A stretch of DNA of 64,000 bases from Candidatus Altimarinota bacterium. GTDB taxonomy: Bacteria > Patescibacteriota > Gracilibacteria > UBA4473. The stretch is taken from NCBI GenBank assembly GCA_021734785.1, contig JAIPIF010000001.1, positions 62,001 to 126,000 of the forward strand. The letters are read 5' to 3'. Positions 1-64,000 of the stretch are shown one piece after another. Made by a program: the position numbers and the translations under genes. The notes under the pieces are model-generated. The model made no database searches. It saw nothing but the letters and a program-made list of their open reading frames with translations, and was not told the origin of the DNA. How positions within the stretch are numbered: position 1 is the stretch's first letter; each line of letters starts with the position of its first letter.

Positions 1-2
1 GA

Positions 3-611
3 TTCCTCCAGGCATTTACCAAGATTTGGGATGACTTTGCCGAAGCCAACAACTGCGTCGAGTCGGCGTATGGGTACCGTTGGCGCAAACATTTCGGGCG
101 TGACCAGATTGGCGGCTTGGTCAAATTACTCGAAAAAGATCCCAGCTCCCGCCACGGCGTGATCCTCATGTGGGATCCGGGCGATGATGGGCTCGCCGAC
201 GGCATCCAAAAGAAAAATGTGCCCTGTCCGTACACGTTCACCGTGCAGATCATTGGGGGCAAGCTGCACCTGCATTTGGTCATTCGGTCCAATGACATGA
301 TGCTCGGCAATCCGCACGATGTGGCGGGGTTTGCCTTTCTGGCGCACGTTTTGGCCGAGCGGTTGGGAGTCAACCCGGGCTTTCTCACGGTCTCAATCTC
401 CAACGCACACATTTACGACATTCACTTCGAGCAGGCGGCAGAGATCGTGCAGCGAAAATGTGAGCACGACTCGATTCCATTCGAGTGCCCAAAAGACGCC
501 TTTCGTCGGGCGGAGGAGGGGGATGAGACGCTGGTGCAGGAGGTGTTTGAGCAGCTCCGGGCACAGTACCACCCCCAGGACTCCCTCGGGAAAATGGCGA
601 TTGTGTTGTGA
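3..611 (+). CDS. Thymidylate synthase family protein, possibly dCMP-specific (5' end outside window)
   Basis: The reading frame is open from base 3, so the N-terminus lies outside the window. The fold is recognisable from YGYRWR and DQIGGLV near the start, the SRH phosphate-binding region, the nucleophile Cys in VPCPYTF, RSND exactly 20 residues after that Cys, and AHIYDIH. These match the order and spacing of ThyA. The segment that reads LGLPFNIA in E. coli ThyA reads LGNPHDVA here, so the Asn that selects dUMP (E. coli N177) is Asp. In this family Asp at that site is typical of dCMP hydroxymethylases, and the engineered Asn-to-Asp change in L. casei ThyA gave a dCMP methylase. Catalysis on dCMP is therefore plausible but inferred. 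Downstream lie DHFR-like, dCTP-deaminase-family and dCMP deaminase genes. Family assignment is firm; substrate is uncertain. Confidence 0.85.
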   Translation, partial: FLQAFTKIWDDFAEANNCVESAYGYRWRKHFGRDQIGGLVKLLEKDPSSRHGVILMWDPGDDGLADGIQKKNVPCPYTFTVQIIGGKLHLHLVIRSNDMMLGNPHDVAGFAFLAHVLAERLGVNPGFLTVSISNAHIYDIHFEQAAEIVQRKCEHDSIPFECPKDAFRRAEEGDETLVQEVFEQLRAQYHPQDSLGKMAIVL

Positions 612-648
612 TTGACAAAAAATAAAAACGAAGCTTAAATTGTCTCCG

Positions 649-1476
649 ATGATTGAATATTCACCGGAAGATTTCGGGCTGGAATATCAAACACGAAAAG
701 GGGAAAAATTTAAAGCGCATCCACCAGATCCGGAAGGCCTCCCTCTTTCTGAATATCGAAAAAAAGAAAGTGAAAAAATAAACGACTTTTTAGATTCAGA
801 AAAAGAAGTTTGCGTCGTGGGCGGATTTTCTGCCACAGGAAAAACGTTCTTTTTTAAAAATCTGGCAAAAGAAAAGGGGTTTGCCTTTGTTGACTTACAG
901 GCCTTTGGATTTGGCACTGCCGAAAAATGGGCAGAAGAATCTATCAAAAAGGCAGAAGGCGGAACAATTTTTGACGAGGGGATGATGCTAGAAGAGGACA
1001 TTGAAGTGCAAAGAGAATTTAGAAAACTCTTTTCTTTTGCTCGGGGAAAAAAACATAAAATTTTTCTTCTTGGGGGTGGCACAGCTGCTACCACAGAAGG
1101 ACAAGAATCATTTCTTTTACAGCAAATCCCAGAGAACAGTTTGACAGAAACAGTTCCCTTTTTTTTAAAGATACTGAATGAGCAACAGATTATTGAGCTT
1201 TTGGAAGCAACGATTAAAAAATTCCAGGGGGAGCTGCGAGAGAGGCTGGAAAAAACACTTTCTTGCGAAACAAAAACAAAAGAGGCAATAAATCAGATCC
1301 ATCCTTACTTTAGAATAGCAAGAGTTATTAGTCGGTTGCCGTACTCAGACCGGGTCGAAGGAAGTCCGTTTGCGTCGGTAGGTCATTCTGAGGAAATTGG
1401 ATCGAAAGAAAGAGAAAGACAACGCCAAAAAAACCTAACAAAAGCGAGGGCCATTTTGCGCGGCGAAGCAAAATAG
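649..1476 (+). CDS. P-loop NTPase of unknown function, AT-rich
   Basis: The protein has about 275 residues, with a Walker A motif GFSATGKT near residue 60 that follows a short strand (VCVVGG), as in shikimate-kinase-like and AAA-type P-loop proteins. A possible Walker B region follows (GTIFDEG), then a hydrophobic strand KIFLLGGGTAA. The C-terminal third is charged and helical and ends in a basic tail. I do not recognise a specific family. ATG at 649 is preferred over the TTG at 640, and no good ribosome-binding site is visible. Base composition is much richer in A than its neighbours, which suggests horizontal acquisition between the thymidylate-synthase-family gene and the ferritin gene. 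Confidence 0.7.
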   Translation: MIEYSPEDFGLEYQTRKGEKFKAHPPDPEGLPLSEYRKKESEKINDFLDSEKEVCVVGGFSATGKTFFFKNLAKEKGFAFVDLQAFGFGTAEKWAEESIKKAEGGTIFDEGMMLEEDIEVQREFRKLFSFARGKKHKIFLLGGGTAATTEGQESFLLQQIPENSLTETVPFFLKILNEQQIIELLEATIKKFQGELRERLEKTLSCETKTKEAINQIHPYFRIARVISRLPYSDRVEGSPFASVGHSEEIGSKERERQRQKNLTKARAILRGEAK

Positions 1477-1521
1477 AAGGAATCGTTTTAATTGCATGCT
1501 CATATTAGACAAATCACATCA

Positions 1522-1663
1522 TGTCATTCCGGCTTGTCCGAGCCAAATTTCTTTAACGGCGGAATTTATTCCGCCGCCGAGGAATGAATTCCTCGGTTAA
1601 AAAAACGGGGAATCCACAACCATTTGCAGTCCGGGCACCGATTCCCGACAAGCGGGAATGACA
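1522..1663. repeat. 142-bp REP/MITE-like element with imperfect terminal inverted repeats
   Basis: The ends TGTCATTCCGGCTTGTC and GACAAGCGGGAATGACA are inverted repeats with one mismatch. Inside are two adjacent 20-bp palindromes: 1557-1576 (arms CGGCGGAAT / ATTCCGCCG) and 1577-1596 (arms CCGAGGAA / TTCCTCGG). No coding capacity is evident. This is the structure of a non-autonomous palindromic element (REP/BIME or MITE). It fills the gap between the AT-rich P-loop gene and mbfA, whose stop codon lies about 100 bases downstream. Confidence 0.75.
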
Positions 1664-1768
1664 GGAGGTGTTTTTTCTGGAATTTCGAAAAACTCCCTCC
1701 TTTTGCCCCGCAAAACGACCGAAGGACGCCAATCTTATTCCCAGCAAGAAGAGCGACCACCTCCACAA

Positions 1769-2683
1769 TCACACCTCAATCCCCAATCCCAGCCGCACGA
1801 TCACGCCGATTCCAAACGACAGCGCGGCCACGCCCAGACTGATCAGGGCCATTTCGCCAAACCGCTTCCAGAAGGACTCGGCCTTGGCCACAGAAATGTA
1901 AAAATTGAATCCCGCGATGACCAGAATCACCACGGAGATCGTCCCCGCCAGGGCGTGCAAGTAGTGATCGAAGAGAAAAAACGGCAGCACCAGCAGGATC
2001 ACGGTGAGCAAGTATGCCACCCCGGTGTACAGCGCAGACTTCCCAGCCTCACGGCTTTTTTCGTTGCGTTTGGAGAGGTACTCGCTGGCCGCCATCGAAA
2101 AACTCGCCGCGATCCCGGTGATCAGCCCGGCGAGGGCCACCAGGCGGGTGTCTTGCAGCGCAAAAGAGAGTCCTGCCAGCGCCCCGGTGAGCTCCACCAG
2201 CGCATCGTTGAGCCCCAAGACGACGGACCCCACGTACTCCAGCTGTTTTTCATTCAGGAGCTTGATGAGTTCTTTTTCGTGCCGTTGTTCGTCCTCGATT
2301 ACCTGTTTCGTCTCTGGGAAATGGGGCAACAGGACTTCGTAATTTTTTTGTGCCTGCTCCTCTCCTCGCTCCATAAATCGCACGCCAAAGGTCAGGCCAA
2401 AAATACTCGCCACCCAGGACCAAAGCCAGACGCGCAGGCGACGTGGATGGAGAGTGCGCTGGGTGATTTCAGCCCAAATGCCGGCGTGTGCTCGTTCTTC
2501 AGCGGCGATTTTTTTCAAAAGCTGTCGATTGGCTGGTGTGCGAGCGAGTCGCGCCAGGCGTTCGTACACGGCGGCCTCGGTGAGCTCACTTCTTTGGGCG
2601 CGGAGCAGATATTTTCTGAGTTTTGGATCCAGCGCGCCGAGCGTTCGTTGGCGAGCTCGAAGGCGTTTTTGTCGTGGTGTCAT
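1769..2683 (-). CDS. mbfA: Membrane-bound ferritin (rubrerythrin-VIT1 fusion, MbfA/CCC1 family)
   Basis: The N-terminal half is a ferritin-like four-helix region with iron-ligand motifs SELTEAAVYERLA, AAEERAHAG and EDEQRHEKEL (Glu and ExxH pairs). The C-terminal half has the VIT1/CCC1 signature (VVLGLNDALVELTGALAGLSFAL, then the SMAASEYLSKRNE motif) and several transmembrane helices. Such fusions oxidise iron and export Fe/Mn across the inner membrane, which lowers peroxide toxicity. The open frame continues upstream to a TTG at 2719. I chose ATG 2683 because TACGAT lies exactly 7 bases before it and TTGCGA 17 bases before that, the leaderless layout seen repeatedly in this window. It is divergent from the DHFR-like gene, and its -35 overlaps that gene's -35. 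Confidence 0.88.
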   Translation of the reverse strand: MTPRQKRLRARQRTLGALDPKLRKYLLRAQRSELTEAAVYERLARLARTPANRQLLKKIAAEERAHAGIWAEITQRTLHPRRLRVWLWSWVASIFGLTFGVRFMERGEEQAQKNYEVLLPHFPETKQVIEDEQRHEKELIKLLNEKQLEYVGSVVLGLNDALVELTGALAGLSFALQDTRLVALAGLITGIAASFSMAASEYLSKRNEKSREAGKSALYTGVAYLLTVILLVLPFFLFDHYLHALAGTISVVILVIAGFNFYISVAKAESFWKRFGEMALISLGVAALSFGIGVIVRLGLGIEV

Positions 2684-2690
2684 CGCCCAG

Positions 2691-2741
2691 ATCGTACGCG
2701 CTGCAAAAATTTTTCGCAAATTTTCTCAAAATCGGTACAGT
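2691..2741. promoter_or_regulatory. Divergent leaderless promoters sharing one -35 region (mbfA / DHFR-like gene)
   Basis: Minus strand: TTGCGA (2719-2714), 17-bp spacer, TACGAT (2696-2691), 7 bases, ATG of mbfA. Plus strand: TTCGCA (2713-2718), 17-bp spacer, TACAGT (2736-2741), 7 bases, ATG at 2749. The two -35 boxes overlap in the near-palindrome TTTCGCAAA, so RNA polymerase probably cannot occupy both promoters at once. Promoter calls are by eye. Confidence 0.55.
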
Positions 2742-2748
2742 GCCGATG

Positions 2749-3255
2749 ATGAAGTTGACCCTGCTGATGGCGCAGACGCTGGACGGGCGCACGGCCAAGT
2801 CCGCCGACCATTTTCCCGACTGGACGGAGCCCGCTGACAAGAAGCTTTTTATGACCCGGACCAAGGAATCGGGCGTGATGATTTTTGGGCGGACGACCTT
2901 CGAAACCCTGCCGGGGGTTTTGCCGGGGAGGCTCACGGTCGTCCTTTCTCGAAATGCCGGAGAATGGGAGGCGCGGGAAGAAAATCTCGTTTTCACTTCG
3001 CTGAAGCCGGCGGAACTTCTCAAAAAATTAGAATCGCTTGGCTTTGAAAACCCTATTTTGGCAGGAGGAGCCACGGTCAACACGCTCTTTGCCCAGGAAA
3101 ACCTGATCGATGAAATCCTGGTGACCGTTTCCCCTAAAATTTTTGGAGACGGACTGGGCCTCTTCGCCCCGGAAATTTCACTGGATTTGCAGTTGGAAAA
3201 GATGGAAAAAATCGGGGAGCAGACACTCGCCCTTCTTTACACTGTTAAAAAATGA
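2749..3255 (+). CDS. Dihydrofolate-reductase-fold protein (RibD C-terminal / DHFR-like)
   Basis: About 168 residues with the DHFR/RibD_C pattern: MAQTLDGRTA at the N-terminus, a phosphate-binding segment MIFGRTTFETLP, LPGRLTVVLSR, and a second nucleotide-binding strand NPILAGGATVNTLF followed by DEILVTVSPKIFG. These NADPH-dependent reductases act either on riboflavin precursors or as dihydrofolate reductases. No deaminase domain of RibD is attached, and the gene heads a deoxypyrimidine operon that overlaps the next gene by 4 bases. Regeneration of tetrahydrofolate for the nearby thymidylate-synthase-family enzyme is therefore the more attractive role, as inference. ATG 2749, not 2746, fits the 7-base distance from TACAGT. 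Confidence 0.78.
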   Translation: MKLTLLMAQTLDGRTAKSADHFPDWTEPADKKLFMTRTKESGVMIFGRTTFETLPGVLPGRLTVVLSRNAGEWEAREENLVFTSLKPAELLKKLESLGFENPILAGGATVNTLFAQENLIDEILVTVSPKIFGDGLGLFAPEISLDLQLEKMEKIGEQTLALLYTVKK

Positions 3256-3905
3256 TCCTCACTCGTCACGACATCGCGGCACTTTTGTCCTCTGGGAAGC
3301 TAGAATTCTCTCCCGCACTGGATCAGTGGCAAAACCAACCGCACGCGGTGGATTTGCGACTGGGGACCGTGTTTTATTTGCCGAAAATCTGGAAACTTTC
3401 AGCCGCTGGGCGAGAAGTTTTGAACGTCGACGTGACGCAGCAGTGTGGTGATAATTTCGAAAAAATTGAACTGAAGCCGGGGCAATTTTTCGAGCTTGCT
3501 CCCGGGGAGTCGATCATCGCCTCGACACTGGAAAAAATTTCCCTCCGAGCCGATGACCTGATGGGCGTGCTGTACCCGCGGAGTTCGATCAATCGGCGGG
3601 GGCTGTCTGTGGACCTGACGGGCATCGTGGACGCTCACTACTCAGGGCACCTGATGATCCCGATTCACAATCGCACCTCCAGCCAGATCATCCGGATTTA
3701 TCCCGGCGAGCGCATCTGCCAGGTGGTGTTTCAGCGACTTGCAAGTGGGTTGCAAAAAGAAGACGCCCTCAGGCACGGAGTGAGTGTTGCAAAGTACGAG
3801 GGAGCATCTGCCGCCGAGCTCTCGTCCAAAAAAGACGCCGACAAAGAAATGTCTCTGCTGCGATCGGGGGACCTGGACGCGCTCAAAAAACACCCGTACG
3901 CATGA
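3252..3905 (+). CDS. dCTP deaminase/dUTPase superfamily protein lacking the deaminase Glu
   Basis: Of 217 residues, HAVDLRLGTVFYL and YPRSSINRRGL are the family's trimer and triphosphate-binding motifs, and the length fits dCTP deaminases better than short dUTPases. In the active-site segment, E. coli Dcd has a catalytic Glu after the SG pair (WSGCIVLEF). Here the aligned stretch is YSGHLMIPIHN, which resembles dUTPase (YQGQLMISVWN), and the Asp of GIVDAHYSG is kept as in dUTPases. Loss of the Glu predicts dUTP hydrolysis to dUMP, or an altered activity, rather than dCTP deamination. The gene overlaps the DHFR-like gene upstream and the dCMP deaminase downstream by 4 bases each, so all three are probably one transcript. 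The C-terminal 40 residues are charged and unassigned. Confidence 0.8.
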   Translation: MILTRHDIAALLSSGKLEFSPALDQWQNQPHAVDLRLGTVFYLPKIWKLSAAGREVLNVDVTQQCGDNFEKIELKPGQFFELAPGESIIASTLEKISLRADDLMGVLYPRSSINRRGLSVDLTGIVDAHYSGHLMIPIHNRTSSQIIRIYPGERICQVVFQRLASGLQKEDALRHGVSVAKYEGASAAELSSKKDADKEMSLLRSGDLDALKKHPYA

Positions 3906-4366
3906 GTGCAAAAGACTTGCAAAATGTGCCGTTTTTGCCGGATGGGAGAACGATCCAGTTTTTAGACGAGGAGAATGAATTTCTTACCGCCGCACGAGAG
4001 GCCGCCGAAAAACATGCTTCCGGCGCGCTTCAGCAGACAGGGGCGGTGGTGGTGCGCGAGGGGAAAGTTTTGGGCAAAGGTGCCAATACCTCGGAGTACC
4101 ACGCCAAACACGGCTGTCGTCGCAAAGAACAAAACATTCCCACCGGTGAGCAGTACGAGCTCTGTCCTGGCTGTGACCCACGGACGCATGCGGAGCAGAT
4201 GGCGCTTGCGGATGCTATTTCAAACGGACACGATCCTGCTGGGGCGGATCTGTACCTCTGGGGGCACTGGTGGTGCTGCCAGAGCTGCTGGGAGGCCATG
4301 ATTGCCGCGGGGATCAATCGGGTGTTTTTGGTGTCTGGTGCGAAGCAGAAATTTGTTCCGGCGTGA
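3902..4366 (+). CDS. dCMP (deoxycytidylate) deaminase family zinc enzyme
   Basis: 154 residues with the zinc signature of the cytidine/dCMP deaminase superfamily: HAEQMAL (His ligand and catalytic Glu) and WCCQSCW (two Cys ligands; the usual Pro before the first Cys is Cys). A substrate-side motif CRRKEQNIPTGEQYELC matches dCMP deaminases rather than tRNA adenosine deaminases. It would convert dCMP to dUMP. T4-type enzymes also accept 5-methyl- and 5-hydroxymethyl-dCMP, which matters given the Asp-containing thymidylate-synthase-family protein upstream. The ATG overlaps the preceding stop (ATGA). Its 3' end overlaps the end of a convergent small gene. Confidence 0.85.
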   Translation: MSAKDLQNVPFLPDGRTIQFLDEENEFLTAAREAAEKHASGALQQTGAVVVREGKVLGKGANTSEYHAKHGCRRKEQNIPTGEQYELCPGCDPRTHAEQMALADAISNGHDPAGADLYLWGHWWCCQSCWEAMIAAGINRVFLVSGAKQKFVPA

Positions 4367-4613
4367 GAGGGAGCGTTCTCGTTTCGGTTGGGGGCTGGGG
4401 AGCCGGGGCAGAAGTGGCAGCAGCATTCGCGTTTTCTGAGCCGTGAGCCTTCTCGCCTTGATTGCATTTATCCATCACCAACAAGGCAACGGCCAGGGCA
4501 GTGACAAACGGGAGAGCGATCTTCCCCGGTAGTAGCTCGTGGTGGCTTTTTCGGCGCTCTCCACGCGTTGAAAACCTGCTGTCCAAGTCGCGTTCCGTTC
4601 CAAATAACCCCAT
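4314..4613 (-). CDS. Small single-span membrane protein, hypothetical
   Basis: About 99 residues: a charged N-terminus, one hydrophobic segment (IALPFVTALAVALLVM near residues 33-48) ending at a Cys, then an Ala/Pro/Thr-rich low-complexity tail. It overlaps the 3' end of the dCMP deaminase gene by 53 bases on the opposite strand. Support comes from a promoter-like TTGACT, 17 bp, TAGACA, with the second of two ATGs 8 bases downstream. No homologous family is recognised. It could be a shadow frame. Confidence 0.4.
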   Translation of the reverse strand: MGLFGTERDLDSRFSTRGERRKSHHELLPGKIALPFVTALAVALLVMDKCNQGEKAHGSENANAAATSAPAPQPPTETRTLPLTPEQISASHQTPKTPD

Positions 4614-4663
4614 CATCCCTCTGTCTAAAAGAGGAGAGGGCAGAAGTCAAACGAATTGTCAAT

Positions 4664-5254
4664 TTATTGCGCCAGACGCTGGTTGACCACGTCCCAGTTG
4701 ACCAGGTTTTCAATGAAATTTTTCAAATACTCCGGACGGCGATTTTGATAATCCAGGTAGTACGAGTGCTCCCAGACGTCACAGCCGATCAGCGGTTTTT
4801 TGCCGTGGACGAGCGGGTTTTCGGCATTGGGTGTTTTCATGATTTCGAGTTTTTCTCCGTTTTGCACAAGCCATACCCATCCCGAGCCAAATTGACTCGC
4901 GCCAACCTCGGCAAATTCATCGGCAAAAGCATCAAAATTTTTGAAGTGATGATCGAGCTTTTCTTTGATTTCGCCCGTGACTTCTCGTGCGCCAGGGGTC
5001 ATCGTTTCCCAGAAAAATTCATGGTTCCAGGCCTGGGCGGCGTTGTTAAAAATGCCGTCGTCTTCTTGGTGGGCTTTTTGAAAAATGCTCTGCAGGGAAT
5101 CAAGTTCTTCAAATTTGGTGCCGTCGATCTTGGCATTCGTTTTTTTGATGTACGCCGCGTGGTGTTTGTCGTGATGGAGCTCGAGCGTTTGGGCCGACAT
5201 GTGCGGCTCGAGTGCGTCTTTTTCGTACGGAAGCGGGGGAAGTGAGAATTTCAT
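4664..5254 (-). CDS. sodB: Iron superoxide dismutase
   Basis: 196 residues, normal length for Fe/Mn SODs. Metal ligands are visible: His27, His78 (NHEFFW), Asp159 and His163 (CDVWEHSYYLDYQNRRPEY). NNAAQAWNH with Gln in the first half and NAENP in the second are the pattern of Fe-type rather than Mn-type enzymes. It converts superoxide to peroxide and oxygen in the cytoplasm. With the MbfA ferritin nearby, this suggests the cell meets oxygen. It is transcribed from its own promoter, and no partner gene is in the same operon. Confidence 0.95.
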   Translation of the reverse strand: MKFSLPPLPYEKDALEPHMSAQTLELHHDKHHAAYIKKTNAKIDGTKFEELDSLQSIFQKAHQEDDGIFNNAAQAWNHEFFWETMTPGAREVTGEIKEKLDHHFKNFDAFADEFAEVGASQFGSGWVWLVQNGEKLEIMKTPNAENPLVHGKKPLIGCDVWEHSYYLDYQNRRPEYLKNFIENLVNWDVVNQRLAQ

Positions 5255-5268
5255 ATTTTGAAAGAGTT

Positions 5269-5296
5269 ATTAAAGACAGGGTTCTTATCCTGCCAA
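5269..5296 (-). promoter_or_regulatory. Putative sodB promoter
   Basis: On the minus strand, TTGGCA (5296-5291), a 16-bp spacer and TTTAAT (5274-5269) precede the sodB ATG by 14 bases. No SD-like sequence is clear. Confidence 0.5.
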
Positions 5297-5345
5297 AGAT
5301 TTTTCTTCCAGGCAAGTCTTTTTTCCTGGAAAATTATTCTCCGTG

Positions 5346-5368
5346 CAAAAAAGCGCGATCCCTCGCGC
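5346..5368 (-). terminator. recA intrinsic terminator
   Basis: Read on the minus strand, GCGCGA, loop GGGA and TCGCGC form a perfect 6-bp GC stem followed by TTTTTT, about 30 bases after the recA stop. Confidence 0.8.
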
Positions 5369-5399
5369 CTTTCTTGCTGTTTTGTGTGAGAAAAAGGGA

Positions 5400-6401
5400 C
5401 TATTTTTTTGCCACTTTTTCACGCACCTCCTTTTCGATTTTTTCCGCTAATTTTTTGTCCTTGCGGAGCGCTTCGACCGCAGCTTGCTTTCCCTGGCCCA
5501 GTTTCGTTTCGCCGTAGGAATAAAACGCGCCGGCCTTTTTGACGACTTCCAGCTTGGCGGCGGTATCGAGGAGGTCGCCCATTCGCGAGATGCCTTCATT
5601 GAAAAAGATGTCCACCTGCGCGGTGCGAAAGGGGGGCGCGACTTTGTTTTTGACCACCTTTACGCGCATCTCATTTCCGTGGGCCTCTTTGGCATCGCCG
5701 GTGCCGACTTCAATTTTGCCTCCTTTTCGGACCTCGACGCGCAGGGAAGAATAAAACTTCAGGGCATTTCCGCCGGTGGTGGTTTCGGGGTTCCCAAACA
5801 TCACGCCGATTTTCATGCGGATTTGATTGATAAAAATAATCGTGGTCCCCATTTTGCTCGAGATCGCCGTAAGTTTTCGCAGTGCCTGACTCATCAGTCG
5901 TGCCTGGAGCCCCATCTGGGAGTCGCCCATCGCACCTTCGATCTCTGCACGTGGCGTCAGGGCCGCCACCGAGTCGACAACAATCAGATCAATGCCTCCT
6001 GAGCGCACCAGCGCTTCCACGATCTCCAGGGCTTGCTCTCCGGAATCGGGCTGTGACAAAAGCAAGTCATCGACATTGACCCCCAGTCGCTCGGCATATT
6101 CCGGATCCATGGCGTGCTCGGCATCTACAAAGGCAACCGTGCTGCCCTTTTTTTGAAATTCCGAGACGGCATGGAGCGCGAGCGTTGTTTTTCCCGAACT
6201 TTCGGGACCATAGATCTCGATCACGCGTCCGCGCGGCCAGCCGCCCCCCAGCGCCAGGTCAATAGAAATTGCGCCGGACGAGATCATTTCAATCTTGGGT
6301 CGAGCATGATCTCCCATTCGCATTACGGCGCCCTTGCCGAAGTTTTTTTCGATCTGAGCGAGCGCGGACTTGAGTGCAGCCTGTTTTTGTGTGTCTGCCA
6401 T
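5400..6401 (-). CDS. recA: RecA recombinase
   Basis: 333 residues with Walker [10 protein letters not shown] at 65-73, the MAW region [12 protein letters not shown], the L1/L2 DNA-binding region around [14 protein letters not shown] and [27 protein letters not shown], and a lysine-rich C-terminal tail. It forms filaments on single-stranded DNA, drives strand exchange and triggers LexA self-cleavage. It lies 140 bases downstream of lexA in the same direction, and a separate promoter is likely. A strong terminator follows. Confidence 0.98.
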
Positions 6402-6428
6402 TTTGAGAAAAATTAAGAATGAAAAAGA

Positions 6429-6456
6429 AAAGTAAGAACCGAGAAAATCTCTGAAA
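6429..6456 (-). promoter_or_regulatory. Putative recA promoter in the lexA-recA gap
   Basis: On the minus strand, TTTCAG (6456-6451), 16 bp, TACTTT (6434-6429) lies 27 bases before the recA ATG. The rest of the 140-base gap holds no other gene. The GGGTGTAT repeats seen at lexA are absent here. Confidence 0.35.
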
Positions 6457-6541
6457 AAAATCCGGGGAAGTGCCGCTTTGGCCTTCTTTCTGAACGGTCT
6501 GGAAATCCGATTTGTGTTTGATGCATTGTGTTTTTGGGGGA

Positions 6542-7162
6542 TTAAAAAGCCGGGATAGCGGTGACGACGATGCCCTGGACTTTGAGATTTTCAGACACGA
6601 CGATGGGGCGGTGTTCGGGATTGCTCGAGCGTGGATGTAATATCACGACCTCGCCGCGGCGTTCGAATTCTTTGATCGTTGCCTCATCATCAATCAGTGC
6701 GAGCACCCGATCGCCGTTTTGCGCGGTGTCCTGGACACGGATGAGTACCAGGTCTCCCGGCTGAATGCCGGCCTGGTCCATCGAGTCGCCCTGCGCGCGC
6801 AACAGAAAATGCTTTCGGTCTCGCGGCGCCAGGTCGGTGCTCACGCGGACAAATTCATCCACGCTTTCTTCGGCAAAGGTCGGCACACCACATCGGGCTT
6901 GTCCCACCACGGGCAGCTCAATGGTGTCGGTGCCGCCGACGTCTTCTCCTTGAGCAGAGAGACAGAGCTTCCCTCCGGGGGTACGCCGGAGAAATCCTTT
7001 TTTCTCCAGCTCCTTCATCAGCACGGCGGCTGATCTGGGCGAACGGTACCCCAGTGCCACCATGAGTTCGCGCACCGAGGGAAATTTCCCGAGCAAGCGC
7101 ACCGCGCTCCGGATTTCTCGGAGGGCGTCAGCTTCGCGGGGCGTGAGGGATTTTGTTTCCAT
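6542..7162 (-). CDS. lexA: LexA SOS repressor with Cys-Gly cleavage site
   Basis: 206 residues from ATG 7162. An N-terminal winged helix-turn-helix ([26 protein letters not shown]) is followed by the S24 peptidase domain with nucleophile Ser127 (GDSM) and Lys164 (EATIKEF). The self-cleavage site is Cys91-Gly92 in VGQARCGVP, where most LexA proteins have Ala-Gly; Cys-Gly occurs in UmuD. A GTG six codons earlier could also start translation, but it lies within the -10 region, so ATG is chosen. RecA is encoded just downstream. Confidence 0.93.
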
Positions 7163-7171
7163 GCACACGGA

Positions 7172-7199
7172 AGTATACACCCAGCATACACCCTGTCAA
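7172..7199 (-). promoter_or_regulatory. lexA promoter with candidate autoregulatory operator
   Basis: Minus strand: TTGACA (7199-7194), 16-bp spacer, TATACT (7177-7172), 9 bases before the ATG. The spacer and -10 contain a direct repeat GGGTGTAT with an 11-bp period, and overlapping GTAT...ATAC symmetry, in the position expected for a repressor site. The sequence differs from the E. coli (CTGT-ACAG) and Bacillus (GAAC-GTTC) boxes. Confidence 0.6.
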
Positions 7200-7312
7200 A
7201 TCTTTTTTTGGAAAACTCAGGAAGCACAGAAGCAGTGAGGCACGGAAGCCATAAAAATCTCTTGGCAGAAAGAAACTTCTGACCAATATCTCGGACTTCT
7301 GGCTCACAAAAA

Positions 7313-7696
7313 TTAAGATTTTTTCTTCTTGTCTGTGTCCAGATGATAAAATTTTCGCAGCGCTTCCTCGCGGCCGCTCGAAATTTTTTTGCTCCCGCAG
7401 GTCCCACACACTGTCCGCGGATTTCCCCGGAGCGTCTGCCCTACGCCCGCTGGGACAATGCCACCACAGTCGTGGCAGTACAGGGCCATCTTGCAGGTGG
7501 GCCAGTCTTCTTCTTTTTGGCTGCGATAGAGCTCGACAGCTGCAGGGTCCAGAATATCGGTCACGCCCGCAATGGCCTTGTCCAGATCATCGAGCGGGAT
7601 ATCTCCTGCTGCGCGGCCCTCTTGCTGTGTTTCGCTCAAAAAACTTCGCGAGGTGTCGTCTTTTTTTGGGTCTTGTTTTTGGGAGGAGTCCGCCAT
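7313..7696 (-). CDS. Hypothetical zinc-ribbon protein
   Basis: 127 residues. The N-terminal half is acidic and polar; the C-terminal half has two CxxC pairs (CHDCGGIV and CGTCGSKK) about 22 residues apart, typical of a zinc ribbon, then a Lys-rich tail. No enzymatic motif is seen. It starts 3 bases after the stop of the membrane-protein gene upstream, so the two probably form an operon. Function unknown. Confidence 0.7.
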   Translation of the reverse strand: MADSSQKQDPKKDDTSRSFLSETQQEGRAAGDIPLDDLDKAIAGVTDILDPAAVELYRSQKEEDWPTCKMALYCHDCGGIVPAGVGQTLRGNPRTVCGTCGSKKISSGREEALRKFYHLDTDKKKKS

Positions 7697-7699
7697 GAT

Positions 7700-8290
7700 T
7701 TATTGTTTCGGAGAATGTTTCGGCGCTTTTGTAGAGGATGTGTCGGGGTCTGTCAACGGAAGCTGAGATGGAGCTTCTTTTTTGGGATGTGCTGCATTTT
7801 GGAAGAAAGAAACCACCTGTTCTTTTTTTGCCTGCCGCGCGCGGAGGTACACCGCCACGAGTCCCACCACCTGCAAAAGCACACAGAGCAAGAATCCAAA
7901 TCGAATTTGTGCATTTTCAAATCCGCGACTTTCGACATTCAGAACCGACCAAATACTTATCAGCAGAATAATTTCTTGCACTCCCGCGACAAAAAACAAC
8001 TTGTTTTTCGATACTTTCCAGCGAAACCAATGCTTCTCCAGCAATTCGTCCAAAAAAAGGCCGACCACCGCGAGAGAAATAAGAAAAATAAACGTTCCCA
8101 TCAGCCAGGTATGTCCTTCAAATGCCGAGTGAAAGTAGGGCTCCCCGTACAGAGGCTGGACGCCGATCCAGGGGAAAAAACAAAAAAGCAAGGTCCCCGC
8201 ATGCGTTCCCAGGAGCATCCGGGACTCAAAGGAGAGCGCGCGGAAATTTTTCTGGACAAAGGCAAAGCGTTTTGTTTTGGCCGCAGTCAT
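7700..8290 (-). CDS. Hypothetical membrane protein with about four transmembrane segments
   Basis: About 196 residues. Hydrophobic segments are visible around LLGTHAGTLLFCFFPWIG, WLMGTFIFLISLAVVGLFL, LFFVAGVQEIILLISIW and FGFLLCVLLQVVGLVAVYL, followed by a polar Pro/Lys-rich cytoplasmic tail. No family is recognised. ATG 8290 is preferred over 8299 because TACAAT lies exactly 7 bases before it and itself overlaps the earlier ATG. First gene of a two-gene unit with the zinc-ribbon protein. Confidence 0.72.
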   Translation of the reverse strand: MTAAKTKRFAFVQKNFRALSFESRMLLGTHAGTLLFCFFPWIGVQPLYGEPYFHSAFEGHTWLMGTFIFLISLAVVGLFLDELLEKHWFRWKVSKNKLFFVAGVQEIILLISIWSVLNVESRGFENAQIRFGFLLCVLLQVVGLVAVYLRARQAKKEQVVSFFQNAAHPKKEAPSQLPLTDPDTSSTKAPKHSPKQ

Positions 8291-8412
8291 CACTGGCATT
8301 GTAGACTTTTTTTGCGCCGGACCAAAAAAAGAAATTTCTTCGCGTTGACTTTTTTACCGAAATCCCCACAATCGGGGCGATGCAAGACGCGTGTCGCACT
8401 CCGATGATGTGC

Positions 8413-8441
8413 CTCCGATGATTGGGTGATCGGAGTTTTTT
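8413..8441 (+). terminator. Terminator or attenuator hairpin in the metG leader
   Basis: CTCCGAT (8413-8419), a 9-base loop, ATCGGAG (8429-8435), then TTTTTT. It lies 43 bases before the metG ATG. A second copy of CTCCGATGAT just upstream (about 8399-8408) could compete for the same 3' arm. A possible promoter upstream is TTGACT near 8347 with ACAATC about 17 bp later. Confidence 0.55.
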
Positions 8442-8483
8442 GCCTTCACTCCGGTCGCTGGCCGGTTTTTTTGTACCCGTTCC

Positions 8484-9905
8484 ATGAAAAAATATTTCAC
8501 CACTCCCATCTACTACGTGAATGACGTGCCTCACATCGGGCACACGTACTGTACGCTGGCGACAGACACGTTTGCGCGGTACTGGCGAAAAAAACTCGGA
8601 AAAGAAAACGTTTTTTTTCTCACGGGCACAGACGAAAACTCTCAGAAAACCGTTGAAGCCGCCCAGAAATCGGGGAAACCGATCGATCAATATTTGGAAG
8701 AAATTTCCCATACCTGGCGCAAGACATGGGACCAGATCGGGATTTCGTACGACGACTTCATTCGCACCACGGAGAAGCGGCACGTCCAGACGGTGCACGA
8801 GATTCTCACGAAAATCCACGACGCGGGAGACATCTACAAATCCCAGTACGAGGGGCTGTACTGCACTGGCTGCGAGGCGTTTCTCAAGAAATCCGATCTC
8901 GACGGAAATGGCCACTGCCCCGACCACAAAAAAGCACCACAAAAAATTCAGGAAGAAAATTATTTTTTCCGGCTCTCAAAATACCAGGAGCCACTCTTGG
9001 AACTTTTCTCAAAAAATCCAAACCTCCTCCGGCCAGAGAAACGACGAAATGAGGTTTTGTCTTTTATCCGCGGGGGACTCGAGGACATTTCAATCTCCCG
9101 AGAAAATGCGGAATTCGGCATTCCGCTGCCGTGGGATGAGGGACACAAAATTTATGTCTGGTTTGATGCGCTGATAAACTACCGATCAGCGTGTCCAGGG
9201 GAAGATTTTTGGGCCGGCGTCTGTCACATTTTGGGCAAAGACATCACCCGGTTTCACAGCGTGATTTGGCCGGCAATGCTTTTGTCCGCCGGGATTGCGC
9301 CACCAGCAGAGGAGTTTGCGCACGGATTTTTTACCGTGAATGGAGAAAAAATGTCGAAGTCACTCGGCAACGTGATCTCCCCGGTTGATCTCACGGAGAA
9401 GTACGGTCGCGACGCGCTCCGGATGGGACTTCTCTCTGCGTTTGAATTTGGCAATGACGGCGATTTTTCACTCGATGGGTTTCACGACCTGTACGCCAAA
9501 AAACTTGCGGGAGGCGTGGGGAACCTCTTCAACCGCGTGATTGTGTTGATCCACAAGTTTTTGGAGGGGAAGAGTCCAGCATCTGTCGTTGGGTCGGATT
9601 ACAATCCGCCCATACAATTTGAAAAATGCCTGGAAACAAACAAAATCCGCGAGGCGATCCAGCTCTTTTTCTCCGAAGTGGATCGAGCGAATGAACGGCT
9701 CAATGAAACCGAGCCCTGGAAATTGGCCAAAACCGACCTGCCCGCCGCAGAAAAAGTTTTTGCACAGCTGATCCCGATGCTCGCAACCCTTACAGAAATG
9801 GCCGAAGTTCTTCTGCCAGAGACATTTCCAAAAATGAAAAAGATGCTGGGCGATGAGCAAAAAGTGGGGGAACCGGAGATTTTATTTCCGCGGGTGGATC
9901 GCTGA
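8484..9905 (+). CDS. metG: Methionyl-tRNA synthetase
   Basis: 473 residues, a class I synthetase. The HIGH motif is at residues 17-20 (VPHIGHTY), a zinc-binding connective insertion has CTGC and HCPDH (about residues 131-150), and KMSKS is near residue 289. The anticodon-binding helical domain follows, with EPWKLAK. It has no C-terminal tRNA-binding extension, as in the shorter forms. It charges tRNA-Met for initiation and elongation. A hairpin followed by Ts in the leader may attenuate expression. Confidence 0.97.
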   Translation: MKKYFTTPIYYVNDVPHIGHTYCTLATDTFARYWRKKLGKENVFFLTGTDENSQKTVEAAQKSGKPIDQYLEEISHTWRKTWDQIGISYDDFIRTTEKRHVQTVHEILTKIHDAGDIYKSQYEGLYCTGCEAFLKKSDLDGNGHCPDHKKAPQKIQEENYFFRLSKYQEPLLELFSKNPNLLRPEKRRNEVLSFIRGGLEDISISRENAEFGIPLPWDEGHKIYVWFDALINYRSACPGEDFWAGVCHILGKDITRFHSVIWPAMLLSAGIAPPAEEFAHGFFTVNGEKMSKSLGNVISPVDLTEKYGRDALRMGLLSAFEFGNDGDFSLDGFHDLYAKKLAGGVGNLFNRVIVLIHKFLEGKSPASVVGSDYNPPIQFEKCLETNKIREAIQLFFSEVDRANERLNETEPWKLAKTDLPAAEKVFAQLIPMLATLTEMAEVLLPETFPKMKKMLGDEQKVGEPEILFPRVDR

Positions 9906-9923
9906 GGTCACAAAAAATCAAAC

Positions 9924-9952
9924 TTGTCAAATCACCCCAAATCTGCTAGAAC
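9924..9952 (+). promoter_or_regulatory. Promoter of the VirD4-like gene
   Basis: TTGTCA (9924-9929), 17-bp spacer, TAGAAC (9947-9952), preceded by TGC to give an extended -10 (TGCTAGAAC). The leader is about 35 bases before ATG 9994. Confidence 0.55.
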
Positions 9953-9993
9953 TCTTTTGAGTTTTATGCTCCGATTTTTTGCGGGTTCCTGCC

Positions 9994-12270
9994 ATGCTCA
10001 AAACCTACCTCATTGTCATTCCTCAGTTCAAAGAGGAAAAGGTCTTGGCCAAGACGGCGAAGCAGGAAAATATGCGCAACGCCGAGCGGTTTATGGATGT
10101 GTTTGCCAATCTCCATGAATCCATGCCGGGGGTGAAGATGGCGTTTGAAATGGTGGTGTTTGGCCAAAACATTGGCTTTTGTTTTACCTCAGATCCGGCC
10201 ACCTGTGAGGTGATCGGCGGGCAAATTTATGCGATGGACCCCGATGCTGACATTTTGGAAATCCCCGATTATACCCGCAAAATTAAAGAAAAAACAGATT
10301 TTGCATGGACGGGGGTGGGCCTGCTGCGCAACGATCTGTACCCGCTGAAAATGTTCGATCAGTACGAAACAGACTCTCTGTCGGGGATTCTCAATGTGCT
10401 GGCCAAGTGTCAGCCGGATGAAGGGGTGTGGCTGCAGATTGTCACGCGGCCGCGGCTGGACACCGGATGGTTTCACTTTCTCCTCAGCTGGCGCAAGCGG
10501 TTTGAGCGTATTCGCCGCGTGTTTCGCACGAAATTTTGGTTTAAAAAAGGCATCAAAAGTAGCTTCCGTGGGCGGATTAAAGAAAAAACAGAAGGGGAAA
10601 TGTTTCACTGCAATCTGCGGGTAGCGGCGTTTTCGGACGACCCAAAAAAAGATCCCCGCATGAAGCTGCGCGCCATTTTTGGTGGCCTCCAGAATTTCAA
10701 CACGCTTGACTACAACAAGTTTCGCTTTGGTCGGATTTCCAAAAATAAAAAATTGGGCGTACAGCGATTTCGCACTCGGGCGATCAACGGCGGGTTTCTT
10801 CTCTGTCTCAAAGAAATTACAACCCTGTTTCACCTGCCCAACGAACAAAAAGTTCCAAACCTGATTCATGTCCTCTCCCGCCGGTGCGAGCCGCCTTCGG
10901 ACCTCCCGGTGGACACCAAGGATTCCGAAATTTCCTTTTTTGGCGAAACCAATTTTCACGGACGACGTATCCCCTTTGGTATCCGTCGCTCTGATCGCCG
11001 CCGTCATCTGTACACAGTGGGGAAGTCGGGCTCGGGAAAATCGAAACTTCTGGAGCTCCTGATCCAAAATGACATCAAATCGGGCAAAGGCATTGGGGTA
11101 CTGGACCCCCACGGAGACCTGGTCGACAACGTGCTCCGCTGCATTCCCGAGAATCGGCTCAAGGATGTGGTGGTTTTTGATCCCTCGGACATGGAATATC
11201 CGATCTGCTTTAATCCGCTGGCCGAGGTGCCCCCCGAGCTCAAAATTCGAGTGACGATCGGATTCATCGAAATCTTCAAAAAACTCTTTGGGGCCAACTG
11301 GACCCCCCGGCTGGAGCATGTATTGCGGTACACGACCCTGGCGCTTTTGGACACCCCCGGGACGACGATTTTGTCGATTCTCAAAATGCTCACCGACAAA
11401 AACTACCGCCAGACCATCGTGCGCAACATCCAGGACAATGTCGTCAAAAACTTTTGGGTCAATGAATTTGCCGGGTGGTCCGAAAAATTCGATAACGAAG
11501 CCATCACGCCACTGCTCAATAAGGTCGGACAGTTTGTCTCCACCAACATGATCCGCAATATTGTCGGACAGCCGGAAAACAAAGTCGATTTCCGCGACAT
11601 CATGGATAATCAAAAAATCGTCCTGATGAAGGTTTCCAAAGGAATCCTCGGCGAAGAAAATGCCGCGCTGATGGGCTCACTTGCCATCACCAAAATTTAC
11701 CAGGCCGCCATGTCTCGCGCTGACACCCCGGAGGCCGATCGCATCGACTTCTACTTTTATGTCGACGAATTTCAAAACTTTGCCACCGATACCTTTGACG
11801 AGATTCTCTCGGAAGCTCGAAAATACCGGTTGGATCTGACGATTGCCCACCAGTTTCTCGGGCAGCTGTCCCCCAAAATCCGCACGACGGTATTTGGCAA
11901 TGTCGGCTCGATGGTGACCTTTCGCGTTGGGGGGGAGGATGCGAAGCTTTTGGAGGAAGAATATACCCCCCGTGTCAGAGAACGCGACATCATCAATCTC
12001 GCCATGCGCAATTTTTACTGCAAAATGTCCGTGGATGGGGAGCTGCGGGAGGCGTTTAGTGGCCGGACACTCAACATGCAGTTTCCCGAAAAGTCATTTG
12101 CGGCAGAATGCATCGAGCACTCGCGCAAAACCTACTGTCGGCCGCTGCACGAGGTCGAACAAATTCTCCAGCAGTGGGAAGAAGGAAAGTACGATCCCAA
12201 AAACCCAGACAAGGCCGTCAAAAACGCGTCGCTCGATTTTGAAGAAGACTTCAACGAGCCGATTGTGTAA
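9994..12270 (+). CDS. VirD4/TraD-like coupling ATPase (DUF87/TraM-recognition type)
   Basis: 758 residues from ATG 9994; the open frame extends 5 codons upstream to a TTG. The first ~330 residues are a domain common in CPR type IV secretion/pilus loci without recognised enzymatic motifs. Walker A GKSGSGKSK is near residue 344, followed by GVLDPHGDLVDNVL; Walker B is FYFYVDEFQNF near residue 587; and the TraD-type sensor region LTIAHQFLGQL follows. These hexameric ATPases pump DNA or protein through type IV machines. Related pieces in the window (PrgI, VirB4-N, VirB2-like pilin) are 50 kb away. Natural transformation or a type IV-like pilus role is inferred. Confidence 0.82.
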   Translation: MLKTYLIVIPQFKEEKVLAKTAKQENMRNAERFMDVFANLHESMPGVKMAFEMVVFGQNIGFCFTSDPATCEVIGGQIYAMDPDADILEIPDYTRKIKEKTDFAWTGVGLLRNDLYPLKMFDQYETDSLSGILNVLAKCQPDEGVWLQIVTRPRLDTGWFHFLLSWRKRFERIRRVFRTKFWFKKGIKSSFRGRIKEKTEGEMFHCNLRVAAFSDDPKKDPRMKLRAIFGGLQNFNTLDYNKFRFGRISKNKKLGVQRFRTRAINGGFLLCLKEITTLFHLPNEQKVPNLIHVLSRRCEPPSDLPVDTKDSEISFFGETNFHGRRIPFGIRRSDRRRHLYTVGKSGSGKSKLLELLIQNDIKSGKGIGVLDPHGDLVDNVLRCIPENRLKDVVVFDPSDMEYPICFNPLAEVPPELKIRVTIGFIEIFKKLFGANWTPRLEHVLRYTTLALLDTPGTTILSILKMLTDKNYRQTIVRNIQDNVVKNFWVNEFAGWSEKFDNEAITPLLNKVGQFVSTNMIRNIVGQPENKVDFRDIMDNQKIVLMKVSKGILGEENAALMGSLAITKIYQAAMSRADTPEADRIDFYFYVDEFQNFATDTFDEILSEARKYRLDLTIAHQFLGQLSPKIRTTVFGNVGSMVTFRVGGEDAKLLEEEYTPRVRERDIINLAMRNFYCKMSVDGELREAFSGRTLNMQFPEKSFAAECIEHSRKTYCRPLHEVEQILQQWEEGKYDPKNPDKAVKNASLDFEEDFNEPIV

Positions 12271-12443
12271 CAATTATCAACTACGAATTTCCAATTACGA
12301 ATGCGGGAAGTGGCAAAGTTCAAAAGTTGTGAAGCTGGGAAGCTGGGAAGGGGGGAAGTTTTGAAGAAAAGAATTCTCCAAAAAATCGGACTTAGGACTT
12401 CGCTTCTTCCATTTTTCATCTGTAATTCGTCATCTGTCATTGG
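12271..12443. other. Intergenic tract with degenerate short repeats
   Basis: No gene seen. Contains ACGAATTTCCAATTACGAAT and, about 120 bases on, its rough inverse TGTAATTCGTCATCTGTCAT, plus a purine-rich AAG/GGAAG tract ending in GAAGTTTTGAAGAAAA; that 16-mer recurs at about 35593. Convergent ends of the VirD4-like gene and the carboxypeptidase gene flank it. Confidence 0.5.
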
Positions 12444-13349
12444 CTACTGCCATTCAAAACTATCGTAGATCCACGAGAGCAGTTTTTTGGTCTCGCCAAA
12501 TCGGTCCGCGGATCCCAGGATAATGGTCAGGACCTCTTTTCCTTCTGGCGACTCTCCCAGCGCCACAAAGCACTGCCCGGCCAGGTACGTAAATCCGGTT
12601 TTGACGCCCTTGAGCTTCAAAAATGTATCAAAGAGCTGATTGGTCGACTCTTTTTCGTGAAAAAAGTTCTCATCGATGCTGGTGCCATCGAAATTCTGTT
12701 TTTGCACGGTGGCACGAAAAAACGGATCCTGGAGCGCAATGCGCGTCAGTTTCAACAGATCCCGTGCGGACATTTCATTGCCGTAGGGGGTGTCATTTTC
12801 ATCCACTAGGTCGAGGCCCGTGGCGTTATAAAACTTCGCTGAATCGAGTCCCAGCGCCTGAGCCTGTGCGGTCATTTTTTCAGCAAACGCCTCCTCACTT
12901 CCGGCATCAAAAATCGCCAGAGCCACCGCCGCATCATTTGCCGATGCGATCAGGGTCGCTTCCAGCAGTGTCTCGACGGTGAGGGCCTCTTTTTCATAGA
13001 TCTCAATCTGCGAGCCTGCGGCTTCTGTCGCTGCGAGAGGGACGACGACGACTTCTCCCAGGTCATGATTTTCCAGGATCACCAGGGCAGTCATGATCTT
13101 GCTCAGGGAGGCGATGGGTTGCGCACGATCTTCATTTTGTCGGAGCAGGGTTTTGCCCGAGTCTAGATCCGTGGCCAGGACGGCTGTGCGCTCGTCTTGC
13201 ATGAGAAGCGGTGCGATGCTTGTCGCTTTGCGTGTGGGGAGGGAAACCGGGCGGATCGCCTCCAGTGCGGGGGATGGTACCGGTGCCGACTTTTCCAGGA
13301 AGTCGGAACTGCCGTGGTGGAGAAGGGCAAAGAGAAGAAATTCCAGCAT
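12444..13349 (-). CDS. dacA: D-alanyl-D-alanine carboxypeptidase (S11, PBP5/6 type)
   Basis: 301 residues from ATG 13349. The three active-site motifs of S11 penicillin-binding proteins are present: SLSK (IASLSKIMTALV), SAN (IASANDAAVAL) and KTG (GVKTGFTYLAG). A short hydrophobic N-terminus (LEFLLFALLHH) is probably a signal sequence or anchor. It trims the terminal D-Ala of pentapeptide side chains and so limits cross-linking. The open frame could start at TTG 13385, but the ATG lies 8 bases after TACACT, with TTGCCA 16 bp further up. Its promoter is back to back with that of the tRNA genes. Confidence 0.9.
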   Translation of the reverse strand: MLEFLLFALLHHGSSDFLEKSAPVPSPALEAIRPVSLPTRKATSIAPLLMQDERTAVLATDLDSGKTLLRQNEDRAQPIASLSKIMTALVILENHDLGEVVVVPLAATEAAGSQIEIYEKEALTVETLLEATLIASANDAAVALAIFDAGSEEAFAEKMTAQAQALGLDSAKFYNATGLDLVDENDTPYGNEMSARDLLKLTRIALQDPFFRATVQKQNFDGTSIDENFFHEKESTNQLFDTFLKLKGVKTGFTYLAGQCFVALGESPEGKEVLTIILGSADRFGETKKLLSWIYDSFEWQ

Positions 13350-13357
13350 CGGCAGCG

Positions 13358-13419
13358 AGTGTAGTTTTTTGTACGGGTTTGGCAACTCTTCTTGACAGAA
13401 AAGTTTTTGTTGCTATCTT
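13358..13419. promoter_or_regulatory. Divergent promoters: dacA (minus) and tRNA-Glu/Asp (plus)
   Basis: Minus: TTGCCA (13385-13380), 16 bp, TACACT (13363-13358), 8 bases to the dacA ATG. Plus: TTGACA (13392-13397), 16 bp, TATCTT (13414-13419) with an extended -10 TGC, about 44 bases before tRNA-Glu. The plus promoter has a perfect -35. Confidence 0.65.
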
Positions 13420-13463
13420 TTGACAGCTGTTGAAATTTTTCACGTAAAAATTTCTTCGCATCT

Positions 13464-13536
13464 GCGGAGATAGCTCAGTTGGTCAGAGCGCTGGATTTTC
13501 ATTCCAGGGTCTCAGGTTCGAATCCTGTTCTCCGCG
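13464..13536 (+). tRNA. tRNA-Glu (anticodon TTC)
   Basis: A full cloverleaf can be drawn: acceptor GCGGAGA/TCTCCGC, D stem GCTC/GAGC, anticodon stem CTGGA/TCCAG with 7-base loop TTTTCAT giving TTC, and T loop TTCGAAT. The outermost T-stem pair is a mismatch. Discriminator is G; CCA is not encoded. A strong promoter lies upstream and tRNA-Asp follows 32 bases later. Confidence 0.9.
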
Positions 13537-13568
13537 CAAATCGTGTTCTTGTTGGCTCCTTCACAATT

Positions 13569-13642
13569 TCGCCCGTAGCTTAGTTGGTCAGAGCACCAGA
13601 CTATCACCCTGGAGGTCGCAGGTTCGACTCCTGCCGGGTGAT
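13569..13642 (+). tRNA. tRNA-Asp-like gene with unusual anticodon ATC
   Basis: Acceptor TCGCCCG/CGGGTGA (one G-T pair), D stem GCTT/GAGC, T arm GCAGG-TTCGACT-CCTGC. The anticodon arm is CCAGA-CTATCAC-CCTGG, giving anticodon ATC (codon GAT, Asp) with U33 in place, but the innermost stem pair is an A-C mismatch. Bacterial tRNA-Asp normally carries GTC. The first pair is T-A and the discriminator T, also unusual for Asp. CCA is not encoded. It is either an atypical functional tRNA-Asp or a decaying copy. Confidence 0.75.
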
Positions 13643-13703
13643 CAAAAGGAGCCACCATAACAAGAATACGTCCCCCGGTGAATTTCATCGGGGGTTTACA
13701 ATT

Positions 13704-15140
13704 TTATTCCTTCACCCGCCACGTCTGTCCGTCCGGACCGTCGCGGACCTCGATATCCCATTTCTCCGCGAGCTCGTCTCGGATTCGGTCAGACTCGGCC
13801 CAGTTTTTTGCGTTGCGAGCAGCGACACGTTTTTCGAGCAGAGATTCAATTTCCGCTTTCTCGAGTTCGTTGACTTTGACCTCGCGCGGGAGGCAATCAA
13901 AAACGGGATCAAAATCATTCTGCAAAAAATCGAGCGCCGCACTGGCGGTTGCTCCATCCAATTTTTGTTCTGCATTTAATTTCAACACGTCGCTCACAAG
14001 CGCAAAGACGGGGGCCAGAGCTCCGGCCACATTCAGATCGTCAGCAAGTGCTTGCTGATACTCGGCGCGATATTTTTCAGCAAAATCATTTTGTTCCTCA
14101 AATTCTGTGTCCAGACACGCGCGATTTGCTTCCACAATTCGGGCAATTGAAGCACGCGCCTGCTCCAGCGATTTCATCGAGAAATCTAATGTTGATCGGT
14201 AGTGCGCCGACAGCAGCGCAAAGCGGATTTCCTCGCCCTTCCAGCCTTTTTCCAACAGATCTCGAATCGTATAAAAGTTGCCGGCCGACTTCGACATCTT
14301 TTTTCCATCCACCAGGAGGTGTTTGACGTGCAGCCAATAATTCACGGATTTTTTGCCTCCAGAGGAGCACTCGTTTTGAGCGATCTCGCATTCGTGGTGT
14401 GGGAAAATATTGTCCTCCCCTCCCGTGTGAATGTCGAAGGGGAGCCCCAGGAGCTTCGTCGACATCGCCGAGCACTCGGCGTGCCAGCCGGGGAAGCCCT
14501 TTCCCCACGGACTCTCCCACTGCATCAGATGATTGGGCTCTGCGCGTTTCCAGAGGGCAAAATCCAACGGATCTTCTTTTTCACCACTGACTTCGACCCG
14601 CGCGCCGGCGATCAAGTTTTCCAGCGAATTGCCCGAGAGTTGACCGTATTTCTCAAATTTCTTCGTCCGAAAATACACCGAGCCATGGGCCTCGTACGCA
14701 AACCCGGCAGCAATCAGCTTTTTGGCTAAGTCGATTTGTTCCTCGACAAACTCTGTGGCTCGGGGGTACGCATCAGCGGGGAGGATGCGCAATTTTTTCT
14801 CATCTTCATGAAAGGCTTCTTCGTACTTCCGCGCGATCTCAAACGGATCAATTTTTTCGGCGCGGGCTTTGCGCGAAATTTTGTCCTCCCCCCCAGCATC
14901 CGCGGCGTCATCTTCGGTCAGATGCCCCACATCCGTGATGTTCATGACTTTTTTTACTTCAAGTCCCGCGTACTCCAGCACGCGCTTCAAGAGATCGGAA
15001 AACAAAAACGACCGGAAGTTTCCGATGTGCGCGAAGTCATAGACGGTGGGGCCACAGGAGTACAGCTTGACCTTCCCCGGGGTGATCGGGCGAAAGGGTT
15101 CTTTTTTGCCAGAGAGGGTGTTGGTCAATTTGATCTCCAT
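13704..15140 (-). CDS. cysS: Cysteinyl-tRNA synthetase
   Basis: 478 residues from ATG 15140. A class I synthetase with HIGN at 38-41 (DFAHIGNFRS), zinc ligands Cys29, Cys223 (WHAECSAM) and His248 in FPHHECE, and KMSKS at 281-285. The C-terminal DALR-like helical region and a short anticodon domain (ARNAKNWAESDRIRDEL) follow. It charges tRNA-Cys. The ATG shares one base with the stop of yggT (TGATG), so translation is probably coupled. Confidence 0.97.
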   Translation of the reverse strand: MEIKLTNTLSGKKEPFRPITPGKVKLYSCGPTVYDFAHIGNFRSFLFSDLLKRVLEYAGLEVKKVMNITDVGHLTEDDAADAGGEDKISRKARAEKIDPFEIARKYEEAFHEDEKKLRILPADAYPRATEFVEEQIDLAKKLIAAGFAYEAHGSVYFRTKKFEKYGQLSGNSLENLIAGARVEVSGEKEDPLDFALWKRAEPNHLMQWESPWGKGFPGWHAECSAMSTKLLGLPFDIHTGGEDNIFPHHECEIAQNECSSGGKKSVNYWLHVKHLLVDGKKMSKSAGNFYTIRDLLEKGWKGEEIRFALLSAHYRSTLDFSMKSLEQARASIARIVEANRACLDTEFEEQNDFAEKYRAEYQQALADDLNVAGALAPVFALVSDVLKLNAEQKLDGATASAALDFLQNDFDPVFDCLPREVKVNELEKAEIESLLEKRVAARNAKNWAESDRIRDELAEKWDIEVRDGPDGQTWRVKE

Positions 15141-15412
15141 CACGGCAGCAGAGAAACGAGAAATTCCGTCAGGTACCGGCCGATAAATTCAATGGCGAGC
15201 AGGGCCAAAATCGGCGAAAAATCAATCATCCCGATGCGCGCCCAGCGAAACGGCTTGTACAGTGGGCGGACGATCTGATCGAGCCACGCCCCCAGCGGGG
15301 TCCGTCCTCTGGCAAACCAGGACAGCAGCACCGAAATCAAAATGGCCCAGTACAAGAGCTGACTGAGGATGTCGACAAATTTTATGACAAACCGGAGGAG
15401 AAATTCGCTCAT
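15140..15412 (-). CDS. YggT family membrane protein
   Basis: 90 residues from ATG 15412, which overlaps the DUF5665 stop (ATGA). Two hydrophobic helices (VDILSQLLYWAILISVLLSW and FSPILALLAIEFIGRYLTEF) flank the YggT repeat-type motif LDQIVRPLYKPFRW. Family members are small inner-membrane proteins linked to osmotic tolerance and cell-envelope or division functions. The open frame extends 34 codons upstream within the neighbouring gene; those residues do not fit the family. Confidence 0.82.
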   Translation of the reverse strand: MSEFLLRFVIKFVDILSQLLYWAILISVLLSWFARGRTPLGAWLDQIVRPLYKPFRWARIGMIDFSPILALLAIEFIGRYLTEFLVSLLP

Positions 15413-15774
15413 CCGCCGTTTGGGGTCATCATCGGCGCCGATTCCAAGAGGTCCAGCAAATCCTGGAAATACTCCCCGATCAGCGGAAAGTCCACCAGTT
15501 GTGTCAAAATCCACACGATGAGCGCGACGACCACGGTCATCCCAATCACCACCCCCACCCCGCGGAAAATTCCGGCGAGAAAATTGCGAAACATGATTTT
15601 TTTCGGAGACTGGAGAAAATTGATAAAGTCTCGAAACCCAATTTGTTCAAAGGTTTTGGCAATTTCTGCCAGGTCTTCTTTGGCCTTCTCGGTTTCATCT
15701 CCCTTTTTGGGCGAGAGTTTTTTTGGGAAGGGCTTTTTTGCCGTCTTTTTGGAAGTGGTTTTTGGAGGAGTCAT
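15409..15774 (-). CDS. DUF5665 domain protein, single- or double-span
   Basis: 121 residues: a very basic Lys/Pro/Thr-rich N-terminus (about 25 residues), then the DUF5665-type core FRDFINFLQSPKKIMFRNFLAG and a long hydrophobic helix (GVVIGMTVVVALIVWILTQL). Function unknown. First gene of the DUF5665-yggT-cysS unit. ATG lies exactly 7 bases after TAAAAT, so the mRNA is probably leaderless. Confidence 0.75.
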   Translation of the reverse strand: MTPPKTTSKKTAKKPFPKKLSPKKGDETEKAKEDLAEIAKTFEQIGFRDFINFLQSPKKIMFRNFLAGIFRGVGVVIGMTVVVALIVWILTQLVDFPLIGEYFQDLLDLLESAPMMTPNGG

Positions 15775-15818
15775 CGCGATGATTTTAAAATTTTCGCAAA
15801 AAAAGTAAACTCAGTCCC

Positions 15819-18104
15819 GTGAGTTCTCCCAAAAAACCGAATCCGTACGCGTGGTTTTCTGCCAAAAAGATCCCGACCGACCCCGGGTGCTACCTCTTTT
15901 TGGACAAGGAGGGGACCGTCCTATACGTGGGCAAAGCCAAGAATCTGCGCGCGCGAGTGCGCACCTACTTTCAAAAAAACAAAAAATCCCCCAAAACCGC
16001 ATCGCTGCTCAAGAAAGTTGCCGCCGTGGAAACCCGCATCGTTTCCTCCGAAGCCGAAGCACTCATCCTGGAAAACAATCTCATCAAAGACCTGCAGCCA
16101 CGGTACAATATCCTCCTCCGCGACGACAAAAATTTCCTCTACCTCCGGATCACCGACGAGCCCTTTCCGCGGATGGAGATCACGCGTCGGATTGTTCGCG
16201 ATGGGAGTTTTTACCTCGGTCCACGCACCAGTGCCAAAAAATTTCGCTCCACGATTGCGTTTTGCCAGAAAATTTTTCAGATCCGGACGTGTCGGCTGGA
16301 GATGGAGCCCCCACCCTGTCCCTCCCCCGAGGGGGGAGGGAAAAAGGGAGAGGGGGAATATCAAGTGCCAAGAGACATTTTGGAAAAAGCAAGAAATCTC
16401 CGAAAAAACCAGACACGCCTGGAAGAAATCATGTGGACAGTGCTCCGAAACCGAAATTTTTGTGGCCTGAAATTCCGCCGCCAGCATCCAGTGGGAAATT
16501 TTATTCTCGATTTTTACTGCCTGGAAAAGAAAATTGCTGTTGAGATCGATGGATCGCAGCACGAAGAAGCCGAAAATAAAAAACGAGATGAGCGGCGAAC
16601 TCGTTTTTTGAATGCACAGGGGATCCGAGTGTTGCGGTTTTCAAATGCGGACGTTTTTACAAATTTGGAGGGAGTTTTGCAGACTTTGTACGAAGAAATC
16701 TTTTCTCCCTCACCCCAGCCCTCTCCCGGGGGGAGCGAGGGCAGTGAGGCTGGGCCAACGATTTCCAAAAACCCCGAAAAACGAAAGATCCCCTGCTTGG
16801 ACTTTCACATCAAAAAATGCTCCGGGCCGTGTGATGGGAAGATTTCCCGCGAAGAATACCGGGCGGACGTGACGCGCATGAAACGATTTCTCCGGGGCGA
16901 CACCCGAGAGGTGCTCCGCTTTCTCCAGGAAAAAATGATGCGACTGGCGCAGGAGAAAAAATTTGAAGCCGCGGCCAAAATGCGTGACCTGATTGCCTCG
17001 GTCGAAAGCTCGACCGAGCGACAGCGAGTTCAGTTTACCGACACGACCTCGCGAGACTTTTTGCACTTTGTTCGCAAAAAGAATTCGGCCTTTTTTATTC
17101 GCCTGGCCTTTCGAGAGGGCAAGCTCTTGGACCAAAATGAAATCGAATTTCGCGCCGAAGCGTTTGAGTCAGATGAGGCCGTGATCGAGCAATTTCTCCT
17201 GCAGTTTTATGATCGGGTGGACGAGATGCCCGCGGAAATCTTTCTCCCTGCGATGCCCGAGAGCCAGGATTCGCTCGAATCGGTGTTGTCCACAAAACTC
17301 AATGTGCCGCTGAGAGGCGAAAAAAAGAAGGTTTTGCAACTGGCTCGCAAGAACGCAGAAACCTTTGCCGAGCAAAAAGAAGTCGAAGCACTCTCGCAGG
17401 CTGAAAATTTTGCCGATGCGCTTCCGACTCTTGCCGGTGCCCTCTCGCTCCCTGAGCCGCCGCGACGGATTGAATGCTTTGACATCTCGCATTTTGGCGG
17501 CACGGCCACGGTGGCGAGCCAGGTCGTTTTCCTCGACGGAGAGCCCAAGAAATCCCAGTACCGCCGGTTTCATCTGAAATCACTTCCCGCGGGGAAAATC
17601 GACGACTTCGCGGCGATGGAGGAAGTGCTCTCTCGCCGGTTTGCGCGGACGGAGGATCCGAAATTTGCCGAGACGTTGCCGGATTTGATCGTCCTCGACG
17701 GCGGAAAGGGGCAGCTCTCGTCGGTGCTGAAGATTTTTAAAACACTGTCGGTGCCGGGATTTGATCCCAAAAAGCAGATCTGTGCGCTGGCCAAGCGCGA
17801 AGAAGAGGTGTTTGTCCCCGGCAAAAAAGAGCCGGTGGAGCTTGCCAAAGACGCTGCTGCCTCCAAACTGCTCCAGCGTCTCCGCGACGAAGCGCACCGG
17901 TTTGCGATCAGTTTCAGCCGTTCTGTGCGTCAGAAATCGGCCAAAAAATCAGCACTGGACTCGATCCGTGGGATTGGCCCGGCGACCAAGAAAAAGCTGC
18001 TGCAGGAGTGTGGCTCGGTGGCGGGGATTCGGAAGGCGAGTGACAAGAAATTGAGCGGAATCTTGAATGCAAAACAATTGCAAAATCTTCGGAAGCAGTT
18101 GTGA
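15819..18104 (+). CDS. uvrC: UvrC excinuclease subunit interrupted in frame by a DUF559 nuclease cassette
   Basis: 761 residues against about 610 normally. The GIY-YIG nuclease domain (TDPGCYLFLDKEGTVLYVGK) occupies about residues 20-100. Residues ~163-317 are foreign to UvrC: a Pro/Gly-rich linker, a DUF559 endonuclease domain, and a second Pro/Gly/Ser linker. UvrC resumes at RKIPCLDFHIKKCSGPC. The UVR (UvrB-binding) helix is at about 367-391, the RNase H-like nuclease from ~547 (ECFDISHFGG, LIVLDGGKGQ), and the helix-hairpin-helix pair at the C-terminus (IRGIGPATKKKLL). Removing the insert gives a normal-length UvrC. GTG 15819 lies 7 bases after TAAACT. UvrC makes both incisions in nucleotide excision repair; whether the fused protein still does is unknown. 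Confidence 0.95.
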   Translation: MSSPKKPNPYAWFSAKKIPTDPGCYLFLDKEGTVLYVGKAKNLRARVRTYFQKNKKSPKTASLLKKVAAVETRIVSSEAEALILENNLIKDLQPRYNILLRDDKNFLYLRITDEPFPRMEITRRIVRDGSFYLGPRTSAKKFRSTIAFCQKIFQIRTCRLEMEPPPCPSPEGGGKKGEGEYQVPRDILEKARNLRKNQTRLEEIMWTVLRNRNFCGLKFRRQHPVGNFILDFYCLEKKIAVEIDGSQHEEAENKKRDERRTRFLNAQGIRVLRFSNADVFTNLEGVLQTLYEEIFSPSPQPSPGGSEGSEAGPTISKNPEKRKIPCLDFHIKKCSGPCDGKISREEYRADVTRMKRFLRGDTREVLRFLQEKMMRLAQEKKFEAAAKMRDLIASVESSTERQRVQFTDTTSRDFLHFVRKKNSAFFIRLAFREGKLLDQNEIEFRAEAFESDEAVIEQFLLQFYDRVDEMPAEIFLPAMPESQDSLESVLSTKLNVPLRGEKKKVLQLARKNAETFAEQKEVEALSQAENFADALPTLAGALSLPEPPRRIECFDISHFGGTATVASQVVFLDGEPKKSQYRRFHLKSLPAGKIDDFAAMEEVLSRRFARTEDPKFAETLPDLIVLDGGKGQLSSVLKIFKTLSVPGFDPKKQICALAKREEEVFVPGKKEPVELAKDAAASKLLQRLRDEAHRFAISFSRSVRQKSAKKSALDSIRGIGPATKKKLLQECGSVAGIRKASDKKLSGILNAKQLQNLRKQL
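16305..16770 (+). mobile_element. In-frame DUF559 endonuclease cassette flanked by GC-rich palindromes
   Basis: The left flank (about 16305-16360) is an imperfect hairpin of C-rich then G-rich runs (CCCTCCCCC / GGGGGGAGGG); the right flank (about 16704-16752) is similar (CCCTCTCCC / GGGGAG, GAGGG). Between them lies a PD-(D/E)XK nuclease of the Vsr-like DUF559 family with its conserved residues: TRLEEIMW, FRRQHPVGNFILDFYC, IAVEIDGSQHEE, RDERRTRFL and GIRVLRFSNADV. The frame is open throughout, so host translation continues across it. Intein splice residues are absent. Exact ends cannot be fixed by eye to better than about 20 bases. Confidence 0.85.
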
Positions 18105-18109
18105 TGTTA

Positions 18110-18499
18110 TCAAATTTTTTTCGTTATTAACATGTATCCTAAAGCAGCTAAAGAGATTCCGACTACGACATTAAGTAGTATGCTGCCTATGAAAAACCAA
18201 TAATGTTTTCCCGTTAACAATTGAAAGCTGTCTTGGCTGAATGTTGAGAATGTTGTGAACGCACCGAGAAAGCCTGTGACAAATAAATAGTGGCTAAAAG
18301 AGCCCCTGCTCAATAAGTCGTATCTAATGCTTAATCCTAATGCAATACCTATGAGCAGGCTTCCGATCAAATTAACAGTCAATGTTCCCAAAGGGAATTT
18401 GGTGTGATGATAAAACCTGTCATCAATCATGAAGACAAGATAGCGACTTACTGCACCGAGGAATCCTCCGATTCCAATTGTTATTAGATTGGTAGTCAT
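18110..18499 (-). CDS. crcB: Fluoride channel Fluc/CrcB
   Basis: 129 residues with four transmembrane helices and the Fluc signatures GGFLGAVSRY, GTLTVNLIGS and GFLGAFTTFSTFS. Dimers of this protein export fluoride. The gene is clearly more AT-rich than uvrC next to it and is convergent with it, only 5 bases from its stop, which suggests horizontal gain. No fluoride riboswitch consensus was found in the roughly 115 bases upstream. Confidence 0.94.
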   Translation of the reverse strand: MTTNLITIGIGGFLGAVSRYLVFMIDDRFYHHTKFPLGTLTVNLIGSLLIGIALGLSIRYDLLSRGSFSHYLFVTGFLGAFTTFSTFSQDSFQLLTGKHYWFFIGSILLNVVVGISLAALGYMLITKKI

Positions 18500-18614
18500 A
18501 AAAATTTGATAATTTCACATAACTCCATGATACCCAAAAACATTCCAGATATTATCGAGTTTTTGTATTTTTTGCGAACAGGATCTTGTGAGTTGTGCAG
18601 AAAGAAACAATCTC

Positions 18615-18995
18615 CTAAAAATCATCCGGGCCGATGTTTGGCACGTGCTCACAAAAAACTTTGGTTCCCTCAATTTTGAGAATCACCGCATCAATCCGAA
18701 ACTCCGGCATTTCCTGGAGCTGCATTTTTTTCCCAAAAAAGTCCTCGATCGCGCGCAGCATTTTTTCAAATTTGTCCTGCGTGATCGCCGCCTTACCGCC
18801 GCCAAAGGCTTCGTTTGTCCGGGTTTTGACCTCCACAAAAATAAATTCTTCACTCTCGGGGTCCCGCATCACCAGATCGATTTCTCCCCCCTGTGCGTGA
18901 AAATTTCGGTCAATGAGTTCCCAGCCCTGTCGCTGCTGGAGGTATTTGGCCGCGATGGCTTCCCCCTTCGGTCCCAGGGGATTTTTGCCGGTCAT
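18615..18995 (-). CDS. YraN family (UPF0102) endonuclease-like protein
   Basis: 126 residues with the YraN pattern: GPKGEAIAAKYLQQRQGWELIDRNF, the PD-(D/E)XK core GGEIDLVMRDPESEEFIFVEVKTRT (Asp, Glu, Lys catalytic set) and KFEKMLRAIEDFF. The family resembles Holliday-junction resolvases, but its role is not settled. The ATG overlaps the gmk stop (ATGA), so the two form an operon. Confidence 0.9.
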   Translation of the reverse strand: MTGKNPLGPKGEAIAAKYLQQRQGWELIDRNFHAQGGEIDLVMRDPESEEFIFVEVKTRTNEAFGGGKAAITQDKFEKMLRAIEDFFGKKMQLQEMPEFRIDAVILKIEGTKVFCEHVPNIGPDDF

Positions 18996-19582
18996 TTTTT
19001 GAGCGCGTCAGCAATTATTTTTTCGGCGTCTTGTTTCATTTTTTCTAGGTTTCCCTCCTCCACAATGATTTCGTGATCGTAGAGATGCGCCTGGGCAAAT
19101 TCGGATTTCATCGACTCCTTTCGGTAGGAGAGATCTTCATCGCTGATGGGCCCCCGTTCTTTTATCCGCTGGATCAGCTCTTCCACCCCGCCGGCGGGTT
19201 TCAAAAAAATAGACACAAAATCTTCACGATCCAGTTTTTCCCGTGCGGTGGCAAAGCCCTGCACGTCAAACTCACGGATCACGACCTTGCCTCTCTCCAC
19301 CGGGGACAGGAGGGGCTCACGGAGCGTGCCGTACCAATTTTCATGATGCACCTCCGCCCACTCGAGGAATTCATCGTTTTCGATCTTTTCCAAAAATTCT
19401 TCCCGGGAAACGAAGTAGTAGGTTTTGCCCTCTACTTCGCCTTCTCTGGGCGCGCGCGTGGTGCAGCTGGGGGGAAACACCCATTCGGGGTGTGCTGCTC
19501 GCAGGAGATTGATCAGGGTGCCCTTGCCGACCCCCGAGGGGCCGGAGAAAAAGAAAATCTTGCCGCGCGAGGATTTCACCAT
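18992..19582 (-). CDS. gmk: Guanylate kinase
   Basis: 196 residues: P-loop GPSGVGKGT at the N-terminus, GMP-binding region SCTTRAPREGEVEGKTYYFVS, EWAEVHHENWYGT, and the lid KERGPISDEDLSYR. It phosphorylates GMP/dGMP to the diphosphate. ATG 19582 lies exactly 7 bases after TACAAT, so the message is probably leaderless. Upstream partner of yraN. Confidence 0.97.
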   Translation of the reverse strand: MVKSSRGKIFFFSGPSGVGKGTLINLLRAAHPEWVFPPSCTTRAPREGEVEGKTYYFVSREEFLEKIENDEFLEWAEVHHENWYGTLREPLLSPVERGKVVIREFDVQGFATAREKLDREDFVSIFLKPAGGVEELIQRIKERGPISDEDLSYRKESMKSEFAQAHLYDHEIIVEEGNLEKMKQDAEKIIADALKK

Positions 19583-19642
19583 CGCCCAAATTGTACGGAA
19601 AAGTATGGCAGAAAGAAACCGTGAAATTTTTGAAAACGAGCA

Positions 19643-21049
19643 CTACTCAGCTGGGAGTGGCGCTGGCGCTTCCTCAGATTCTTCCGCGGGAGCCTCTTCG
19701 TTGGTCTCCGCTTCGGAGGTTTCTCCGTCCTCAGTCGTCGTTCCATCGGCCTCTTCTGGCTCTGGAGCAAGCAGCTCTTGCAGTGCTTCTGGGTTTGCCA
19801 GAATGTCAAACGCCCGATCCATCACCGGATCGAGATCATTTTCAAAATCTTCCTGGGTGCGTTCGACGGCCTCATCCGGCTCAATCCCCACCTCGTGAAT
19901 CGATCGCCCCAGCGGCGTGAGCCATTCGGCGACCGTAACCTTGAGACTGGAGCCATCTGACAGCGGGATCACATTTTGCACGGATCCTTTTCCAAAACTT
20001 GTCTCGCCGATCACCACGCCGCGACGATGATCCTGCACGGCTCCTGCGAAGATTTCAGACGCCGAAGCTGAGCCGCGATTGACCATGACGACCAGGGGAA
20101 TCTCGATAAATGCGCCTCCAGGGCCGCTCTGCAGCGCGCCAGAGTCGCCAAACTGTCGACCTCGTGTGGTGACCAGCACTTTGCGATCAAAAAACTCATT
20201 GCCAAATCTCAGGGCCGCATCCAGGAGGCCGCCGCCGTTGTTGCGCAGATCCAGGACAATCCCGTCCGGCTTTGCCAGTGAAATTTGTGGCAAAACAGCA
20301 AGAAACTCATTCATCAGCTCGGTCCCAAACTGGGAAATCTCAATCACGGCAATGCCCTCCTGCATGCGCCACTCCAGACTTTTGACCTGGATCGTGTCGC
20401 GGACGATGGTGATTTGAATCGGGTTTGGCTCGCCCTCGCGGATGACCTCGAGCGAGACCTTTTCTCCCTTTGGACCACGGATTTGCATCACGGCGTCCAT
20501 CACGCTCATGTCAAACGTGGGTTCTCCATCAATCTTGAAAATGTGATCGCCGGCGCGGAGCCCGGCCAGCTCTGCTGGGGAGCCTTTGAGCGGGGAGATC
20601 ACAATGAGCTGTTCGTCTCGGATGGCGATTTCGGCACCGATGCCTTCAAATTCTCCCGAAATGGATTCTTCGAATTCCTTGGTTTCCTCCGGCGCCATAA
20701 AAGTGGTGTAGGGGTCTTCTGTCGAGCGAACGAGGCCTCGAGCGGCACCGTAGAGTTGTTCTTGGGTGTCGAGGTCTTCCTGATACAAAAAGTTTGCTTC
20801 GAGCTCATTCCACACCTCCCAAAACAGCGACAGGTCTACGTTGCGGGGATCGGTTTTGCGTCGCAGGGGGAGCGAAATCTTTTGCCCAAGGAAGGTGCCG
20901 TTCTTTTTTTCCGTCTGTTGTACGACCTCGCCGGTGGGATGCGGGCGGTACTGGGATTGTTTTTGGTTGAGGATCCAGCCCAGGACAAACGTGAGAATGG
21001 GCAAGATTAAAAAGAGAAGAAAGCGGATGTTCCGACGATAATGGGGCAT
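19643..21049 (-). CDS. C-terminal processing peptidase (S41, CtpA/Prc type)
   Basis: 468 residues: one N-terminal transmembrane anchor (RFLLFLILPILTFVLGWIL), an S41 N-terminal helical region (DLSLFWEVWNELEANFLY), a PDZ domain (GEFEGIGAEIAIRDEQLIVI ... GLRAGDHIFKIDG), and the peptidase core with the GSASASEIF serine and the FGKGSVQ lysine. A very acidic Glu/Ala/Pro/Thr tail of about 55 residues ends the protein. These extracytoplasmic proteases trim C-termini of envelope proteins. Monocistronic; TACAAT lies about 37 bases upstream. Confidence 0.94.
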   Translation of the reverse strand: MPHYRRNIRFLLFLILPILTFVLGWILNQKQSQYRPHPTGEVVQQTEKKNGTFLGQKISLPLRRKTDPRNVDLSLFWEVWNELEANFLYQEDLDTQEQLYGAARGLVRSTEDPYTTFMAPEETKEFEESISGEFEGIGAEIAIRDEQLIVISPLKGSPAELAGLRAGDHIFKIDGEPTFDMSVMDAVMQIRGPKGEKVSLEVIREGEPNPIQITIVRDTIQVKSLEWRMQEGIAVIEISQFGTELMNEFLAVLPQISLAKPDGIVLDLRNNGGGLLDAALRFGNEFFDRKVLVTTRGRQFGDSGALQSGPGGAFIEIPLVVMVNRGSASASEIFAGAVQDHRRGVVIGETSFGKGSVQNVIPLSDGSSLKVTVAEWLTPLGRSIHEVGIEPDEAVERTQEDFENDLDPVMDRAFDILANPEALQELLAPEPEEADGTTTEDGETSEAETNEEAPAEESEEAPAPLPAE

Positions 21050-21129
21050 GATTTCGTGTTTATTTCTGGTTCAAAATCCTCGTGATTGTACGAGTGTCTC
21101 TCAGAAATGCAACGCGTTTTTCTCAGAAA

Positions 21130-24100
21130 TTATTCGTGCTTTTTGTTCGAAAACATGTTGGCAATGACGCCAGCGAGAATTGTCGCAGCTTGACTTTTTC
21201 CCGATAACTCGAGCTTGGTCGCCACACTGGCGGCCACCTTTTTGGTTCCCGCTCTGGTAATGGTTTGGGTAAATCCTTCGGTGAGGAGCTGATTGGTAAT
21301 TTCTTGCGCAATGATTCGCTGGGCTTCCTGTTGCGAGTACCCTTCCATCACAAGCTCTGCCAGACGAGGGCCTTTGAGTGCTTCGCGGGCTTCAAATTCT
21401 AGATGCCATTGTGCATTATCTTCCACTCGCTGAAAAGGGACTTCCTTCATCTTAAACAGCGAACGAATCATCCCCAGAGAGATGGGAATGCGATGGTTTT
21501 CTCGCCCGGTGACATCGACGTACCGGAAGATTTCTCCCTCGCAGTGGCAGTTTGGGTCCATGAGTTTTTCCATGATTTCATCGCTCGCCAGGGCACTTTC
21601 TAACAGATCCGGCACGTCACTTTTAAGAACGTCGGCCATGGTTTTGAGCTCTTCTTGGAATTGTTCATTTTCAGTGAGAGCCTCCAGCGCAACTTCTGTG
21701 CGATGCGCATCGTAGAATTTTTTAATTTCCTCAGATCCTGTTTTTGGGAAAAATTTGAGCATGCCACTTTTTTCAAAAGCATCGTAGTTTTGGAACGATC
21801 CCAAAAATCCGTACACGGCGCTTTCGTACACATTTTCCTCGGCGCTTTCATCGGGGGCCTGCTGGGCAATATTTTGCCGCTGCTGCATGTTGTCTTTGTG
21901 TTGGGCGACTTCATCTAGGTCGGTGGCCAGACCGTGGAGCTCTTTGATGGCCGAAAGCATCGTCAGTCGGTCTTGGAGCTTTCGGTCGAGCTTGTTCCAG
22001 GACTTTCCGTCGGACTCGAGTTTTTCATATTTTGCCATGCTTGCGCCGGGAGTCTTTGATTGTCGGATGATATCTTCATTGCTGATCCAAAACTCCCACT
22101 GTCCATTGGCGGTCATTTTGGCAAAAATTTCCTGCTCGTAGACCTTGCGTTCGCCGTCTTCGCGGACGCGGGTTTTTATCTTTCCCAGGGAGATCCGATC
22201 GAAACCTGTCATGCGTTTTCCGAGTCCTTCAAATTTCAGTTTGTCAGAACCACTGGGGGCATCCTCATTAAACTCAGCGACGGCCTCTCGGATAATGGTT
22301 TCGAGTGCTTCGACTTTTTTGCGATCGGGCAGATCGGTTTTGAGAGTTCTTAGTGCGTGTCGCATGTCAAATTTCTTTTCAAATAACTCTGACAGCCCCC
22401 GGTAGGAGGCACGCTTGATATCGCGGGATTTTTCAGTGATGAGTGCCTTGCGGTGTGAACGACGGGTGCCTTCGTGTTTTTCTTTTCGCGCTCCCTCTGT
22501 GTAGAGATCAATGTGATCCTCCAAGCGTTCGACCGTGGTAGCCATGTCGTCGGCGAGGTCGTTGAGCGCGGTGTTTTTTTCTGTGGTGTATTCTGAATCA
22601 GCAGTTTCAGAGAGGGCTTCGGGATCTCGCATGAGATTGAGCTCGCTTTCTTCCAGCTGATCCATGGCATTGACCATGTCCAAGAATCGCTTGGTGTAGG
22701 TTTCATTTCCAGCGGCGAGCTGTGCGACGAGCGTGTCCATGTCCCCGAGCTGATGAAGCTTTTTGAAAAATGGGGTTTTGATGTTGGTCAGTACCACATC
22801 GGGAGTCATTGTCACGACACTGGTAAACAGCGAGACAAAAAGATCCTGGCCCAAAAGCTTGAGTGGCTGATCAAAATGTCCCCGGCCGTGCATTTTCTCG
22901 ATATTTTTGTACGCGCGATCATAGAGAGTGCCTTTCTTTTTCATTGTTTCGAAAGCATCCATGGAGAGCCCCATCTTCTCCAGATCTTTTTTGCTGCCAA
23001 AGATTGCTTTTCCCGCGGCTTCGATCCAGCCGATGACGCCTCCCTCAAAGGTGCGCCCACCAATAAAGTTTTCAAGACTTTCCTCAAGCGATTTTGTTCC
23101 TCGCTTGGACGGTTTGTACACGAGTTCAAGTGCCTCACGGGTGAGACCGAGTTTTCCGAGTTCATCGTCATTCCCCAGGAGCTCCTCTCGCATTTTTTTG
23201 ACAGTGGCCTGTTTTTCCTCCAGCGTGCCGACACCCAGCGCCTTCAATGCCATGCATTCGTCGTCCAGGGGACATTCGGGCTCCACTTCTGGTATGACGA
23301 TCTCTGGTTCGGGATCTGGCACTGGGATGACCGAGACACTTTCCAATTTGATCGCGGCGAGATTTCCGTGGCAGCCGTTGCTGACACGTGCCAGGATGCG
23401 GTTGTCCTCGATCACGACATTCGAAAATTCAAACGCCGTCAGCAGGTCGGCCGGATACTCTGCCATGGCGGCTCCGGTGAGGATTTCGCAGCCCCGGATT
23501 TTTCCGAGAACGGTTCCTGCCACCAGAAGATTTCCCGTGGCATCGACCGATCCGGTTTGTGTGGAAGCATTCATCTGTGCCTCGTAGCGCATGATGCTTT
23601 TGCCTGCCTCAGTGGTCCACTCGCGGACGTTGACGCCGGCACTGTCCAGATCATATTTCATCATCCGAGAGGCGGCGTAGAGGGAGTTGTGCACGGACTG
23701 GCTGCCCGGGGCGAAGCTGTACACCGCGGCCATTCCATCTCGCAAGAAAACAGAGACTTCTGCCGGGGTGAGGTTTGAAAGACTTTTGCCCCCATTCGTT
23801 TTTCGGAGAAAGGTCGCAAACATCTCGGTGCGGTACATCTTTTGTTCTTCGGGATCGGCGAGAGTTTTGTTGATCAGATATTCAGCCGCGAGTGCGCGCA
23901 GTGTCGCTTCATCCGCCGGCGAAGAGAGAGCCTGGAGTTTGTCCATCAGCTCCGGGAGTTTTTGGTCCACCGATGCGTTGGCAACCTCGGCCGCATGCAT
24001 TTTGTGGGCTTGATACTTGAGTGCTTCTAGGCGCTCCCGAGTGTCTGTTTCAAGGTTTTCCTGTGCCCATTCTTTCTTTTCATCGATCGACTCTGTTTCC

Positions 24101-24186
24101 CAGTCGTGGGATTCTGGATTTTGTTGCCAGATAAATCGAGCCGTATTTTTATCCACGCCGGGGGCCGAGTGAGTCAGGAATTTCAT
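21130..24186 (-). CDS. Large cytoplasmic protein of unknown function (1018 residues)
   Basis: No family recognised. No signal peptide. Residues ~1-170 are helical and charged; ~175-305 contain a possible small beta domain (GNLLVAGTVLGKIRGCEILTG, NVVIEDNRILARVSNGCHG); a Pro/Glu-rich linker (PDPEPEIVIPEVEPECPLD) follows; ~310-870 are mostly charged helices, with a hydrophobic stretch FVSLFTSVVTMTPDVVLTNI; a CHC cluster (DPNCHCEGEIF) near 900 precedes a short region RYVDVTGRENHRIPISLGM; and the C-terminus again is helical. Codon use is like the neighbours. An extended -10 (TGGTATCAT) lies about 22 bases before the ATG. Alone between ctpA and tRNA-Lys. Confidence 0.75.
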   Translation of the reverse strand: MKFLTHSAPGVDKNTARFIWQQNPESHDWETESIDEKKEWAQENLETDTRERLEALKYQAHKMHAAEVANASVDQKLPELMDKLQALSSPADEATLRALAAEYLINKTLADPEEQKMYRTEMFATFLRKTNGGKSLSNLTPAEVSVFLRDGMAAVYSFAPGSQSVHNSLYAASRMMKYDLDSAGVNVREWTTEAGKSIMRYEAQMNASTQTGSVDATGNLLVAGTVLGKIRGCEILTGAAMAEYPADLLTAFEFSNVVIEDNRILARVSNGCHGNLAAIKLESVSVIPVPDPEPEIVIPEVEPECPLDDECMALKALGVGTLEEKQATVKKMREELLGNDDELGKLGLTREALELVYKPSKRGTKSLEESLENFIGGRTFEGGVIGWIEAAGKAIFGSKKDLEKMGLSMDAFETMKKKGTLYDRAYKNIEKMHGRGHFDQPLKLLGQDLFVSLFTSVVTMTPDVVLTNIKTPFFKKLHQLGDMDTLVAQLAAGNETYTKRFLDMVNAMDQLEESELNLMRDPEALSETADSEYTTEKNTALNDLADDMATTVERLEDHIDLYTEGARKEKHEGTRRSHRKALITEKSRDIKRASYRGLSELFEKKFDMRHALRTLKTDLPDRKKVEALETIIREAVAEFNEDAPSGSDKLKFEGLGKRMTGFDRISLGKIKTRVREDGERKVYEQEIFAKMTANGQWEFWISNEDIIRQSKTPGASMAKYEKLESDGKSWNKLDRKLQDRLTMLSAIKELHGLATDLDEVAQHKDNMQQRQNIAQQAPDESAEENVYESAVYGFLGSFQNYDAFEKSGMLKFFPKTGSEEIKKFYDAHRTEVALEALTENEQFQEELKTMADVLKSDVPDLLESALASDEIMEKLMDPNCHCEGEIFRYVDVTGRENHRIPISLGMIRSLFKMKEVPFQRVEDNAQWHLEFEAREALKGPRLAELVMEGYSQQEAQRIIAQEITNQLLTEGFTQTITRAGTKKVAASVATKLELSGKSQAATILAGVIANMFSNKKHE

Positions 24187-24365
24187 GGATTTTGAGAAAA
24201 ATCAGGAGATGATACCACAATTTCCTACAAAAAACAAGCCTTCCTCCTGGGAAAATTTCTCGGTGCCATTCAAAAGAAGGCCGTCTTCGTCAAAACCCCG
24301 ACAGACATCTTCCCCTCCCCGACGTGCTTCGTCATTTTATTCCTTCCCCATCGCAAAGCGAAGAA

Positions 24366-24440
24366 TGGTGGGTTGGGAGGGGCTCGAACCCTCAACCAAT
24401 AGCTTAAGAGGCTACTGCTCTACCATTGAGCTACCAACCC
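24366..24440 (-). tRNA. tRNA-Lys (anticodon CTT), CCA encoded
   Basis: Minus strand: acceptor GGGTTGG/CCAACCC, discriminator A, encoded CCA; D stem GCTC/GAGC; anticodon stem GTAGC/GCTAT with loop CTCTTAA giving CTT; T arm GAGGG-TTCGAGC-CCCTC. It differs from the two tRNAs near 13.5 kb in carrying CCA. The roughly 180 bases between it and the 1018-residue gene hold nothing else recognised. Confidence 0.93.
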
Positions 24441-24526
24441 ACGCAGCGCTTTTTGTGGCGCGAGAAGGTCAGCCACTGAGCGGCTGATCCGCGGCAGATT
24501 GTGCCAAATCTTCGGGAAAATTCAAG

Positions 24527-27121
24527 CTATTTCTTGAGCAGCTTTTCTTGTTTTTTCTCGGCCACTTCTTCCCCGCCAAGTTCTTCCAGCAGGAGCAGGA
24601 TAGATGCCACAAAATCATCCTTATTTGGCCGCACGAGAATTACCCCCTGGGTCGCTCTGCCGGCGGTCTTGACGTCCTCCAGCGACATGCGAATGGTTTG
24701 CCCTTTTTTGGACACAATTAGGAGATCGCCTTTTGCTTCCTTGAGGACGATACGGGCCCCCGCAATTTTGCCTGTTTTTTTCGTAATATTGGCGGCTTTG
24801 ATCCCGGAGCCTCCGCGGCTCTGAAGGCGGTACAGCTTGACCTTCGACATTTTCCCCAGACCATTCTGCATTACGACAAGGAGCCGGGCTTCTTCGCCCC
24901 GGAGAAGGTCCATCTCGACCACTTCATCTCCTTTTTGCAATCGGATCCCACGGACTCCGGCAGCGTTTCTGCCCATGGAGCGCACATCGGACTCTTTAAA
25001 CCGAATGGATTTTCCTTCTCGTGTCACGATGAAAACTTCATCTTCTCCACTCGAAACCCTCGTCCAGTGCAGGGTCTCTCCCGGCCGCATCTTTTGTGCG
25101 ATGAGTCCGGAGCGCCGAACATTCTGAAACTCTTTCAGCGGCGTCTTTTTGACGGTACCTTTTGTCGTGCAGAAAAATATATACTCGCCAATCGATTTGC
25201 TGAGGTTGAGAATTTCGGTGACTTTTTCTTCCGGCTGAAGCTGGAGCAGGTTGACAATCGGCGTTCCTTTGGCCTGACGACTGGCCTCGGGGACTTCATA
25301 CATTGGCAGCGAAAACACGCGTCCGAGATTGGTAAAAAACAAGAGATCATTGTGATTGGTCCCCAGGCGCGCTGAGACAATAATATCGTCGTCTTTTGTC
25401 TTGGCTCCCACGACCCCCACGCCGCCACGTTTCTGTGTGCGAAACGTTGAAGGACTCAGGCGTTTGACGTAGTTTTCCTTGGTCAGCACCACCAGCATTT
25501 CTTCGTCGGGGATGGTATCTTTTGCACTGAATTTCCCCAGGGCGTGTGGATGGACCTTTGTTCGTCGTTCGTCGCCGTATTTTTTGGCAGCATCCGCCAT
25601 TTCATCGGCAATGATTTTGGCCTGTTTTTCTCGCGACGCCAGGATTGATTCGAGGGTTTTGATGGTGTTTCGGAGTTCGGCCAGCTCATCTTCAATCTTT
25701 TTCCGCTCAAGGCCGGCCAGCGTCTGGAGCTTCATCTCCAAAATGGCTTTGACCTGGCGGTCTGACAGTCCAAACTGTTTTTGCAGCGCAATGGCAGCGG
25801 CTTCTTTTGTCTCGGATTTTTTGATCGTTTCGATCACCGCATCGATGTCGTCGAGGGCGAGCTTCAATCCTTCCAAAATATGAGCCCGATCCTGTGCAAC
25901 CTGGAGCTCAAACTCCGTCCGTCGGCGGATCACCTCGAATCGATGGTCGATAAAGTACTGCAGAACTTCCTTGAGATTGAGAAGTCGCGGATGAATTCCG
26001 TCCACCAATGCAATCATGTTGAGATTGAAGCTTTTTTGCAGCGGTGTCAGCTTAAAGAGCTGGTTGAGGATTTTTTTCGGATAGCTGTCCTTTTTGAGTT
26101 CGATCACGACACGAACGCCTTCTCGTGCGGACTCATCTCGCAGATCAGAAATCCCTTGAATTTTTTTATCGCGCACGAGGTCTGCGATTTTGATGATCAG
26201 TTCGGCTTTGTTGACCTGATACGGGATTTCAGTGATCACGATTATGTGTTTGCCATTCTTGACTTCTTCTACCTTGGCCTTGGCCCGCATCACCACGCCC
26301 CCACGCCCGGTGTGATACATTTCCGAAATTGCTCCGCCGTCATAGATTTCTCCTGCGGTGGGGAAGTCGGGACCTTTGACGTATTGCAGCAGATCCTCAA
26401 TGGACGCATCGGGCGTCTTGAGCAGATGGGTCGTGGCATCCACGATTTCTTGCAGATTATGCGGTGGAATATTCGTTGCCATCCCCACAGCAATCCCCAT
26501 CGTTCCGTTGAGCAGGAGCTGCGGCAAAATGCTCGGGAGCACCACGGGTTCTTCAGCGGTGGCGTCGTAGTTGGGACGGAAATCAACGGTTTTTTTCTCG
26601 ATGTCCGAGAGCATCGTCTCGGCGATACGGGTCATTTTTGCCTCGGTGTATCGCATGGCGGCGGCATTGTCTCCGTCAATTGAGCCGAAGTTTCCCTGCC
26701 CATCCACCAGCGGATATCGGAGCGAAAAGGGTTGGGCCATGCGCACCATGGATTGATACACGGCCGCATCTCCATGCGGATGGTATCTTCCCAGGACGGC
26801 ACCGACGACATTGGCCGATTTTCGATATTTTGCACTTGCCCGGAGGCCATTCTCGTGCATGGCATACAGGATCCGACGATGCACCGGCTTGAGACCGTCT
26901 CGTACATCGGGGAGCGCGCGGCTGACGATCACGCTCATCGCATAAGACAGGTAGGATCGCTCCATGTCCGTCACAATGTCGAGCGTATTTCCCGCAGCAG
27001 CGCGTGTTTCGAGGGGCAAGGCTGCCGGGGCAGCGTCTTCTTTTGGATCCGGCCCTTGGCCGTCTCCGTCATCAATTTTTCGTGAAGAAAAAGAGGAATT
27101 GTTTTTGTTTTCGTCGGTCAT
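24527..27121 (-). CDS. gyrA: DNA gyrase subunit A
   Basis: 864 residues. A polar N-terminal extension of about 40 residues precedes the winged-helix/tower core; the active-site Tyr is residue 158 ([11 protein letters not shown]). The quinolone-determining segment reads [17 protein letters not shown], i.e. Ala and Gln at the places of E. coli Ser83 and Asp87. The C-terminal beta-pinwheel repeats are present, with a GyrA-box-like QKRGGVG. With GyrB (not here) it introduces negative supercoils. An extended -10 (TGATATTTT) lies about 12 bases upstream. Confidence 0.95.
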
Positions 27122-27179
27122 TGCAAAAAAGCGAAAATATCACGCAAATTGTAGTGATTTCCGTAGAAAAAACAATGCT

Positions 27180-28412
27180 TCAGTCTTCTTTTTTTCCGAT
27201 GCCACGTTGAATTTTTGCTGGCCAGGGACGGTACTCAGAGACAAAGCTCTCTCGGCGCAGAGAGGCTCCTTTTTTTACCCAACGAAACCATTCGGTTCGA
27301 AATCCAGCGTGAGCCTGGTCAAAGACGATCATTTCGCCCGCGGGAAGATCTTCCGTTTCGTATACGATGGGCGGCGGAGCGTTTTGGTAATTGGAAATAA
27401 AGGGGCCTTCAAAAGAAACCTCGCGTCCATCATTTGTGCCATAAAACACAAAAAAGAGATCGTCGTCTTCGACAAACGCCTGAATCAGAATGTCTCCGGG
27501 CGAGTCATTGATAAACCGAAGATCCTGTGCGCCTAGGTAAATCGTGGCATCCAGACCATAGGGACGATAATAAGGAACCGCATAGCTGTGATTTCGTCGC
27601 ACGGGAATTGGGAATCCCCCTCGAAAGGCCGCCCGGAAAGCCGTCGTCGAAACCTGACAGGTACCTCCTCCCAGTTCCTTTTCTGTTTTGTTGCCCTTGA
27701 TGACGAGCTCTCGGACAAAGCCTTTTTCTTCTCCCACCGATCCCAAAATTTTATTAAACGAAAACCATCCGCCTTCGGGGATAATTTCTCCATCAAACTG
27801 TGCGGCTGCGACCCGGATGTTTTGTCTTCGTGCGGCACTGGATCCTGTGAAGTTGGATTCGCCAATGGCGATGATTTCTTCGATCCCTCGTGCTGCCAGA
27901 TCAGGATGGACGACCACCTGTGAAAGGATGCGCTTGGCAGGAACTCGAACGTTCTTTTTTCCCGAAGCGATCGCCCGATCGAGGAGGTGGACGAGTTTTT
28001 CAATGTTGATTTCATATCCGTCATTGGGTGTCCCCTCAAAGAGGACTTTCCCGGTCTCATCGAGCTGGATTTCTACGGTTTTTTGTGTATCCGTCCGCAG
28101 GATGGAAATGCTTTCCAAATACTGCTGAAGTGCCACAGGAGAAACCCGAAAGACAAACACTGTTTCGAGATCCATCAGGAGTGTTTTTTCGGGAAGCGTT
28201 TCTCCCAGATCGATGGGAATTCGCTGCCCCTGCCAGATCAAAAAATGCTGGGGGACCCGCTGGATCAAATTTTTCTGAACGTCTAAATCCAGTGTAAGCG
28301 TGCGATCATCAAACAGCAGATGCAGTTCTTCGGGCAGGTTTTCCGGCGCAGCGTACACTCCTCCCCCGCAGAGGGGGAGCAAAAAGAGGAGCGCGAAGAG
28401 CCATCGTTTCAT
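27180..28412 (-). CDS. VanW family exported protein
   Basis: 410 residues with a signal peptide (WLFALLFLLPLCGGGVYAAP). A PG-binding-4-like central region is followed by the VanW domain: GWFSFNKILGSVGEEKGF, the hallmark GGGTCQVSTTAFRAAFRGG, and RRNHSYAVPYYRPYG. VanW occurs in vancomycin clusters and widely in wall-forming bacteria, with an unproven role in peptidoglycan. The ATG lies 9 bases after TGATACAGT, an extended -10. Confidence 0.88.
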   Translation of the reverse strand: MKRWLFALLFLLPLCGGGVYAAPENLPEELHLLFDDRTLTLDLDVQKNLIQRVPQHFLIWQGQRIPIDLGETLPEKTLLMDLETVFVFRVSPVALQQYLESISILRTDTQKTVEIQLDETGKVLFEGTPNDGYEINIEKLVHLLDRAIASGKKNVRVPAKRILSQVVVHPDLAARGIEEIIAIGESNFTGSSAARRQNIRVAAAQFDGEIIPEGGWFSFNKILGSVGEEKGFVRELVIKGNKTEKELGGGTCQVSTTAFRAAFRGGFPIPVRRNHSYAVPYYRPYGLDATIYLGAQDLRFINDSPGDILIQAFVEDDDLFFVFYGTNDGREVSFEGPFISNYQNAPPPIVYETEDLPAGEMIVFDQAHAGFRTEWFRWVKKGASLRRESFVSEYRPWPAKIQRGIGKKED

Positions 28413-28475
28413 GCGAGGATCACTGTATCAAAAAAGCAGCGGTCGTGAGAATTTTTTCTCGGCATCCAAAGGGCA

Positions 28476-30332
28476 TTAGGATTTTTTTGTTTTTCCGGCG
28501 GGTTGTTTGGAAAAATATTTCAAGAATTCTTCTCGGGTCATGGTTTCTTTTTTGAGCAAGTCGTTGGCAATTGTTTTCAGAAGCGATTCGTGTTTCTTGA
28601 GGATCTCGAGACAGCGGTCTTCGGCTTCTTCTACAAGGCTCTGTACTTCTTGATCGATCAGTCGTGCCGTCTCTGGCGAAAAATCCTTTTCTTCGAAATC
28701 GAGACCAAATGGTCCACGTTTTTTATTGGCAAACACAACAGAGCCAAGTTTTTTTCCGCCCATGCCGTAGGTCATTACCATGGCACGCGCAATCTGGCTG
28801 ATGCGCTCGAGGTCATTGCTGGCCCCGCTGGTGGTTTGTCCAAAAATGAGTCTCTCTGCCATACGACCTCCATGGAGAGACACCATCTCGTCCTTCATTT
28901 TTTGTTCCGACTGCAAGTAGGTATCTTCGACGGGCAAAAACCAGGTTACCCCCAGGGCGCTCCCGCGAGAAATAACCGAGATTTTGTGGACGGGTTCACA
29001 GTTTTTTGTGAAATGTCCTGCGATGGCGTGCCCTGCCTCGTGGTGGGCAATGATTTCTTTTTCTCGTTCTGAAATCTTTCGGCTGCGCCGCTCTGGGCCC
29101 ATGGCAACCTTTTCCACAGCGTCTTCCAGGTGTTCTTGGAGCAGGGTTTTGGCACGTTTTTTGACGGCCATAATGGCGGCTTCATTGACGACGCTTTCCA
29201 GGTCTGCTCCAGAAAACCCCACCGTTTTGCTCGCAATCTTTCGCAATTCTACCGAAGAGTCCAGGGGCTTATTTTGGCCGTGGACATCCAAAATTTTTAG
29301 CCGTGCCTCCAGGTCTGGCATGTCAATGTGTACGCGGCGATCAAATCGTCCGGGTCGAAGAAGCGCATGATCCAAAACATCAGGACGGTTGGTTGCGGCG
29401 AGCACAATCACATTGGTTCCGGGGTCAAATCCGTCCATTTCCGTGAGAATTTGATTGAGCGTCTGCTCGCGTTCGTCATGTCCTCCGCCGGAGCCCTGGC
29501 CTCGTTTTTTTCCGATGGCATCAATCTCATCAATAAAGATCAGGCAGGGGGCATTGCGCTTTGCGGTTTTAAACAGATCCCGTACGCGGCTAGCACCGAC
29601 CCCCACAAACATTTCCACAAACTCTGATCCCGATACACTAAAAAATGGGACATTCGCCTCTCCGGCGATGGCACGGGCCAGCAGAGTTTTTCCTGTCCCT
29701 GGGGGACCGACCAGGAGGATGCCTTTCGGAATTTTGGCCCCCATTTTTCGATATTTCGCAGGATTTTTGAGAAAATCCACGACTTCCACTACCTCTTCTT
29801 TTGCCTCTTCTGCGCCAGCGACATTGGTAAATTTGGTGCTGTGTTTTTTGGCATCGTAGATTTTTGCTTTGGACTTGCCAAATCCAAACGGACCGCCTTC
29901 GCCACCGCCCCCTCCGGCCTTGCGCGACAGAAAAATAAAAAATGCAATTAGCAAAATAAATGGGGCGACGCCCAGCAGAATGTTGAGCCACATCTTCGAG
30001 CCAGACGTGTCCACAATCTCCACCTGTGCACGCTTCATCCGATCATTGAGTCCCAGATCCACAATGGTTGCACCGGCTTCCTTGGTGGTTTCATATCGTT
30101 CTTCATCAAAGGTTTCGGCGGTAATTTTGTTGTCTTTGATTTCAATCGTCTGAAACGCGTCTTCTTCATATTTTTGCAAAAACTCTGAGAGGGAAATCTC
30201 CTGGGGCTCTTCCTGGCCAAAGTTTCCGCCGGGCTGAAAAATCAGGGCAAACGCTGCTGCAGCAAGTGCGATAATCAAGAGCACCCGAAACGGGTTTTGG
30301 GAGGAGGTGTTTTTGGGGCCGCGTTTTTTCAT
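28476..30332 (-). CDS. ftsH: FtsH ATP-dependent membrane protease
   Basis: 618 residues: two transmembrane helices (about 17-33 and 114-136) flanking a small periplasmic domain, a Gly-rich linker, AAA domain with Walker A GPPGTGKT at 209-216, Walker [10 protein letters not shown], the SRH region, and the M41 zinc site HEAGH near residue 430. It degrades misfolded and regulatory membrane and cytosolic proteins. It lies just downstream of def. Confidence 0.97.
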
Positions 30333-30348
30333 GGGGAGCGAAGCAAAA

Positions 30349-30858
30349 TCAGCGCGATTGTACGCAGTTTCTCTGTTTTTTCAATACTTCTGGTGGATCG
30401 ATGAAGAGGATTCCTTCGAGGTGATCCACCTCATGTTGGATCTCTCGGGCTTCCCAGCCACCAAAGCGCTTCTCTGCCCATTCGCCGCCGAGGGTTTGCC
30501 AGCGGACTCGGATTTTGGCTGGACGGGAAATCCTTTCAAAAATTCCCGGCAGGGAGAGGCAGCCTTCTTCCAGAATTGTTTCTTGTGGAGAATATTCGAC
30601 GATCTCCGGATTGATCATCGGGAGGACGCGGAGTTCCTTTTTGCTGCCCACGTTGAGCGTGATCAGGATGACCCGCTGGTTTACGGCCACCTGTGGCGCA
30701 GCAAGTCCAATGCCCGTGACACCGGTTTCCGGATCTGGAGCGAGCATGGTTTCGGCCATTGCTTTCACGAGCTTTTCCAGCGTCTCATCAAACGCCGTCA
30801 CCGGTGCGGCGACCTTTCGCAGGAGGGGGTTGTTTTCACCGGTTTCAATCTGAAGCAT
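30349..30858 (-). CDS. def: Peptide deformylase
   Basis: 169 residues from ATG 30858 with the three PDF motifs: GIGLAAPQ, EGCLSLPG (zinc Cys) and QHEVDHLEG (HExxH). It removes the formyl group from nascent proteins. The frame is open 42 codons upstream, but the internal ATG matches family starts and lies exactly 7 bases after TACAAA, with TTGAAT 16 bp further. Followed 16 bases downstream by ftsH. Confidence 0.95.
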   Translation of the reverse strand: MLQIETGENNPLLRKVAAPVTAFDETLEKLVKAMAETMLAPDPETGVTGIGLAAPQVAVNQRVILITLNVGSKKELRVLPMINPEIVEYSPQETILEEGCLSLPGIFERISRPAKIRVRWQTLGGEWAEKRFGGWEAREIQHEVDHLEGILFIDPPEVLKKQRNCVQSR

Positions 30859-30894
30859 CAGACTGTTTGTACCCACTTTTGTCAAAAATTCAAG

Positions 30895-30927
30895 AAAGAA
30901 AAAGGCCCCTGAAGACAGAGACCTTTT
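30895..30927 (-). terminator. rplJL operon terminator
   Basis: Minus strand: GGTCTCTG, loop TCTT, CAGGGGCC (8 bp with two G-T pairs), then TTTTTCTTTCTT, about 27 bases after the rplL stop. Confidence 0.8.
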
Positions 30928-30949
30928 GTGTGTGTTCCTCCGTGGAAAA

Positions 30950-31357
30950 CTATTCCAGTTCAATCTTGGCGCCGGCTTCTTCAAACTTCTTTTTCATTTC
31001 TTCGGCTTCGGCTTTTTTGACATTCTCTTTGATGGTGCCACCGTTGTCAGCGAGGGCTTTGGCCTCTCCCAATCCCAGGCCAGTGACTTCGCGGACGACC
31101 TTGATGACGGCAATCTTTTGCGCGCCGGCGTCCTTGAGGACGACATTAAATTCAGACTTTTCGTCTTCGGCTTCGGCATCGCCTCCTGCAGCCGGGCCTC
31201 CTGCGGCGACGGCAGCAACGGGAGCGGAAATGTCGTACTTGTCTTCAAAGTACTTGGCAACGTTGTTGGCTTGGACGACACTGAGTTTTTCGATTGCGTC
31301 GACCACGGCCTGCTCTTCTTTTGAGAGCTCGACGGAAACAGCTTTTTCGTCGGTCAT
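30950..31357 (-). CDS. rplL: Ribosomal protein bL12 (L7/L12)
   Basis: 135 residues: N-terminal dimerisation helices ([30 protein letters not shown]), an Ala/Gly hinge, and the C-terminal domain [22 protein letters not shown] ... [12 protein letters not shown] that recruits translation factors. It is in an operon with rplJ and is followed by a terminator. Confidence 0.97.
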
Positions 31358-31401
31358 GAGTGAAAAAAATTAAAGGGTAAAAAGTAAAAAAATAACAAAA
31401 A

Positions 31402-31947
31402 TTATGCCGCAAACTTTTCGGCATTCTGGAGGACGCCGTACAGACGTTGAAATCCAGAATTACAGACACGGTGAAGTTTGCGTGGACCAGAGCGAAGCAT
31501 GCCGACAAGGCTTGCCAGGCTTTCTTCGCGAGTAGCGGTATTGGCAAATTCTGCTGTCGCCGCAGCATCCAGAAACTTTCCCTCAAAAAGAGCGCCGGCA
31601 AAATCAAATTTTGAAACCTTCGTTTTTTTATTAAAAAACTCTTTTTTGAGTTTCTTGATTTCTTGGGCGGGCAAAACAACATCATCAGGGGAGACGATCA
31701 CGGCGACCGATCCCTCTAGTTGTTCGGACGTAAATTCGGCAAGATTCGCTTCGCGCGCGGCGAGAGCCATCAGGGTTTTTTTGATGACGGTGTAGCTCAT
31801 CCCTTTTTCGCGGAGATCGCGACGGACAGTCTGCACTTCTTCGACGGTTGCCTGATTGAATCGGACAAACGCAACGCCCGCTGCGGATTTAAATTTTTCC
31901 GTCAGCTCTTGGAGTTGCTCGGTTTTTTTGCTTCGAGGCGTGGCCAT
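31402..31947 (-). CDS. rplJ: Ribosomal protein uL10
   Basis: 181 residues: KTEQLQELTEKFKSAAGVAFVRF, SYTVIKKTLMALA, and an L12-binding C-terminal helix. It anchors L12 dimers in the ribosomal stalk. A structured leader with an intrinsic terminator precedes it; rplL follows after 44 bases. Confidence 0.95.
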   Translation of the reverse strand: MATPRSKKTEQLQELTEKFKSAAGVAFVRFNQATVEEVQTVRRDLREKGMSYTVIKKTLMALAAREANLAEFTSEQLEGSVAVIVSPDDVVLPAQEIKKLKKEFFNKKTKVSKFDFAGALFEGKFLDAAATAEFANTATREESLASLVGMLRSGPRKLHRVCNSGFQRLYGVLQNAEKFAA

Positions 31948-32035
31948 GAGAGCGTATTTTTAAAAAAATCTTCGGAAGGACCGAAGACGGAGACCGAATG
32001 CTGAAGGGGACGAGGAGAAGGCAGCGGTTCTTTGG
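31948..32035 (-). promoter_or_regulatory. Putative L10 leader with attenuator
   Basis: Minus strand: GACGAGG ... CCTCGTC can pair (7 bp) around smaller stems, followed by a terminator at 31987-31962: TCTTCGG, loop TCCTT, CCGAAGA, then seven Ts, 14 bases before the rplJ ATG. This is the arrangement of autoregulated L10 leaders in other bacteria (L10-L12 binding), by position and structure only. Confidence 0.55.
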
Positions 32036-32140
32036 CCTCACGCCTCGTCACTCAGAATGTTCGTCTCGACTGGTCTTGTGTGCACAGGGCACGGCCAGTT
32101 GTCTTCGACCACCGGGAGCGTACGTCGATAGATGATTTTG

Positions 32141-32731
32141 TCAAATCTTTTTTGCGCTTTTCTTTCGCCGAAAGAATTCTTCTGCCAGTGGCAGCACACA
32201 GAGAGAGGCAGCAGAGGCGCGAGAATGTTGTGTTTTCCTTTTGCGCGTTTCTTCCGGAGTACACAGGAGGGACTTGGCTTCCGCAAAATCTTTGACCCAA
32301 AACGTTTCGATTTGTTCGGTTTCATCCAGCTCTCGTTCGGCAATTTTTCGACAGTCCTCTGCGACAAAAAAATGGTACTGCATGGGGCTGCCCGTGGGGT
32401 CAGAAAACACCGTCCCCAGGGGAATCAATTTTTTGGCGACCAGTCCAGTTTCTTCGCGGAGTTCTCGTGCGGCGGCGAGCTGGGGAGTTTCTTTTGCATC
32501 CACCATCCCCGCAGGAAATTCCGTCACAACGGTACCGGCCCCGTGCTTGTACGTGCGCTGGAGCAGGATTTCCTCTTTGGGAGAAATCGGTAAAACAATC
32601 ACCGCATCCGGCGAGTGTCGGAGAAACCAGTCGGTCTCACTCCCATCGTGCAACTTGACGGTTTGTTTTTCCACGTGGCAAAAGGGCTCATCCACGATCA
32701 TTTCGCTGGAGAGGACCCGAAACTTTTTCAT
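32141..32731 (-). CDS. Nudix hydrolase, ADP-ribose pyrophosphatase-like
   Basis: 196 residues with a complete Nudix box (G-x5-E-x7-REUxEExGU) spanning AGMVDAKETPQLAAARE and LREETGL, preceded by the ADPRase-type strand region VIVLPISPKEEILLQRTYKHG. It hydrolyses a nucleoside diphosphate linked to another group; ADP-ribose is likely but not certain. Last gene of the murJ-GNAT-rluD-nudix operon; the ATG overlaps the preceding stop. Its basic C-terminal 25 residues are unassigned. Confidence 0.88.
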   Translation of the reverse strand: MKKFRVLSSEMIVDEPFCHVEKQTVKLHDGSETDWFLRHSPDAVIVLPISPKEEILLQRTYKHGAGTVVTEFPAGMVDAKETPQLAAARELREETGLVAKKLIPLGTVFSDPTGSPMQYHFFVAEDCRKIAERELDETEQIETFWVKDFAEAKSLLCTPEETRKRKTQHSRASAASLCVLPLAEEFFRRKKSAKKI

Positions 32732-33642
32732 GTCGCGGGGAGTGTGTCCAAATCGGGCATTTTGTCAAGGAACTCCTTTGGGATGGGCGCTTCGAGTTTT
32801 ATCAATTTCCCAGTCTCTGGATCGGGAACTGTCAATTTCCAGGCATGGAGAAAAAGACGATCGGCAGGCGCTCCTCCGTACTTTTCATCTCCCAGAATGG
32901 GGAAGCCGATGGCCGAAAAATGGACCCGAATTTGATGCGTGCGGCCGGTGGGGATGGCGATCTGCAGCAGGCTTAGATTTTCGGATTCATTCACCGCCAG
33001 CCGCTCAAAAAAGCTTTCAGCGTGTTTTGCGGATTTCCCGGAGGACACTGCCATTCGCTGTCGGTTTTTTGTGTCTCGGGCAATGCCCGCTTCGATCTTT
33101 CCTTTTCGCGGGGGGCGCCCCTGTACCAGGGCGAGATAGGTTTTTTCCACCGCGCTCCATTGTTCTTGTAATTTTTTGTGGGCCTCGGGCGTTTTGGCGA
33201 CCAAGAGCACGCCGGAGGTGGGCTTGTCCAGGCGGTGCACGATGCCGGGACGCTCGACGTCGTCGAAATGTTTTCCGATCTCCGAAAACTGAGCAATCAG
33301 GGCATTCACGACGGTTTTGTTTGTGGGGTCGGTCGCAGAGGGATGCACCGAGATGCCGACCGGCTTGTCGATCGCGAGCCAGTATTTTGTCTCTGCGAGA
33401 ACATTCAACGGAAAATCCCATGATTCCAGCTTCTTCTCTGGCTCTGCGGGTGGGTTAAATTTTACCGTCCACGTTTCGCCAGCGGAGACTTTGGTTTTGC
33501 CCGGTCGTTCTTTTGCCTCCAGCCAAAACTGTCCATGCCGCTGCCAGCGGGTGCGAGAAACGTCGGGAAACAGTCCCGCTGCCAGGACTTCGATGCGTTT
33601 CCCGGTATCGTTTTCTGTTGCTGTAAATTTTGTTTCAATCAT
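32728..33642 (-). CDS. RluA/RluD family pseudouridine synthase
   Basis: 304 residues with the catalytic HRLDKPTSG motif (Asp nucleophile), LAIDKPVGISVHP and GRTHQIRVHFSAIG. An N-terminal S4-like segment is present (RIEVLAAGLFPDVSRTRWQRHG) but looks reduced. It isomerises uridines in 23S rRNA or tRNA; the target is not deducible. Overlaps neighbours at both ends (ATGA). Confidence 0.9.
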   Translation of the reverse strand: MIETKFTATENDTGKRIEVLAAGLFPDVSRTRWQRHGQFWLEAKERPGKTKVSAGETWTVKFNPPAEPEKKLESWDFPLNVLAETKYWLAIDKPVGISVHPSATDPTNKTVVNALIAQFSEIGKHFDDVERPGIVHRLDKPTSGVLLVAKTPEAHKKLQEQWSAVEKTYLALVQGRPPRKGKIEAGIARDTKNRQRMAVSSGKSAKHAESFFERLAVNESENLSLLQIAIPTGRTHQIRVHFSAIGFPILGDEKYGGAPADRLFLHAWKLTVPDPETGKLIKLEAPIPKEFLDKMPDLDTLPAT

Positions 33643-34190
33643 TTTGAGAAATCTTTTTTCAACAATTCATAAAACTCCCCGTCCATCCACACGCCATCCC
33701 GCGCGGCTTCGTCTCGGGAGGTGCCAATGTGTCGGAAGCCCAATTTTTGGATTACTTTTCCGCTGGCGGTGTTTTGGGAAAAATGTTTCGCGATGATTTT
33801 GTGCAGATCGAGATTTTCAAACCCAAACTGCATGACGGCGTGGGCAGCTTCGGTCATGAGACCCTTTCCGTGAAATGCGGGGTCGAGCCAGTACCCGAGT
33901 TCGGCCACGTCCATTCGGACGGCATTAAGTTTTCGAGTGATGTCCTCCAGACTTACGATCCCGATAAATTTTTCTTCTAGCAGGATCGCCCAGGCAATAG
34001 TTTTTTCCGGAAACTTTTCCTGCACAGAGTCAAACCATTGCTGGGTCTCCTCAATTTTTTCCGGCGTTTCCCAGGTCATAAATTTTGTTAGACCAGGATT
34101 TTTCGTCGCAATCTGGAAAACCTCTGCGACATCCGATTGTTGGATCGGACGCAGATGAAGACGATCGGTGTCGAGGGTGAAGTCAGTCAT
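33639..34190 (-). CDS. GNAT acetyltransferase, RimJ/RimL-like
   Basis: 183 residues from ATG 34190, which overlaps the end of murJ. RLHLRPIQQSDVAEV at the N-terminus, ELGYWLDPAFHGKGLMTEA (acetyl-CoA loop) and NTASGKVIQKLGF are the RimJ/RimL pattern. It acetylates an N-terminal or side-chain amine of an unknown protein or small molecule. The open frame upstream of 34190 lies within murJ and is not family-like. Confidence 0.87.
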   Translation of the reverse strand: MTDFTLDTDRLHLRPIQQSDVAEVFQIATKNPGLTKFMTWETPEKIEETQQWFDSVQEKFPEKTIAWAILLEEKFIGIVSLEDITRKLNAVRMDVAELGYWLDPAFHGKGLMTEAAHAVMQFGFENLDLHKIIAKHFSQNTASGKVIQKLGFRHIGTSRDEAARDGVWMDGEFYELLKKDFSK

Positions 34191-35481
34191 TTTTTTGTCG
34201 CTGAAATCGTCGCCACACCCCCGTGCCAAAGAGAATCGCTGAGAGGAGGTTTGCCACCACAGTACCGATGGCAAGACCCAAGACGGCGGTTTCGTCGGGC
34301 AAGATCACCAAGCTCAAAACGGCGGCGGTCGCAGTGGCAAGTCCGATCGAGATCGCAGAAAATTTCATTGGGGTGCGCACGTCGTCATTGGCCATGTACA
34401 CGCGGGAGAGGAGGGGGATCGCGCAGGCAAAGGGCACCGAGAGGGCCATGATCTGCAGCAGCGGTGTCCCCATCCGCAGGAGTTCGCCGTCGACGCCAAA
34501 AAGAAACCGAAGCCAAAAATTCGCACCGATTGCCAGAGCCAGTGCTGCAGGCACCGACAAAATCGCAATCCATCGGAGCGTGTCGCGGACAATTTTTTTC
34601 TGTTCTGCCGGATCCCGTTTGGCCTGGGTCAGCCGGGGAAATGCAGCACTCGCCAGCGGGATACCGACGACCGTGAAGCTCGCAAACGCGAGGTTCATTC
34701 CCAGCTGAAATGCGCCGATCGAGCCGGCAATCAAAAAACTTCCAATCCAGATGTCAGCTGAAAGATTTATCTGAAACGCGGCGTTGTTTGCGGTGCGGAA
34801 TGAAAAATCACTCGTGAATTTTTGCCACGCTCGGCGCGGTTTTTTCCACGCAAAAGTGAGGGATTGTTTCCCCAAAAAGTGTGCGACGACATTGACCAGC
34901 AAGTGCACACTCGCGCCCGCCACAGCGGCCCAGCCGACCGCTTCCATCCCAAAACTTCCTGCCCAAAAAAAGATCCCCGCACAGATGCCGCCGGTGTACA
35001 GCACGGGCGCGAGAGCGACAGAGAGAAATTTTTGCCGGGCCTGCTGCGAAGCCGAAAATACGGAACTCACGGACAAAAGAAATACCGAGCCAAACAGCCA
35101 GCGGACCAGGTCCGCGATTTCGATTCGTTCTGCGGCAGAAAATCCCGTGGCAAACATCTGGACAAAAAATTCCGGCCAGAGAGCGCCTGCCAGGCAAAAA
35201 AGACCGAAAACTACCACCACGAGCCAGAGAAAGGAACTAAAAAACTTCTTTCGCTCGAGATGATCCAGCTCCACCGCGCGGGGGAGAAAGAGGGTCGAAA
35301 CCGTCCCACCGACCAGGAGAAAAAAGAAAAAATCGGGGATGCGAAATGCGGCAAACACCCAGTCGAGTTCTTCTCCGGGGAAATGCGACACGAGGAGTCG
35401 ATCGCGCAACAGCCCCAGCAGCTTCGACATCACAGCCGAGCCCATCAGCAGCGCGCCACCGGCGGAGAGGACCTTTTTCAC
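34183..35481 (-). CDS. murJ: MurJ lipid II flippase
   Basis: 432 residues from GTG 35481, with about 12 to 14 hydrophobic helices and the MurJ/MviN motifs KLLGLLRDRLLVSHF, RIPDFFFFLLVGGTVSTLFLP and GIPLASAAFPRL. It moves lipid II to the outer face of the membrane for wall synthesis. The open frame reaches 35625 but would run into a palindromic repeat; GTG 35481 lies 7 bases after CACACT with TTGCAC 17 bp upstream. Head of a four-gene operon. Confidence 0.93.
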   Translation of the reverse strand: MKKVLSAGGALLMGSAVMSKLLGLLRDRLLVSHFPGEELDWVFAAFRIPDFFFFLLVGGTVSTLFLPRAVELDHLERKKFFSSFLWLVVVVFGLFCLAGALWPEFFVQMFATGFSAAERIEIADLVRWLFGSVFLLSVSSVFSASQQARQKFLSVALAPVLYTGGICAGIFFWAGSFGMEAVGWAAVAGASVHLLVNVVAHFLGKQSLTFAWKKPRRAWQKFTSDFSFRTANNAAFQINLSADIWIGSFLIAGSIGAFQLGMNLAFASFTVVGIPLASAAFPRLTQAKRDPAEQKKIVRDTLRWIAILSVPAALALAIGANFWLRFLFGVDGELLRMGTPLLQIMALSVPFACAIPLLSRVYMANDDVRTPMKFSAISIGLATATAAVLSLVILPDETAVLGLAIGTVVANLLSAILFGTGVWRRFQRQKND

Positions 35482-35532
35482 GTTCCGGAGTGTGCCGCGG
35501 AATGGGATTTTGTGCAAGTTTTGGATGGAAGC

Positions 35533-35648
35533 TCGCACGTCAAAAAGCGGAAAAGTCGAAAAGTTAAAAAGCAGGGAAGAAAGGAAGCAGAGAAGTTTTG
35601 AAGAAAAAAAAGGATCTTTTGTCATCCTGAACCTGTTTCAGGATCTCT
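35533..35648. repeat. Purine-rich degenerate tract plus GTCATCCTGAAC-type palindrome
   Basis: 35533-35600 is a series of AAAAG/GAAG-type words; it shares the 16-mer GAAGTTTTGAAGAAAA with the tract near 12354. 35620-35648 is a widely distributed bacterial palindrome with arms ATCCTGA (35624-35630) and TCAGGAT (35638-35644). No gene. Confidence 0.65.
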
Positions 35649-35690
35649 GGATTTTGGATCAGGGTCTGGAATGCGGTTTCTTTGAAATCT

Positions 35691-36055
35691 GGGTCGGGCA
35701 GGATTACTCCGCGCTACGCGCTCCGTGACTCCGCATACTCACTCGCTTCGCTCACTCGTGAGTTCCTCGCTCGGAAATTGTGAGCAAGCTCTCATTCCCT
35801 CGCTTCGTCCTATCGAACCTGTCAGGTGTTCATCCTGCCATACCAAAACGCCGCCATCCCCGTTGGGGACATCGGCATTTTTTATGGTGGGCCGGGCAGG
35901 ATGCTCTCATCCCGCTTCGCGGGAAATCGAGGCATTTGGCATCCTCGTCGCACAGCTCCTCGCTGCAAATGCACGAACCTGCCAGGTTCTCATCCCGCTC
36001 GCCGCTGCACGGCGAAAAATTCCACTGCCCCGCAGGGGGACACTGAAATTTTCCG
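35691..36055. repeat. Two repeat units built from the 3' end of tRNA-Tyr
   Basis: The 18 bases at the tRNA-Tyr 3' end including CCA (plus strand TGGTGGGCCGGGCAGGAT, 36056-36073) recur exactly at 35885-35902, and a shorter variant GGGTCGGGCAGGAT occurs at about 35691. Each unit then has palindromic stretches and a T-arm-like CGAACCTGYCAGG (about 35814 and 35974) before the next unit, giving a period of about 170-195 bases. No real gene; an open frame across it ends in an antisense tRNA translation. Confidence 0.65.
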
Positions 36056-36140
36056 TGGTGGGCCGGGCAGGATTCGAACCTGCGTAGGCATAGCCGGCAG
36101 ATTTACAGTCTGCTGCGATTGACCACTCCGCCACCGACCC
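36056..36140 (-). tRNA. tRNA-Tyr (anticodon GTA), CCA encoded
   Basis: Minus strand: acceptor GGGTCGG/CCGGCCC, discriminator A and CCA; anticodon loop CTGTAAA gives GTA; a long class II variable arm (CCGGCTATGCCTAC region); T arm GCAGG-TTCGAAT-CCTGC. 85 bases. Its 3' end is duplicated in the adjacent repeats. Confidence 0.93.
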
Positions 36141-36307
36141 GTCGTCGCTGGGTGATTTCATCCGCGGCTTGTCCCGACACGTCGGGACATCGCGCTGGAT
36201 TTCATCACCGCTCCTCTCCCTCGCAAAGCACCCGCTTCGCTCGGGGGGATTTTAACGTTTGAATACGCAAAAAGAGCGGGAGGATTGTAATTTTCCCGTG
36301 AGAAATG
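36141..36307. other. Intergenic region with palindrome upstream of tRNA-Tyr
   Basis: Contains a 20-bp palindrome at 36170-36189 (TGTCCCGAC, AC, GTCGGGACA), of the same general REP type as the ends of the 1522-1663 element. It is followed by a TTTTAACGTTTGAA stretch. No gene seen. Confidence 0.55.
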
Positions 36308-36760
36308 TCAACGACTTCTTCCCAGTGCGTACAGCGCGACTCCCGCGGCGACCGAGACATTGAGGGATGTTTTCTGTCCCTGCATGGGGATTTCCAGATG
36401 GCGGTCGGCCAAATTCAATACGTCCTGGCTCACTCCCTCGACTTCATTTCCGAGCACAAGCGCGATATTTTCCCCGAAATTTTTTGTCTCAAAAATATTT
36501 TCCGACTCTTTCGTCTGCTCGAGCGCCAGAATTTCAACCCCGTCGGCTTTCAGCTTTTCGCAGAGTTTTTTGGCATCCTCGACGTGCTCCCACGGCAGAA
36601 AGTTTTCGGCCCCCAGCGAAACTTTTTCGATCCGCCGATCCGGGGGACAGCCCGTGTAGCCGGTGAGATAGGCTTTGTCCCATCCAGCCCCATCGGCCGT
36701 GCGAAAAATCGCTCCGACATTGTGAAGCGAGCGGATGTTTTCCAGCACCACGACTTTCAT
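36308..36760 (-). CDS. SpoU/TrmH family RNA 2'-O-methyltransferase
   Basis: 150 residues from ATG 36760. SPOUT-fold motifs: ENIRSLHNVGAIFRTADGAG near the start, ALVLGNEVEGVSQDVLNLAD, and the SAM knot IPMQGQKTSLNVSVAAGVALYAL. It methylates ribose 2'-OH in tRNA or rRNA; length is that of minimal catalytic forms. ATG overlaps the stop of the epsilon-like gene. Third gene after rpmB. Confidence 0.9.
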   Translation of the reverse strand: MKVVVLENIRSLHNVGAIFRTADGAGWDKAYLTGYTGCPPDRRIEKVSLGAENFLPWEHVEDAKKLCEKLKADGVEILALEQTKESENIFETKNFGENIALVLGNEVEGVSQDVLNLADRHLEIPMQGQKTSLNVSVAAGVALYALGRSR

Positions 36761-37254
36761 TTTTGTTTGTCGAGTTTTTCGAGTTCCTTTTCGCATTCCC
36801 GAATTTTAAATTTCAGTTCATTCTGTTTTTTTGGACGGGGTTCGCTTTGAAGTGCTTTTTTGAGCGCTGTGAGCTCGGTGGAGAGCTCTGCTCGGAGGAG
36901 CTGGGGATGTCGTCCGAGATGGAGCTCCAGTGATTTTAATTCGGAGAGATGATCGAGCATCATCCGAATTTTATTTTTGGAGACAGAGACAACTCCGCTG
37001 GCAGAGTTTGGCGCTCGCAACTCGGTTTCATTTTTTCGAATTTTGATTTCTCCCTTGGAGACAGCTGAAATCAGTGGGGCATGATTTTTGCGAACGGTTT
37101 TGGATCCCTCTGGGTCAAAAAAAGACAACGAAGCCACTTCTCCGTGGAGTTGTCCATCTGGAGTGATAATTTCCAAAATCATTCGCCTATCGCTTGAATG
37201 GAACCCAAAATCAACCGGCTCGATGTTCTCTTCTCTGGGAGCTTCGGCAGCCAT
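36757..37254 (-). CDS. ATP synthase epsilon-subunit-like protein, outside an atp operon
   Basis: 165 residues. From residue 25, MILEIITPDGQLHGEVASLSFFDPEGSKTVRKNHAPLISAVSKGEIKIRK follows the epsilon beta-sandwich pattern (the ...HAPL... turn is typical), and the C-terminal 50 residues form a charged helical hairpin, as in AtpC. The first 24 residues are extra; an ATG at 37182 is an alternative start. Neighbours are rpmB and an RNA methyltransferase, with no other ATP synthase gene in view. Family assignment is moderate and role uncertain. Confidence 0.65.
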   Translation of the reverse strand: MAAEAPREENIEPVDFGFHSSDRRMILEIITPDGQLHGEVASLSFFDPEGSKTVRKNHAPLISAVSKGEIKIRKNETELRAPNSASGVVSVSKNKIRMMLDHLSELKSLELHLGRHPQLLRAELSTELTALKKALQSEPRPKKQNELKFKIRECEKELEKLDKQK

Positions 37255-37286
37255 CGGGGAAAAATATCAGGAAACTTTGTTTCCTT

Positions 37287-37745
37287 TTACTTCTTCTCCT
37301 TTTTTTCGTCAACTTTTTCTTCTCCAGGGTTTTCAGGCGATTTCACTTCCAGTTTTTCTTCCAGCTTTTTCTTTTTCGCCTCTTCTTTTTGGGCCTCCTC
37401 AGCGGCGGCGAGTTCTTTTTTTTGCTTGGGGGTGAGTTTGGTCTTTTTTACCCGTCCCTTTTCCTCATTGGTGGTGTGTGATGTTTGTCGTGCCTGTGCG
37501 GCGAGTTGTTCGGCGTGGGCGACTTTTTCCGTTTCGGTTTTGAATCCTTTTTTGTGGGCCCACTTTTTGAGTGTCTTGATGGCCTTTGCTGACAGCCTCA
37601 TTCGTTCCACCCGCCCGGTGAGCGGATTGTACATTTTCTTTACAAAGAGGTTTGGACGAAAAGTTCGCTTGGTTGCTTTGAGCGAAAACGGGCGGTTCTG
37701 TCCCGCCGTGGTTTTTTTGCCGGTGATCTGACACTGTCGAGCCAT
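37287..37745 (-). CDS. rpmB: Ribosomal protein bL28 with long Lys/Glu-rich C-terminal extension
   Basis: 152 residues from ATG 37745. The first ~75 residues are bL28 (ARQCQITGKKTTAGQNRPFSL, KRTFRPNLFVKKMY, RMRLSAKAIKTLKK). The remaining ~77 are low-complexity charged helix (KKTKLTPKQKKELAAAEEAQ and on) of a kind not present in typical bL28. First gene of a set with the epsilon-like and TrmH-family genes. Confidence 0.9.
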   Translation of the reverse strand: MARQCQITGKKTTAGQNRPFSLKATKRTFRPNLFVKKMYNPLTGRVERMRLSAKAIKTLKKWAHKKGFKTETEKVAHAEQLAAQARQTSHTTNEEKGRVKKTKLTPKQKKELAAAEEAQKEEAKKKKLEEKLEVKSPENPGEEKVDEKKEKK

Positions 37746-37832
37746 GGGATTGTTCCAAAAAAGCACGCGGAGTCTACGAAAAAAAGCTCCCGCGTCAAGT
37801 TTTTCTCAGAGACGGTTTTCTCCACAAATGTT

Positions 37833-39311
37833 TCAGCTCTCGGGATCCGCAAAAAGCTTGACCGACACGGGATTTTGATAGTTGGTTTTTTTCCAGCTCT
37901 TGTCCCCCTGGAGCGCAAACTCGTCTCCCGGACGGGGCACATCGATGGAGGCTTTTTTCATGTTGGGGAGTTCGCGCAATTTTTTCTGCAGCGGCGTGAT
38001 CTGCTCCTCTTCGCCGTGGACACAAAATACCTGCCGCATGGATTCTCCTGCATGAGTCGCAAAATTCAAAAGCCCCGTCTGGTCCGCGTGTGCGGAAAAA
38101 GCATTAAAAATCGCCACATCAGCTTTGACCTCGTACGGCTGTCCAAAAATATTGACTTCCGGCTCCCGCTCTACAATTTTTCGTCCCAGCGTGTTGCGGG
38201 CCATGTACCCGACGACCATGATGGTATTTTTTTCGTTGGAAATATTATTTCTCAGGTGATGTCGAATGCGTCCGGCCTCGCACATGCCGCTGGCGGCGAT
38301 CACGATGGCGGGCCCTGAGAATTCATTGATCGACTTGGATTCGTCCACCGTGCGGGTAAACTGCAGGCCTTCGGTCTCGTCCAAAAACGGTGTCTGGCCG
38401 CGATCCATCATTTCTTTGAGTTCCGAATCAAAACACTCCGGGTGCAGCCGAAAAATTTCCGTGGCATTGATCGCGAGCGGAGAATCGACAAAGATCGGCA
38501 GTTTTGGAATTTTTTGCTGGTGCTGCAGGTCACGGATCACGTACAAAATCTCCTGCGTGCGCTCGACCGCAAAGGCGGGAATAAAAATCTTGCCTCCTCG
38601 CTTGGCTGTTTCGTTGATCTTGGCCGCAAACTCGTCCTCCACAGCGCTGATCTCTTCGTGCAGACGGTTTCCGTACGTGGATTCGGTGATCAAAACATCG
38701 AGGTGTTCGAGTTGCTCGGGATTGCGCAAAATCGGCAGATGGTGTCTCCCCAGGTCCCCGGTGAATCCCATTCGCACGTACTGATCGGTGTCCTGGTCGT
38801 GGATGTCCCACTCCTCCATCGCGCTCCCCAGGATGTGTCCGGCATCGCGGAAGGTGACTTTTATCTCCGGCGTGATGTGAAACGGCTGATCGTACGCCAC
38901 TGACCGCAGATTGGCCAGGCTTCGCTCAGCATCCGCGATCGTGTAGAGGGGCTCGGCCGTGGGATCTTTGAGTTTTTTCTTGATCCATTCGGCATCTTTT
39001 TCCTGGATGTACCCCGAATCCCGCAGCATGATACTGCAGAGATCGCGGGTGGCATGGGTGCAGTAGATGGGTCCATCAAATCCATTTTTGACCAGCGCCG
39101 GGATGGCGCCCGAGTGATCGATGTGCGCATGCGAGAGGACGACCGCATCAATTTCTGCTGGGTCAAACGGAAACTGCAGATTGGCCTGAATCGACTGGAG
39201 TCGGCGTCCCTGAAAAAGCCCGCAGTCGAGCAAAATCTTTTTTCCGTTGAGGGTGAGCATGTGTTTGGATCCGGTGACTCCGAGTGCGGCGCCAGAGAAT
39301 TCAATTTTCAT
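37833..39311 (-). CDS. Metallo-beta-lactamase / beta-CASP ribonuclease
   Basis: 492 residues. Metal motif SHAHIDHSG (HxHxDH) near residue 63, later His of DAGHILGSA, GFTGDLG and ITESTYGNR, then the beta-CASP domain (FIPAFAVERTQEILYVI, IVIAASGMCEAGRIRHHL) and the RNA-specific C-terminal motif FSAHADQTGLL. This is the family of TTHA0252 and CPSF73-like RNA exo/endonucleases. Probable mRNA or rRNA processing. An extended -10 (TGCTACAAT) lies about 45 bases upstream, divergent from recF. Confidence 0.92.
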   Translation of the reverse strand: MKIEFSGAALGVTGSKHMLTLNGKKILLDCGLFQGRRLQSIQANLQFPFDPAEIDAVVLSHAHIDHSGAIPALVKNGFDGPIYCTHATRDLCSIMLRDSGYIQEKDAEWIKKKLKDPTAEPLYTIADAERSLANLRSVAYDQPFHITPEIKVTFRDAGHILGSAMEEWDIHDQDTDQYVRMGFTGDLGRHHLPILRNPEQLEHLDVLITESTYGNRLHEEISAVEDEFAAKINETAKRGGKIFIPAFAVERTQEILYVIRDLQHQQKIPKLPIFVDSPLAINATEIFRLHPECFDSELKEMMDRGQTPFLDETEGLQFTRTVDESKSINEFSGPAIVIAASGMCEAGRIRHHLRNNISNEKNTIMVVGYMARNTLGRKIVEREPEVNIFGQPYEVKADVAIFNAFSAHADQTGLLNFATHAGESMRQVFCVHGEEEQITPLQKKLRELPNMKKASIDVPRPGDEFALQGDKSWKKTNYQNPVSVKLFADPES

Positions 39312-39400
39312 TCAGAGCGGTGAGGGAGCGGAAAAAGGGTTTCTGATAAAATTGTAGCAAGTGCACATTTTTTGTACACACTTTTTTCTCAAAAAAAATC

Positions 39401-39417
39401 TGGTATTCTGCTCCCGA
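39401..39417 (+). promoter_or_regulatory. recF extended -10, leaderless start
   Basis: TGGTATTCT (39401-39409), with TATTCT exactly 7 bases before the recF ATG at 39417. No good -35 is visible, in keeping with an extended -10 promoter. Confidence 0.5.
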
Positions 39418-40478
39418 TGATTGAGAAGCTACACTTGTCTGATTTCCGCAACGTCGCTGATCGCTCGTTTGACTTCCACGAGAGGGTGGTGATTTTTTTC
39501 GGGGGAAACGGGCGGGGCAAGACGAACATTTTGGAAGCAATTTCCCTGCTGAGTGTGGGGCGCAGCTGGCGTGAGACCAGTGCATCCGACCTGATTCGGA
39601 CGGGGACAGACTCGGCGCAGATCTCAGCATTTACGGACAAAAAAGATCACTTTCGGGTGCAGCTCCAGCCACGGGGACGGGCGTTTTTTCGCAACGAAAA
39701 AAAACTCCCCCGCAAGCGCTTTTTTGGGCAGATTCCGACGCTCCTTTTTGCGCCGGAGCATCTCTCGCTTTTTTCCGGTACCAAGCGGGACCGGCAGCAA
39801 TTCTTTGACCGGTTTCTCATCCAGCTCTGGCCCGGGTACCGCGAGGCACTGACGCGCGCCGACCGTGCCAGTCGCCAAAAAAATTCGCTCTTTCGGCAGG
39901 TGACGCAGGACGGTGTTTCCCCACGGATTGAAGATGTCGCCCCGTGGAACGAAATCCTGATCGAGACGATTCCCGAGGTGTGGCGGCTGCGGACGAAGTT
40001 TCTCATTCAGCTGTCTGATCCACTTCAGCACCAGCTCTCGCAGATCTCGCACAGTGATGACTCGATCGAGGTATCGCTGGTTTCTCCCGAAAAATTTGAC
40101 CCGACCCCCGACGGGGTGCGGGACTTTTTTACCGCCAACTTCTCCCGCGAAGTGGCTGCACGCAAAAGTTTGCTGAGTCCTTTTCGCGATGATTTTTCTT
40201 TTTCTCTCCGGGAGCGGCCGATCGTGACCACCGCCAGTCGCGGCGAAGAACGTTCAGTCTTACTTGCTCTCCTGGGGGCCAAGCGATCGGTTTTACAGCA
40301 CACCCGCGGCGACGAGGCCGCGCCGATTTTATTGCTCGACGACTGTTTTTCCGAACTCGACGATGACCGGCAGGCCGCGCTGGAGCGGCTGTGCGCGGGG
40401 ACGCAGGCGTTTTTTACCACGACGCACCGAGAGCATTTTGCGCGGTTTACCGGGGCGGTGCAGGGGGTGGAGATTTGA
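39417..40478 (+). CDS. recF: RecF recombination/repair ATPase
   Basis: 353 residues: N-terminal LHLSDFRNVADRSFDF, Walker A GGNGRGKTN, the SMC-type signature ASRGEERSVLLALL, and Walker B ILLLDDCFSELD. With RecO/RecR it loads RecA at gaps. ATG 39417 is preferred over an upstream in-frame start at 39372. It is not next to dnaN or gyrB here. Confidence 0.94.
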   Translation: MIEKLHLSDFRNVADRSFDFHERVVIFFGGNGRGKTNILEAISLLSVGRSWRETSASDLIRTGTDSAQISAFTDKKDHFRVQLQPRGRAFFRNEKKLPRKRFFGQIPTLLFAPEHLSLFSGTKRDRQQFFDRFLIQLWPGYREALTRADRASRQKNSLFRQVTQDGVSPRIEDVAPWNEILIETIPEVWRLRTKFLIQLSDPLQHQLSQISHSDDSIEVSLVSPEKFDPTPDGVRDFFTANFSREVAARKSLLSPFRDDFSFSLRERPIVTTASRGEERSVLLALLGAKRSVLQHTRGDEAAPILLLDDCFSELDDDRQAALERLCAGTQAFFTTTHREHFARFTGAVQGVEI

Positions 40479-40575
40479 GGAATGATTTTTGGATCTTCCC
40501 TTGACATCCTTGTTTATTGGAAGGTTAAAAAGGACGGACGCTGGATTAAGGGAGATGACGAAAGAATAGAAAAAA

Positions 40576-41550
40576 CTATTTATTTAAATTCTCTAAAAGC
40601 ATTTTAAATCCAGCGGTATTTACAAAATAATTTTTAGGATTGTCTTTTAGTGCCTTTTTTATAGCACTAAATTGGTTTAATATTTTCCCCTTTTTTAAAT
40701 ATTTTTTTTGTGTAAAAAGATTAAAATAAATGCCATCTAAAAAAGAAAGATAATAAACCATTGAATTTTTTTCTTTAGAACGAATAAAAGATATAATCTC
40801 GCTCATTTGTTTATCCTGTCCTCCACCAGCTTCTTTCATGTGTTTGTGTTCAACAATAAAAATTAAATCTTTGTGCCGAATAAGAAAATCAGGAAATTTG
40901 TTTTCTTTTTGCTCTGACCAAGCAAACGCAATTTTTTCTTTTTCTAATAATTGTTTGAAAAGTTTTTTCCCTTTTTTATCCGCTTCGATATATTTTTTTC
41001 TTCCTTTTGAAATAAATGTTTCAAGAGGTTCAGTGTTGGCATTTTTATAACCAAAAGTATCTAAGATTTTTGCTACTTTTTTTCCTCCCAAATTACCACT
41101 TTCTTTATGTGCTTTTGCATCTTTTCCAACTTGCAAAGTTGTGGGAGAATATCCGTAAGATAGATAGAGCGTATGTCTCATTTCTAAATATTTTTTAACG
41201 ATTTTTTCAATGATTTTTATCTTGTCTTCCTCTGTCATTTTTTTAAAAAGGCTGTAAGAGATATCAACAACTGGCCAAAAAGACACAAACTCAGAATAAT
41301 TTATATTCTTGGTTTTTATAATTTCCAATATCTTTTTTAGCGCCTTATTTGCTAACTTCTTTTCATCTTTTTTAATAGAAAAATTGTAGGTAGCAATGCA
41401 CTCCAAGAGTTCAAGGTTTTTTTGCATTAGAGTCGTTCTTTCTTGAGGATCTTTGGCTATTAATAAATTTCCTGCTTTTAAGTAGAACTCATCAATAATG
41501 GGTTCAGCATTTTGGAGTGAAAATTCAAGCAGCTTGATATTGTTTTTCAT
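40576..41550 (-). CDS. Probable type II restriction endonuclease, AT-rich
   Basis: 324 residues, Lys- and Ile-rich, far more AT-rich than the flanking genes. The C-terminal half has a PD-(D/E)XK-like core: FPDFLIRHKDLIFIVEHKHMKE (Asp, then Glu-x-Lys). The N-terminal half is helical without a recognised domain. It overlaps the adenine methyltransferase gene by 26 bases, the usual arrangement of restriction partners. Recognition sequence unknown. Confidence 0.75.
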   Translation of the reverse strand: MKNNIKLLEFSLQNAEPIIDEFYLKAGNLLIAKDPQERTTLMQKNLELLECIATYNFSIKKDEKKLANKALKKILEIIKTKNINYSEFVSFWPVVDISYSLFKKMTEEDKIKIIEKIVKKYLEMRHTLYLSYGYSPTTLQVGKDAKAHKESGNLGGKKVAKILDTFGYKNANTEPLETFISKGRKKYIEADKKGKKLFKQLLEKEKIAFAWSEQKENKFPDFLIRHKDLIFIVEHKHMKEAGGGQDKQMSEIISFIRSKEKNSMVYYLSFLDGIYFNLFTQKKYLKKGKILNQFSAIKKALKDNPKNYFVNTAGFKMLLENLNK

Positions 41551-42562
41551 ATGAATTTTTTAAGGGGAAAAGAGTTGGTGTTAAACTTCCTTCAGTGAGT
41601 TCGTATGCGTCTTCTAAAACGGCTCTTGCTGTAAGATAATCAAGCCTCCTCCTTCGCGTCCCATCTTTTTTATTTCCCTTAAAGGGGGAGAGCAAAATAT
41701 CATGGCATTCTTCCCGAAAAGAAAAAAGAATTTGGTTACTAAAGTTGATTATCTGACCGATATTCTCCTCTTGTGCAACTATTTTAATTGTGGTTATGAG
41801 TCTAGAGCTAAATTTTATCTTTGAAAGATCGTAGTTTATTTCTTCAGGTTTCATAAAAGACACAGGGGAAAGGGGATTTGTTGTATCCACAGCCCTCAGG
41901 GCGATTTGTCCATCGGGAGCGTTGAATTGTATATTGATATTATTTTTGGGAATTTTTCGCATCTGCTCAAAGGATTGTAGCGTCCCTAGAAAAATATTAT
42001 TTTTATATATTTTTACTTCATCTAACGATTTATTTTTATTATCAAAACAAATAACACAAACCGGAGTATCTGTGTCGCTAAACAATGAGTCTTCAATAAT
42101 AGTTATACTTACTAGTCTATTTTTAGGAAAGGTAGAATTTATAAATGTTTCTGGAACGATCATTACTCCGTAGTCATTTGCTAAGCATTTTTCAATAGCC
42201 AATTGATAGAGATCACTGTATCTGCATTTATTAAAATACTTTTGTACTTGATTAAAAATTCCCTTTCGCTTGGCACTATAATTTGTTAAATAGGGGGGAT
42301 TTGTTAGAACAACCGAATCCTTTATTTTTGGAACATGAAGAAGACTATCATTTTTTTTCCATTTTAAAGATTCATCAATGTCGCATCCAAGGAGTCGAGA
42401 AAAGCCAATCGTTCTTGCGACTTCTAGTAAATCTCCTTTTCCCGCAAAGGGATCAAATATTACTTTGGGTTGAATTGATTTTATAAATTCTAAAACATGA
42501 GGTTGCAGCCAAAAATTTTTCCTTGTAAAAAATTGTCCAAAAATTTTTTTTTGCAGATCCAT
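41525..42562 (-). CDS. DNA adenine N6-methyltransferase of a type II restriction-modification system
   Basis: 345 residues: SAM motif I in VIFDPFAGKGDLLE, an acidic strand GCDIDESLKW (motif II), catalytic motif IV VLTNPPYLTNY, then a long C-terminal target-recognition region. Motif order I then IV fits the gamma-type N6-adenine enzymes. It protects host DNA from the overlapping endonuclease. AT-rich; inserted between recF and der, probably by transfer. Confidence 0.88.
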   Translation of the reverse strand: MDLQKKIFGQFFTRKNFWLQPHVLEFIKSIQPKVIFDPFAGKGDLLEVARTIGFSRLLGCDIDESLKWKKNDSLLHVPKIKDSVVLTNPPYLTNYSAKRKGIFNQVQKYFNKCRYSDLYQLAIEKCLANDYGVMIVPETFINSTFPKNRLVSITIIEDSLFSDTDTPVCVICFDNKNKSLDEVKIYKNNIFLGTLQSFEQMRKIPKNNINIQFNAPDGQIALRAVDTTNPLSPVSFMKPEEINYDLSKIKFSSRLITTIKIVAQEENIGQIINFSNQILFSFREECHDILLSPFKGNKKDGTRRRRLDYLTARAVLEDAYELTEGSLTPTLFPLKNSYEKQYQAA

Positions 42563-42600
42563 GTGCTAACGATTTTAGTATCTTTTAGTTTAAATCAAAA

Positions 42601-44061
42601 TTATTTCCCCCTCCTCCCTTTAAACTCCTCCATTGCATCCCGCATCTCGATCCGCAGGGGCGTCCCCCAAAATCCGTACCGGTCGCGGAGTTTGTTTTCC
42701 AGGTACCGGCGGTACGAGTAGTGGAAGGCCTTGGCATTGTTTACATGAAAGAGAAACTTCGGCGGGGCGACGTCGACCTGACTGACAAATTTAATTTTTC
42801 CCTGCCGCACACCCACCGATGGCAGCACGTGCCCGTACACGATTTCAGGCAGAATGCGGTTGAGCTCGCTGGTGGAGACTCTTTTGGTCCGCGCCTCGTG
42901 TACCTCCCGTACCGTGGACCAAAAATCCTTGAGCCCTTTTCCACTTTTCGCGGAAAAAAACAAGACCGGACAGGGAGGGAGAAATTTTGCTTTTTGCTGG
43001 AGGTACGAGAGATATTTTTGTCTGATTTTTTCCACATCCTCGTCCCACATCGGGACCTCGGTGAGCTCGCGCTCGTCACTTTCTGCTTCGGCACGGGATT
43101 TTTCGATCGCCAGATCAAACTTGTTGACACAGAAAATAATCGACTTGCCCGCCTCCAAAATCTCCCCGGCGATCGCCGCGTCCTGGTGCGTCACGCCGTC
43201 GAGGGCATCGATCAAAATCGCACAGACATCCGCCCGTTCGATGGCATCTTTACTTCGTACCCGACTCCAAAATTCCAGATCCCGCAGATCGTTCGTTTTT
43301 TTCCCCGGTTTGCGCGCGGTTTTTCCCGGGCGTCGCATCCCGGCGGTGTCGATCAGGACGATCGGTTTCTCCCCTTCAAACTCGATCTCCGTGTCCAGCG
43401 CATCTCGTGTGGTGCCGGCGATTTCGGACACCACCGCGCGCTCTCGGCCCAGCAGCTTGTTGTACAGCATCGATTTTCCCACGTTTGGTCGTCCCACGAT
43501 CGCCAGGTGACAGGGAGCATTTTCTTCGTCTTTTTCGCTGGACTCGACGGGAGAAAATTTCTGTTTCTCGAGGGCTTTTTCCACGGCATCGACAAGCTCA
43601 TCCACGCCGCTCCCCGTTTTGGCCGAGAGGAGCATCGGCTCTCCCAGGCCCAGCTTCATCACATCCCAGTCGCGGAGCTCGCCGTCTTCGAGCTTATTGA
43701 CCCCGAAGATCACGGCCTTTTTGCTGCGTCGGAGCTTTTCTCCAATCTCAAAATCGTCCTCGGTCAGCTCGGCTCGTCCATCCAAAAGGAAAATGAGGAC
43801 ATCCGCATTTCGCAGGGCCAGTTCGGCTTGGGATTGAATCTCCTTTTCCAAAGTCTCCCCCGTGTCACTGGTGAGTCCGGCAGTGTCGACGAGCAAAAAT
43901 TCGTACAGTTCGCCCTCGACTTTTTCTACCAGCGTATCCCGGGTGGTGCCGGGAATGGGAGAAACGATCGCGCGACGATCACCGACGAGCGTGTTCCAGA
44001 GGGAAGATTTTCCCACATTTGGTCGTCCGATGATGGCGACGGTGGGCAGATGCGTTTTCAT
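42601..44061 (-). CDS. der: Der (EngA) double-GTPase ribosome assembly factor
   Basis: 486 residues with two G domains (G1 IIGRPNVGKSS and IVGRPNVGKSM; G3 DTAGL and DTAGM; G4 NKLE and NKFD), and a KH-like C-terminal domain. The linker carries an unusual KTARKPGKKTND. It acts in 50S maturation. ATG 44061, 8 bases after TACATT, is preferred over 44097. Confidence 0.95.
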   Translation of the reverse strand: MKTHLPTVAIIGRPNVGKSSLWNTLVGDRRAIVSPIPGTTRDTLVEKVEGELYEFLLVDTAGLTSDTGETLEKEIQSQAELALRNADVLIFLLDGRAELTEDDFEIGEKLRRSKKAVIFGVNKLEDGELRDWDVMKLGLGEPMLLSAKTGSGVDELVDAVEKALEKQKFSPVESSEKDEENAPCHLAIVGRPNVGKSMLYNKLLGRERAVVSEIAGTTRDALDTEIEFEGEKPIVLIDTAGMRRPGKTARKPGKKTNDLRDLEFWSRVRSKDAIERADVCAILIDALDGVTHQDAAIAGEILEAGKSIIFCVNKFDLAIEKSRAEAESDERELTEVPMWDEDVEKIRQKYLSYLQQKAKFLPPCPVLFFSAKSGKGLKDFWSTVREVHEARTKRVSTSELNRILPEIVYGHVLPSVGVRQGKIKFVSQVDVAPPKFLFHVNNAKAFHYSYRRYLENKLRDRYGFWGTPLRIEMRDAMEEFKGRRGK

Positions 44062-44220
44062 CGTGGGGGAATGTACTTTTTTTTGGGGGATGTGCAAGGG
44101 GAAAGTAACATCCTCCCAGCCCCTGCGGAGATCCAGAGGGGGGAGCTTTTTGGGGCTTGAGACCGGGCTTGGCCGAGACCAGTCTCGGCTTCACAATGAA
44201 TTTTTGCAACCGGAAGGATG

Positions 44221-44236
44221 TGCTACAATCTCCGCG
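44221..44236 (+). promoter_or_regulatory. murE-like gene extended -10, leaderless start
   Basis: TGCTACAAT (44221-44229) with TACAAT exactly 7 bases before ATG 44237. Just upstream is a perfect hairpin GCCGAGAC-CA-GTCTCGGC (44172-44189) without a T tract. Confidence 0.5.
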
Positions 44237-45556
44237 ATGCTTGGATTGCTGCGAAAAGTTTTTCCAGAGCGCTCCTGGGCGCGCCTGACCTATCACAAAG
44301 TTTCGGCGGTGGTTTCCGCACTCTGGTTTCTCTTGCCTGCCCGCAAGCTGACGGTGATCGCGGTCACGGGGACGTCTGGCAAATCCACCACGGTGGAGCT
44401 CATTCATTCTCTGCTGCAGGCCGGCGGCAAAAAAGCCGGGGCCCTCTCGACCATCCAGTTTCATGTCGGGGACACGATCCTTCCCAATCACTCGCTCCGC
44501 ACCACCCTGCGTCCGTGGCAGACCCAAAAACTGCTGCGTCGGATGGTTTCGGTCGGCTGCACACACGTCGTGCTTGAAGTCTCCTCCCACGCACTGGATC
44601 AGCACCGGACCTGGGGGATTCCAGTCGACACCGCCGTCCTGACCAACATTTCTGACAACGAACACCTGGACTACCACGGGACATTTGCTGACTACGTGCA
44701 GTCCAAGGAAAAACTCTTTCATTCCCTCAATCTCAGCTTCCGAAAACCGCACATCCCCAAACAAATTATTCTCAATGCAGATGATGATCAGTACGAACGC
44801 TTTGCCGAAATCCCAGCCGATCAGCACTGGACATTTGCCCGGCAAGGACGAGGGGATTTTCGCCCGACCGATGTGAAGCTCTCGGCGCGAGACATGCAAT
44901 TTACGCTCCGCGTCCCCAATCACCAGGAGCGGGTCCGGGTGCCACTGGTGGGGGAGCACAATCTCGAAAATCTGCTGGCGGCGGTCGCGGCGGCTCGCAG
45001 TGCGGGGATTGATTTTGAGGCTCTTTCCAGCACGCTTCCATCCCTTCCGGGGATCCCGGGACGCCTCGAAACGATTTCCCGCGGTCAGGCGTTTTCGGCG
45101 GTGGTGGATTTCTCGTACAAACCAAGCGCTCTTCGCTCGGTGATCGCTGCGCTCAAGCCCCTGACGGAAGGACGCCTGATCGTCGTCTGGGGAGGGGCGG
45201 GGGGTCGAGCACCATCCAACTGGAGCGCGTGTGCACAAATCCTTGACGCGGAAGCAAATGAAATAGTGCTGACTACGGATGATCCGGGCGAGACCGATCC
45301 CAAAAAAATTGCGGCACACATTCGCCAAAAAATTTCGCGGGAGGAGGGCACTGGTTTTTTTGAAATCGAAGATCGATACGAAGCGATCCGGTATGCCCTG
45401 TACACAGCCGAGGCCGGCGATACGGTTCTCATTGCGGGACGAGGACACGAGGGGATCCAAAAAATTGGCAAAAAAAAGATTCGATTTGATGACCGAGACG
45501 TCGTACGAGAAATTTTAGCGTTTGCAGAAGCGCAGGATTTGCTCGAAAAAAGTTGA
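44237..45556 (+). CDS. MurE-like Mur ligase without the N-terminal UDP-binding domain
   Basis: 439 residues. P-loop GTSGKST is at 45-51 (about 110 in full MurE), then SLRTTLRPWQTQK, the MurE motif EVSSHALDQHR, LTNISDNEHLDYHG, LVGEHNLENLLAAVAAA, and a C-terminal domain with GRHEG-like IAGRGHEGIQ. The amino-acid-selecting DNPR motif of DAP enzymes is replaced by DDPG, so DAP addition is doubtful; Lys or another residue is possible. It probably adds the third residue to the UDP-MurNAc-dipeptide. N-terminal domain loss is clear from the sequence. Confidence 0.85.
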   Translation: MLGLLRKVFPERSWARLTYHKVSAVVSALWFLLPARKLTVIAVTGTSGKSTTVELIHSLLQAGGKKAGALSTIQFHVGDTILPNHSLRTTLRPWQTQKLLRRMVSVGCTHVVLEVSSHALDQHRTWGIPVDTAVLTNISDNEHLDYHGTFADYVQSKEKLFHSLNLSFRKPHIPKQIILNADDDQYERFAEIPADQHWTFARQGRGDFRPTDVKLSARDMQFTLRVPNHQERVRVPLVGEHNLENLLAAVAAARSAGIDFEALSSTLPSLPGIPGRLETISRGQAFSAVVDFSYKPSALRSVIAALKPLTEGRLIVVWGGAGGRAPSNWSACAQILDAEANEIVLTTDDPGETDPKKIAAHIRQKISREEGTGFFEIEDRYEAIRYALYTAEAGDTVLIAGRGHEGIQKIGKKKIRFDDRDVVREILAFAEAQDLLEKS

Positions 45557-45582
45557 TTACGGGGGCATTTCTGTGCTAAATT
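45553..45582 (+). promoter_or_regulatory. frr promoter
   Basis: TTGATT (45553-45558), 18 bp, extended -10 TGCTAAATT (TAAATT 45577-45582); leader of about 20 bases, pyrimidine-rich (TTTCTTTTTCTTTTTCCC) before the ATG. A similar pyrimidine run precedes pepA. Confidence 0.5.
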
Positions 45583-45609
45583 TTGATCCCATTTCTTTTT
45601 CTTTTTCCC

Positions 45610-46155
45610 ATGCTTGACGATCTTCAGACCTCGATCCAAAAATCACTCGAACACTTGCAGATGCAATTCCGGAAACTCCAAGCCGGTCGGGCAAGCGCTT
45701 CCATGGTCGAAGAAATTTCAGTAGAAAGTTATGGTTCACGCATGGCCCTCAAGGGAGTGGCCAATATTTCTTGCCCGGACGCCAAAACTGTTCGCATTGA
45801 ACCCTGGGACAAAAACCTGCTGAGCGCTGTCGAAAAAGGCATCATTGCTTCCGATCTGGGGCTCAATCCGCAAAACTTTGGCGATCACATTTTGTTGGCA
45901 ATTCCTCCGCTGACAGAGGAACGTCGCAAAAAATTGGGAAAGCTTGTCCACGAGGAAGTGGAGCACGCGCGCATCTCTGTTCGCACTGCTCGCCAAGAAG
46001 CAATGAAAAAAGCCAAACAACAGGAGGCTGCCGATGAAATCTCAGAAGATGAACGGGTTCGACTTGAGAAAAAAATTCAGGAAAAAGTCGATGAGGCAAA
46101 TAAAAAAATTGACGAACTCGCGAAGAAAAAAGAAACCGATATCCTCACGGTCTGA
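45610..46155 (+). CDS. frr: Ribosome recycling factor
   Basis: 181 residues: MQFRKLQAGRASASMVEEI, the RIEPWDKNLLSAVEKGI hinge segment and the long C-terminal helix KKIQEKVDEANKKIDEL. It splits post-termination ribosomes with EF-G. Its stop shares a base with the start of the FtsQ-like gene (TGATG). Confidence 0.96.
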   Translation: MLDDLQTSIQKSLEHLQMQFRKLQAGRASASMVEEISVESYGSRMALKGVANISCPDAKTVRIEPWDKNLLSAVEKGIIASDLGLNPQNFGDHILLAIPPLTEERRKKLGKLVHEEVEHARISVRTARQEAMKKAKQQEAADEISEDERVRLEKKIQEKVDEANKKIDELAKKKETDILTV

Positions 46156-47009
46156 TGCAGCGACGGCGGACCTCCCGGCGCAAGCGAGACTTTTTGCTCA
46201 CCTCCAATGAGAATGCGCGCCGCGCCAAGCACCGGGTTCGCAATCCGTACCTGCATGCCTTCCTCCGTTTTTTCTGGGTGCGAAAGTTGCTGGCTCTTTT
46301 TCGTCGCTCGGTGCTCCTGTCGGTGGCGCTGGGACTGATGGCACTTTTCGTGCTTTTTGCTATCTTTTCGCCCTACTTTGATCTCGAAAAAATTGAGGTT
46401 CCCCGCGACAATCCCAACATTTCCCCCACAGCCGTCCAGGCGGCGATGGAAGAATTTTATGGGCACAATTTATTGTTTCTCTCGCATGCAGATGTGCGAA
46501 TCAAGCTCTACGAGGAATTTCCAGAATTTCGGGCGATAGAGATTCATGAAAATTGGCCGTCGACGCTTGAGCTCGAAATCGACGTTTCTCCGCCCTTTTT
46601 TACGCTTTTCAATCAGGAAACGGCGAATTTTTCCGTGGTCTCCGAGGACGGGGTAATTCTCGCGGAAAACCTGGGACAGGATTTGCCGGTTGTAAAAATA
46701 CTGCAGCACCCTGCCCCCCTGCGGAGTGGTCAGCAGTTTGCCTCTGCTCAGATGCTCAAAAAAATTCAGCTCGCCGAACAACTCCTTCTCTCCGAGCTGG
46801 GGATGAGGGTCCAGGAGCGTCAGCTCCTCCTGCGGGCCAAGGAGCTCCACCTGATCATTCGACAGGACACGGCACTCTGGTTTGACCTGGCCCTCCCCAT
46901 TGCGCCGCAGGTCCAAAAACTGCTTTTGGCCGCCGACGAAATCAAGCTTTCCTCTGAGAATTTTGAATACATCGATCTGCGGATCCCCCAACAGATTTTT
47001 TGGAAATAA
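46155..47009 (+). CDS. FtsQ/DivIB-like cell division protein
   Basis: 284 residues: a very basic cytoplasmic N-terminus, one transmembrane helix (VLLSVALGLMALFVLFAIF, about 55-73), then a POTRA-like region (YFDLEKIEVPRDNPNISPTAV) and an FtsQ-type domain containing WPSTLELEIDVSPPFF. It bridges division proteins at the septum. Co-translated with frr, an uncommon pairing; a beta-barrel-assembly type POTRA is unlikely without an outer-membrane system. Confidence 0.75.
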   Translation: MQRRRTSRRKRDFLLTSNENARRAKHRVRNPYLHAFLRFFWVRKLLALFRRSVLLSVALGLMALFVLFAIFSPYFDLEKIEVPRDNPNISPTAVQAAMEEFYGHNLLFLSHADVRIKLYEEFPEFRAIEIHENWPSTLELEIDVSPPFFTLFNQETANFSVVSEDGVILAENLGQDLPVVKILQHPAPLRSGQQFASAQMLKKIQLAEQLLLSELGMRVQERQLLLRAKELHLIIRQDTALWFDLALPIAPQVQKLLLAADEIKLSSENFEYIDLRIPQQIFWK

Positions 47010-47067
47010 GCGGTTTTCAAAGTCGAAGATTTATCCTACACTGCGCCCGCACGTTTCTCTTTTTCCC

Positions 47068-48528
47068 ATGAAGATTTCTTTTGCTCCCAAAATCCCCGCT
47101 TGCGATGCTCTCTGCATCTTTGTTCCGGAGACTGGATTTTCTCCCAAAAAATATCATCCGGCGCTTCCAAAATCGTTGATTTCAGCGCTTTCTGCGCAGC
47201 GAAGATCCAAGGATTTTGCCGCAAAAGTCGGCGAAGTCGTCCGGCTGACGGATGCGTTTCGCGGCGTCCCCGGCAAAAAAGTTTTTTTCATTGGGCTGGG
47301 AAAGTCTTCCGAGGGCAGAGACGTTCGAAAAGCTGCTGTCTCCGCCATGCGTGCTGCCAAAAAAGCAAAAGCAAGTACGACGGCTTTCTGTTTTCCTCAG
47401 CAGACAGACCCGCTCCGGATCGCGTCGGGCGCTGTGCTGGGAAACTATGAATTTAAACTGGGCGATGTCTCCGAACAGCAAAAAATGCAGAAAGTTTTTC
47501 TCGTTTTGGGGGCTGTTTCTGCTGCCGAAAAAAAATCCATACACGCAGAAGTCGCCGCGGCCGAAGCAACAAATCTCACCCGAGAGCTCGTAAACCTGCC
47601 GACCAATTATGCCACGATTGATTTCCTCGTTTCTCAGGCAGAGCAGATTGCCAAAAAAGCTGGCAAAAAAATGAAAATCACGGTTCTCGATCAGAAAAAA
47701 ATTGAAAAAGAGAAGATGGGTGGGGTCTTGGGAGTGGCACAGGGATCAGACCAGGAGCCACGAGTCGTTCTTTTGGAATACGCGGGCGCTTCGGCCAAAA
47801 CACCTCCCACAGCACTGGTAGGCAAGGGAGTGGTTTTTGACTCTGGAGGCTACAACCTCAAGCCCACCAAACACATTGAGACTATGCATCAAGACATGGG
47901 AGGCGCAGCGACGGTGCTGGGAGTATTTGACTGGTTGGCCCAGCAAAAACCCTCCGTAAATGTCATCGGCGTTTTGGGGCTCGTCGAAAATTCCATTTCC
48001 GGGCATGCCTATCGGCCGGGAGACATCCTCACACTGCGAAACGGAAAAACGGTGCACATCACCAACACCGATGCCGAGGGACGGCTAGTGCTCGCTGACT
48101 GTGTGCACTATGTCGGCACCAAAAAAACCCCCAAAACCCTCTTGACGGTTGCCACCTTGACGGGGGCGGTGATGCATGCGCTGGGGACACAGATCACCGG
48201 CATCGTCGGCAACAAGTCTTCTCTCGCCAAACGCTTTTCCGCTGCGGCAGAATCCGCCGATGAATCGGTGTGGGAATTGCCGCTGACAGATCTCTTCCGC
48301 GAAAAAGTCAAAGACGAACAGGCCGATCTCCAAAACTGGACCGCCGAGGTGCACGCGGGTTGCTCGATGGGCGCGGCTTTTGTCGAGGCGTTTCTCCCGC
48401 CCAAGATCGACTGGCTGCACGTGGACATCGCCGGGACAGCGTTTCAGGACAAACCAGAAGACGATCTGTCGCCAAAAGGAGGAACCGGGGTGATGGTTCG
48501 CAGCCTTTGCCGCTATTTTTCTTCTTAA
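47068..48528 (+). CDS. pepA: Leucyl aminopeptidase (M17)
   Basis: 486 residues. M17 signatures GKGVVFDSGGYNLKP and NTDAEGRLVLAD, with metal ligands Lys/Asp/Glu visible; the N-terminal macro-like domain is present. It releases N-terminal residues from peptides, with a dinuclear metal. TTTTCA-17 bp-TACACT precedes a pyrimidine-rich 25-base leader. Confidence 0.95.
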   Translation: MKISFAPKIPACDALCIFVPETGFSPKKYHPALPKSLISALSAQRRSKDFAAKVGEVVRLTDAFRGVPGKKVFFIGLGKSSEGRDVRKAAVSAMRAAKKAKASTTAFCFPQQTDPLRIASGAVLGNYEFKLGDVSEQQKMQKVFLVLGAVSAAEKKSIHAEVAAAEATNLTRELVNLPTNYATIDFLVSQAEQIAKKAGKKMKITVLDQKKIEKEKMGGVLGVAQGSDQEPRVVLLEYAGASAKTPPTALVGKGVVFDSGGYNLKPTKHIETMHQDMGGAATVLGVFDWLAQQKPSVNVIGVLGLVENSISGHAYRPGDILTLRNGKTVHITNTDAEGRLVLADCVHYVGTKKTPKTLLTVATLTGAVMHALGTQITGIVGNKSSLAKRFSAAAESADESVWELPLTDLFREKVKDEQADLQNWTAEVHAGCSMGAAFVEAFLPPKIDWLHVDIAGTAFQDKPEDDLSPKGGTGVMVRSLCRYFSS

Positions 48529-48531
48529 AAA

Positions 48532-50595
48532 CTACCGGCGGATCTCCTCGTCCAGGCTAAAGCCAGGAGGAGCCAGCGGAGAGGTGGCGATGCCATCCAG
48601 TCGCAGCACAAAGGAGGCTTCATTTGGAGCCGCATTTGTACTGGCATCTCCGCCACCGACGGGATAACGGCGCATGTAGTTGAGGTCATATTTTCGTGTC
48701 TGATCTTCCGAAGCAGTTTCTCCCCAAGGGGTGAGCTGCGGCGACTGATCCGCACCGCCGATAGTGTTGCGGCTCATGAGAGAGCCGACCAAGAGGAGTT
48801 GGTCTTTTAGCTGGCTTGCTTCCCCCGTCCAGCTGGAGGGAGTATTTCCATTTGTTGTCATCAAGCCTCCATCGGCATAAAACGCCCCGTGGATTTCTTG
48901 GACGCCTGGGCGAACGAGAATATTGCCCGTGTCTGGGAATGGCTCGGGGAGATCATTTACCAAAATGACACCAAAGGAGTGAGTGGCTCCATCGTTTGGA
49001 TACATGAAGTCATTTTCCAGAAGAAGATTTCCATTGTGTACAATGAGGGTGTTTTGACCGGTGGGAGCTGTGCCACTCAGTGTGATATTTTCTCCTTCGA
49101 CGACAACGATATTTGTATCGGCATCAAATGCGGTCAGCGCATCGGCGGCTGCCGTAGCGGTGGTGCCGCGGATCATTTTGAATGCATTTTTGGTGATGTC
49201 CTCGCGGATGTCGGTGGCAGTGACTTCTCCGATATTCAGCATTTCGTGATCGCCCACCAAAAAGAAATTTCGACTCGGATCCCCCTGGACATTTCCCTCA
49301 ATATCGACCCCGACACTCTGGGCAATTTGCTGACACTCATTTTCTTCAAGAATAGTACATGAGATTTTACCACAATCGTATGCGAGGACAGGGTCTGTTT
49401 CTGTGGGACCGGGATCGCGACAGGTTTCGTAGGCGACCCCCAGAGAATCGACCGTGTAGTGAATGCGAGAACGTGCTTCAAAATCGGCTTCATCTAGCGG
49501 GTATTCGTTGACAACAAGAGGACACTGGCTCATGTCATTTAAGGCAGCATAAGAAGCAAATGCACAACCTGTTTCGATTTCTTCTGGATTTGTGTCGTAG
49601 AGTTCCCCAAAAACGGTTTGGTACGCGACAGGAATTGCGCTTGTCCACCACGCCGGGTCGTAATCTTTGAGAATAACGGTTGAGAGAATTTCTGTTTGCG
49701 GAGGGGCTTCTTGTTCTGCCCCTTTTGAGAGAATGACTTTTTGTGACAACGGCAGATAAAATTCCAGTGATTCGTCAAACGCCAGACCGATATCCGGGAC
49801 CCCGATCGTTCCATCCAGGTCTATGGCTGGCACTTCCGTAAAGAGAAAAGTCATATCGCGCGCGGCGGTTTCTGGAAAAGAATTTGGGTCGGCTTTTTTG
49901 AGTGAAGGGGCGATAGCGGTGATGTCGAAAACTTTTTCTGCAGCAGCGTTGATGCCGGTAAAACTTCCTCCGCCGGAGAGCGAAACTCCTCCTGCGAAAA
50001 GCCCATCTTGAAAGGAAGTTTCAAGATTTTCATCGTCGCTGGAGTCAACATCTTCCGCGAGGATTTGTCCGCCGGCCCCCACCAGCTGCGTGACGAGATT
50101 GCCGAATCTGTCGCGGAGGGTGAGCTGCACTTCACAAATATGAAGCTGATCATTGCCGGGAGCATTTTCTCCTGCGGCAATAATTTTGTTCTCCCCATCG
50201 GCACAGTCACCAATTTTTTCAAAGGTCGAAAAATCCTGATCTGCGTCACCGGCTTTTATCGTAAAATTTTGCATGACAGGGTCTCCGACATTTCCCGCAG
50301 CATCGACGGGGGTAATGGTGACGGCATATTCTCCCGCCTGGCGAAAACAGTGATTTCCCTCGGGGATACCGATTTCGAGTTCCGTTTCTCCTTCTTCCAT
50401 CCCAAAACTGATAAGATTGGTCGTCAGTGTGTTTCCCACAGCGCCAGGACACTGCCAGGAGGTGCCGCCGATTTCTGGAGTAAATTCAATCTGTATTTCT
50501 GTGTCAGCCAGCGCGACCCCAGCAGCCGGGAGATCCGCTAAAACAACTCCCCCAAAGAGGAATCCCACTCCGAGCGCGGCGATGATTTTTTGCAT
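48532..50595 (-). CDS. Large exported protein of unknown function
   Basis: 687 residues from ATG 50595 with a signal peptide (GVGFLFGGVVLADLPAAGVALA). N-terminal beta/Ig-like region with VTITPVDAAGNVGDPV, scattered Cys pairs, and a C-terminal part resembling beta-helix or polymer-like cell-surface proteins of CPR bacteria (NTLIVHNGNLLLENDF, GAFYADGGLMTTNG, LKDQLLLVGSLMSRNTIGG). No enzymatic motif. Convergent with pepA (3 bases between stops). Probably surface or pilus associated, by inference. Confidence 0.75.
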   Translation of the reverse strand: MQKIIAALGVGFLFGGVVLADLPAAGVALADTEIQIEFTPEIGGTSWQCPGAVGNTLTTNLISFGMEEGETELEIGIPEGNHCFRQAGEYAVTITPVDAAGNVGDPVMQNFTIKAGDADQDFSTFEKIGDCADGENKIIAAGENAPGNDQLHICEVQLTLRDRFGNLVTQLVGAGGQILAEDVDSSDDENLETSFQDGLFAGGVSLSGGGSFTGINAAAEKVFDITAIAPSLKKADPNSFPETAARDMTFLFTEVPAIDLDGTIGVPDIGLAFDESLEFYLPLSQKVILSKGAEQEAPPQTEILSTVILKDYDPAWWTSAIPVAYQTVFGELYDTNPEEIETGCAFASYAALNDMSQCPLVVNEYPLDEADFEARSRIHYTVDSLGVAYETCRDPGPTETDPVLAYDCGKISCTILEENECQQIAQSVGVDIEGNVQGDPSRNFFLVGDHEMLNIGEVTATDIREDITKNAFKMIRGTTATAAADALTAFDADTNIVVVEGENITLSGTAPTGQNTLIVHNGNLLLENDFMYPNDGATHSFGVILVNDLPEPFPDTGNILVRPGVQEIHGAFYADGGLMTTNGNTPSSWTGEASQLKDQLLLVGSLMSRNTIGGADQSPQLTPWGETASEDQTRKYDLNYMRRYPVGGGDASTNAAPNEASFVLRLDGIATSPLAPPGFSLDEEIRR

Positions 50596-50711
50596 GTGTG
50601 TTTTTGAGACAAAATGCTCTCTGCTATTTTTACAAATTTTCAGAGGAAATACAATCTTCGGAAAAATTTTGTTTTCTGCTGTAGAATGAGTACTGTCTTG
50701 GTCGCGAAACA

Positions 50712-51110
50712 ATGAGTTCTTCCTTTCAAATCCTCGAGTTTCCCCAATTCTCCGACGAGCGAGGAACGCTGACCCCGTTTGAATTTGGAAACCTGCCTTT
50801 TGCTCCAAGGCGGGCGTATCTGGTGACGGCCACTGAGGGATCGGTCCGGGGCGGTCACGCGCATCACATCGAAGAAGAAATCTTTCTCGCGGCAAAAGGA
50901 TCGGTCACGCTCTTGGTCAATGACGGTTCGGGCGATCAGAGGATTTCGCTTTCCTCACCGCAAAAAGGAGTCCTTGTTCGCACCGGCTGCTGGCATGAAC
51001 TCTCGGATTTCTCTCCAGACGCAGTGGTGCTGGCGCTCTCGTCCACCGAATATTTGCCCGGGGAGGAAAATTACCAAACAGACAAGCAGGAATTTTTGTC
51101 GAAAGCATAA
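50712..51110 (+). CDS. FdtA/QdtA-type cupin (dTDP-sugar 3,4-ketoisomerase / WxcM-like)
   Basis: 132 residues, single cupin. RGTLTPFEFGNLPFAPRRAYLV, RGGHAHHIEEEIFLAAKGSV and CWHELSDFSPDAVVLALSS are the family pattern, with His residues in the pocket. These enzymes make keto-sugar intermediates for surface glycans; no other sugar genes are next to it. TAGAAT about 24 bases upstream. Convergent with the FemAB-like gene. Confidence 0.85.
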   Translation: MSSSFQILEFPQFSDERGTLTPFEFGNLPFAPRRAYLVTATEGSVRGGHAHHIEEEIFLAAKGSVTLLVNDGSGDQRISLSSPQKGVLVRTGCWHELSDFSPDAVVLALSSTEYLPGEENYQTDKQEFLSKA

Positions 51111-51113
51111 AAC

Positions 51114-52145
51114 TCACCGCAGTTTTTTCCTCGCGCGGTACAGCACATACCACAGTTTTTTAAACACGATCTCGCGTCCCGGGAGAAAGGTCTGACGCTC
51201 GCCACCGAATTTCCATTTAAACTGAGAAATGCCGCTGTAGGGATGTTTGTCCGCGCCCTCTGGGGCGATGCCGAGAAAATCATAGGTGCGACAGTTTCGT
51301 TTCCGCGCCTCCTGGATCATGGCCCACTGCAGACCGTAGGGTGCCATCAGCGGTCGGTATTGGGGGTCAGAAGTTGATGCCCCGAAGTAGTAAATCGCTC
51401 TGTCTCCAAAAAATGTGCTGACCGCGGCAGCGACAGGGACGCCGTCTTTTTCCGCAAAAAAGAGTACCGCATGCGGCGAGAGATATTTCAAGAATTTTTG
51501 GTAGTACGATTTTTCGTGTCCGGAAAATTCATCCCGTCCGGTGGTTTCTTGTGTGAGGCTCCAAAATGCATCCAGATCTTTTTGCGAGACTTTTGCGCCG
51601 TCGATTTTGCGAAAGGTCACGGCGTGTTTGTCCGCCAGACGAATGTTGTACCGCCCTTTTCGTTTCATTTCTTTGAGTAGCTGCTCTTCGGGTTTTTCCA
51701 AATCCAAAACGAGGGTATCGGTGGGCTGATAATTTTGGGTCGCGGGACGACTGTTGAGACCGGCTTTCCAAAGACCGGTTTCGGGGTTGGAAATGTAGGG
51801 ATCCGCACGCCAAAACATCATGCCTTTTCCGTTGAGTTTTTTGGCCACTTCGTGCAGAAGAAACTGCGCAGCGCGTTCTTCTCCGTCCTCAAAAACGGGC
51901 CCTCGCGCCGAGTACGCCCATTTTTTTCCCAAAACTCCCGTGTCCATCTGAACGCAAAATACAGCTGCTTTTATCCTCCCTCCCTCGCGGACACCCCATC
52001 CCCAGACGGGGCCACGACCAGGGATCTGCTCCTGAAACGTTTTCCACGCAGACACCTGATGAATACTGCCTCGTGGATTTTGACGGACAAAATCATCCCA
52101 CTCTTTGGCGCAGGAAGGCCCGAATTCAAATAATTGTGAGACCAT
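51114..52145 (-). CDS. FemAB-like peptidyltransferase (peptidoglycan bridge formation)
   Basis: 343 residues with two GNAT-like halves, SIHQVSAWKTFQEQIPGRG at the N-terminus, MKRKGRYNIRLADKHAV and YGLQWAMIQEARKRNCRTYDFLGI in the C-terminal half, as in FemX/FmhB. These use aminoacyl-tRNA to add the first interpeptide-bridge residue to lipid II. ATG 52145 shares a base with the upstream stop. Confidence 0.88.
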   Translation of the reverse strand: MVSQLFEFGPSCAKEWDDFVRQNPRGSIHQVSAWKTFQEQIPGRGPVWGWGVREGGRIKAAVFCVQMDTGVLGKKWAYSARGPVFEDGEERAAQFLLHEVAKKLNGKGMMFWRADPYISNPETGLWKAGLNSRPATQNYQPTDTLVLDLEKPEEQLLKEMKRKGRYNIRLADKHAVTFRKIDGAKVSQKDLDAFWSLTQETTGRDEFSGHEKSYYQKFLKYLSPHAVLFFAEKDGVPVAAAVSTFFGDRAIYYFGASTSDPQYRPLMAPYGLQWAMIQEARKRNCRTYDFLGIAPEGADKHPYSGISQFKWKFGGERQTFLPGREIVFKKLWYVLYRARKKLR

Positions 52146-53632
52146 CACTGCGTCGGCGTGTAGAGAACTTGTATTTCGGTTTTGGCGGTTTTTCCATCCG
52201 GACCAAAGGCGACAATGCGATAGGTATTTTCGCCCGCACTCATGTTTCCATACTGGGCATTGGCAGTGTACTCAAACTCGGTGTCGCCCGGTTCAAATTT
52301 TTGAAGCCTGTAGTCGTTGACCTCCACGGCATTTGTCTTGGGATCAACCAGCCCAGAAATAACCAGCACTGGATCTCCGGTGGCGTAAGGCTTGGTCGGG
52401 TCTGGAAGAACGGGATCAAGGATGACCGGGGCTGAAAACGAATCAATCGTCGCATCTAGGTCGGGAGCGGGTTCGGCGGGAGCGGTAGCCTTTGGGGGGA
52501 TATCCGTTCCTTCATAAAAAATTCGCACAGTGGATTCATCGGATCGTTTGCCATCGCGAGAGACGGCGATCACAGAGTAGATATTTTCTCCGGGCAGCAG
52601 CGTCCCAAACTTTCGGCTCGCAAAGTAGGTCCATTTCCGATCCCCTGGACGAAATTTCGTCAGCGTGTAGCCATTCACGATGATCTGGAAGGCTTCCTGG
52701 GGAGCGGTCCCCTCGATAGTGACGGTTTCGGTGGTGCTGGGGAAATGAGCCTCTGGCTCCGGGGAGAGGATTTCGGGGGCGGCGAGGGAGGTGTCCACGG
52801 CCAGGTCGGGCTGGTTGCGTGAAGCCGTGACTTCAATTTTTCGTCGGATTTGGGCAACTTCTTGGGGGGCAAAGTTTTCGAGATTTTGCAGATGCCATTC
52901 AGACTCTTGAAAGGAATTATCGACCATTTCCAGCACGTCTTCTCCCGCCAAAACTTTCTGTCGAGTGACATCGTTGAGGACGAGCTTTTGCCCGACCCCG
53001 ATTTCTAGCGTTTCGATTGTGTCCCCCTCAGCGTTGAGAACGGCAATGTCAGCACTGCCTTTGAGCAGCCGCACGGTGTCCTCTGTCGCCGTCGAGGTGA
53101 TGTCAAAAATCGTTCCCCGGATGTGCATTTCCATGCGGGGGGTTTGCACTACAAAGCGCGAACGTCGTTCTTCCGAAAAATCATCCTCCGTCACGGTGCC
53201 CCAGAGCTCTCCCTGCTCCAGCGAGAGAAAAATGTTTTTTCGTTCGGGCGACTTTTGTTCGAGTTTTTCGATCCTCAGGACAGAATCTCCCGACAAAAAA
53301 ACGGTATTTCCTCCGAGAATAGAGAGCGAAATACGAGAGTTTGGCATGGTCCGAATGGTATCTCCCTTAAGAAACTCCTGATCCGAGTACGCCCGAGTCC
53401 AGGTCTCCGTTTCCCGTAGTGAAAATTCGGTCACGCCTTTGTGAATCTGAAGGACGGCTGAGGCGACATCTCCTGATCCGGGGGAAAAAAGAACCTGAAA
53501 GAAACGAATTCCGCCCCACAATACCAAAATCCCTAAAACCAACACGACTAGCGGCGCGTAGTTTCGTCGTCGTCGCCGCGGTCGAAATCCGGGTTTGCCA
53601 ACAGATCGGCGACGGGAAGAACGGTACATCAT
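52145..53632 (-). CDS. FecR-domain membrane protein with Ig-like repeats
   Basis: 495 residues: a very basic N-terminus (RRRSVGKPGFRPRRRRRN), one transmembrane helix (PLVVLVLGILVLWGGIRFF), a FecR domain (FLKGDTIRTMPNSRISLSI, MHIRGTIFDITST), and two copies of an Ig-like/glucodextranase-like beta repeat (NGYTLTKFRPGDRKWTYFA, NDYRLQKFEPGDTEFEYTA) near 325 and 450. Outside the cell it probably binds glycan or protein. Start could be 53632 or 53629. Upstream of the FemAB-like gene in one unit. Confidence 0.8.
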   Translation of the reverse strand: MMYRSSRRRSVGKPGFRPRRRRRNYAPLVVLVLGILVLWGGIRFFQVLFSPGSGDVASAVLQIHKGVTEFSLRETETWTRAYSDQEFLKGDTIRTMPNSRISLSILGGNTVFLSGDSVLRIEKLEQKSPERKNIFLSLEQGELWGTVTEDDFSEERRSRFVVQTPRMEMHIRGTIFDITSTATEDTVRLLKGSADIAVLNAEGDTIETLEIGVGQKLVLNDVTRQKVLAGEDVLEMVDNSFQESEWHLQNLENFAPQEVAQIRRKIEVTASRNQPDLAVDTSLAAPEILSPEPEAHFPSTTETVTIEGTAPQEAFQIIVNGYTLTKFRPGDRKWTYFASRKFGTLLPGENIYSVIAVSRDGKRSDESTVRIFYEGTDIPPKATAPAEPAPDLDATIDSFSAPVILDPVLPDPTKPYATGDPVLVISGLVDPKTNAVEVNDYRLQKFEPGDTEFEYTANAQYGNMSAGENTYRIVAFGPDGKTAKTEIQVLYTPTQ

Positions 53633-53731
53633 CGACGAGTATTTTTTCGGAAATTGTGCAAATTGGCAAATTTTTTGTTTTTTTCTCACAAAACAACTAC
53701 ACTTTTGGGAGAAAACACAAAAGAAAACCTC

Positions 53732-56700
53732 ATGCGGAAATGTCTCAAAAATTTCGGCCTTGTGGTGGCCAGTGCCGCCCTTTTGGGGGTGAGTCTTGGC
53801 GCGCAGGCCGCTCCGCTCAGACTCAACAATGTCAGTCTCCCGCCGCTCAATATCTCAATTTTTTCTCAGCAGCGCAATGATTTTTTGCTCTCGGGGCGGG
53901 CGTTTCTTCTTCAGGAAAAACTCGATGGAGCGAAGGTTGATTCGGTTCAATTTCGCCTGATCGATGATCACCGAGCTGTTGTCTGGGAAAACATCACGAT
54001 GTGGGAAGATCGATTTCTCAATGGGCCTCAGGTTATCATTCCCTTTCAGTTCAATTTCTCTTCTCAGCGGTTTCATGGAGATTTTCAGTTTCAAATTTCT
54101 CTCTTGGATGCAGAAGGATCCCTTTTGTCTCGCCGAAATAAAATCGTCTCTTTTCCTGTGCCCGAGACGGAGGAACCCCGTTTTTCAGAGATCAAGGACC
54201 TCGCTCTCGATTTGACCGCCTCGCCCCCCACCGCTACAGCGATGGTGACGCACTGGGGAGAGGCAGGGCTTTTTCAGGGAGAACTGCTGCTTTTTCGTGA
54301 ATCGCTTGATCGTCCGCGGATCGCCCTAGTCAAAACGCCGGCATTTCCGCTCAAAAAAGGAGAAACCAAGGCCATTACCATCGAATTTGAAAAACCCACA
54401 GCACCGCAACTGTATACCGGAGAAATGAAGGTGGTCGCCGAAGCGGGAGCGCCCATCACCGGGACGCTCCAAAAACAATTTCGCATTCCGGGCGATTTTG
54501 TGGAACTAACCGACGTTTCCGTCACCCCACAGGAGTACTGGTCAGCACAGACGCCCGTTTCTCTGACGGTTGAGGGGCTGGCGACCAAGCCGAATGTCCC
54601 GTTATTTGTCGAAGTTTCCGTCTGGTCCGGAGAAGAAAAGGTTACGCCCAATCAGCTCCTTCCCCAGCAGCAGCGTGTGGAGACAGATGCCCAGGGGCGT
54701 TTTTCGCTGACGCAGCAATTTCCCATTCAAAAAGCAGCCGCACAGCTGCACGGAGAAGTGGTTGTTCGCCGGGGAGAGGCGGTGCTCGGGCGACAAAAAT
54801 TTTCCACGAAAATCTATCCCAAATGGGAACGGCAGGAAGGGCAATCGGAAGTGGAATTTCAAGTCCACCGTGCACGGAGTGCCTTTGCCGAAGCCTCCCT
54901 TCAGCAAAAGTTATTGCTTCTGTTTGGCGCCGTGATTCTCCTGGCGGTTATTGTAGGACTTGTGATCTTTGCTCGCACCTCAAGAAAACATCTCCTCTTT
55001 TTCTTGGTCGTGGGGGGGATGCTGAGTTTTGGTATTGCTCATGCGGCAGAGGCCCCCTGGGGAGCAACCTATGTGGAGGCGGTTCCCTTTGAGCTCTATA
55101 ATCCCAGTCCCTCTGCCGAAGAAGGATTTCGCATCATTCGGCTCTCTGGAAATCTCGAGCACGATATAGAAGGAGGGGCATTTGACCAGGAAGGGATCCA
55201 AAATGAAGGCGAGGTTATTTTGACAGAACTCGAATTTTTGCCACAGGAGGGAGGAGACAGCGTCATCGTCACGGGACAGGATTTTTTGGCGCTTTCTTCT
55301 TCGGCATTTCAAGCAGACTTTGTTCTCTCTTCCGCCTCCTTTTCCGATGGGATGTATGACGTGATTCTTCGCTTTGGGGTAGGGGGCTCGACCGGCTTTC
55401 AGCCATGGGTATCAACCGAGACAGGGGGAGCGGACATAGAGCTGGGACTTTCGGACGTGGTTCAGCTCGATCAAACCCCACCGACAGTTTCTTTTTATTT
55501 TTACCGGCAGGTGGGAGCAGACTGGTATGAGCTCGAAGAAGGACAGTTTACACGAAAAGTGCTTATCGAGGTGCTCTGTGATGATGGAGCAACGGGCAGC
55601 GGGTGCGTGGTTTCCTCGGGGGGAACAATTGAGCCGGAAGATTTATTTGCCGAACAAAATTATTGTGACGAGGAAGGCTGTTCGGCGGGGATTCGATCTT
55701 TTGAGCACTGTGACCTGGCAGGAAATTGTACGCAGACAGCGCCTCCCGACTTTGAAATTACACAAATTGACAAGAACAAGCCAGAGCTGTCTGGGATGTC
55801 ACTGCGGGGAGAAGATGGACCGGACACGCAGAGCATTCCGGCGGAGGGGCCAGCACTCAAAGCGCTCTCAGAATTTTTCTTTGGCGTGGAGGATCTCGTC
55901 GATACAGGTGGAACGCCCTCAAAAAATAACAAAGCCGTCTGCAATGGGATTGACTACTATACCGTCGAAGATTCTCTCTGCAAAGCTCCTGCCCCCTGTG
56001 CTGTCGACCCAGTGACTGAGCGAGGGCTGTGGAGCGATGGAAATTGTCAGGAATGCGTCGATGGATATTATTGGGACACGGGAGCCGGGCAGTGCCTGCC
56101 CATTGTCTGTGACTATGACTTTCCGCTTGATTTCCATTTTTGTCTTCGGGATCAAAAACCAGACTGTGATCGCATTTTCCCGCTGGACTTCGATTTTTGT
56201 TTCAATGAAGGTCCCTGCACGCCCGATTCTTCTTGCGCGGAAAATACTTGTGAAGGAGAAACTTGCTGGGATGGCTGTGGAGGATCGGTTGAGGGCACCA
56301 AAGTTGATGGCGCTTGTTGCACGGATGAAGTGTGGAGCCCGGAGACGGGCACGGTGTGTTGGGGCGAAAGCTTTCCTCAAACGAGTACCTGTGATGGAGC
56401 ACGAACGGAGACAGGGACGTTGACCTGTGATGACACAAATCCTTGTACAAATGATAGTTGTGCGGCAGGGGCATGTTCGTACGAAAACGTGGCCGATGGA
56501 ACCGCTTGTCCCGGGGGAACTTGTCAGGGGGGCGTTTGTGAAACCTGCGTTCCCAGCACGTGGTTGCCTTCTCCAGATGGTCACTGCGGTATGTTTGAGC
56601 AAACAAGCGATTGTGGGACGACACGCACGGAAACGGGAACATTGATTTGTGACGACGGAAAAGAATGTACCACAAATGCGTGTTCGGATGATGCGTGTGT

Positions 56701-57592
56701 GTACACCCCAAAGTCAGAAGGCACTTCTTGTAATGGAGGAGCCGGCATGTGTGATGCGAGTGGAGACTGTGTAGAATGTTTGGGCGCAGGCGATTGTAAT
56801 GATAGTAATGAGTGTACTACAGACACGTGTGGTGCGGGCGTTTGCTCCAATGTCCCTGTGGGCTCGGGGATTTCCTGTACGGGCGGGGTCTGTGATGGAA
56901 GCGGCGGTTGTGTTGAATGTCTGGACGCCGGAGACTGTAATGATAGCAACGAATGTACCGCTGACACCTGTAATTCTGGTACCTGTGAAAACACGCCCGT
57001 GGGAGAAGGGACTCCTTGTGCGGGTGGTACTTGTGATGCCGGGGGAGAGTGCTTGGCTTCTTGTGGAGCGACAACACTTGCAAACTGTGAACTGGTAGAA
57101 ACCGATTCCGAGAATACCAGTGGTATGTGTGAGACAGGGTACGGTGGAAGCTGTGAATATCTCTGTAATAACGGAACATGGGAAGCGCAATCAAATACCT
57201 GTGTCGCCTGTACTCCAGATGTAGAGCAAAACTGTGATCTCGCCGCTTTTATTACCAACAAAATAAGTCCCCCCATCAGCCTTTATGCTGGCGATGTGTA
57301 CTCATACGATTCTTGTGGAAACCCGAGCATTCAGGAAGATTGTCCCGGAAATTATTGCCTTCTGTCGTCGGGGGATCCGCCAGATCCTGATTTTCACAAG
57401 CAGTGTGCCACCCTGATGTGGGACGAGAGTCAGTTGTGTGGGAGTGACCCGACAAAGGCACTCTGGACCTGTTGTCTCGGGAAAGTGGATGCGACCGGAT
57501 TTGGACTTTGCTTAGACGATGACGACGTCTGTCGCAATAGTAGCTTCACCATCAACGCAGAACCCACCATCGTTCCCGTGTGTCCCTCCTAG
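53732..57592 (+). CDS. Giant exported Cys-rich protein with internal membrane hairpin
   Basis: 1286 residues. Signal peptide 1-26 (ending SLGAQA), an all-beta region 27-385, a transmembrane segment at about 389-411 (LLLLFGAVILLAVIVGLVIF), a short basic loop ARTSRK, then a second hydrophobic segment 419-436 ending in a signal-peptidase-like AHA-AE. Residues ~439-640 are beta-rich. From ~640 the chain is Cys-rich, with EGF/DUF4215-like repeats, e.g. CVECLGAGDCNDSNECTTDT and CVECLDAGDCNDSNECTADT, 47 residues apart near 1010-1110. It is most likely a surface adhesin. The layout suggests fusion of two secreted proteins. Confidence 0.8.
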   Translation: MRKCLKNFGLVVASAALLGVSLGAQAAPLRLNNVSLPPLNISIFSQQRNDFLLSGRAFLLQEKLDGAKVDSVQFRLIDDHRAVVWENITMWEDRFLNGPQVIIPFQFNFSSQRFHGDFQFQISLLDAEGSLLSRRNKIVSFPVPETEEPRFSEIKDLALDLTASPPTATAMVTHWGEAGLFQGELLLFRESLDRPRIALVKTPAFPLKKGETKAITIEFEKPTAPQLYTGEMKVVAEAGAPITGTLQKQFRIPGDFVELTDVSVTPQEYWSAQTPVSLTVEGLATKPNVPLFVEVSVWSGEEKVTPNQLLPQQQRVETDAQGRFSLTQQFPIQKAAAQLHGEVVVRRGEAVLGRQKFSTKIYPKWERQEGQSEVEFQVHRARSAFAEASLQQKLLLLFGAVILLAVIVGLVIFARTSRKHLLFFLVVGGMLSFGIAHAAEAPWGATYVEAVPFELYNPSPSAEEGFRIIRLSGNLEHDIEGGAFDQEGIQNEGEVILTELEFLPQEGGDSVIVTGQDFLALSSSAFQADFVLSSASFSDGMYDVILRFGVGGSTGFQPWVSTETGGADIELGLSDVVQLDQTPPTVSFYFYRQVGADWYELEEGQFTRKVLIEVLCDDGATGSGCVVSSGGTIEPEDLFAEQNYCDEEGCSAGIRSFEHCDLAGNCTQTAPPDFEITQIDKNKPELSGMSLRGEDGPDTQSIPAEGPALKALSEFFFGVEDLVDTGGTPSKNNKAVCNGIDYYTVEDSLCKAPAPCAVDPVTERGLWSDGNCQECVDGYYWDTGAGQCLPIVCDYDFPLDFHFCLRDQKPDCDRIFPLDFDFCFNEGPCTPDSSCAENTCEGETCWDGCGGSVEGTKVDGACCTDEVWSPETGTVCWGESFPQTSTCDGARTETGTLTCDDTNPCTNDSCAAGACSYENVADGTACPGGTCQGGVCETCVPSTWLPSPDGHCGMFEQTSDCGTTRTETGTLICDDGKECTTNACSDDACVYTPKSEGTSCNGGAGMCDASGDCVECLGAGDCNDSNECTTDTCGAGVCSNVPVGSGISCTGGVCDGSGGCVECLDAGDCNDSNECTADTCNSGTCENTPVGEGTPCAGGTCDAGGECLASCGATTLANCELVETDSENTSGMCETGYGGSCEYLCNNGTWEAQSNTCVACTPDVEQNCDLAAFITNKISPPISLYAGDVYSYDSCGNPSIQEDCPGNYCLLSSGDPPDPDFHKQCATLMWDESQLCGSDPTKALWTCCLGKVDATGFGLCLDDDDVCRNSSFTINAEPTIVPVCPS

Positions 57593-57678
57593 TCAGCAGT
57601 TTTTTTCGAGAAATATTGACACGCAGTGCTGCCTGCTTTTACAATAACCCAGACGTATTTTTTAACTTTATCCCCCTC

Positions 57679-57942
57679 ATGAAAAAATATCTCGCCCTGA
57701 TCCTGGGACTTTCTCTTTTTGGAGTGAGTCTGTCTGCCTGCACTATGACGACCGAAGAAGTCGACATGGAGCCGCCGGCCGAAGAAGAAATGATGTCTGA
57801 AGAAGGCATGATGGAAGAAATGGCAGAGGAAGAGATGATGGAAGAAGCCGCCGTCGAAGAGATGGCAGAAGAAGGCATGATGGAAGAAGAAGTTGCGGTG
57901 CCAGAGGAAGAACCGATGGCCGAGGAAGAACCCATGGAATAA
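57679..57942 (+). CDS. Small Met/Glu-rich lipoprotein
   Basis: 87 residues. Signal LALILGLSLFGVSLSAC with a lipobox ending at Cys21. The mature part is almost only Glu, Met, Ala and Pro in an EEMM/EEGMMEE-type repeat. No family known. The composition suggests a flexible acidic surface chain, possibly able to bind metals through Met and Glu. Follows the giant surface gene, with a strong terminator after it. Confidence 0.75.
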   Translation: MKKYLALILGLSLFGVSLSACTMTTEEVDMEPPAEEEMMSEEGMMEEMAEEEMMEEAAVEEMAEEGMMEEEVAVPEEEPMAEEEPME

Positions 57943-57963
57943 TGTTTCCGTTCGCTCCCCAAG

Positions 57964-57990
57964 AAACCCGTTCTCACGAGCGGGTTTTTT
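57964..57990 (+). terminator. Terminator after the lipoprotein gene
   Basis: ACCCGTTC, loop TCAC, GAGCGGGT (8 bp, one G-T) followed by TTTTTT. Lies between convergent genes. Confidence 0.82.
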
Positions 57991-58002
57991 ATTGTTTCAA
58001 AA

Positions 58003-59508
58003 TTATTCCGGTTTCATCAGCGGAAAGAGGACCACGTCCCGCAGATTTGGTTGCTGGGTCAGCAGGGCGACCAGGCGGTCGATTCCCATCCCAAATCCCG
58101 TCATCGGAGGAAACCCGTGCTCCATCGCTTTCAAAAACTCTTCATTTACCTCCATCGCCTCCTGATCTCCTGCGGCTTTTGCTTTTGCCTGTGCTTCAAA
58201 GAGTTTTCGCTGTACCTGCGGATCCACCAGCTCCCCGTACGCATTGGTGATCTCCCAGCCAGCCACGAGGAGTTGTGCTGATTCAGAAGTCCCATCTTCG
58301 CACGGGCGGGCAAGCGGTTTGAGTTCGCTGGGATAATGTGTCACAAACGTTGGTTGGAGGAGTTTTGGCCGGGCGGTTTTTTTAAACACATGGTCGAGCA
58401 GATTTCCCCGTCCCATTTTTTTCGCTTCTTCGGGGGGCAGGTCGTATTTTTTGACGCAGAGCGTCTGCAGCTCTTTTTCGGTCACTTTTGGCAGGTCCAC
58501 GCCGGCGTGTTTTTTGAGCAACTCCCCAAACGTCACGCGGGGATATTTTTTTCCAAAATCAACCGAAATCGTTTTTCCATCCGCATTTAGGATTTCCACG
58601 TTTGTGGTTCCCATTGTATTTTGCACCACCGTTTTGAGGAGGTCTTCCGTCCACTGCAGGTTGGTCTCCAAGTCCTCGTACGCGGCGTACCACTCGAGCA
58701 TCGTAAACTCCTGCAGATGAGAGGGGTCCATGCCTTCGTTTCGAAAGTTTTTCCCCAGTTCAAAGACTCGCTCCATGCCTCCCGCGACCGCCATTTTGAG
58801 ATCGAGCTCAATCGCAATCCGCATCACAAAATCGTGATCGAGGGCTTCGTGATGTGTCTCAAACACTCGTGCCATCGCGCCACCGGCCTGGGGCTGGAGG
58901 ATGCGTGTCTCGACTTCCACAAAATCTTTTGCTTCCAGCCAATTCCGAATTTCTCGAATGAGTTTTGACCGCAACCGAAAGCGTTCAAATGTCTCTCGAT
59001 TGGTCATCAGATCCAGCGATCGCTCGCGATAGCAGGCCTCCCGATCTTTGAGTCCTGCCCATTTCTCGGGGAGCGGGCGAATGGCTTTTGCCAGCGGAGT
59101 CACTTTCGTGGCCATCAGGGTGGGCTCGCCATGTTTCGTAATAAAAAATTCGCCTTCAAATCCACAAAAATCTCCGAGATCCAGGGCTTTTTCCAGTTTT
59201 TTCATCGTGTCTCCCAAAATGTTTCTGGCCAGACACACCTGAAAATCACCACTCACATCGCGCAGACGCAAAAATGCCAATTTCCCCATCGACCGAAACT
59301 GCAAAATACGCCCCGCGAGTGCGGCTTTCGATTTCGGTTTCTCCAAAATATCCCCAGTATCTCGCAGATCATTTTTCTCGCAGAATTCCCGGGCTTCTCT
59401 CGCGGTGTGCGTCCGGTCAAACTTCTGAGCGTAGCCGGGAAATCCGAGTTCTTCCCAGAGTTTGATTTTGGCAGTGCGTTCGGCGACGAGTTTGTGTGTG
59501 TCAGTCAT
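58003..59508 (-). CDS. lysS: Lysyl-tRNA synthetase, class II
   Basis: 501 residues: an OB-fold anticodon domain (AGRILQFRSMGKLAFLRLRD), class II motif 1, motif 2 FELGKNFRNEGMDPSHLQEF and motif 3 GFGMGIDRLVALLT. It charges tRNA-Lys, one of which is encoded at 24.4 kb. TACACT lies about 23 bases upstream, divergent from prgI. Confidence 0.96.
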   Translation of the reverse strand: MTDTHKLVAERTAKIKLWEELGFPGYAQKFDRTHTAREAREFCEKNDLRDTGDILEKPKSKAALAGRILQFRSMGKLAFLRLRDVSGDFQVCLARNILGDTMKKLEKALDLGDFCGFEGEFFITKHGEPTLMATKVTPLAKAIRPLPEKWAGLKDREACYRERSLDLMTNRETFERFRLRSKLIREIRNWLEAKDFVEVETRILQPQAGGAMARVFETHHEALDHDFVMRIAIELDLKMAVAGGMERVFELGKNFRNEGMDPSHLQEFTMLEWYAAYEDLETNLQWTEDLLKTVVQNTMGTTNVEILNADGKTISVDFGKKYPRVTFGELLKKHAGVDLPKVTEKELQTLCVKKYDLPPEEAKKMGRGNLLDHVFKKTARPKLLQPTFVTHYPSELKPLARPCEDGTSESAQLLVAGWEITNAYGELVDPQVQRKLFEAQAKAKAAGDQEAMEVNEEFLKAMEHGFPPMTGFGMGIDRLVALLTQQPNLRDVVLFPLMKPE

Positions 59509-59546
59509 GCGGGGGCAAAAAGGTCGCTGAAAGTGTACCCGAAGGC

Positions 59547-59575
59547 TTGAGTTTCTTCAAATTTTGTGGTACAAT
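59547..59575 (+). promoter_or_regulatory. prgI operon promoter
   Basis: TTGAGT (59547-59552), 17 bp, extended -10 TGGTACAAT (TACAAT 59570-59575), 29 bases before ATG 59605. Confidence 0.6.
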
Positions 59576-59604
59576 CCCCTGAATATTTCTGACATTTGAG
59601 CCTC

Positions 59605-60048
59605 ATGCGCTACAAAGTTCCCCAAAATGTCCAACGAGCCGATCAGATTCTGTGGTTTCTGACGCTCCGACAGGTGATCATTCTGGTCATCGGAGGGGCA
59701 ATTTCATACCTGCTGTATTCAGGATTGAGCAAGCAGTACGAACTCAACACCCTCGAGTATATCCTCATCTCTGTGCCAGCAGCGTTGGCGGCGGCATTTG
59801 CGTTTCTCACCGTCAAAGGAGTTTCTCTGCCAAAATTCATTCTGCTCTTGATCGAACAGACCTTCTTTCGACCGCCTCGCCGACGCTGGGTGATGGGTGG
59901 AGGCGAACCCTTTGTCTCGACCACAACGCCGTTTTCTTTTCGAGAAAAAACCGAACCCAAGCCAGAGGCGTCTGCCGAAAAAGACGTTTCGCCCGAAAAA
60001 CTCAAAAACTTTGCCCACGTTCTCGATTCAGAGGGCACATCTTCCTAA
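59605..60048 (+). CDS. PrgI family membrane protein
   Basis: 147 residues: VPQNVQRADQILWFLTLRQ, two transmembrane helices (VIILVIGGAISYLLYSGL and YILISVPAALAAAFAFLTV), FILLLIEQTFFRPPRRRW, and a charged tail. PrgI proteins are membrane partners of VirB4/TraC-type ATPases in type IV machines, and are common in CPR. ATG at codon 4 of the open frame. Confidence 0.88.
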   Translation: MRYKVPQNVQRADQILWFLTLRQVIILVIGGAISYLLYSGLSKQYELNTLEYILISVPAALAAAFAFLTVKGVSLPKFILLLIEQTFFRPPRRRWVMGGGEPFVSTTTPFSFREKTEPKPEASAEKDVSPEKLKNFAHVLDSEGTSS

Positions 60049-60057
60049 ATCTTTGTT

Positions 60058-60852
60058 ATGTTTGCTTCCAAGAAAAAGAAACAGAAAGAGAAAAAACAGC
60101 CCAAGCTGCCACCGTCGTCTGTGCAGCTCAAGGAAGGCGTGCGCAACGGCTCCAAGCCGCCGATGCTGGCGACACAGCGCTACCTGCAGTTTTCGGAAGT
60201 GCACGACGATGTTTTGGTTCTCAAAAATGGTGGATTGCGTGCCGTGCTTGAGATTTCCTCGATCAACTTCAACCTCAAATCCGAAGAGGAGCAGACGGCG
60301 ATCATCCAGTCGTACCAGCAGTTTCTCAATTCGCTCAACTTTCCTGTTCAGATTCTCGTCAAATCCCGCAAGCTCGACATCGATCGCTATCTCGAAGATC
60401 TCCGTGAGCGAGAAAGCCACATCGAAAACGAACTCCTGCGTGAGCAGATGACCAACTACATCGAGTACGTCCAAAAACTGGTGGAGTTTTCCGACATCAT
60501 GGAAAAGAAATTTTATGTGGTCGTCCCCTTCGACCCACCAAAAGCACAAAAAAAAGGCATGTTTGCTAGCTTCCTCGACTACATTTCTCCCGCCGACACA
60601 GTCGCCGATCTGATGGCGCGCAAACGACAGTTTAAACGACACAAAAAGGAACTCGAATCCCGACTCTCCACGGCAAAAGTCGCGCTTGAAAACTGCAATC
60701 TCAACGTCACTCAGCTTCCCACCGATCAGATCATTCAGCTCTTTTATCAGACCTACAACCCCGACACTTCTCGCACTCAAAAGCTTCGATCTCTTGAAGA
60801 TACCGCCGTGGACAACGGCCCAAGCGAAAATTTAGTGGCAGAGGAGGCGTGA
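60058..60852 (+). CDS. VirB4/TraC N-terminal-domain protein without ATPase domain
   Basis: 264 residues: a Lys-rich start, RYLQFSEVHDDVLVLKNGGLRAVLEI (typical VirB4/TraC N-terminal entry), EEEQTAIIQSYQQFLNSLNFP, and a C-terminal segment LPTDQIIQLFYQTYNP that in full proteins leads to the ATPase. No Walker motif is present and the gene ends naturally. The ATPase is either a separate gene elsewhere, or the VirD4-like protein at 10-12 kb substitutes. Downstream of prgI. Confidence 0.82.
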   Translation: MFASKKKKQKEKKQPKLPPSSVQLKEGVRNGSKPPMLATQRYLQFSEVHDDVLVLKNGGLRAVLEISSINFNLKSEEEQTAIIQSYQQFLNSLNFPVQILVKSRKLDIDRYLEDLRERESHIENELLREQMTNYIEYVQKLVEFSDIMEKKFYVVVPFDPPKAQKKGMFASFLDYISPADTVADLMARKRQFKRHKKELESRLSTAKVALENCNLNVTQLPTDQIIQLFYQTYNPDTSRTQKLRSLEDTAVDNGPSENLVAEEA

Positions 60853-60866
60853 ATGTTTATTTCTCA

Positions 60867-61112
60867 TTAAACCTCTCGGTAGGTGCGTTCGTTTTTTCGT
60901 TTGAGATACTTCAGGAGTATTTCTTTTCCGTCGTCAAAATAAATCAAACGGTATTGTCCCACACGGATGCGGAAAATATGGTCGTACCCCTTCAGCTTTT
61001 TTCGCGGCAGTGACTGAAAATCTCGTGCTTTGAGTTTTTCCAGGGCCTGTCGAATCTTTGCCCGATCTTTTTCTGGAATTTTTTGCCACTGCTTTTGGAT
61101 TTGATCCATCAC
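60867..61112 (-). CDS. RelE/ParE-type toxin
   Basis: 81 residues: KARDFQSLPRKKLKGYDHIFRIRVGQYRLIYF is the RelE/ParE fold pattern. Start overlaps the antitoxin stop (ATGA). Opposite in orientation to the adjacent type IV genes. It probably cleaves mRNA on the ribosome or inhibits gyrase; not distinguishable here. Confidence 0.88.
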   Translation of the reverse strand: MMDQIQKQWQKIPEKDRAKIRQALEKLKARDFQSLPRKKLKGYDHIFRIRVGQYRLIYFDDGKEILLKYLKRKNERTYREV

Positions 61113-61339
61113 TCAAGAGTGTTTAGGGCGTCTTGTACGCTCATGCCATCGTTTTTTTCTGTAGTGAAATCTACAACCGTTTCCCACTCTTCTTCGACGA
61201 CAGTGGAAATGGGAACAATCTTGAAGCTGGGGCGAGACCGTCTCAACACCTGAAAGACTGTGTTTTTTTGCTCCACCTCATCCGCCACAGAGGCAATGGA
61301 GTGCCGGAGATCTTTAATTCCGATAGATTTTGTTTTCAT
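61109..61339 (-). CDS. Phd/YefM-like antitoxin
   Basis: 76 residues: IGIKDLRHSIASVADEV and a Val-rich strand RPSFKIVPIST, then an acidic toxin-binding tail (EEWETVVDF). It has a clear SD (AAGGA, 4 bases before the ATG), unlike most genes in the window, and a palindrome upstream. First gene of the toxin-antitoxin operon. Confidence 0.8.
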   Translation of the reverse strand: MKTKSIGIKDLRHSIASVADEVEQKNTVFQVLRRSRPSFKIVPISTVVEEEWETVVDFTTEKNDGMSVQDALNTLE

Positions 61340-61347
61340 TGTGTCCT

Positions 61348-61365
61348 TTTAAATGTACACTTAAA
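61348..61365 (-). promoter_or_regulatory. Antitoxin operator palindrome
   Basis: TTTAAATGTACACTTAAA, an 18-bp near-perfect palindrome (one symmetric mismatch pair), 9 bases before the antitoxin ATG; likely the autoregulatory site. Confidence 0.6.
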
Positions 61366-61399
61366 CGGTATCCGAAAAAAAGAAAAAAGCAAGAAAGTT

Positions 61400-63418
61400 T
61401 TAGAAAAATACTTCCTCGCTTTCCACCCGCGCCTTGAGCCGCGGATATTTCTTGAGTTCCACATCTTCTTGGAGCACTTTTACCGCCCAGTCACGTGCCG
61501 ACTGCAGCATCTCGGCATCGCTGAGGGAGGCACATTTGAAATCCGGCATCCCGGACTGGCGCACCCCGTACAGCTCGCCCATGCCGCGCAGTTTCAAATC
61601 AATTTCTGCCAGCTTTTGCCCGGAATGATATTTTTCCATCGATCGCAGGCGTGTTTTTTGTGCATCATCTTTTCGATCCACCATGAGAAAACAATAGCTC
61701 TGCATTTCATTTCTCCCAATTCGCCCACGAAACTGGTGCAGCTGTGCCAGTCCAAACCGTTCGGCATTTTCAATCACCATTACTGTGGCGTGGGGGATGT
61801 CCACTCCAACCTCGATCACGCTCGTCGACACGAGGATGTCAAACTCCCTTGCCTGAAAGCGCTGCATGACGGCGTCTTTTTCTTTGGGCTTCATTTTTCC
61901 GTGGAGAAATTCGACCTTCCGATTTTGGAATCTCTCTCGAATCCGCTCAAACTCGGCACGGACATTTCGTGCCTCAACTTTGTCCGACTCATCGATCAGC
62001 GGACAGACCCAAAACACCTGCCGCTCCTTGGCCACCTGATCATCCAGAAAGACTTCCATTTTTTCGCGCGTTTTTGTATCGCCGATCACGCGGGTGACGA
62101 TTTGTTTCCGCCCCGGCGGCAATTCATCAATCACTGAAATATCCTGATCTCCGTAAATGGTGAGGGCCAGCGTGCGTGGAATCGGCGTGGCGGTCATGGC
62201 GACTGTGTGGCACTGGGTTTCCTGCAAAATAGCCCGTTGCTTTACCCCAAATCGGTGCTGCTCATCGATCACCGCGAGCCCGAGATTTGCAAACTCGGTA
62301 TCCTCGGTCAAAATTGCATGCGTGCCCACCAGCACATCGATTTCTCCGGCCCTGAGCGCGGATTTGATTTCCTCCTTTTTTTTGCCCGGGACCGATCCAG
62401 TCAGGAGTGCCACGTGCGCATCATCTCCAAAAAATTTCTTGGCCCCTGTGAAGTGCTGCTGCGCCAAAATTTCCGTCGGAGCCAGAAGCGCAACCTGGTT
62501 TCCGGCCCGCACCTGCACGAGCCCCGCCAGAAACGCGACGACGGTTTTGCCACTCCCCACATCGCCCTGTACCAGGCGGTGCGCGGGGCGGTCTTTTTCG
62601 AAATCCTTCAAAATATGCAACAAGACGCGTTTTTGTGCCTGGGTGAGCTCGAAGGGGAGTCGCTCGAAATCTTGCTTCACTTGTGCAGCATCAAAAGACA
62701 CCCGGTACTGATTTTTTGCCTGCTGCTCCCGCAAAAATTTTTCCTGCAGGGATCGCACCTGGACCTCAAACACTTCTTCAAAGGCGAGCCGCTTTCTCGC
62801 CGCCTCCCACTCGTCCCAGGATTTCGGCTTATGAATAGCTCGTACCGCTTCCGATTTTCCGATAAGATTTTCTGCTTCCAAAATTTCCGCCGGCAGGATC
62901 TCTCCAAATTCTTTGACCAGGGGGAGGAGCCCGACGATTTTTTCGCGTAGCCATTTGCTCGTAATGGGGGGGGACTCAGAGTAGACCGCTCGCAGGCCCC
63001 CCACGTGGACGGCTTTCTCTACATGGACTTCGGGGTTGGAGATCTGAATTTGACCATAATTTCGATCGACTTTGCCAACGAGAAAAACACGGGATTCATC
63101 TTTGAGGTTTCGCAGCAAGTACGGGATCTGAAACCACACGACTTCTACGGTCGCTCCATCGGCCAGTACCAGCGCGGCACGGCCGAGCGTTTTGCCGCGC
63201 GCTGTTTTTTCTCGGCGGAAATCACAGAGTGTTCCCACGAGCGTATTTTTTTCTCCTAATTTTACCGACGGAAAGTCTTCGATAATTTCTGTCGACTCAA
63301 CTTTTCGGGGAAAATATTCCAGCAAATCTTGGACGGTTTTTTTGTCCAGGGATTCAAGTTTCTTGAGGTGGGCACTGGTGGTTTTGAGGACGGATTTCAA
63401 CGGCAGAGACAGACTCAT
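61400..63418 (-). CDS. recG: RecG branch-migration helicase
   Basis: 672 residues from ATG 63418. An N-terminal wedge/OB region, Walker A GDVGSGKT, DEQHRFG (motif II, RecG hallmark), GKMKPKEKDAVMQRF, and the C-terminal TRG/helical hook region LRSMEKYHSG. It remodels stalled forks and Holliday junctions. The open frame goes to 63556; ATG 63418 matches family starts. Confidence 0.95.
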   Translation of the reverse strand: MSLSLPLKSVLKTTSAHLKKLESLDKKTVQDLLEYFPRKVESTEIIEDFPSVKLGEKNTLVGTLCDFRREKTARGKTLGRAALVLADGATVEVVWFQIPYLLRNLKDESRVFLVGKVDRNYGQIQISNPEVHVEKAVHVGGLRAVYSESPPITSKWLREKIVGLLPLVKEFGEILPAEILEAENLIGKSEAVRAIHKPKSWDEWEAARKRLAFEEVFEVQVRSLQEKFLREQQAKNQYRVSFDAAQVKQDFERLPFELTQAQKRVLLHILKDFEKDRPAHRLVQGDVGSGKTVVAFLAGLVQVRAGNQVALLAPTEILAQQHFTGAKKFFGDDAHVALLTGSVPGKKKEEIKSALRAGEIDVLVGTHAILTEDTEFANLGLAVIDEQHRFGVKQRAILQETQCHTVAMTATPIPRTLALTIYGDQDISVIDELPPGRKQIVTRVIGDTKTREKMEVFLDDQVAKERQVFWVCPLIDESDKVEARNVRAEFERIRERFQNRKVEFLHGKMKPKEKDAVMQRFQAREFDILVSTSVIEVGVDIPHATVMVIENAERFGLAQLHQFRGRIGRNEMQSYCFLMVDRKDDAQKTRLRSMEKYHSGQKLAEIDLKLRGMGELYGVRQSGMPDFKCASLSDAEMLQSARDWAVKVLQEDVELKKYPRLKARVESEEVFF

Positions 63419-63493
63419 CGGTTGGATTCTATCAAAAAACTCGAAAAAAACTTGCCAAAAAAAATATTTTGCCTGAAAATTCACCTGAAGAGC

Positions 63494-63522
63494 TTGTGAA
63501 GCTTCCTTTTCTCGGGTATACT
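63494..63522 (+). promoter_or_regulatory. Pilin gene promoter
   Basis: TTGTGA (63494-63499), 17 bp, TATACT (63517-63522), followed by a palindrome TTTCCGCGGAAA (63531-63542) in the leader, 58 bases before the ATG. Confidence 0.65.
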
Positions 63523-63579
63523 TGTCCCAGTTTCCGCGGAAAACCGCTTCTCTCACTCCTCCCTAAAAACTCCCGTACA

Positions 63580-63951
63580 ATGAAAAAATTCCTTGCTCCC
63601 GTCCTCGGACTCTTACTGGCGGTCAGTCTTTTGACAATCGAGCCAGCTGCGGCACAGCTCATTGATCCCGCTGACAGCCCAAATAACATCACCACCGCGA
63701 CGGGTGGCGAAGGATCGGCCCGAAGTCTGGCACGCACGATCATCAACTTTTTCCTCTACTTCCTCGGACTGGTGGCGACCATCATGGTGATTTACGGAGG
63801 ATTTCTCTACATCACCGCGGGGGGAGGCGACACCGAAAAAGCCAAAAAAGTTCTTTTGTACGCCGCCATCGGCATCATCGTAGTCTTGATCTCCTTTGCA
63901 CTGGTCAACACGCTCCTGCGGTCGGCAGATGGAGTGAGTACGGGATTCTGA
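63580..63951 (+). CDS. VirB2/TrbC-like pilin
   Basis: 123 residues. Signal sequence to about 25 (APVLGLLLAVSLLTIEPAAA), then two hydrophobic helices (INFFLYFLGLVATIMVIYGGFLYITAGG and VLLYAAIGIIVVLISFALVNTLL), with the basic KAKK turn typical of VirB2-type pilins. It may form the pilus fibre of the system to which PrgI and VirB4-N belong. Followed by a terminator. Confidence 0.8.
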   Translation: MKKFLAPVLGLLLAVSLLTIEPAAAQLIDPADSPNNITTATGGEGSARSLARTIINFFLYFLGLVATIMVIYGGFLYITAGGGDTEKAKKVLLYAAIGIIVVLISFALVNTLLRSADGVSTGF

Positions 63952-63974
63952 CGAATCTTTTTAACGAAAATCAA

Positions 63975-64000
63975 GAGGCCGCCCCAGATGGGCGGTCTTT
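63975..64000 (+). terminator. Terminator after the pilin gene
   Basis: GGCCGCCC, loop CAGAT, GGGCGGTC, then Ts at the window end. Confidence 0.78.

What the first reader, a model, noticed from the sequence alone, without database searches (positions are those of the whole stretch)
3..4366. Possible dCMP-first thymidylate route: Asp-containing thymidylate-synthase-family enzyme with dCMP deaminase and DHFR
Seen: the dUMP-selecting Asn of ThyA is Asp (LGNPHDVA); nearby are a DHFR-like enzyme and a dCMP deaminase of the type that can accept 5-substituted dCMP. Known: Asn-to-Asp in L. casei ThyA creates a dCMP methylase, and dCMP hydroxymethylases carry Asp here. Inference: the enzyme may methylate dCMP, with the deaminase then making dTMP; or it may make hydroxymethyl-dCMP for DNA modification or for a resident phage-derived pathway.
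Basis: partly seen in the sequence, partly recalled or inferred. Interest (0 to 1): 0.75.

Follow-up and report, generated by a model that had tools for sequence, protein, structure and literature searches.

The report
Cytosine-first route to thymidylate in bacteria
A group of ultra-small bacteria appears to make the DNA letter T by first adding a methyl group to the C nucleotide and only then deaminating it, the reverse of the order in every well-studied cell, and this looks like their only way to make T.

Summary
The window cuts into a full-length 278-aa ThyA-family gene (contig 61775-62608; window 1-611) with Asp at E. coli Asn177 and Pro at His147. Across the GTDB-type family (Gracilibacteria-labelled Patescibacteria) it is chromosomal and single-copy: 19/20 genomes have it, 18 of those 19 have no other ThyA, and none of the 20 has ThyX. 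In a 286-genome phylum sample, 9 genomes carry this Asp-type enzyme. All 9 also carry an unusual GHWW-motif relative of dCMP deaminase (8 strong hits, 1 divergent), versus 0 of 277 others (Fisher 9e-15). Thymidine kinase is absent from 24 of 25 Asp-type genomes tested, and DHFR is present in all 13 tested. The enzyme groups with TSs of Xp12-like phages (100/100), and Xp12 is the one system with biochemically described dCMP methylation followed by deamination. Asn at T4 Asp145 and a retained C-terminal tail argue against a hydroxymethylase. Best reading: dCMP -> 5-methyl-dCMP -> dTMP is the only recognisable thymidylate route in these bacteria. The residue and co-occurrence data are shown; the catalysis is inferred, because nothing has been assayed. 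The phage precedent makes the chemistry known; its use as a core cellular pathway appears new in the literature I could search.

The parts
1..611 (+). Asp-type ThyA-family gene, C-terminal part (the gene begins 225 bases upstream of the window; contig 61775-62608 plus stop). Proposed dCMP methylase (5,10-methylene-THF dependent).
   Evidence: PF00303 E=6e-56 on the genome; full protein P0001; residues; tree
216..230 (+). N-V-P-C-P motif: Asn at the T4 dCMP-hydroxymethylase Asp145 position (216-218), catalytic Cys (225-227), Pro at E. coli His147 (228-230)
318..320 (+). Asp codon (GAT) at E. coli ThyA Asn177, the dUMP/dCMP selector
   Evidence: PMC8670742, PMC5175136
2746..3255 (+). DHFR of the RibD_C/DHFR_1 type, proposed to recycle the dihydrofolate made by the methylase
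   Evidence: RibD_C 2.4e-18, DHFR_1 4.8e-11; the only DHFR_1 hit in G000
3252..3905 (+). DCD/dUTPase-fold protein that lacks the dCTP-deaminase catalytic Glu (Pro in 34/34 relatives); possibly a dUTP or dCTP diphosphatase feeding or policing the pool
   Evidence: ATGA overlaps with both neighbours
3902..4366 (+). GHWW-type zinc deaminase, proposed 5-methyl-dCMP deaminase producing dTMP
   Evidence: PF00383 3.1e-13; family and phylum co-occurrence; model pLDDT 89.8, nearest solved structure human dCMP deaminase

Best explanation
The locus encodes a 'methylate first, deaminate second' thymidylate pathway. (1) The Asp177 ThyA-family enzyme transfers the one-carbon unit of 5,10-methylene-THF to C5 of dCMP and reduces it with the folate's own hydride, giving 5-methyl-dCMP and DHF. 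(2) The linked DHFR regenerates THF. (3) The GHWW-type deaminase converts 5-methyl-dCMP (or, as in phage Xp12, a more phosphorylated form) to dTMP (or dTTP). (4) The DCD/dUTPase-fold protein manages the dCTP/dUTP pool, perhaps supplying dCMP. In these Patescibacteria this is the only recognisable de novo dTMP route. Shown here: the residues, vertical conservation in the family, absence of ThyX and (but for one genome) of other ThyA, near-absence of thymidine kinase, near-perfect co-occurrence of methylase and deaminase, gene clustering, DHFR presence, and grouping with Xp12-like phage enzymes. Inferred: every catalytic step.
For: Asp177 invariant in 38/38 bacterial relatives and in six Xp12-like phage TSs; Asp here means a cytosine substrate (PMC8670742, PMC5175136). 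Position 147, the other marker of cytosine-type TS in PMC8670742, is also changed (Pro/Val for His). Asp-type bacterial and Xp12-like phage TSs group at 96/91 and 100/100, apart from Asn177 ThyA. Sole TS: single match in 18 of 19 carriers in the family, ThyX 0/20, ThyX 0/8 in a second check that includes further lineages. Thymidine kinase in only 1 of 25 above the cut-off. GHWW deaminase in 9/9 Asp-type versus 0/277 other genomes. DHFR in 13/13, of two different types, as expected if the reaction oxidises folate (PMC6400193). Asn at T4 Asp145, where D145N abolishes hydroxymethylation, and a retained C-terminal tail. Precedent: Xp12 dCMP methyltransferase and 5-methyl-dCTP deaminase.
Against: No biochemistry exists for any member. 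The natural Asp-type context also changes other pocket residues (Pro147, His/Asn205, His/Gln127), so mutants of E. coli or L. casei ThyA are an imperfect guide. The deaminase could make dUMP, as ordinary ones do. About half of sampled Patescibacteria show no ThyA-family hit at all with this query (146 of 286), so thymidylate import may be common in the phylum. One family member (G005) keeps an ordinary ThyA as well. The own genome is only 77% complete; the absence claims rest on relatives.
Confidence: 0.78

Rival explanations
1. Conventional order: the GHWW deaminase turns dCMP into dUMP and the Asp-type enzyme, re-tuned by compensating pocket changes (Pro147, Asn/His205), still methylates dUMP to dTMP.
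For: A dCMP deaminase feeding a TS is the ordinary Gram-positive arrangement (PMC12088426). No Asp-type member has been assayed. Several pocket residues beyond 177 differ from ThyA.
Against: Asp177 is invariant and grouped with enzymes of Xp12-like phages, where dCMP methylation was measured for Xp12. Asp protonates or orients cytosine N3 (PMC6400193). If dUMP were the substrate, Asn would be expected to return in some of 38 sequences. Ordinary-ThyA Patescibacteria never show the GHWW deaminase.
Confidence: 0.12
2. dCMP hydroxymethylase of the T4 kind, making 5-hydroxymethyl-dCMP for DNA modification; thymidine nucleotides are imported.
For: Asp177 is shared with T4 gp42; Ser or Thr at the T4 Ser94 position in 26 of 38. 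Import is plausible for epibionts.
Against: T4 Asp145, essential even against Asn (PMC6400193), is Asn in 38/38. The C-terminal tail that T4 gp42 lacks is present. DHFR is in all genomes tested, and hydroxymethylation does not oxidise folate. The gene is universal in the family with a dedicated deaminase, which would destroy the product.
Confidence: 0.05
3. The enzyme makes 5-methyl-dCMP mainly for incorporation into DNA (wholesale 5mC, as in phage Xp12), the deaminase only trims the pool, and dTMP is imported.
For: Xp12 itself has 5-methylcytosine in place of cytosine (PMC8543423, PMC7653180); thymidine kinase is absent here, so nucleotide import would be needed.
Against: Retained as the only TS across the family's genera with a deaminase and DHFR. 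Xp12 itself uses the same chemistry to make dTTP. Wholesale 5mC has no known precedent in a cell that I am aware of.
Confidence: 0.05

Closest known systems
Phage Xp12 thymidylate/5-methylcytosine pathway (dCMP methyltransferase, Kuo & Tu 1976, Feng 1978; 'a new thymidylate biosynthesis', Kuo, Chow & Lin 1982; 5-methyl-dCTP deaminase, Wang & Ehrlich 1982)
   Same: Asp177/Pro147 'NVPCP' TS-family enzyme, grouped in the tree with enzymes of Xp12's genus, next to a dCMP-deaminase-family gene and, in several, DHFR (PMC9206674)
   Different: Cellular, vertically inherited in its family and the only TS. The deaminase belongs to a different subfamily (GHWW; no phage match), a DCD-like gene is added, and the C-terminal TS tail is canonical in position. 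The Xp12 record itself was not in the collection, so genus-mates were used. The 1976-82 papers were read only through later citations.
T4 gp42 dCMP hydroxymethylase
   Same: TS fold, Cys nucleophile, Asp179 for cytosine
   Different: T4 has Asp145 and no C-terminal tail, and needs no DHFR; here Asn, tail kept, DHFR linked
ThyA (dUMP thymidylate synthase)
   Same: Fold and all catalytic residues; solved N229D L. casei ThyA with dCMP (1njc) is among the structural matches
   Different: Asn177->Asp, His147->Pro, Leu143->Asn, Arg127->His/Gln, Asp205->Asn/His
dCMP deaminase DCTD (human 2w4l, T4, S-TIM5)
   Same: Predicted fold, HxE...CxxC zinc site. DCTD is also reported active on 5-methyl-dCMP (PMC12088426)
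   Different: GHWW insertion with Pro of PCxxC replaced by Cys/Ala/Leu/Ser; aromatic of the allosteric G(Y/W)N(A/G) motif replaced (GAN in the window protein)

Membership tests
ThyA, dUMP-dependent thymidylate synthase | Catalytic Cys146, Glu58, Tyr94, Arg166, Asp169, His207, Tyr209 | tested here: met
   38/38
ThyA, dUMP-dependent thymidylate synthase | Asn177 (dUMP selection) and His147 | tested here: not met
   Asp 38/38; Pro 36, Val 2
Xp12-type dCMP methylase | Asp177 with Pro147/Asn143 'NVPCP' motif | tested here: met
   6/6 Xp12-like phage TSs and 36/38 bacterial ones share it; the other two have Asp177/Asn143 with Val147
Xp12-type dCMP methylase | Common ancestry apart from Asn177 ThyA | tested here: met
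   Bipartition 96/91 and 100/100 without T4 gp42; unrooted, with a long-branch warning
Xp12-type dCMP methylase | dCMP + CH2-THF -> 5-methyl-dCMP + DHF | not testable with these tools
   needs enzyme assay
T4-type dCMP hydroxymethylase | Asp (or Glu) three residues before the catalytic Cys | tested here: not met
   Asn 38/38; D145N is inactive in T4
T4-type dCMP hydroxymethylase | No C-terminal tail | tested here: not met
   Tail ending in a hydrophobic I-V/A-L motif kept
DCTD dCMP deaminase | HxE and PCxxC zinc motifs | tested here: inconclusive
   HxE and CxxC invariant, but the Pro is replaced and GHWW inserted
DCTD dCMP deaminase | Cytidine-deaminase fold closest to dCMP deaminases | tested here: met
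   Best Foldseek hit human dCMP deaminase, E 1.4e-5, TM about 0.5
DCD dCTP deaminase (window 3252-3905) | Catalytic Glu (E. coli Glu138) | tested here: not met

The most novel reading that the evidence does not exclude
A third cellular route to thymidylate beside ThyA and ThyX: an obligate, chromosomally encoded dCMP-first pathway (dCMP -> 5-methyl-dCMP -> dTMP) used by whole lineages of Patescibacteria. It has a co-evolved deaminase subfamily and, in Uhrbacteria, a deaminase fused to a possibly nucleotide-clearing (PF05014) domain. Genes were exchanged with phages.
Probability: 0.72. Interest if true: 0.92.

Novelty: new variant of a known kind. Interest (0 to 1): 0.83.

Why it matters
Thymidylate synthesis is treated as having two solutions in cells, both methylating dUMP. 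A cell whose only recognisable route methylates dCMP would be a third. It would change how thymidylate synthase annotations are read in the Patescibacterial genomes that carry this gene. It would move a 1982 phage curiosity (Xp12) into core bacterial metabolism. It also predicts free 5-methyl-dCMP in living cells, with possible 5mC in DNA. The pathway is directly testable with two purified proteins.

Tried and rejected
Prophage origin of this locus: rejected (core-gene neighbours; 19/20 family genomes). Second TS or ThyX hidden in the genome: searched, none in G000; only G005 in the family has an extra ordinary ThyA (Asn177/His147). Salvage by thymidine kinase: 1 of 25 genomes above the cut-off. 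Hydroxymethylase: rejected on Asn143, tail and DHFR. Window 3252-3905 as a dCTP deaminase making dUTP: rejected, catalytic Glu is Pro. A phage source for the GHWW deaminase: no match in 50,697 phage records. Close viral homologues of the window TS by single-protein search: none; with the alignment, two phage contigs carry Asp-type TSs inside the bacterial group. Xp12 record MT664984 was not in the collection. Two older papers were not held. A Thiotrichaceae contig with the cluster (L057, 3.2 kb) is probably misbinned Patescibacterial DNA.
Full report
WHAT IS THERE. The window begins inside a ThyA-family gene. From the parent contig (window = G000:C1:62001-126000) the intact gene is 61775-62608 plus stop, 278 aa from the likely Met (P0001, 281 aa, starts three codons earlier). 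It scores well with PF00303 (6e-56) but far below NCBIfam's curated ThyA cut-offs (94.6 bits against 327 for the part in the window). Downstream on the same strand are a RibD_C/DHFR_1-type DHFR (2746-3255), a DCD/dUTPase-fold protein (3252-3905) and a CMP/dCMP-type zinc deaminase (3902-4366). The last three overlap by ATGA stop/start junctions, as in a translationally coupled operon. In some relatives the four genes are contiguous (for example L041: TS 1434-2354, DHFR 2385-2897, DCD-like 2843-3544, deaminase 3541-4065; also L032). In the window other genes lie between TS and DHFR.

RESIDUES. Asp177 is invariant in 38/38 bacterial relatives, Asn143 in 38/38, Pro147 in 36/38 (Val in G027 and G059). 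Ordinary ThyA from 21 other Patescibacteria, G005's second ThyA and E. coli all have Asn177 and His147. The literature makes position 177 the dUMP/dCMP selector, and an independent association study ranks exactly 177 and 147 as the two positions that separate TSs of cytosine-modified contigs from ordinary ones (PMC8670742; PMC5175136).

DISTRIBUTION. In the window's family 19 of 20 genomes carry the Asp-type gene (67-83% identity to the window protein, 14 of 15 genera including the window's own), including 13 of 13 high-quality genomes. It is the only PF00303 hit in 18 of those 19; G005 has an extra ordinary ThyA. ThyX is absent from all 20. In an even sample of 286 Patescibacteria the Asp type forms a clean class (over 300 bits; everything else under 140): 9 genomes from 7 families, each with no ordinary-ThyA second hit (G006's second match is a fragment just downstream). 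ThyX was absent in the eight of these other than the window genome. Titles of the close loci found in the GTDB-based collection name mostly Gracilibacteria, Uhrbacteria, Kaiserbacteria and unspecified Parcubacteria/Patescibacteria. Thymidine kinase exceeds the cut-off in only 1 of 25 Asp-type genomes (G116).

THE DEAMINASE TRAVELS WITH IT. The window-type deaminase is in 19/20 family genomes, the same 19 that have the TS. In the 286-genome sample it scores over 130 bits in 8 of the 9 Asp-type genomes and in none of the 277 others, whose best is 44 bits (Fisher 9e-15; phylogenetic non-independence is not corrected). The ninth, G027, has a divergent copy with the same GHWW signature on the same contig. 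The signature GH[WF]W-x-C-x-x-C replaces the usual PCxxC; the fetched deaminase-like loci of genomes without the Asp type lack GHWW, and many show a PCxxC motif. The HxE and CxxC zinc ligands are intact. The aromatic of the allosteric G(Y/W)N(A/G) motif described for DCTDs (PMC12088426) is Ala in the window protein. AlphaFold2 gives a confident model (pLDDT 89.8) whose best solved match is human dCMP deaminase. In G116, G251, G283 and G059 the deaminase lies within about 1.5 kb of the TS. Families f48 and f68 contain both Asp-type and lower-identity TSs in different genera; the strong deaminase hit follows the Asp type each time. (Residue 177 of the other f48/f68 TSs was not read individually.)

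METHYLASE RATHER THAN HYDROXYMETHYLASE. T4 dCMP hydroxymethylase needs Asp145, three residues before the Cys; even D145N makes no 5hm-dCMP, and the enzyme lacks the C-terminal tail that seals the TS site for hydride transfer (PMC6400193). The Asp-type enzymes have Asn there in 38/38 and keep the tail. Methylation oxidises the folate and needs DHFR; hydroxymethylation does not (same paper). DHFR is present in 13/13 Asp-type genomes tested, with low-scoring RibD_C-like members in the window's family and high-scoring classical DHFR_1 in G116, G251, G283, G059 and G027. In G116 and G251 the classical gene also lies in the cluster, so two different DHFR types are associated with this TS.

ANCESTRY. 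A maximum-likelihood tree of 71 sequences puts the bacterial Asp-type enzymes on one side of a branch (86/80) and joins them to TSs of Xp12-like phages (96/91). Without the very long T4 gp42 branch the join is 100/100. The program warns of long branches for the phage group. One of the phages, DoCa10, belongs to Xp12's genus Bosavirus (PMC11946847), and a close relative, AXL1, has TS, dCMP deaminase and DHFR side by side (PMC9206674). Mallos fetched here has all three, and the other Asp-type phages have at least TS plus deaminase. Xp12 is the one system where dCMP methylation with folate and deamination of the 5-methyl product to dTTP were reported (reviewed in PMC8543423 and PMC12088426; originals cited there, not read). 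Two IMG/VR contigs with phage genes carry Asp-type TSs nested among the bacterial ones, so genes have moved between phages and these bacteria. The direction is not settled.

THE DCD-LIKE GENE. Asp-type genomes usually hold an ordinary dUTPase plus this second dUTPase-fold protein: 9 of 11 show both; G251 and G059 show only the cluster-linked one. It keeps the Ser111, Arg115 and Asp128 equivalents of DCD in most, but has Pro in 34/34 where dCTP deaminase has its catalytic Glu. It is therefore unlikely to make dUTP from dCTP. A dUTP- or dCTP-diphosphatase role, the latter supplying dCMP, is a guess. In Uhrbacteria the deaminase is fused to a PF05014 nucleoside-deoxyribosyltransferase-like domain (scored for L049), and one G116 copy to a P-loop, kinase-like domain. 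Both would suit a dedicated nucleotide pathway, for instance clearing dead-end dUMP or phosphorylating dTMP. This is inference.

MECHANISM AND CONFIDENCE. dCMP + CH2-THF -> 5-methyl-dCMP + DHF (Asp-type TS); DHF -> THF (DHFR); 5-methyl-dCMP -> dTMP (GHWW deaminase). The genomic pattern is shown; the catalytic steps are inferred. The strongest rival is the ordinary order with a re-tuned TS acting on dUMP. It explains the deaminase, but not the invariant Asp, the shared NVPCP motif with Xp12-like enzymes, or the exclusive GHWW deaminase.

NOVELTY. Searches of the open-access library found no paper linking Patescibacteria or Gracilibacteria with a dCMP-based thymidylate route. A 2025 study treats a Patescibacterial thyA as a conventional dTMP synthase (PMC12455944). 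Subscription papers and preprints were not searchable. The chemistry is known from one phage; its use as a core cellular route appears new.

Noticed in passing
window 40576-42562 (-): Low-GC (38%) island between a recF-like gene and a der-like GTPase gene: an Eco57I-type (NPPY) DNA methyltransferase and a weakly Tsp45I-like restriction endonuclease, probably a horizontally acquired type II restriction-modification pair.
   Followed up: partly
window 640-1476 (+): 278-aa P-loop-like protein right after the TS gene with no Pfam, NCBIfam or PHROGs match; not seen next to TS in relatives.
   Followed up: partly
window 1769-2719 (-): Rubrerythrin/ferritin-like domain fused to a VIT1 iron-transporter domain; also found beside the TS cluster in relatives (L026, L027, L028, L031).
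   Followed up: partly
L049:9438-10370, L045:9925-10827, L054:9414-10391 (Uhrbacteria): GHWW deaminase followed in the same frame by a nucleoside 2-deoxyribosyltransferase/DNPH1-like region (PF05014 hit scored for L049), possibly clearing unwanted deoxynucleoside monophosphates.
   Followed up: partly
L145:1745-2815 (G116): Second, tandem GHWW deaminase fused to a P-loop kinase-like domain (AAA_18/AAA_17 weak), candidate deoxynucleotide kinase fusion; G116 is also the only Asp-type genome with a clear thymidine kinase.
   Followed up: partly
L163 (IMG/VR 3300031250_000005): Phage contig with Asp-type TS near an ordinary PCxxC dCMP deaminase, dUTPase, thymidylate-kinase-like and MazG-like genes: possibly a 5-methylcytosine phage, perhaps of Patescibacteria.
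   Followed up: partly
L057 (JALVRY010000417.1): 3.2-kb contig binned as Thiotrichaceae carrying the whole TS-DHFR-deaminase-DCD-like cluster; probably misbinned Patescibacterial DNA.
   Followed up: no
L023/L025 (G006:C14:33750-33833): A 28-residue duplicate of the TS C-terminal tail lies just downstream of the intact gene in the sister genome.
   Followed up: no
window 1640-1662: Single copy of a palindrome-like repeat GTCATTCCCGCTTGTCGGGAATC in an intergenic stretch.
   Followed up: partly

Follow-up and report, generated by a model that had tools for sequence, protein, structure and literature searches.

The uvrC gene in the window, which is the whole 64 kb stretch of DNA analysed here, carries an in-frame insert that is probably one copy of a mobile element organized as palindrome, nuclease gene and palindrome; the exact ends of the element and a target-site duplication are without evidence. 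Sequence comparison establishes that the unit recurs, with paired palindromic ends, in nuclease-bearing and palindrome-only versions, and that it is retained in frame in exposed loops. Translation as an internal domain without splicing is supported because splicing signals are absent and the in-frame copies mostly lack a start of their own; it is inferred from the open frames and these missing starts.

The uvrC gene is a single open frame with a GTG start and 761 codons, encoding UvrC plus the insert (Table 1). The N-terminal UvrC sequence ends at residue 161 and restarts at TISKNPEKRKIPCL, after position 16757. Between these points lie about 155 residues, comprising a complete DUF559 nuclease between two linkers rich in proline and glycine. 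In this one frame Pfam recognizes GIY-YIG (residues 23-97), DUF559 (188-294), the UvrC RNase H-like domains (412-519 and 541-697) and HhH (712-761). The test for the DUF559 family (PF04480) is met, as residues 188-294 align to 4-108/109 of the family with the active-site residues intact. A preliminary description, made from the letters alone, had placed an in-frame DUF559 cassette within uvrC, and the open frame, the Pfam domains and the UvrC halves on either side confirm it. No second uvrC was found in the window genome, a draft of 9 contigs that is 77% complete.

Table 1. Features of the uvrC locus, in window positions
Feature	Position	Strand	Basis and remarks
uvrC frame with in-frame cassette, 761 aa	15819..18104	+	Open reading frame and Pfam; sole uvrC found in the genome
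UvrC N-terminal part, GIY-YIG, to ...RTCRLE	15819..16301	+	Pfam, family alignment
Left palindromic linker	16302..16355	+	Core hairpin 16319-16341 TCCCTCCCCCGAGGGGGGAGGGA; translated MEPPPCPSPEGGGKKGEG; z -2.5
DUF559 (EDxHD/Vsr-like) nuclease, residues 188-294	16380..16700	+	Conserved D231, E242, D244, H248, D257; E 8e-37
Right palindromic linker, decayed CCCTCACCCCAGCCCTCTCCCGGGGGGAGCGAGGGCAGTGAGG	16704..16757	+	Translated SPSPQPSPGGSEGSEAGP; z +0.3; matches right ends of sister elements
Remaining UvrC, TISKNPEKRKIPCL... to HhH	16758..18101	+	Pfam, alignment; RNase H acidic residues and His of DEAHRF present
UvrC RNase H loop (VLSRRF...IVLDGG), empty in the window	17625..17705	+	Holds other domains in relatives

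The insertion site in relatives is a short variable linker leading from the GIY-YIG domain to a Cys-rich segment, and uninserted UvrC proteins of the same family hold only 10-25 residues there. A genome of the same genus (G001) has an empty site, RTCRLE-FSKCGTVA-KNPEKR (RTCRLEFSKCGTVAKNPEKR), and among the relatives searched DUF559 occupies this UvrC site in the window genome (G000) only. The expectation that sister genomes would lack the insert was thus fulfilled, both by the empty site of G001 and by the short linkers of related UvrCs. A separate loop of UvrC, in the RNase H region (VLxRRF..PDLIVIDGG), holds three unrelated folds across genomes: DUF559 in G002, a nucleotidyltransferase-like domain in G001 and GNAT in several genomes of the class (L060, L065-L068, L070, L076, L077, L078, L033). 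Whether the old insertion in this loop of relatives' UvrC is the same element was considered, and rejected because it is a GNAT or nucleotidyltransferase-like domain.

The cassette is not confined to uvrC. The window genome contains a further cassette: its second and only other DUF559 lies in frame within an Elp3-like radical SAM protein, and the same site is filled in G001. In 60 relatives, about 46 good DUF559 matches were obtained, 10 of them in open frames of more than 300 residues, and Pfam-checked surveys of relatives and of the whole class place in-frame copies in about 20 host families. These hosts include UvrC (at the second site, in G002), ValRS, IleRS, LeuRS, RibD, MurC, RecG, MiaB, MnmA, Sua5, TsaB, CofE and two glycosyltransferases, with repeated cases in RibE (more than 10), RsmG (four), AroA (two genomes) and MurD (two different sites). 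Several of the host genes belong to genomes in which UGA codes for an amino acid. From other phyla, 80 loci were picked by nuclease similarity alone, and 22 of them are open for at least 60 codons on both sides of the nuclease, with HsdM, HsdR, HsdS, Eco57I/PglX-type methylases, CobT, urocanase and others as hosts. The one-in-three chance of an in-frame position was left out of the statistical evidence, because disrupted genes are lost and many loci had been fetched for their long frames; the figures free of that bias are 10 of about 46 and 22 of 80.

Some observations on these hosts stand by themselves. Most of the in-frame hosts found outside the class are restriction-modification or related methylase genes (L102, L104, L106, L107, L110-L113, L115, L117, L118, L120, L121, L126, L134, L135, L145, L148, L174). 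The IleRS of G009 (L036, a frame of 1180 residues) holds a DUF559 cassette together with an in-frame histidine phosphatase domain at residues 653-793. The RibE loop that receives DUF559 holds other repeat-like coding sequences (e.g. ATEARNQKPETRNE) in G142 and G061 (L196, L201), which suggests that this loop is generally tolerant of insertions.

The palindromes belong to the unit. A palindrome, defined by a stem score of at least 8 within 110 nt, was found on the left of 68%, on the right of 64% and on both sides of 50% of the 155 copies with enough flanking sequence, compared with 3.8% per side in control windows. The distance between left and right palindrome arms is 0.093 within an element, compared with 0.199 from one element to another (0 of 5000 permutations); palindrome distance also tracks nuclease distance (Mantel r 0.38, 0 of 2000). 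This pairing shows that palindromes and nuclease travel as a single unit; the Mantel correlation could reflect joint inheritance of that unit. Two palindrome-only copies lie in frame in G002. The one in ValRS hardly differs from the right end of the cassette that this gene also carries, and the one in UvrC stands at the exact site of the full cassette of G000. Palindromes of the G+C-rich types can be read through in 4 to 6 of the 6 frames. The earlier statement that the cassette enters genes in frame holds for the in-frame state, and entry is better read as retention in frame, because the palindromes are readable in most frames, the sites are exposed loops and disruptive insertions would be lost.

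In the window, the left palindrome (16305-16362) folds better than 197 of 200 shuffles, and it is the only G+C-rich hairpin of such strength and kind across the 64 kb. The right palindrome (16700-16762) does not fold above chance, and its sequence matches the right ends of sister elements. Of the two palindromic linkers first described, the left one was borne out, and the right one is decayed and, taken alone, no stronger than chance. The window copy may be immobile for this reason. A search of the rest of the window genome with the exact pattern CCCTCWCCC..GGGWGAGGG gave no match, and dispersed copies of this exact palindrome are consequently not shown there.

Movement is most directly visible where one genome holds two related copies. 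In G203 the cassettes of RibE and RsmG are sisters (support 100/96) and align over 510 bp at 78%, with the homology stopping within the palindromes; the palindromes of this pair are nearly identical and the nuclease gene is about 25% diverged. An intergenic copy and the MurD copy of G106 are likewise sisters. Presence of a cassette in the RibE loop is patchy, changing 9 times on the host tree, which is no better than for shuffled data, and the nucleases in this loop are polyphyletic. These comparisons support an element that is putatively mobile, translated and non-splicing, with the two copies within one genome defining the unit. The original proposal of a mobile nuclease cassette, tolerated as a translated loop and resembling the Rickettsia palindromic elements with a nuclease of its own, is supported by the empty sister site, the Elp3 copy, the unrelated hosts, the paired palindromes and the two-copy genome.

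Most likely the nuclease is translated together with its host as one protein, because an SD sequence with ATG in the nuclease frame was found in only 3 of 56 in-frame copies, against 27 of 99 standalone copies, and no in-frame ATG lies near the domain start in 39/56 and 22/99, respectively (p 8e-9). Starts at GTG or TTG are not excludable; in the window a GTG preceded by AGAGGGGG exists. The nuclease is under purifying selection within unrelated hosts: dN/dS is 0.14 when the RibE copy of G203 is compared with the RsmG copy in that genome, and RibE orthologues give 0.06. These are the two least saturated pairs; dS exceeds 1 even there, and the remaining pairs are saturated. The residues D, E, D, H and D are conserved over 18 in-frame copies, with one exception, a D-to-G change in the MurC copy. 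An AlphaFold model built from the alignment has pLDDT of about 90 for the insert domain and the C-terminal half of UvrC, and below 50 for both linkers and part of the N-terminal half. The GIY-YIG domain was poorly modelled, so no claim is made on its contacts. Foldseek on the model retrieved the UvrC RNase H domain (2nrr, TM 0.86), the DUF559 protein 3hrl (TM 0.88) and the homing endonuclease I-Bth0305I (3r3p, TM 0.72). A profile search agrees (I-Bth0305I homology, E 3.5e-6), and the test for an EDxHD catalytic domain is met. In the model the insert folds on its own and is held by disordered tethers.

Standalone relatives extend the picture to well-known bacteria. The E. coli gene ycjD is a standalone DUF559 gene between sapF and fabI (L223, 3001-3600), followed by a palindrome of the same type. 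Matching E. coli genomes have this palindrome at a median of 15 places, with a median of 16 copies in 39 genomes that have ycjD and 4.5 in 20 that do not. The association is confounded by lineage and by the use of the ycjD-side palindrome as query. In E. coli lacking ycjD, an efflux cluster lies downstream of sapF in the two regions examined, and there is accordingly no clean empty site. In Neisseria gonorrhoeae, an NGO0050-like DUF559 gene (L224, 2363-2845; cf. 3hrl) adjoins palindromes of the CCCTCTCCC type.

That the nuclease drives the movement is an inference, drawn from its homing-endonuclease relatives, from the purifying selection in hosts, from the pairing of ends and nuclease and from the copy-number association of ycjD. 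The nuclease would recognize and cut or nick either an empty site or its cognate palindrome, the latter perhaps folded into a hairpin or cruciform; there are no cleavage data. Repair copying from another, filled element would then spread the cassette, for which there are no mobility data, and the palindromes would act as homology arms in this repair. An insertion would persist only if it left the frame and the fold of the host intact. Such copying, which is not shown, would with palindromes as homology explain palindromes that are more alike than the gene they enclose. A wider reading, for which we consider the chances about even, is that these are autonomous, non-splicing, translated mobile elements of many phyla, whose nuclease exists only as an internal host domain and whose palindromes are its own recognition and homology sequences, with homing between palindromes and palindrome-only derivatives mobilized in trans. 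If true, they would be the autonomous counterpart missing so far for coding palindromes of the RPE and REP type.

Alternatively, some other enzyme might move the palindromes and carry the nuclease along as cargo. They would then be REP-like sequences dispersed by other machinery, such as a RAYT-type transposase, replication slippage or recombination, and DUF559 would be a passenger or a domesticated repair enzyme. We judge this unlikely, while still the most serious rival: palindrome-only copies exist, translated intragenic REPs are known without a nuclease (PMC3733652), and in Caulobacter the DUF559 protein VsrA behaves as a mismatch-repair nuclease would (PMC12907096). A passenger does not sit well, however, with two ends that match each other and the nuclease subfamily (RAYT genes were not searched), with purifying selection on the nuclease inside unrelated hosts, or with the lineage-confounded excess of palindrome copies in E. 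coli genomes that have ycjD.

A stable domain fusion, in which UvrC keeps the nuclease for a new DNA-repair activity, retains only a slim chance. UvrC and DUF559 both act on DNA, the nuclease is under purifying selection, and many hosts outside the class (HsdM, HsdR, HsdS) modify DNA; yet among the relatives searched the window genome stands alone with DUF559 at this site, the inserts occupy variable loops and hang on disordered tethers, and the hosts extend to RibE, AroA, MurD, RsmG, CofE and urocanase. The new activity initially suggested for the fused UvrC remains unsupported, since the host enzymes are unrelated and the insert is modelled as a separate tethered domain. A missed intein or self-splicing intron is practically ruled out: homing-endonuclease relatives usually reside in such elements, but Pfam finds no Hint domain in the 761-residue frame, direct reading finds no His-Asn at the junctions (so that the intein test is not met), Rfam finds no group I or II intron or other RNA above chance and nothing near the gathering score, the frame is open throughout, the element ends are palindromes, and the insert lies in a loop away from any conserved active-site motif. 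The absence of splicing signals noted at the outset is thereby upheld by Pfam and Rfam. An assembly chimera at the joints, named beforehand as a possible refutation and suggested only by the draft state of the genome, is very unlikely, because the frame is open over both joints, dozens of independent assemblies carry the same architecture in other genes, and the Elp3 insertion is common to the window genome and the independent assembly G001.

The preferred reading, a mobile palindrome-nuclease-palindrome element, bears on several fields. Translated palindromic insertions have been known since 2000 without a known engine, and the cassettes pair such palindromes with a nuclease. The question of the engine is thereby open to experiment, and ycjD with its palindromes offers a way into it even in E. 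coli K-12. Time and again, bacterial core enzymes, including aminoacyl-tRNA synthetases, UvrC, MurD and RibE, accommodate an entire foreign enzyme in a loop. Such tolerance matters for domain gain, for annotation, where restriction-modification genes carry DUF559 "fusions", and for the persistence of selfish genes without splicing in small genomes. In the open-licence literature, no description of palindrome-bounded DUF559 cassettes or of their in-frame insertion was found, and a literature search with the translated linker peptides gave no match. The cassettes, found in dozens of unrelated housekeeping genes in many phyla, are apparently an undescribed class of translated mobile element.

Each part of the cassette has relatives among known systems. 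DUF559 (YcjD) was assigned to the PD-(D/E)XK/Vsr group (PMC1189080), a link between DUF559 and EDxHD homing endonucleases has been made in passing (PMC9403480), and for one member, VsrA of Caulobacter, a phenotype related to repair is known (PMC12907096). E. coli YcjD, N. gonorrhoeae NGO0050 (PDB 3hrl) and Caulobacter VsrA are of the same nuclease family as the cassette, and palindromes like those of the cassette are found next to ycjD and close to the NGO0050-like gene; unlike the in-frame cassette, these standalone genes are intergenic and have their own start codon. The EDxHD homing endonucleases, a family named in PMC3943268 and represented by I-Bth0305I (PDB 3r3p), share the fold and active-site region of the cassette nuclease, and they too have a nuclease gene in conserved genes with patchy distribution. 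The cassette differs from I-Bth0305I in having no self-splicing intron or intein and no extra DNA-binding part, and in being bounded by palindromes. Residence in a self-splicing intron or intein, or a free-standing state, does not apply to the window copy, while other members of the element family are free-standing.

REP/RAYT elements resemble the cassette in having a nuclease gene between palindromes and dispersed palindrome-only copies. Their enzyme is an HUH Tyr transposase, whereas the cassette encodes a PD-(D/E)XK/EDxHD nuclease and commonly occurs as an in-frame coding insertion. No HUH Tyr transposase was found by Pfam between the palindromes, where DUF559 is the sole domain, and the REP/RAYT test is not met. 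The closest parallels are the Rickettsia palindromic elements (RPE; Ogata et al. 2000), described in a review (PMC10969869) as translated palindromes in genes, and the intragenic REPs of many bacteria, often in repair genes and without a nuclease (Di Nocera et al. 2013, PMC3733652). Both resemble the cassette as palindromic DNA in frame in unrelated genes, translated without splicing, with hosts that include DNA-repair (uvrA/uvrB) and tRNA-related genes and with repeated insertion in one gene. The RPE test of in-frame palindromic DNA in unrelated genes is met here, translation being inferred. RPE and intragenic REPs encode a palindrome only, of 20-80 residues, whereas in the cassette two palindromes enclose a conserved nuclease of about 115 residues, and its family, unlike theirs, comprises nuclease-bearing elements together with palindrome-only derivatives.
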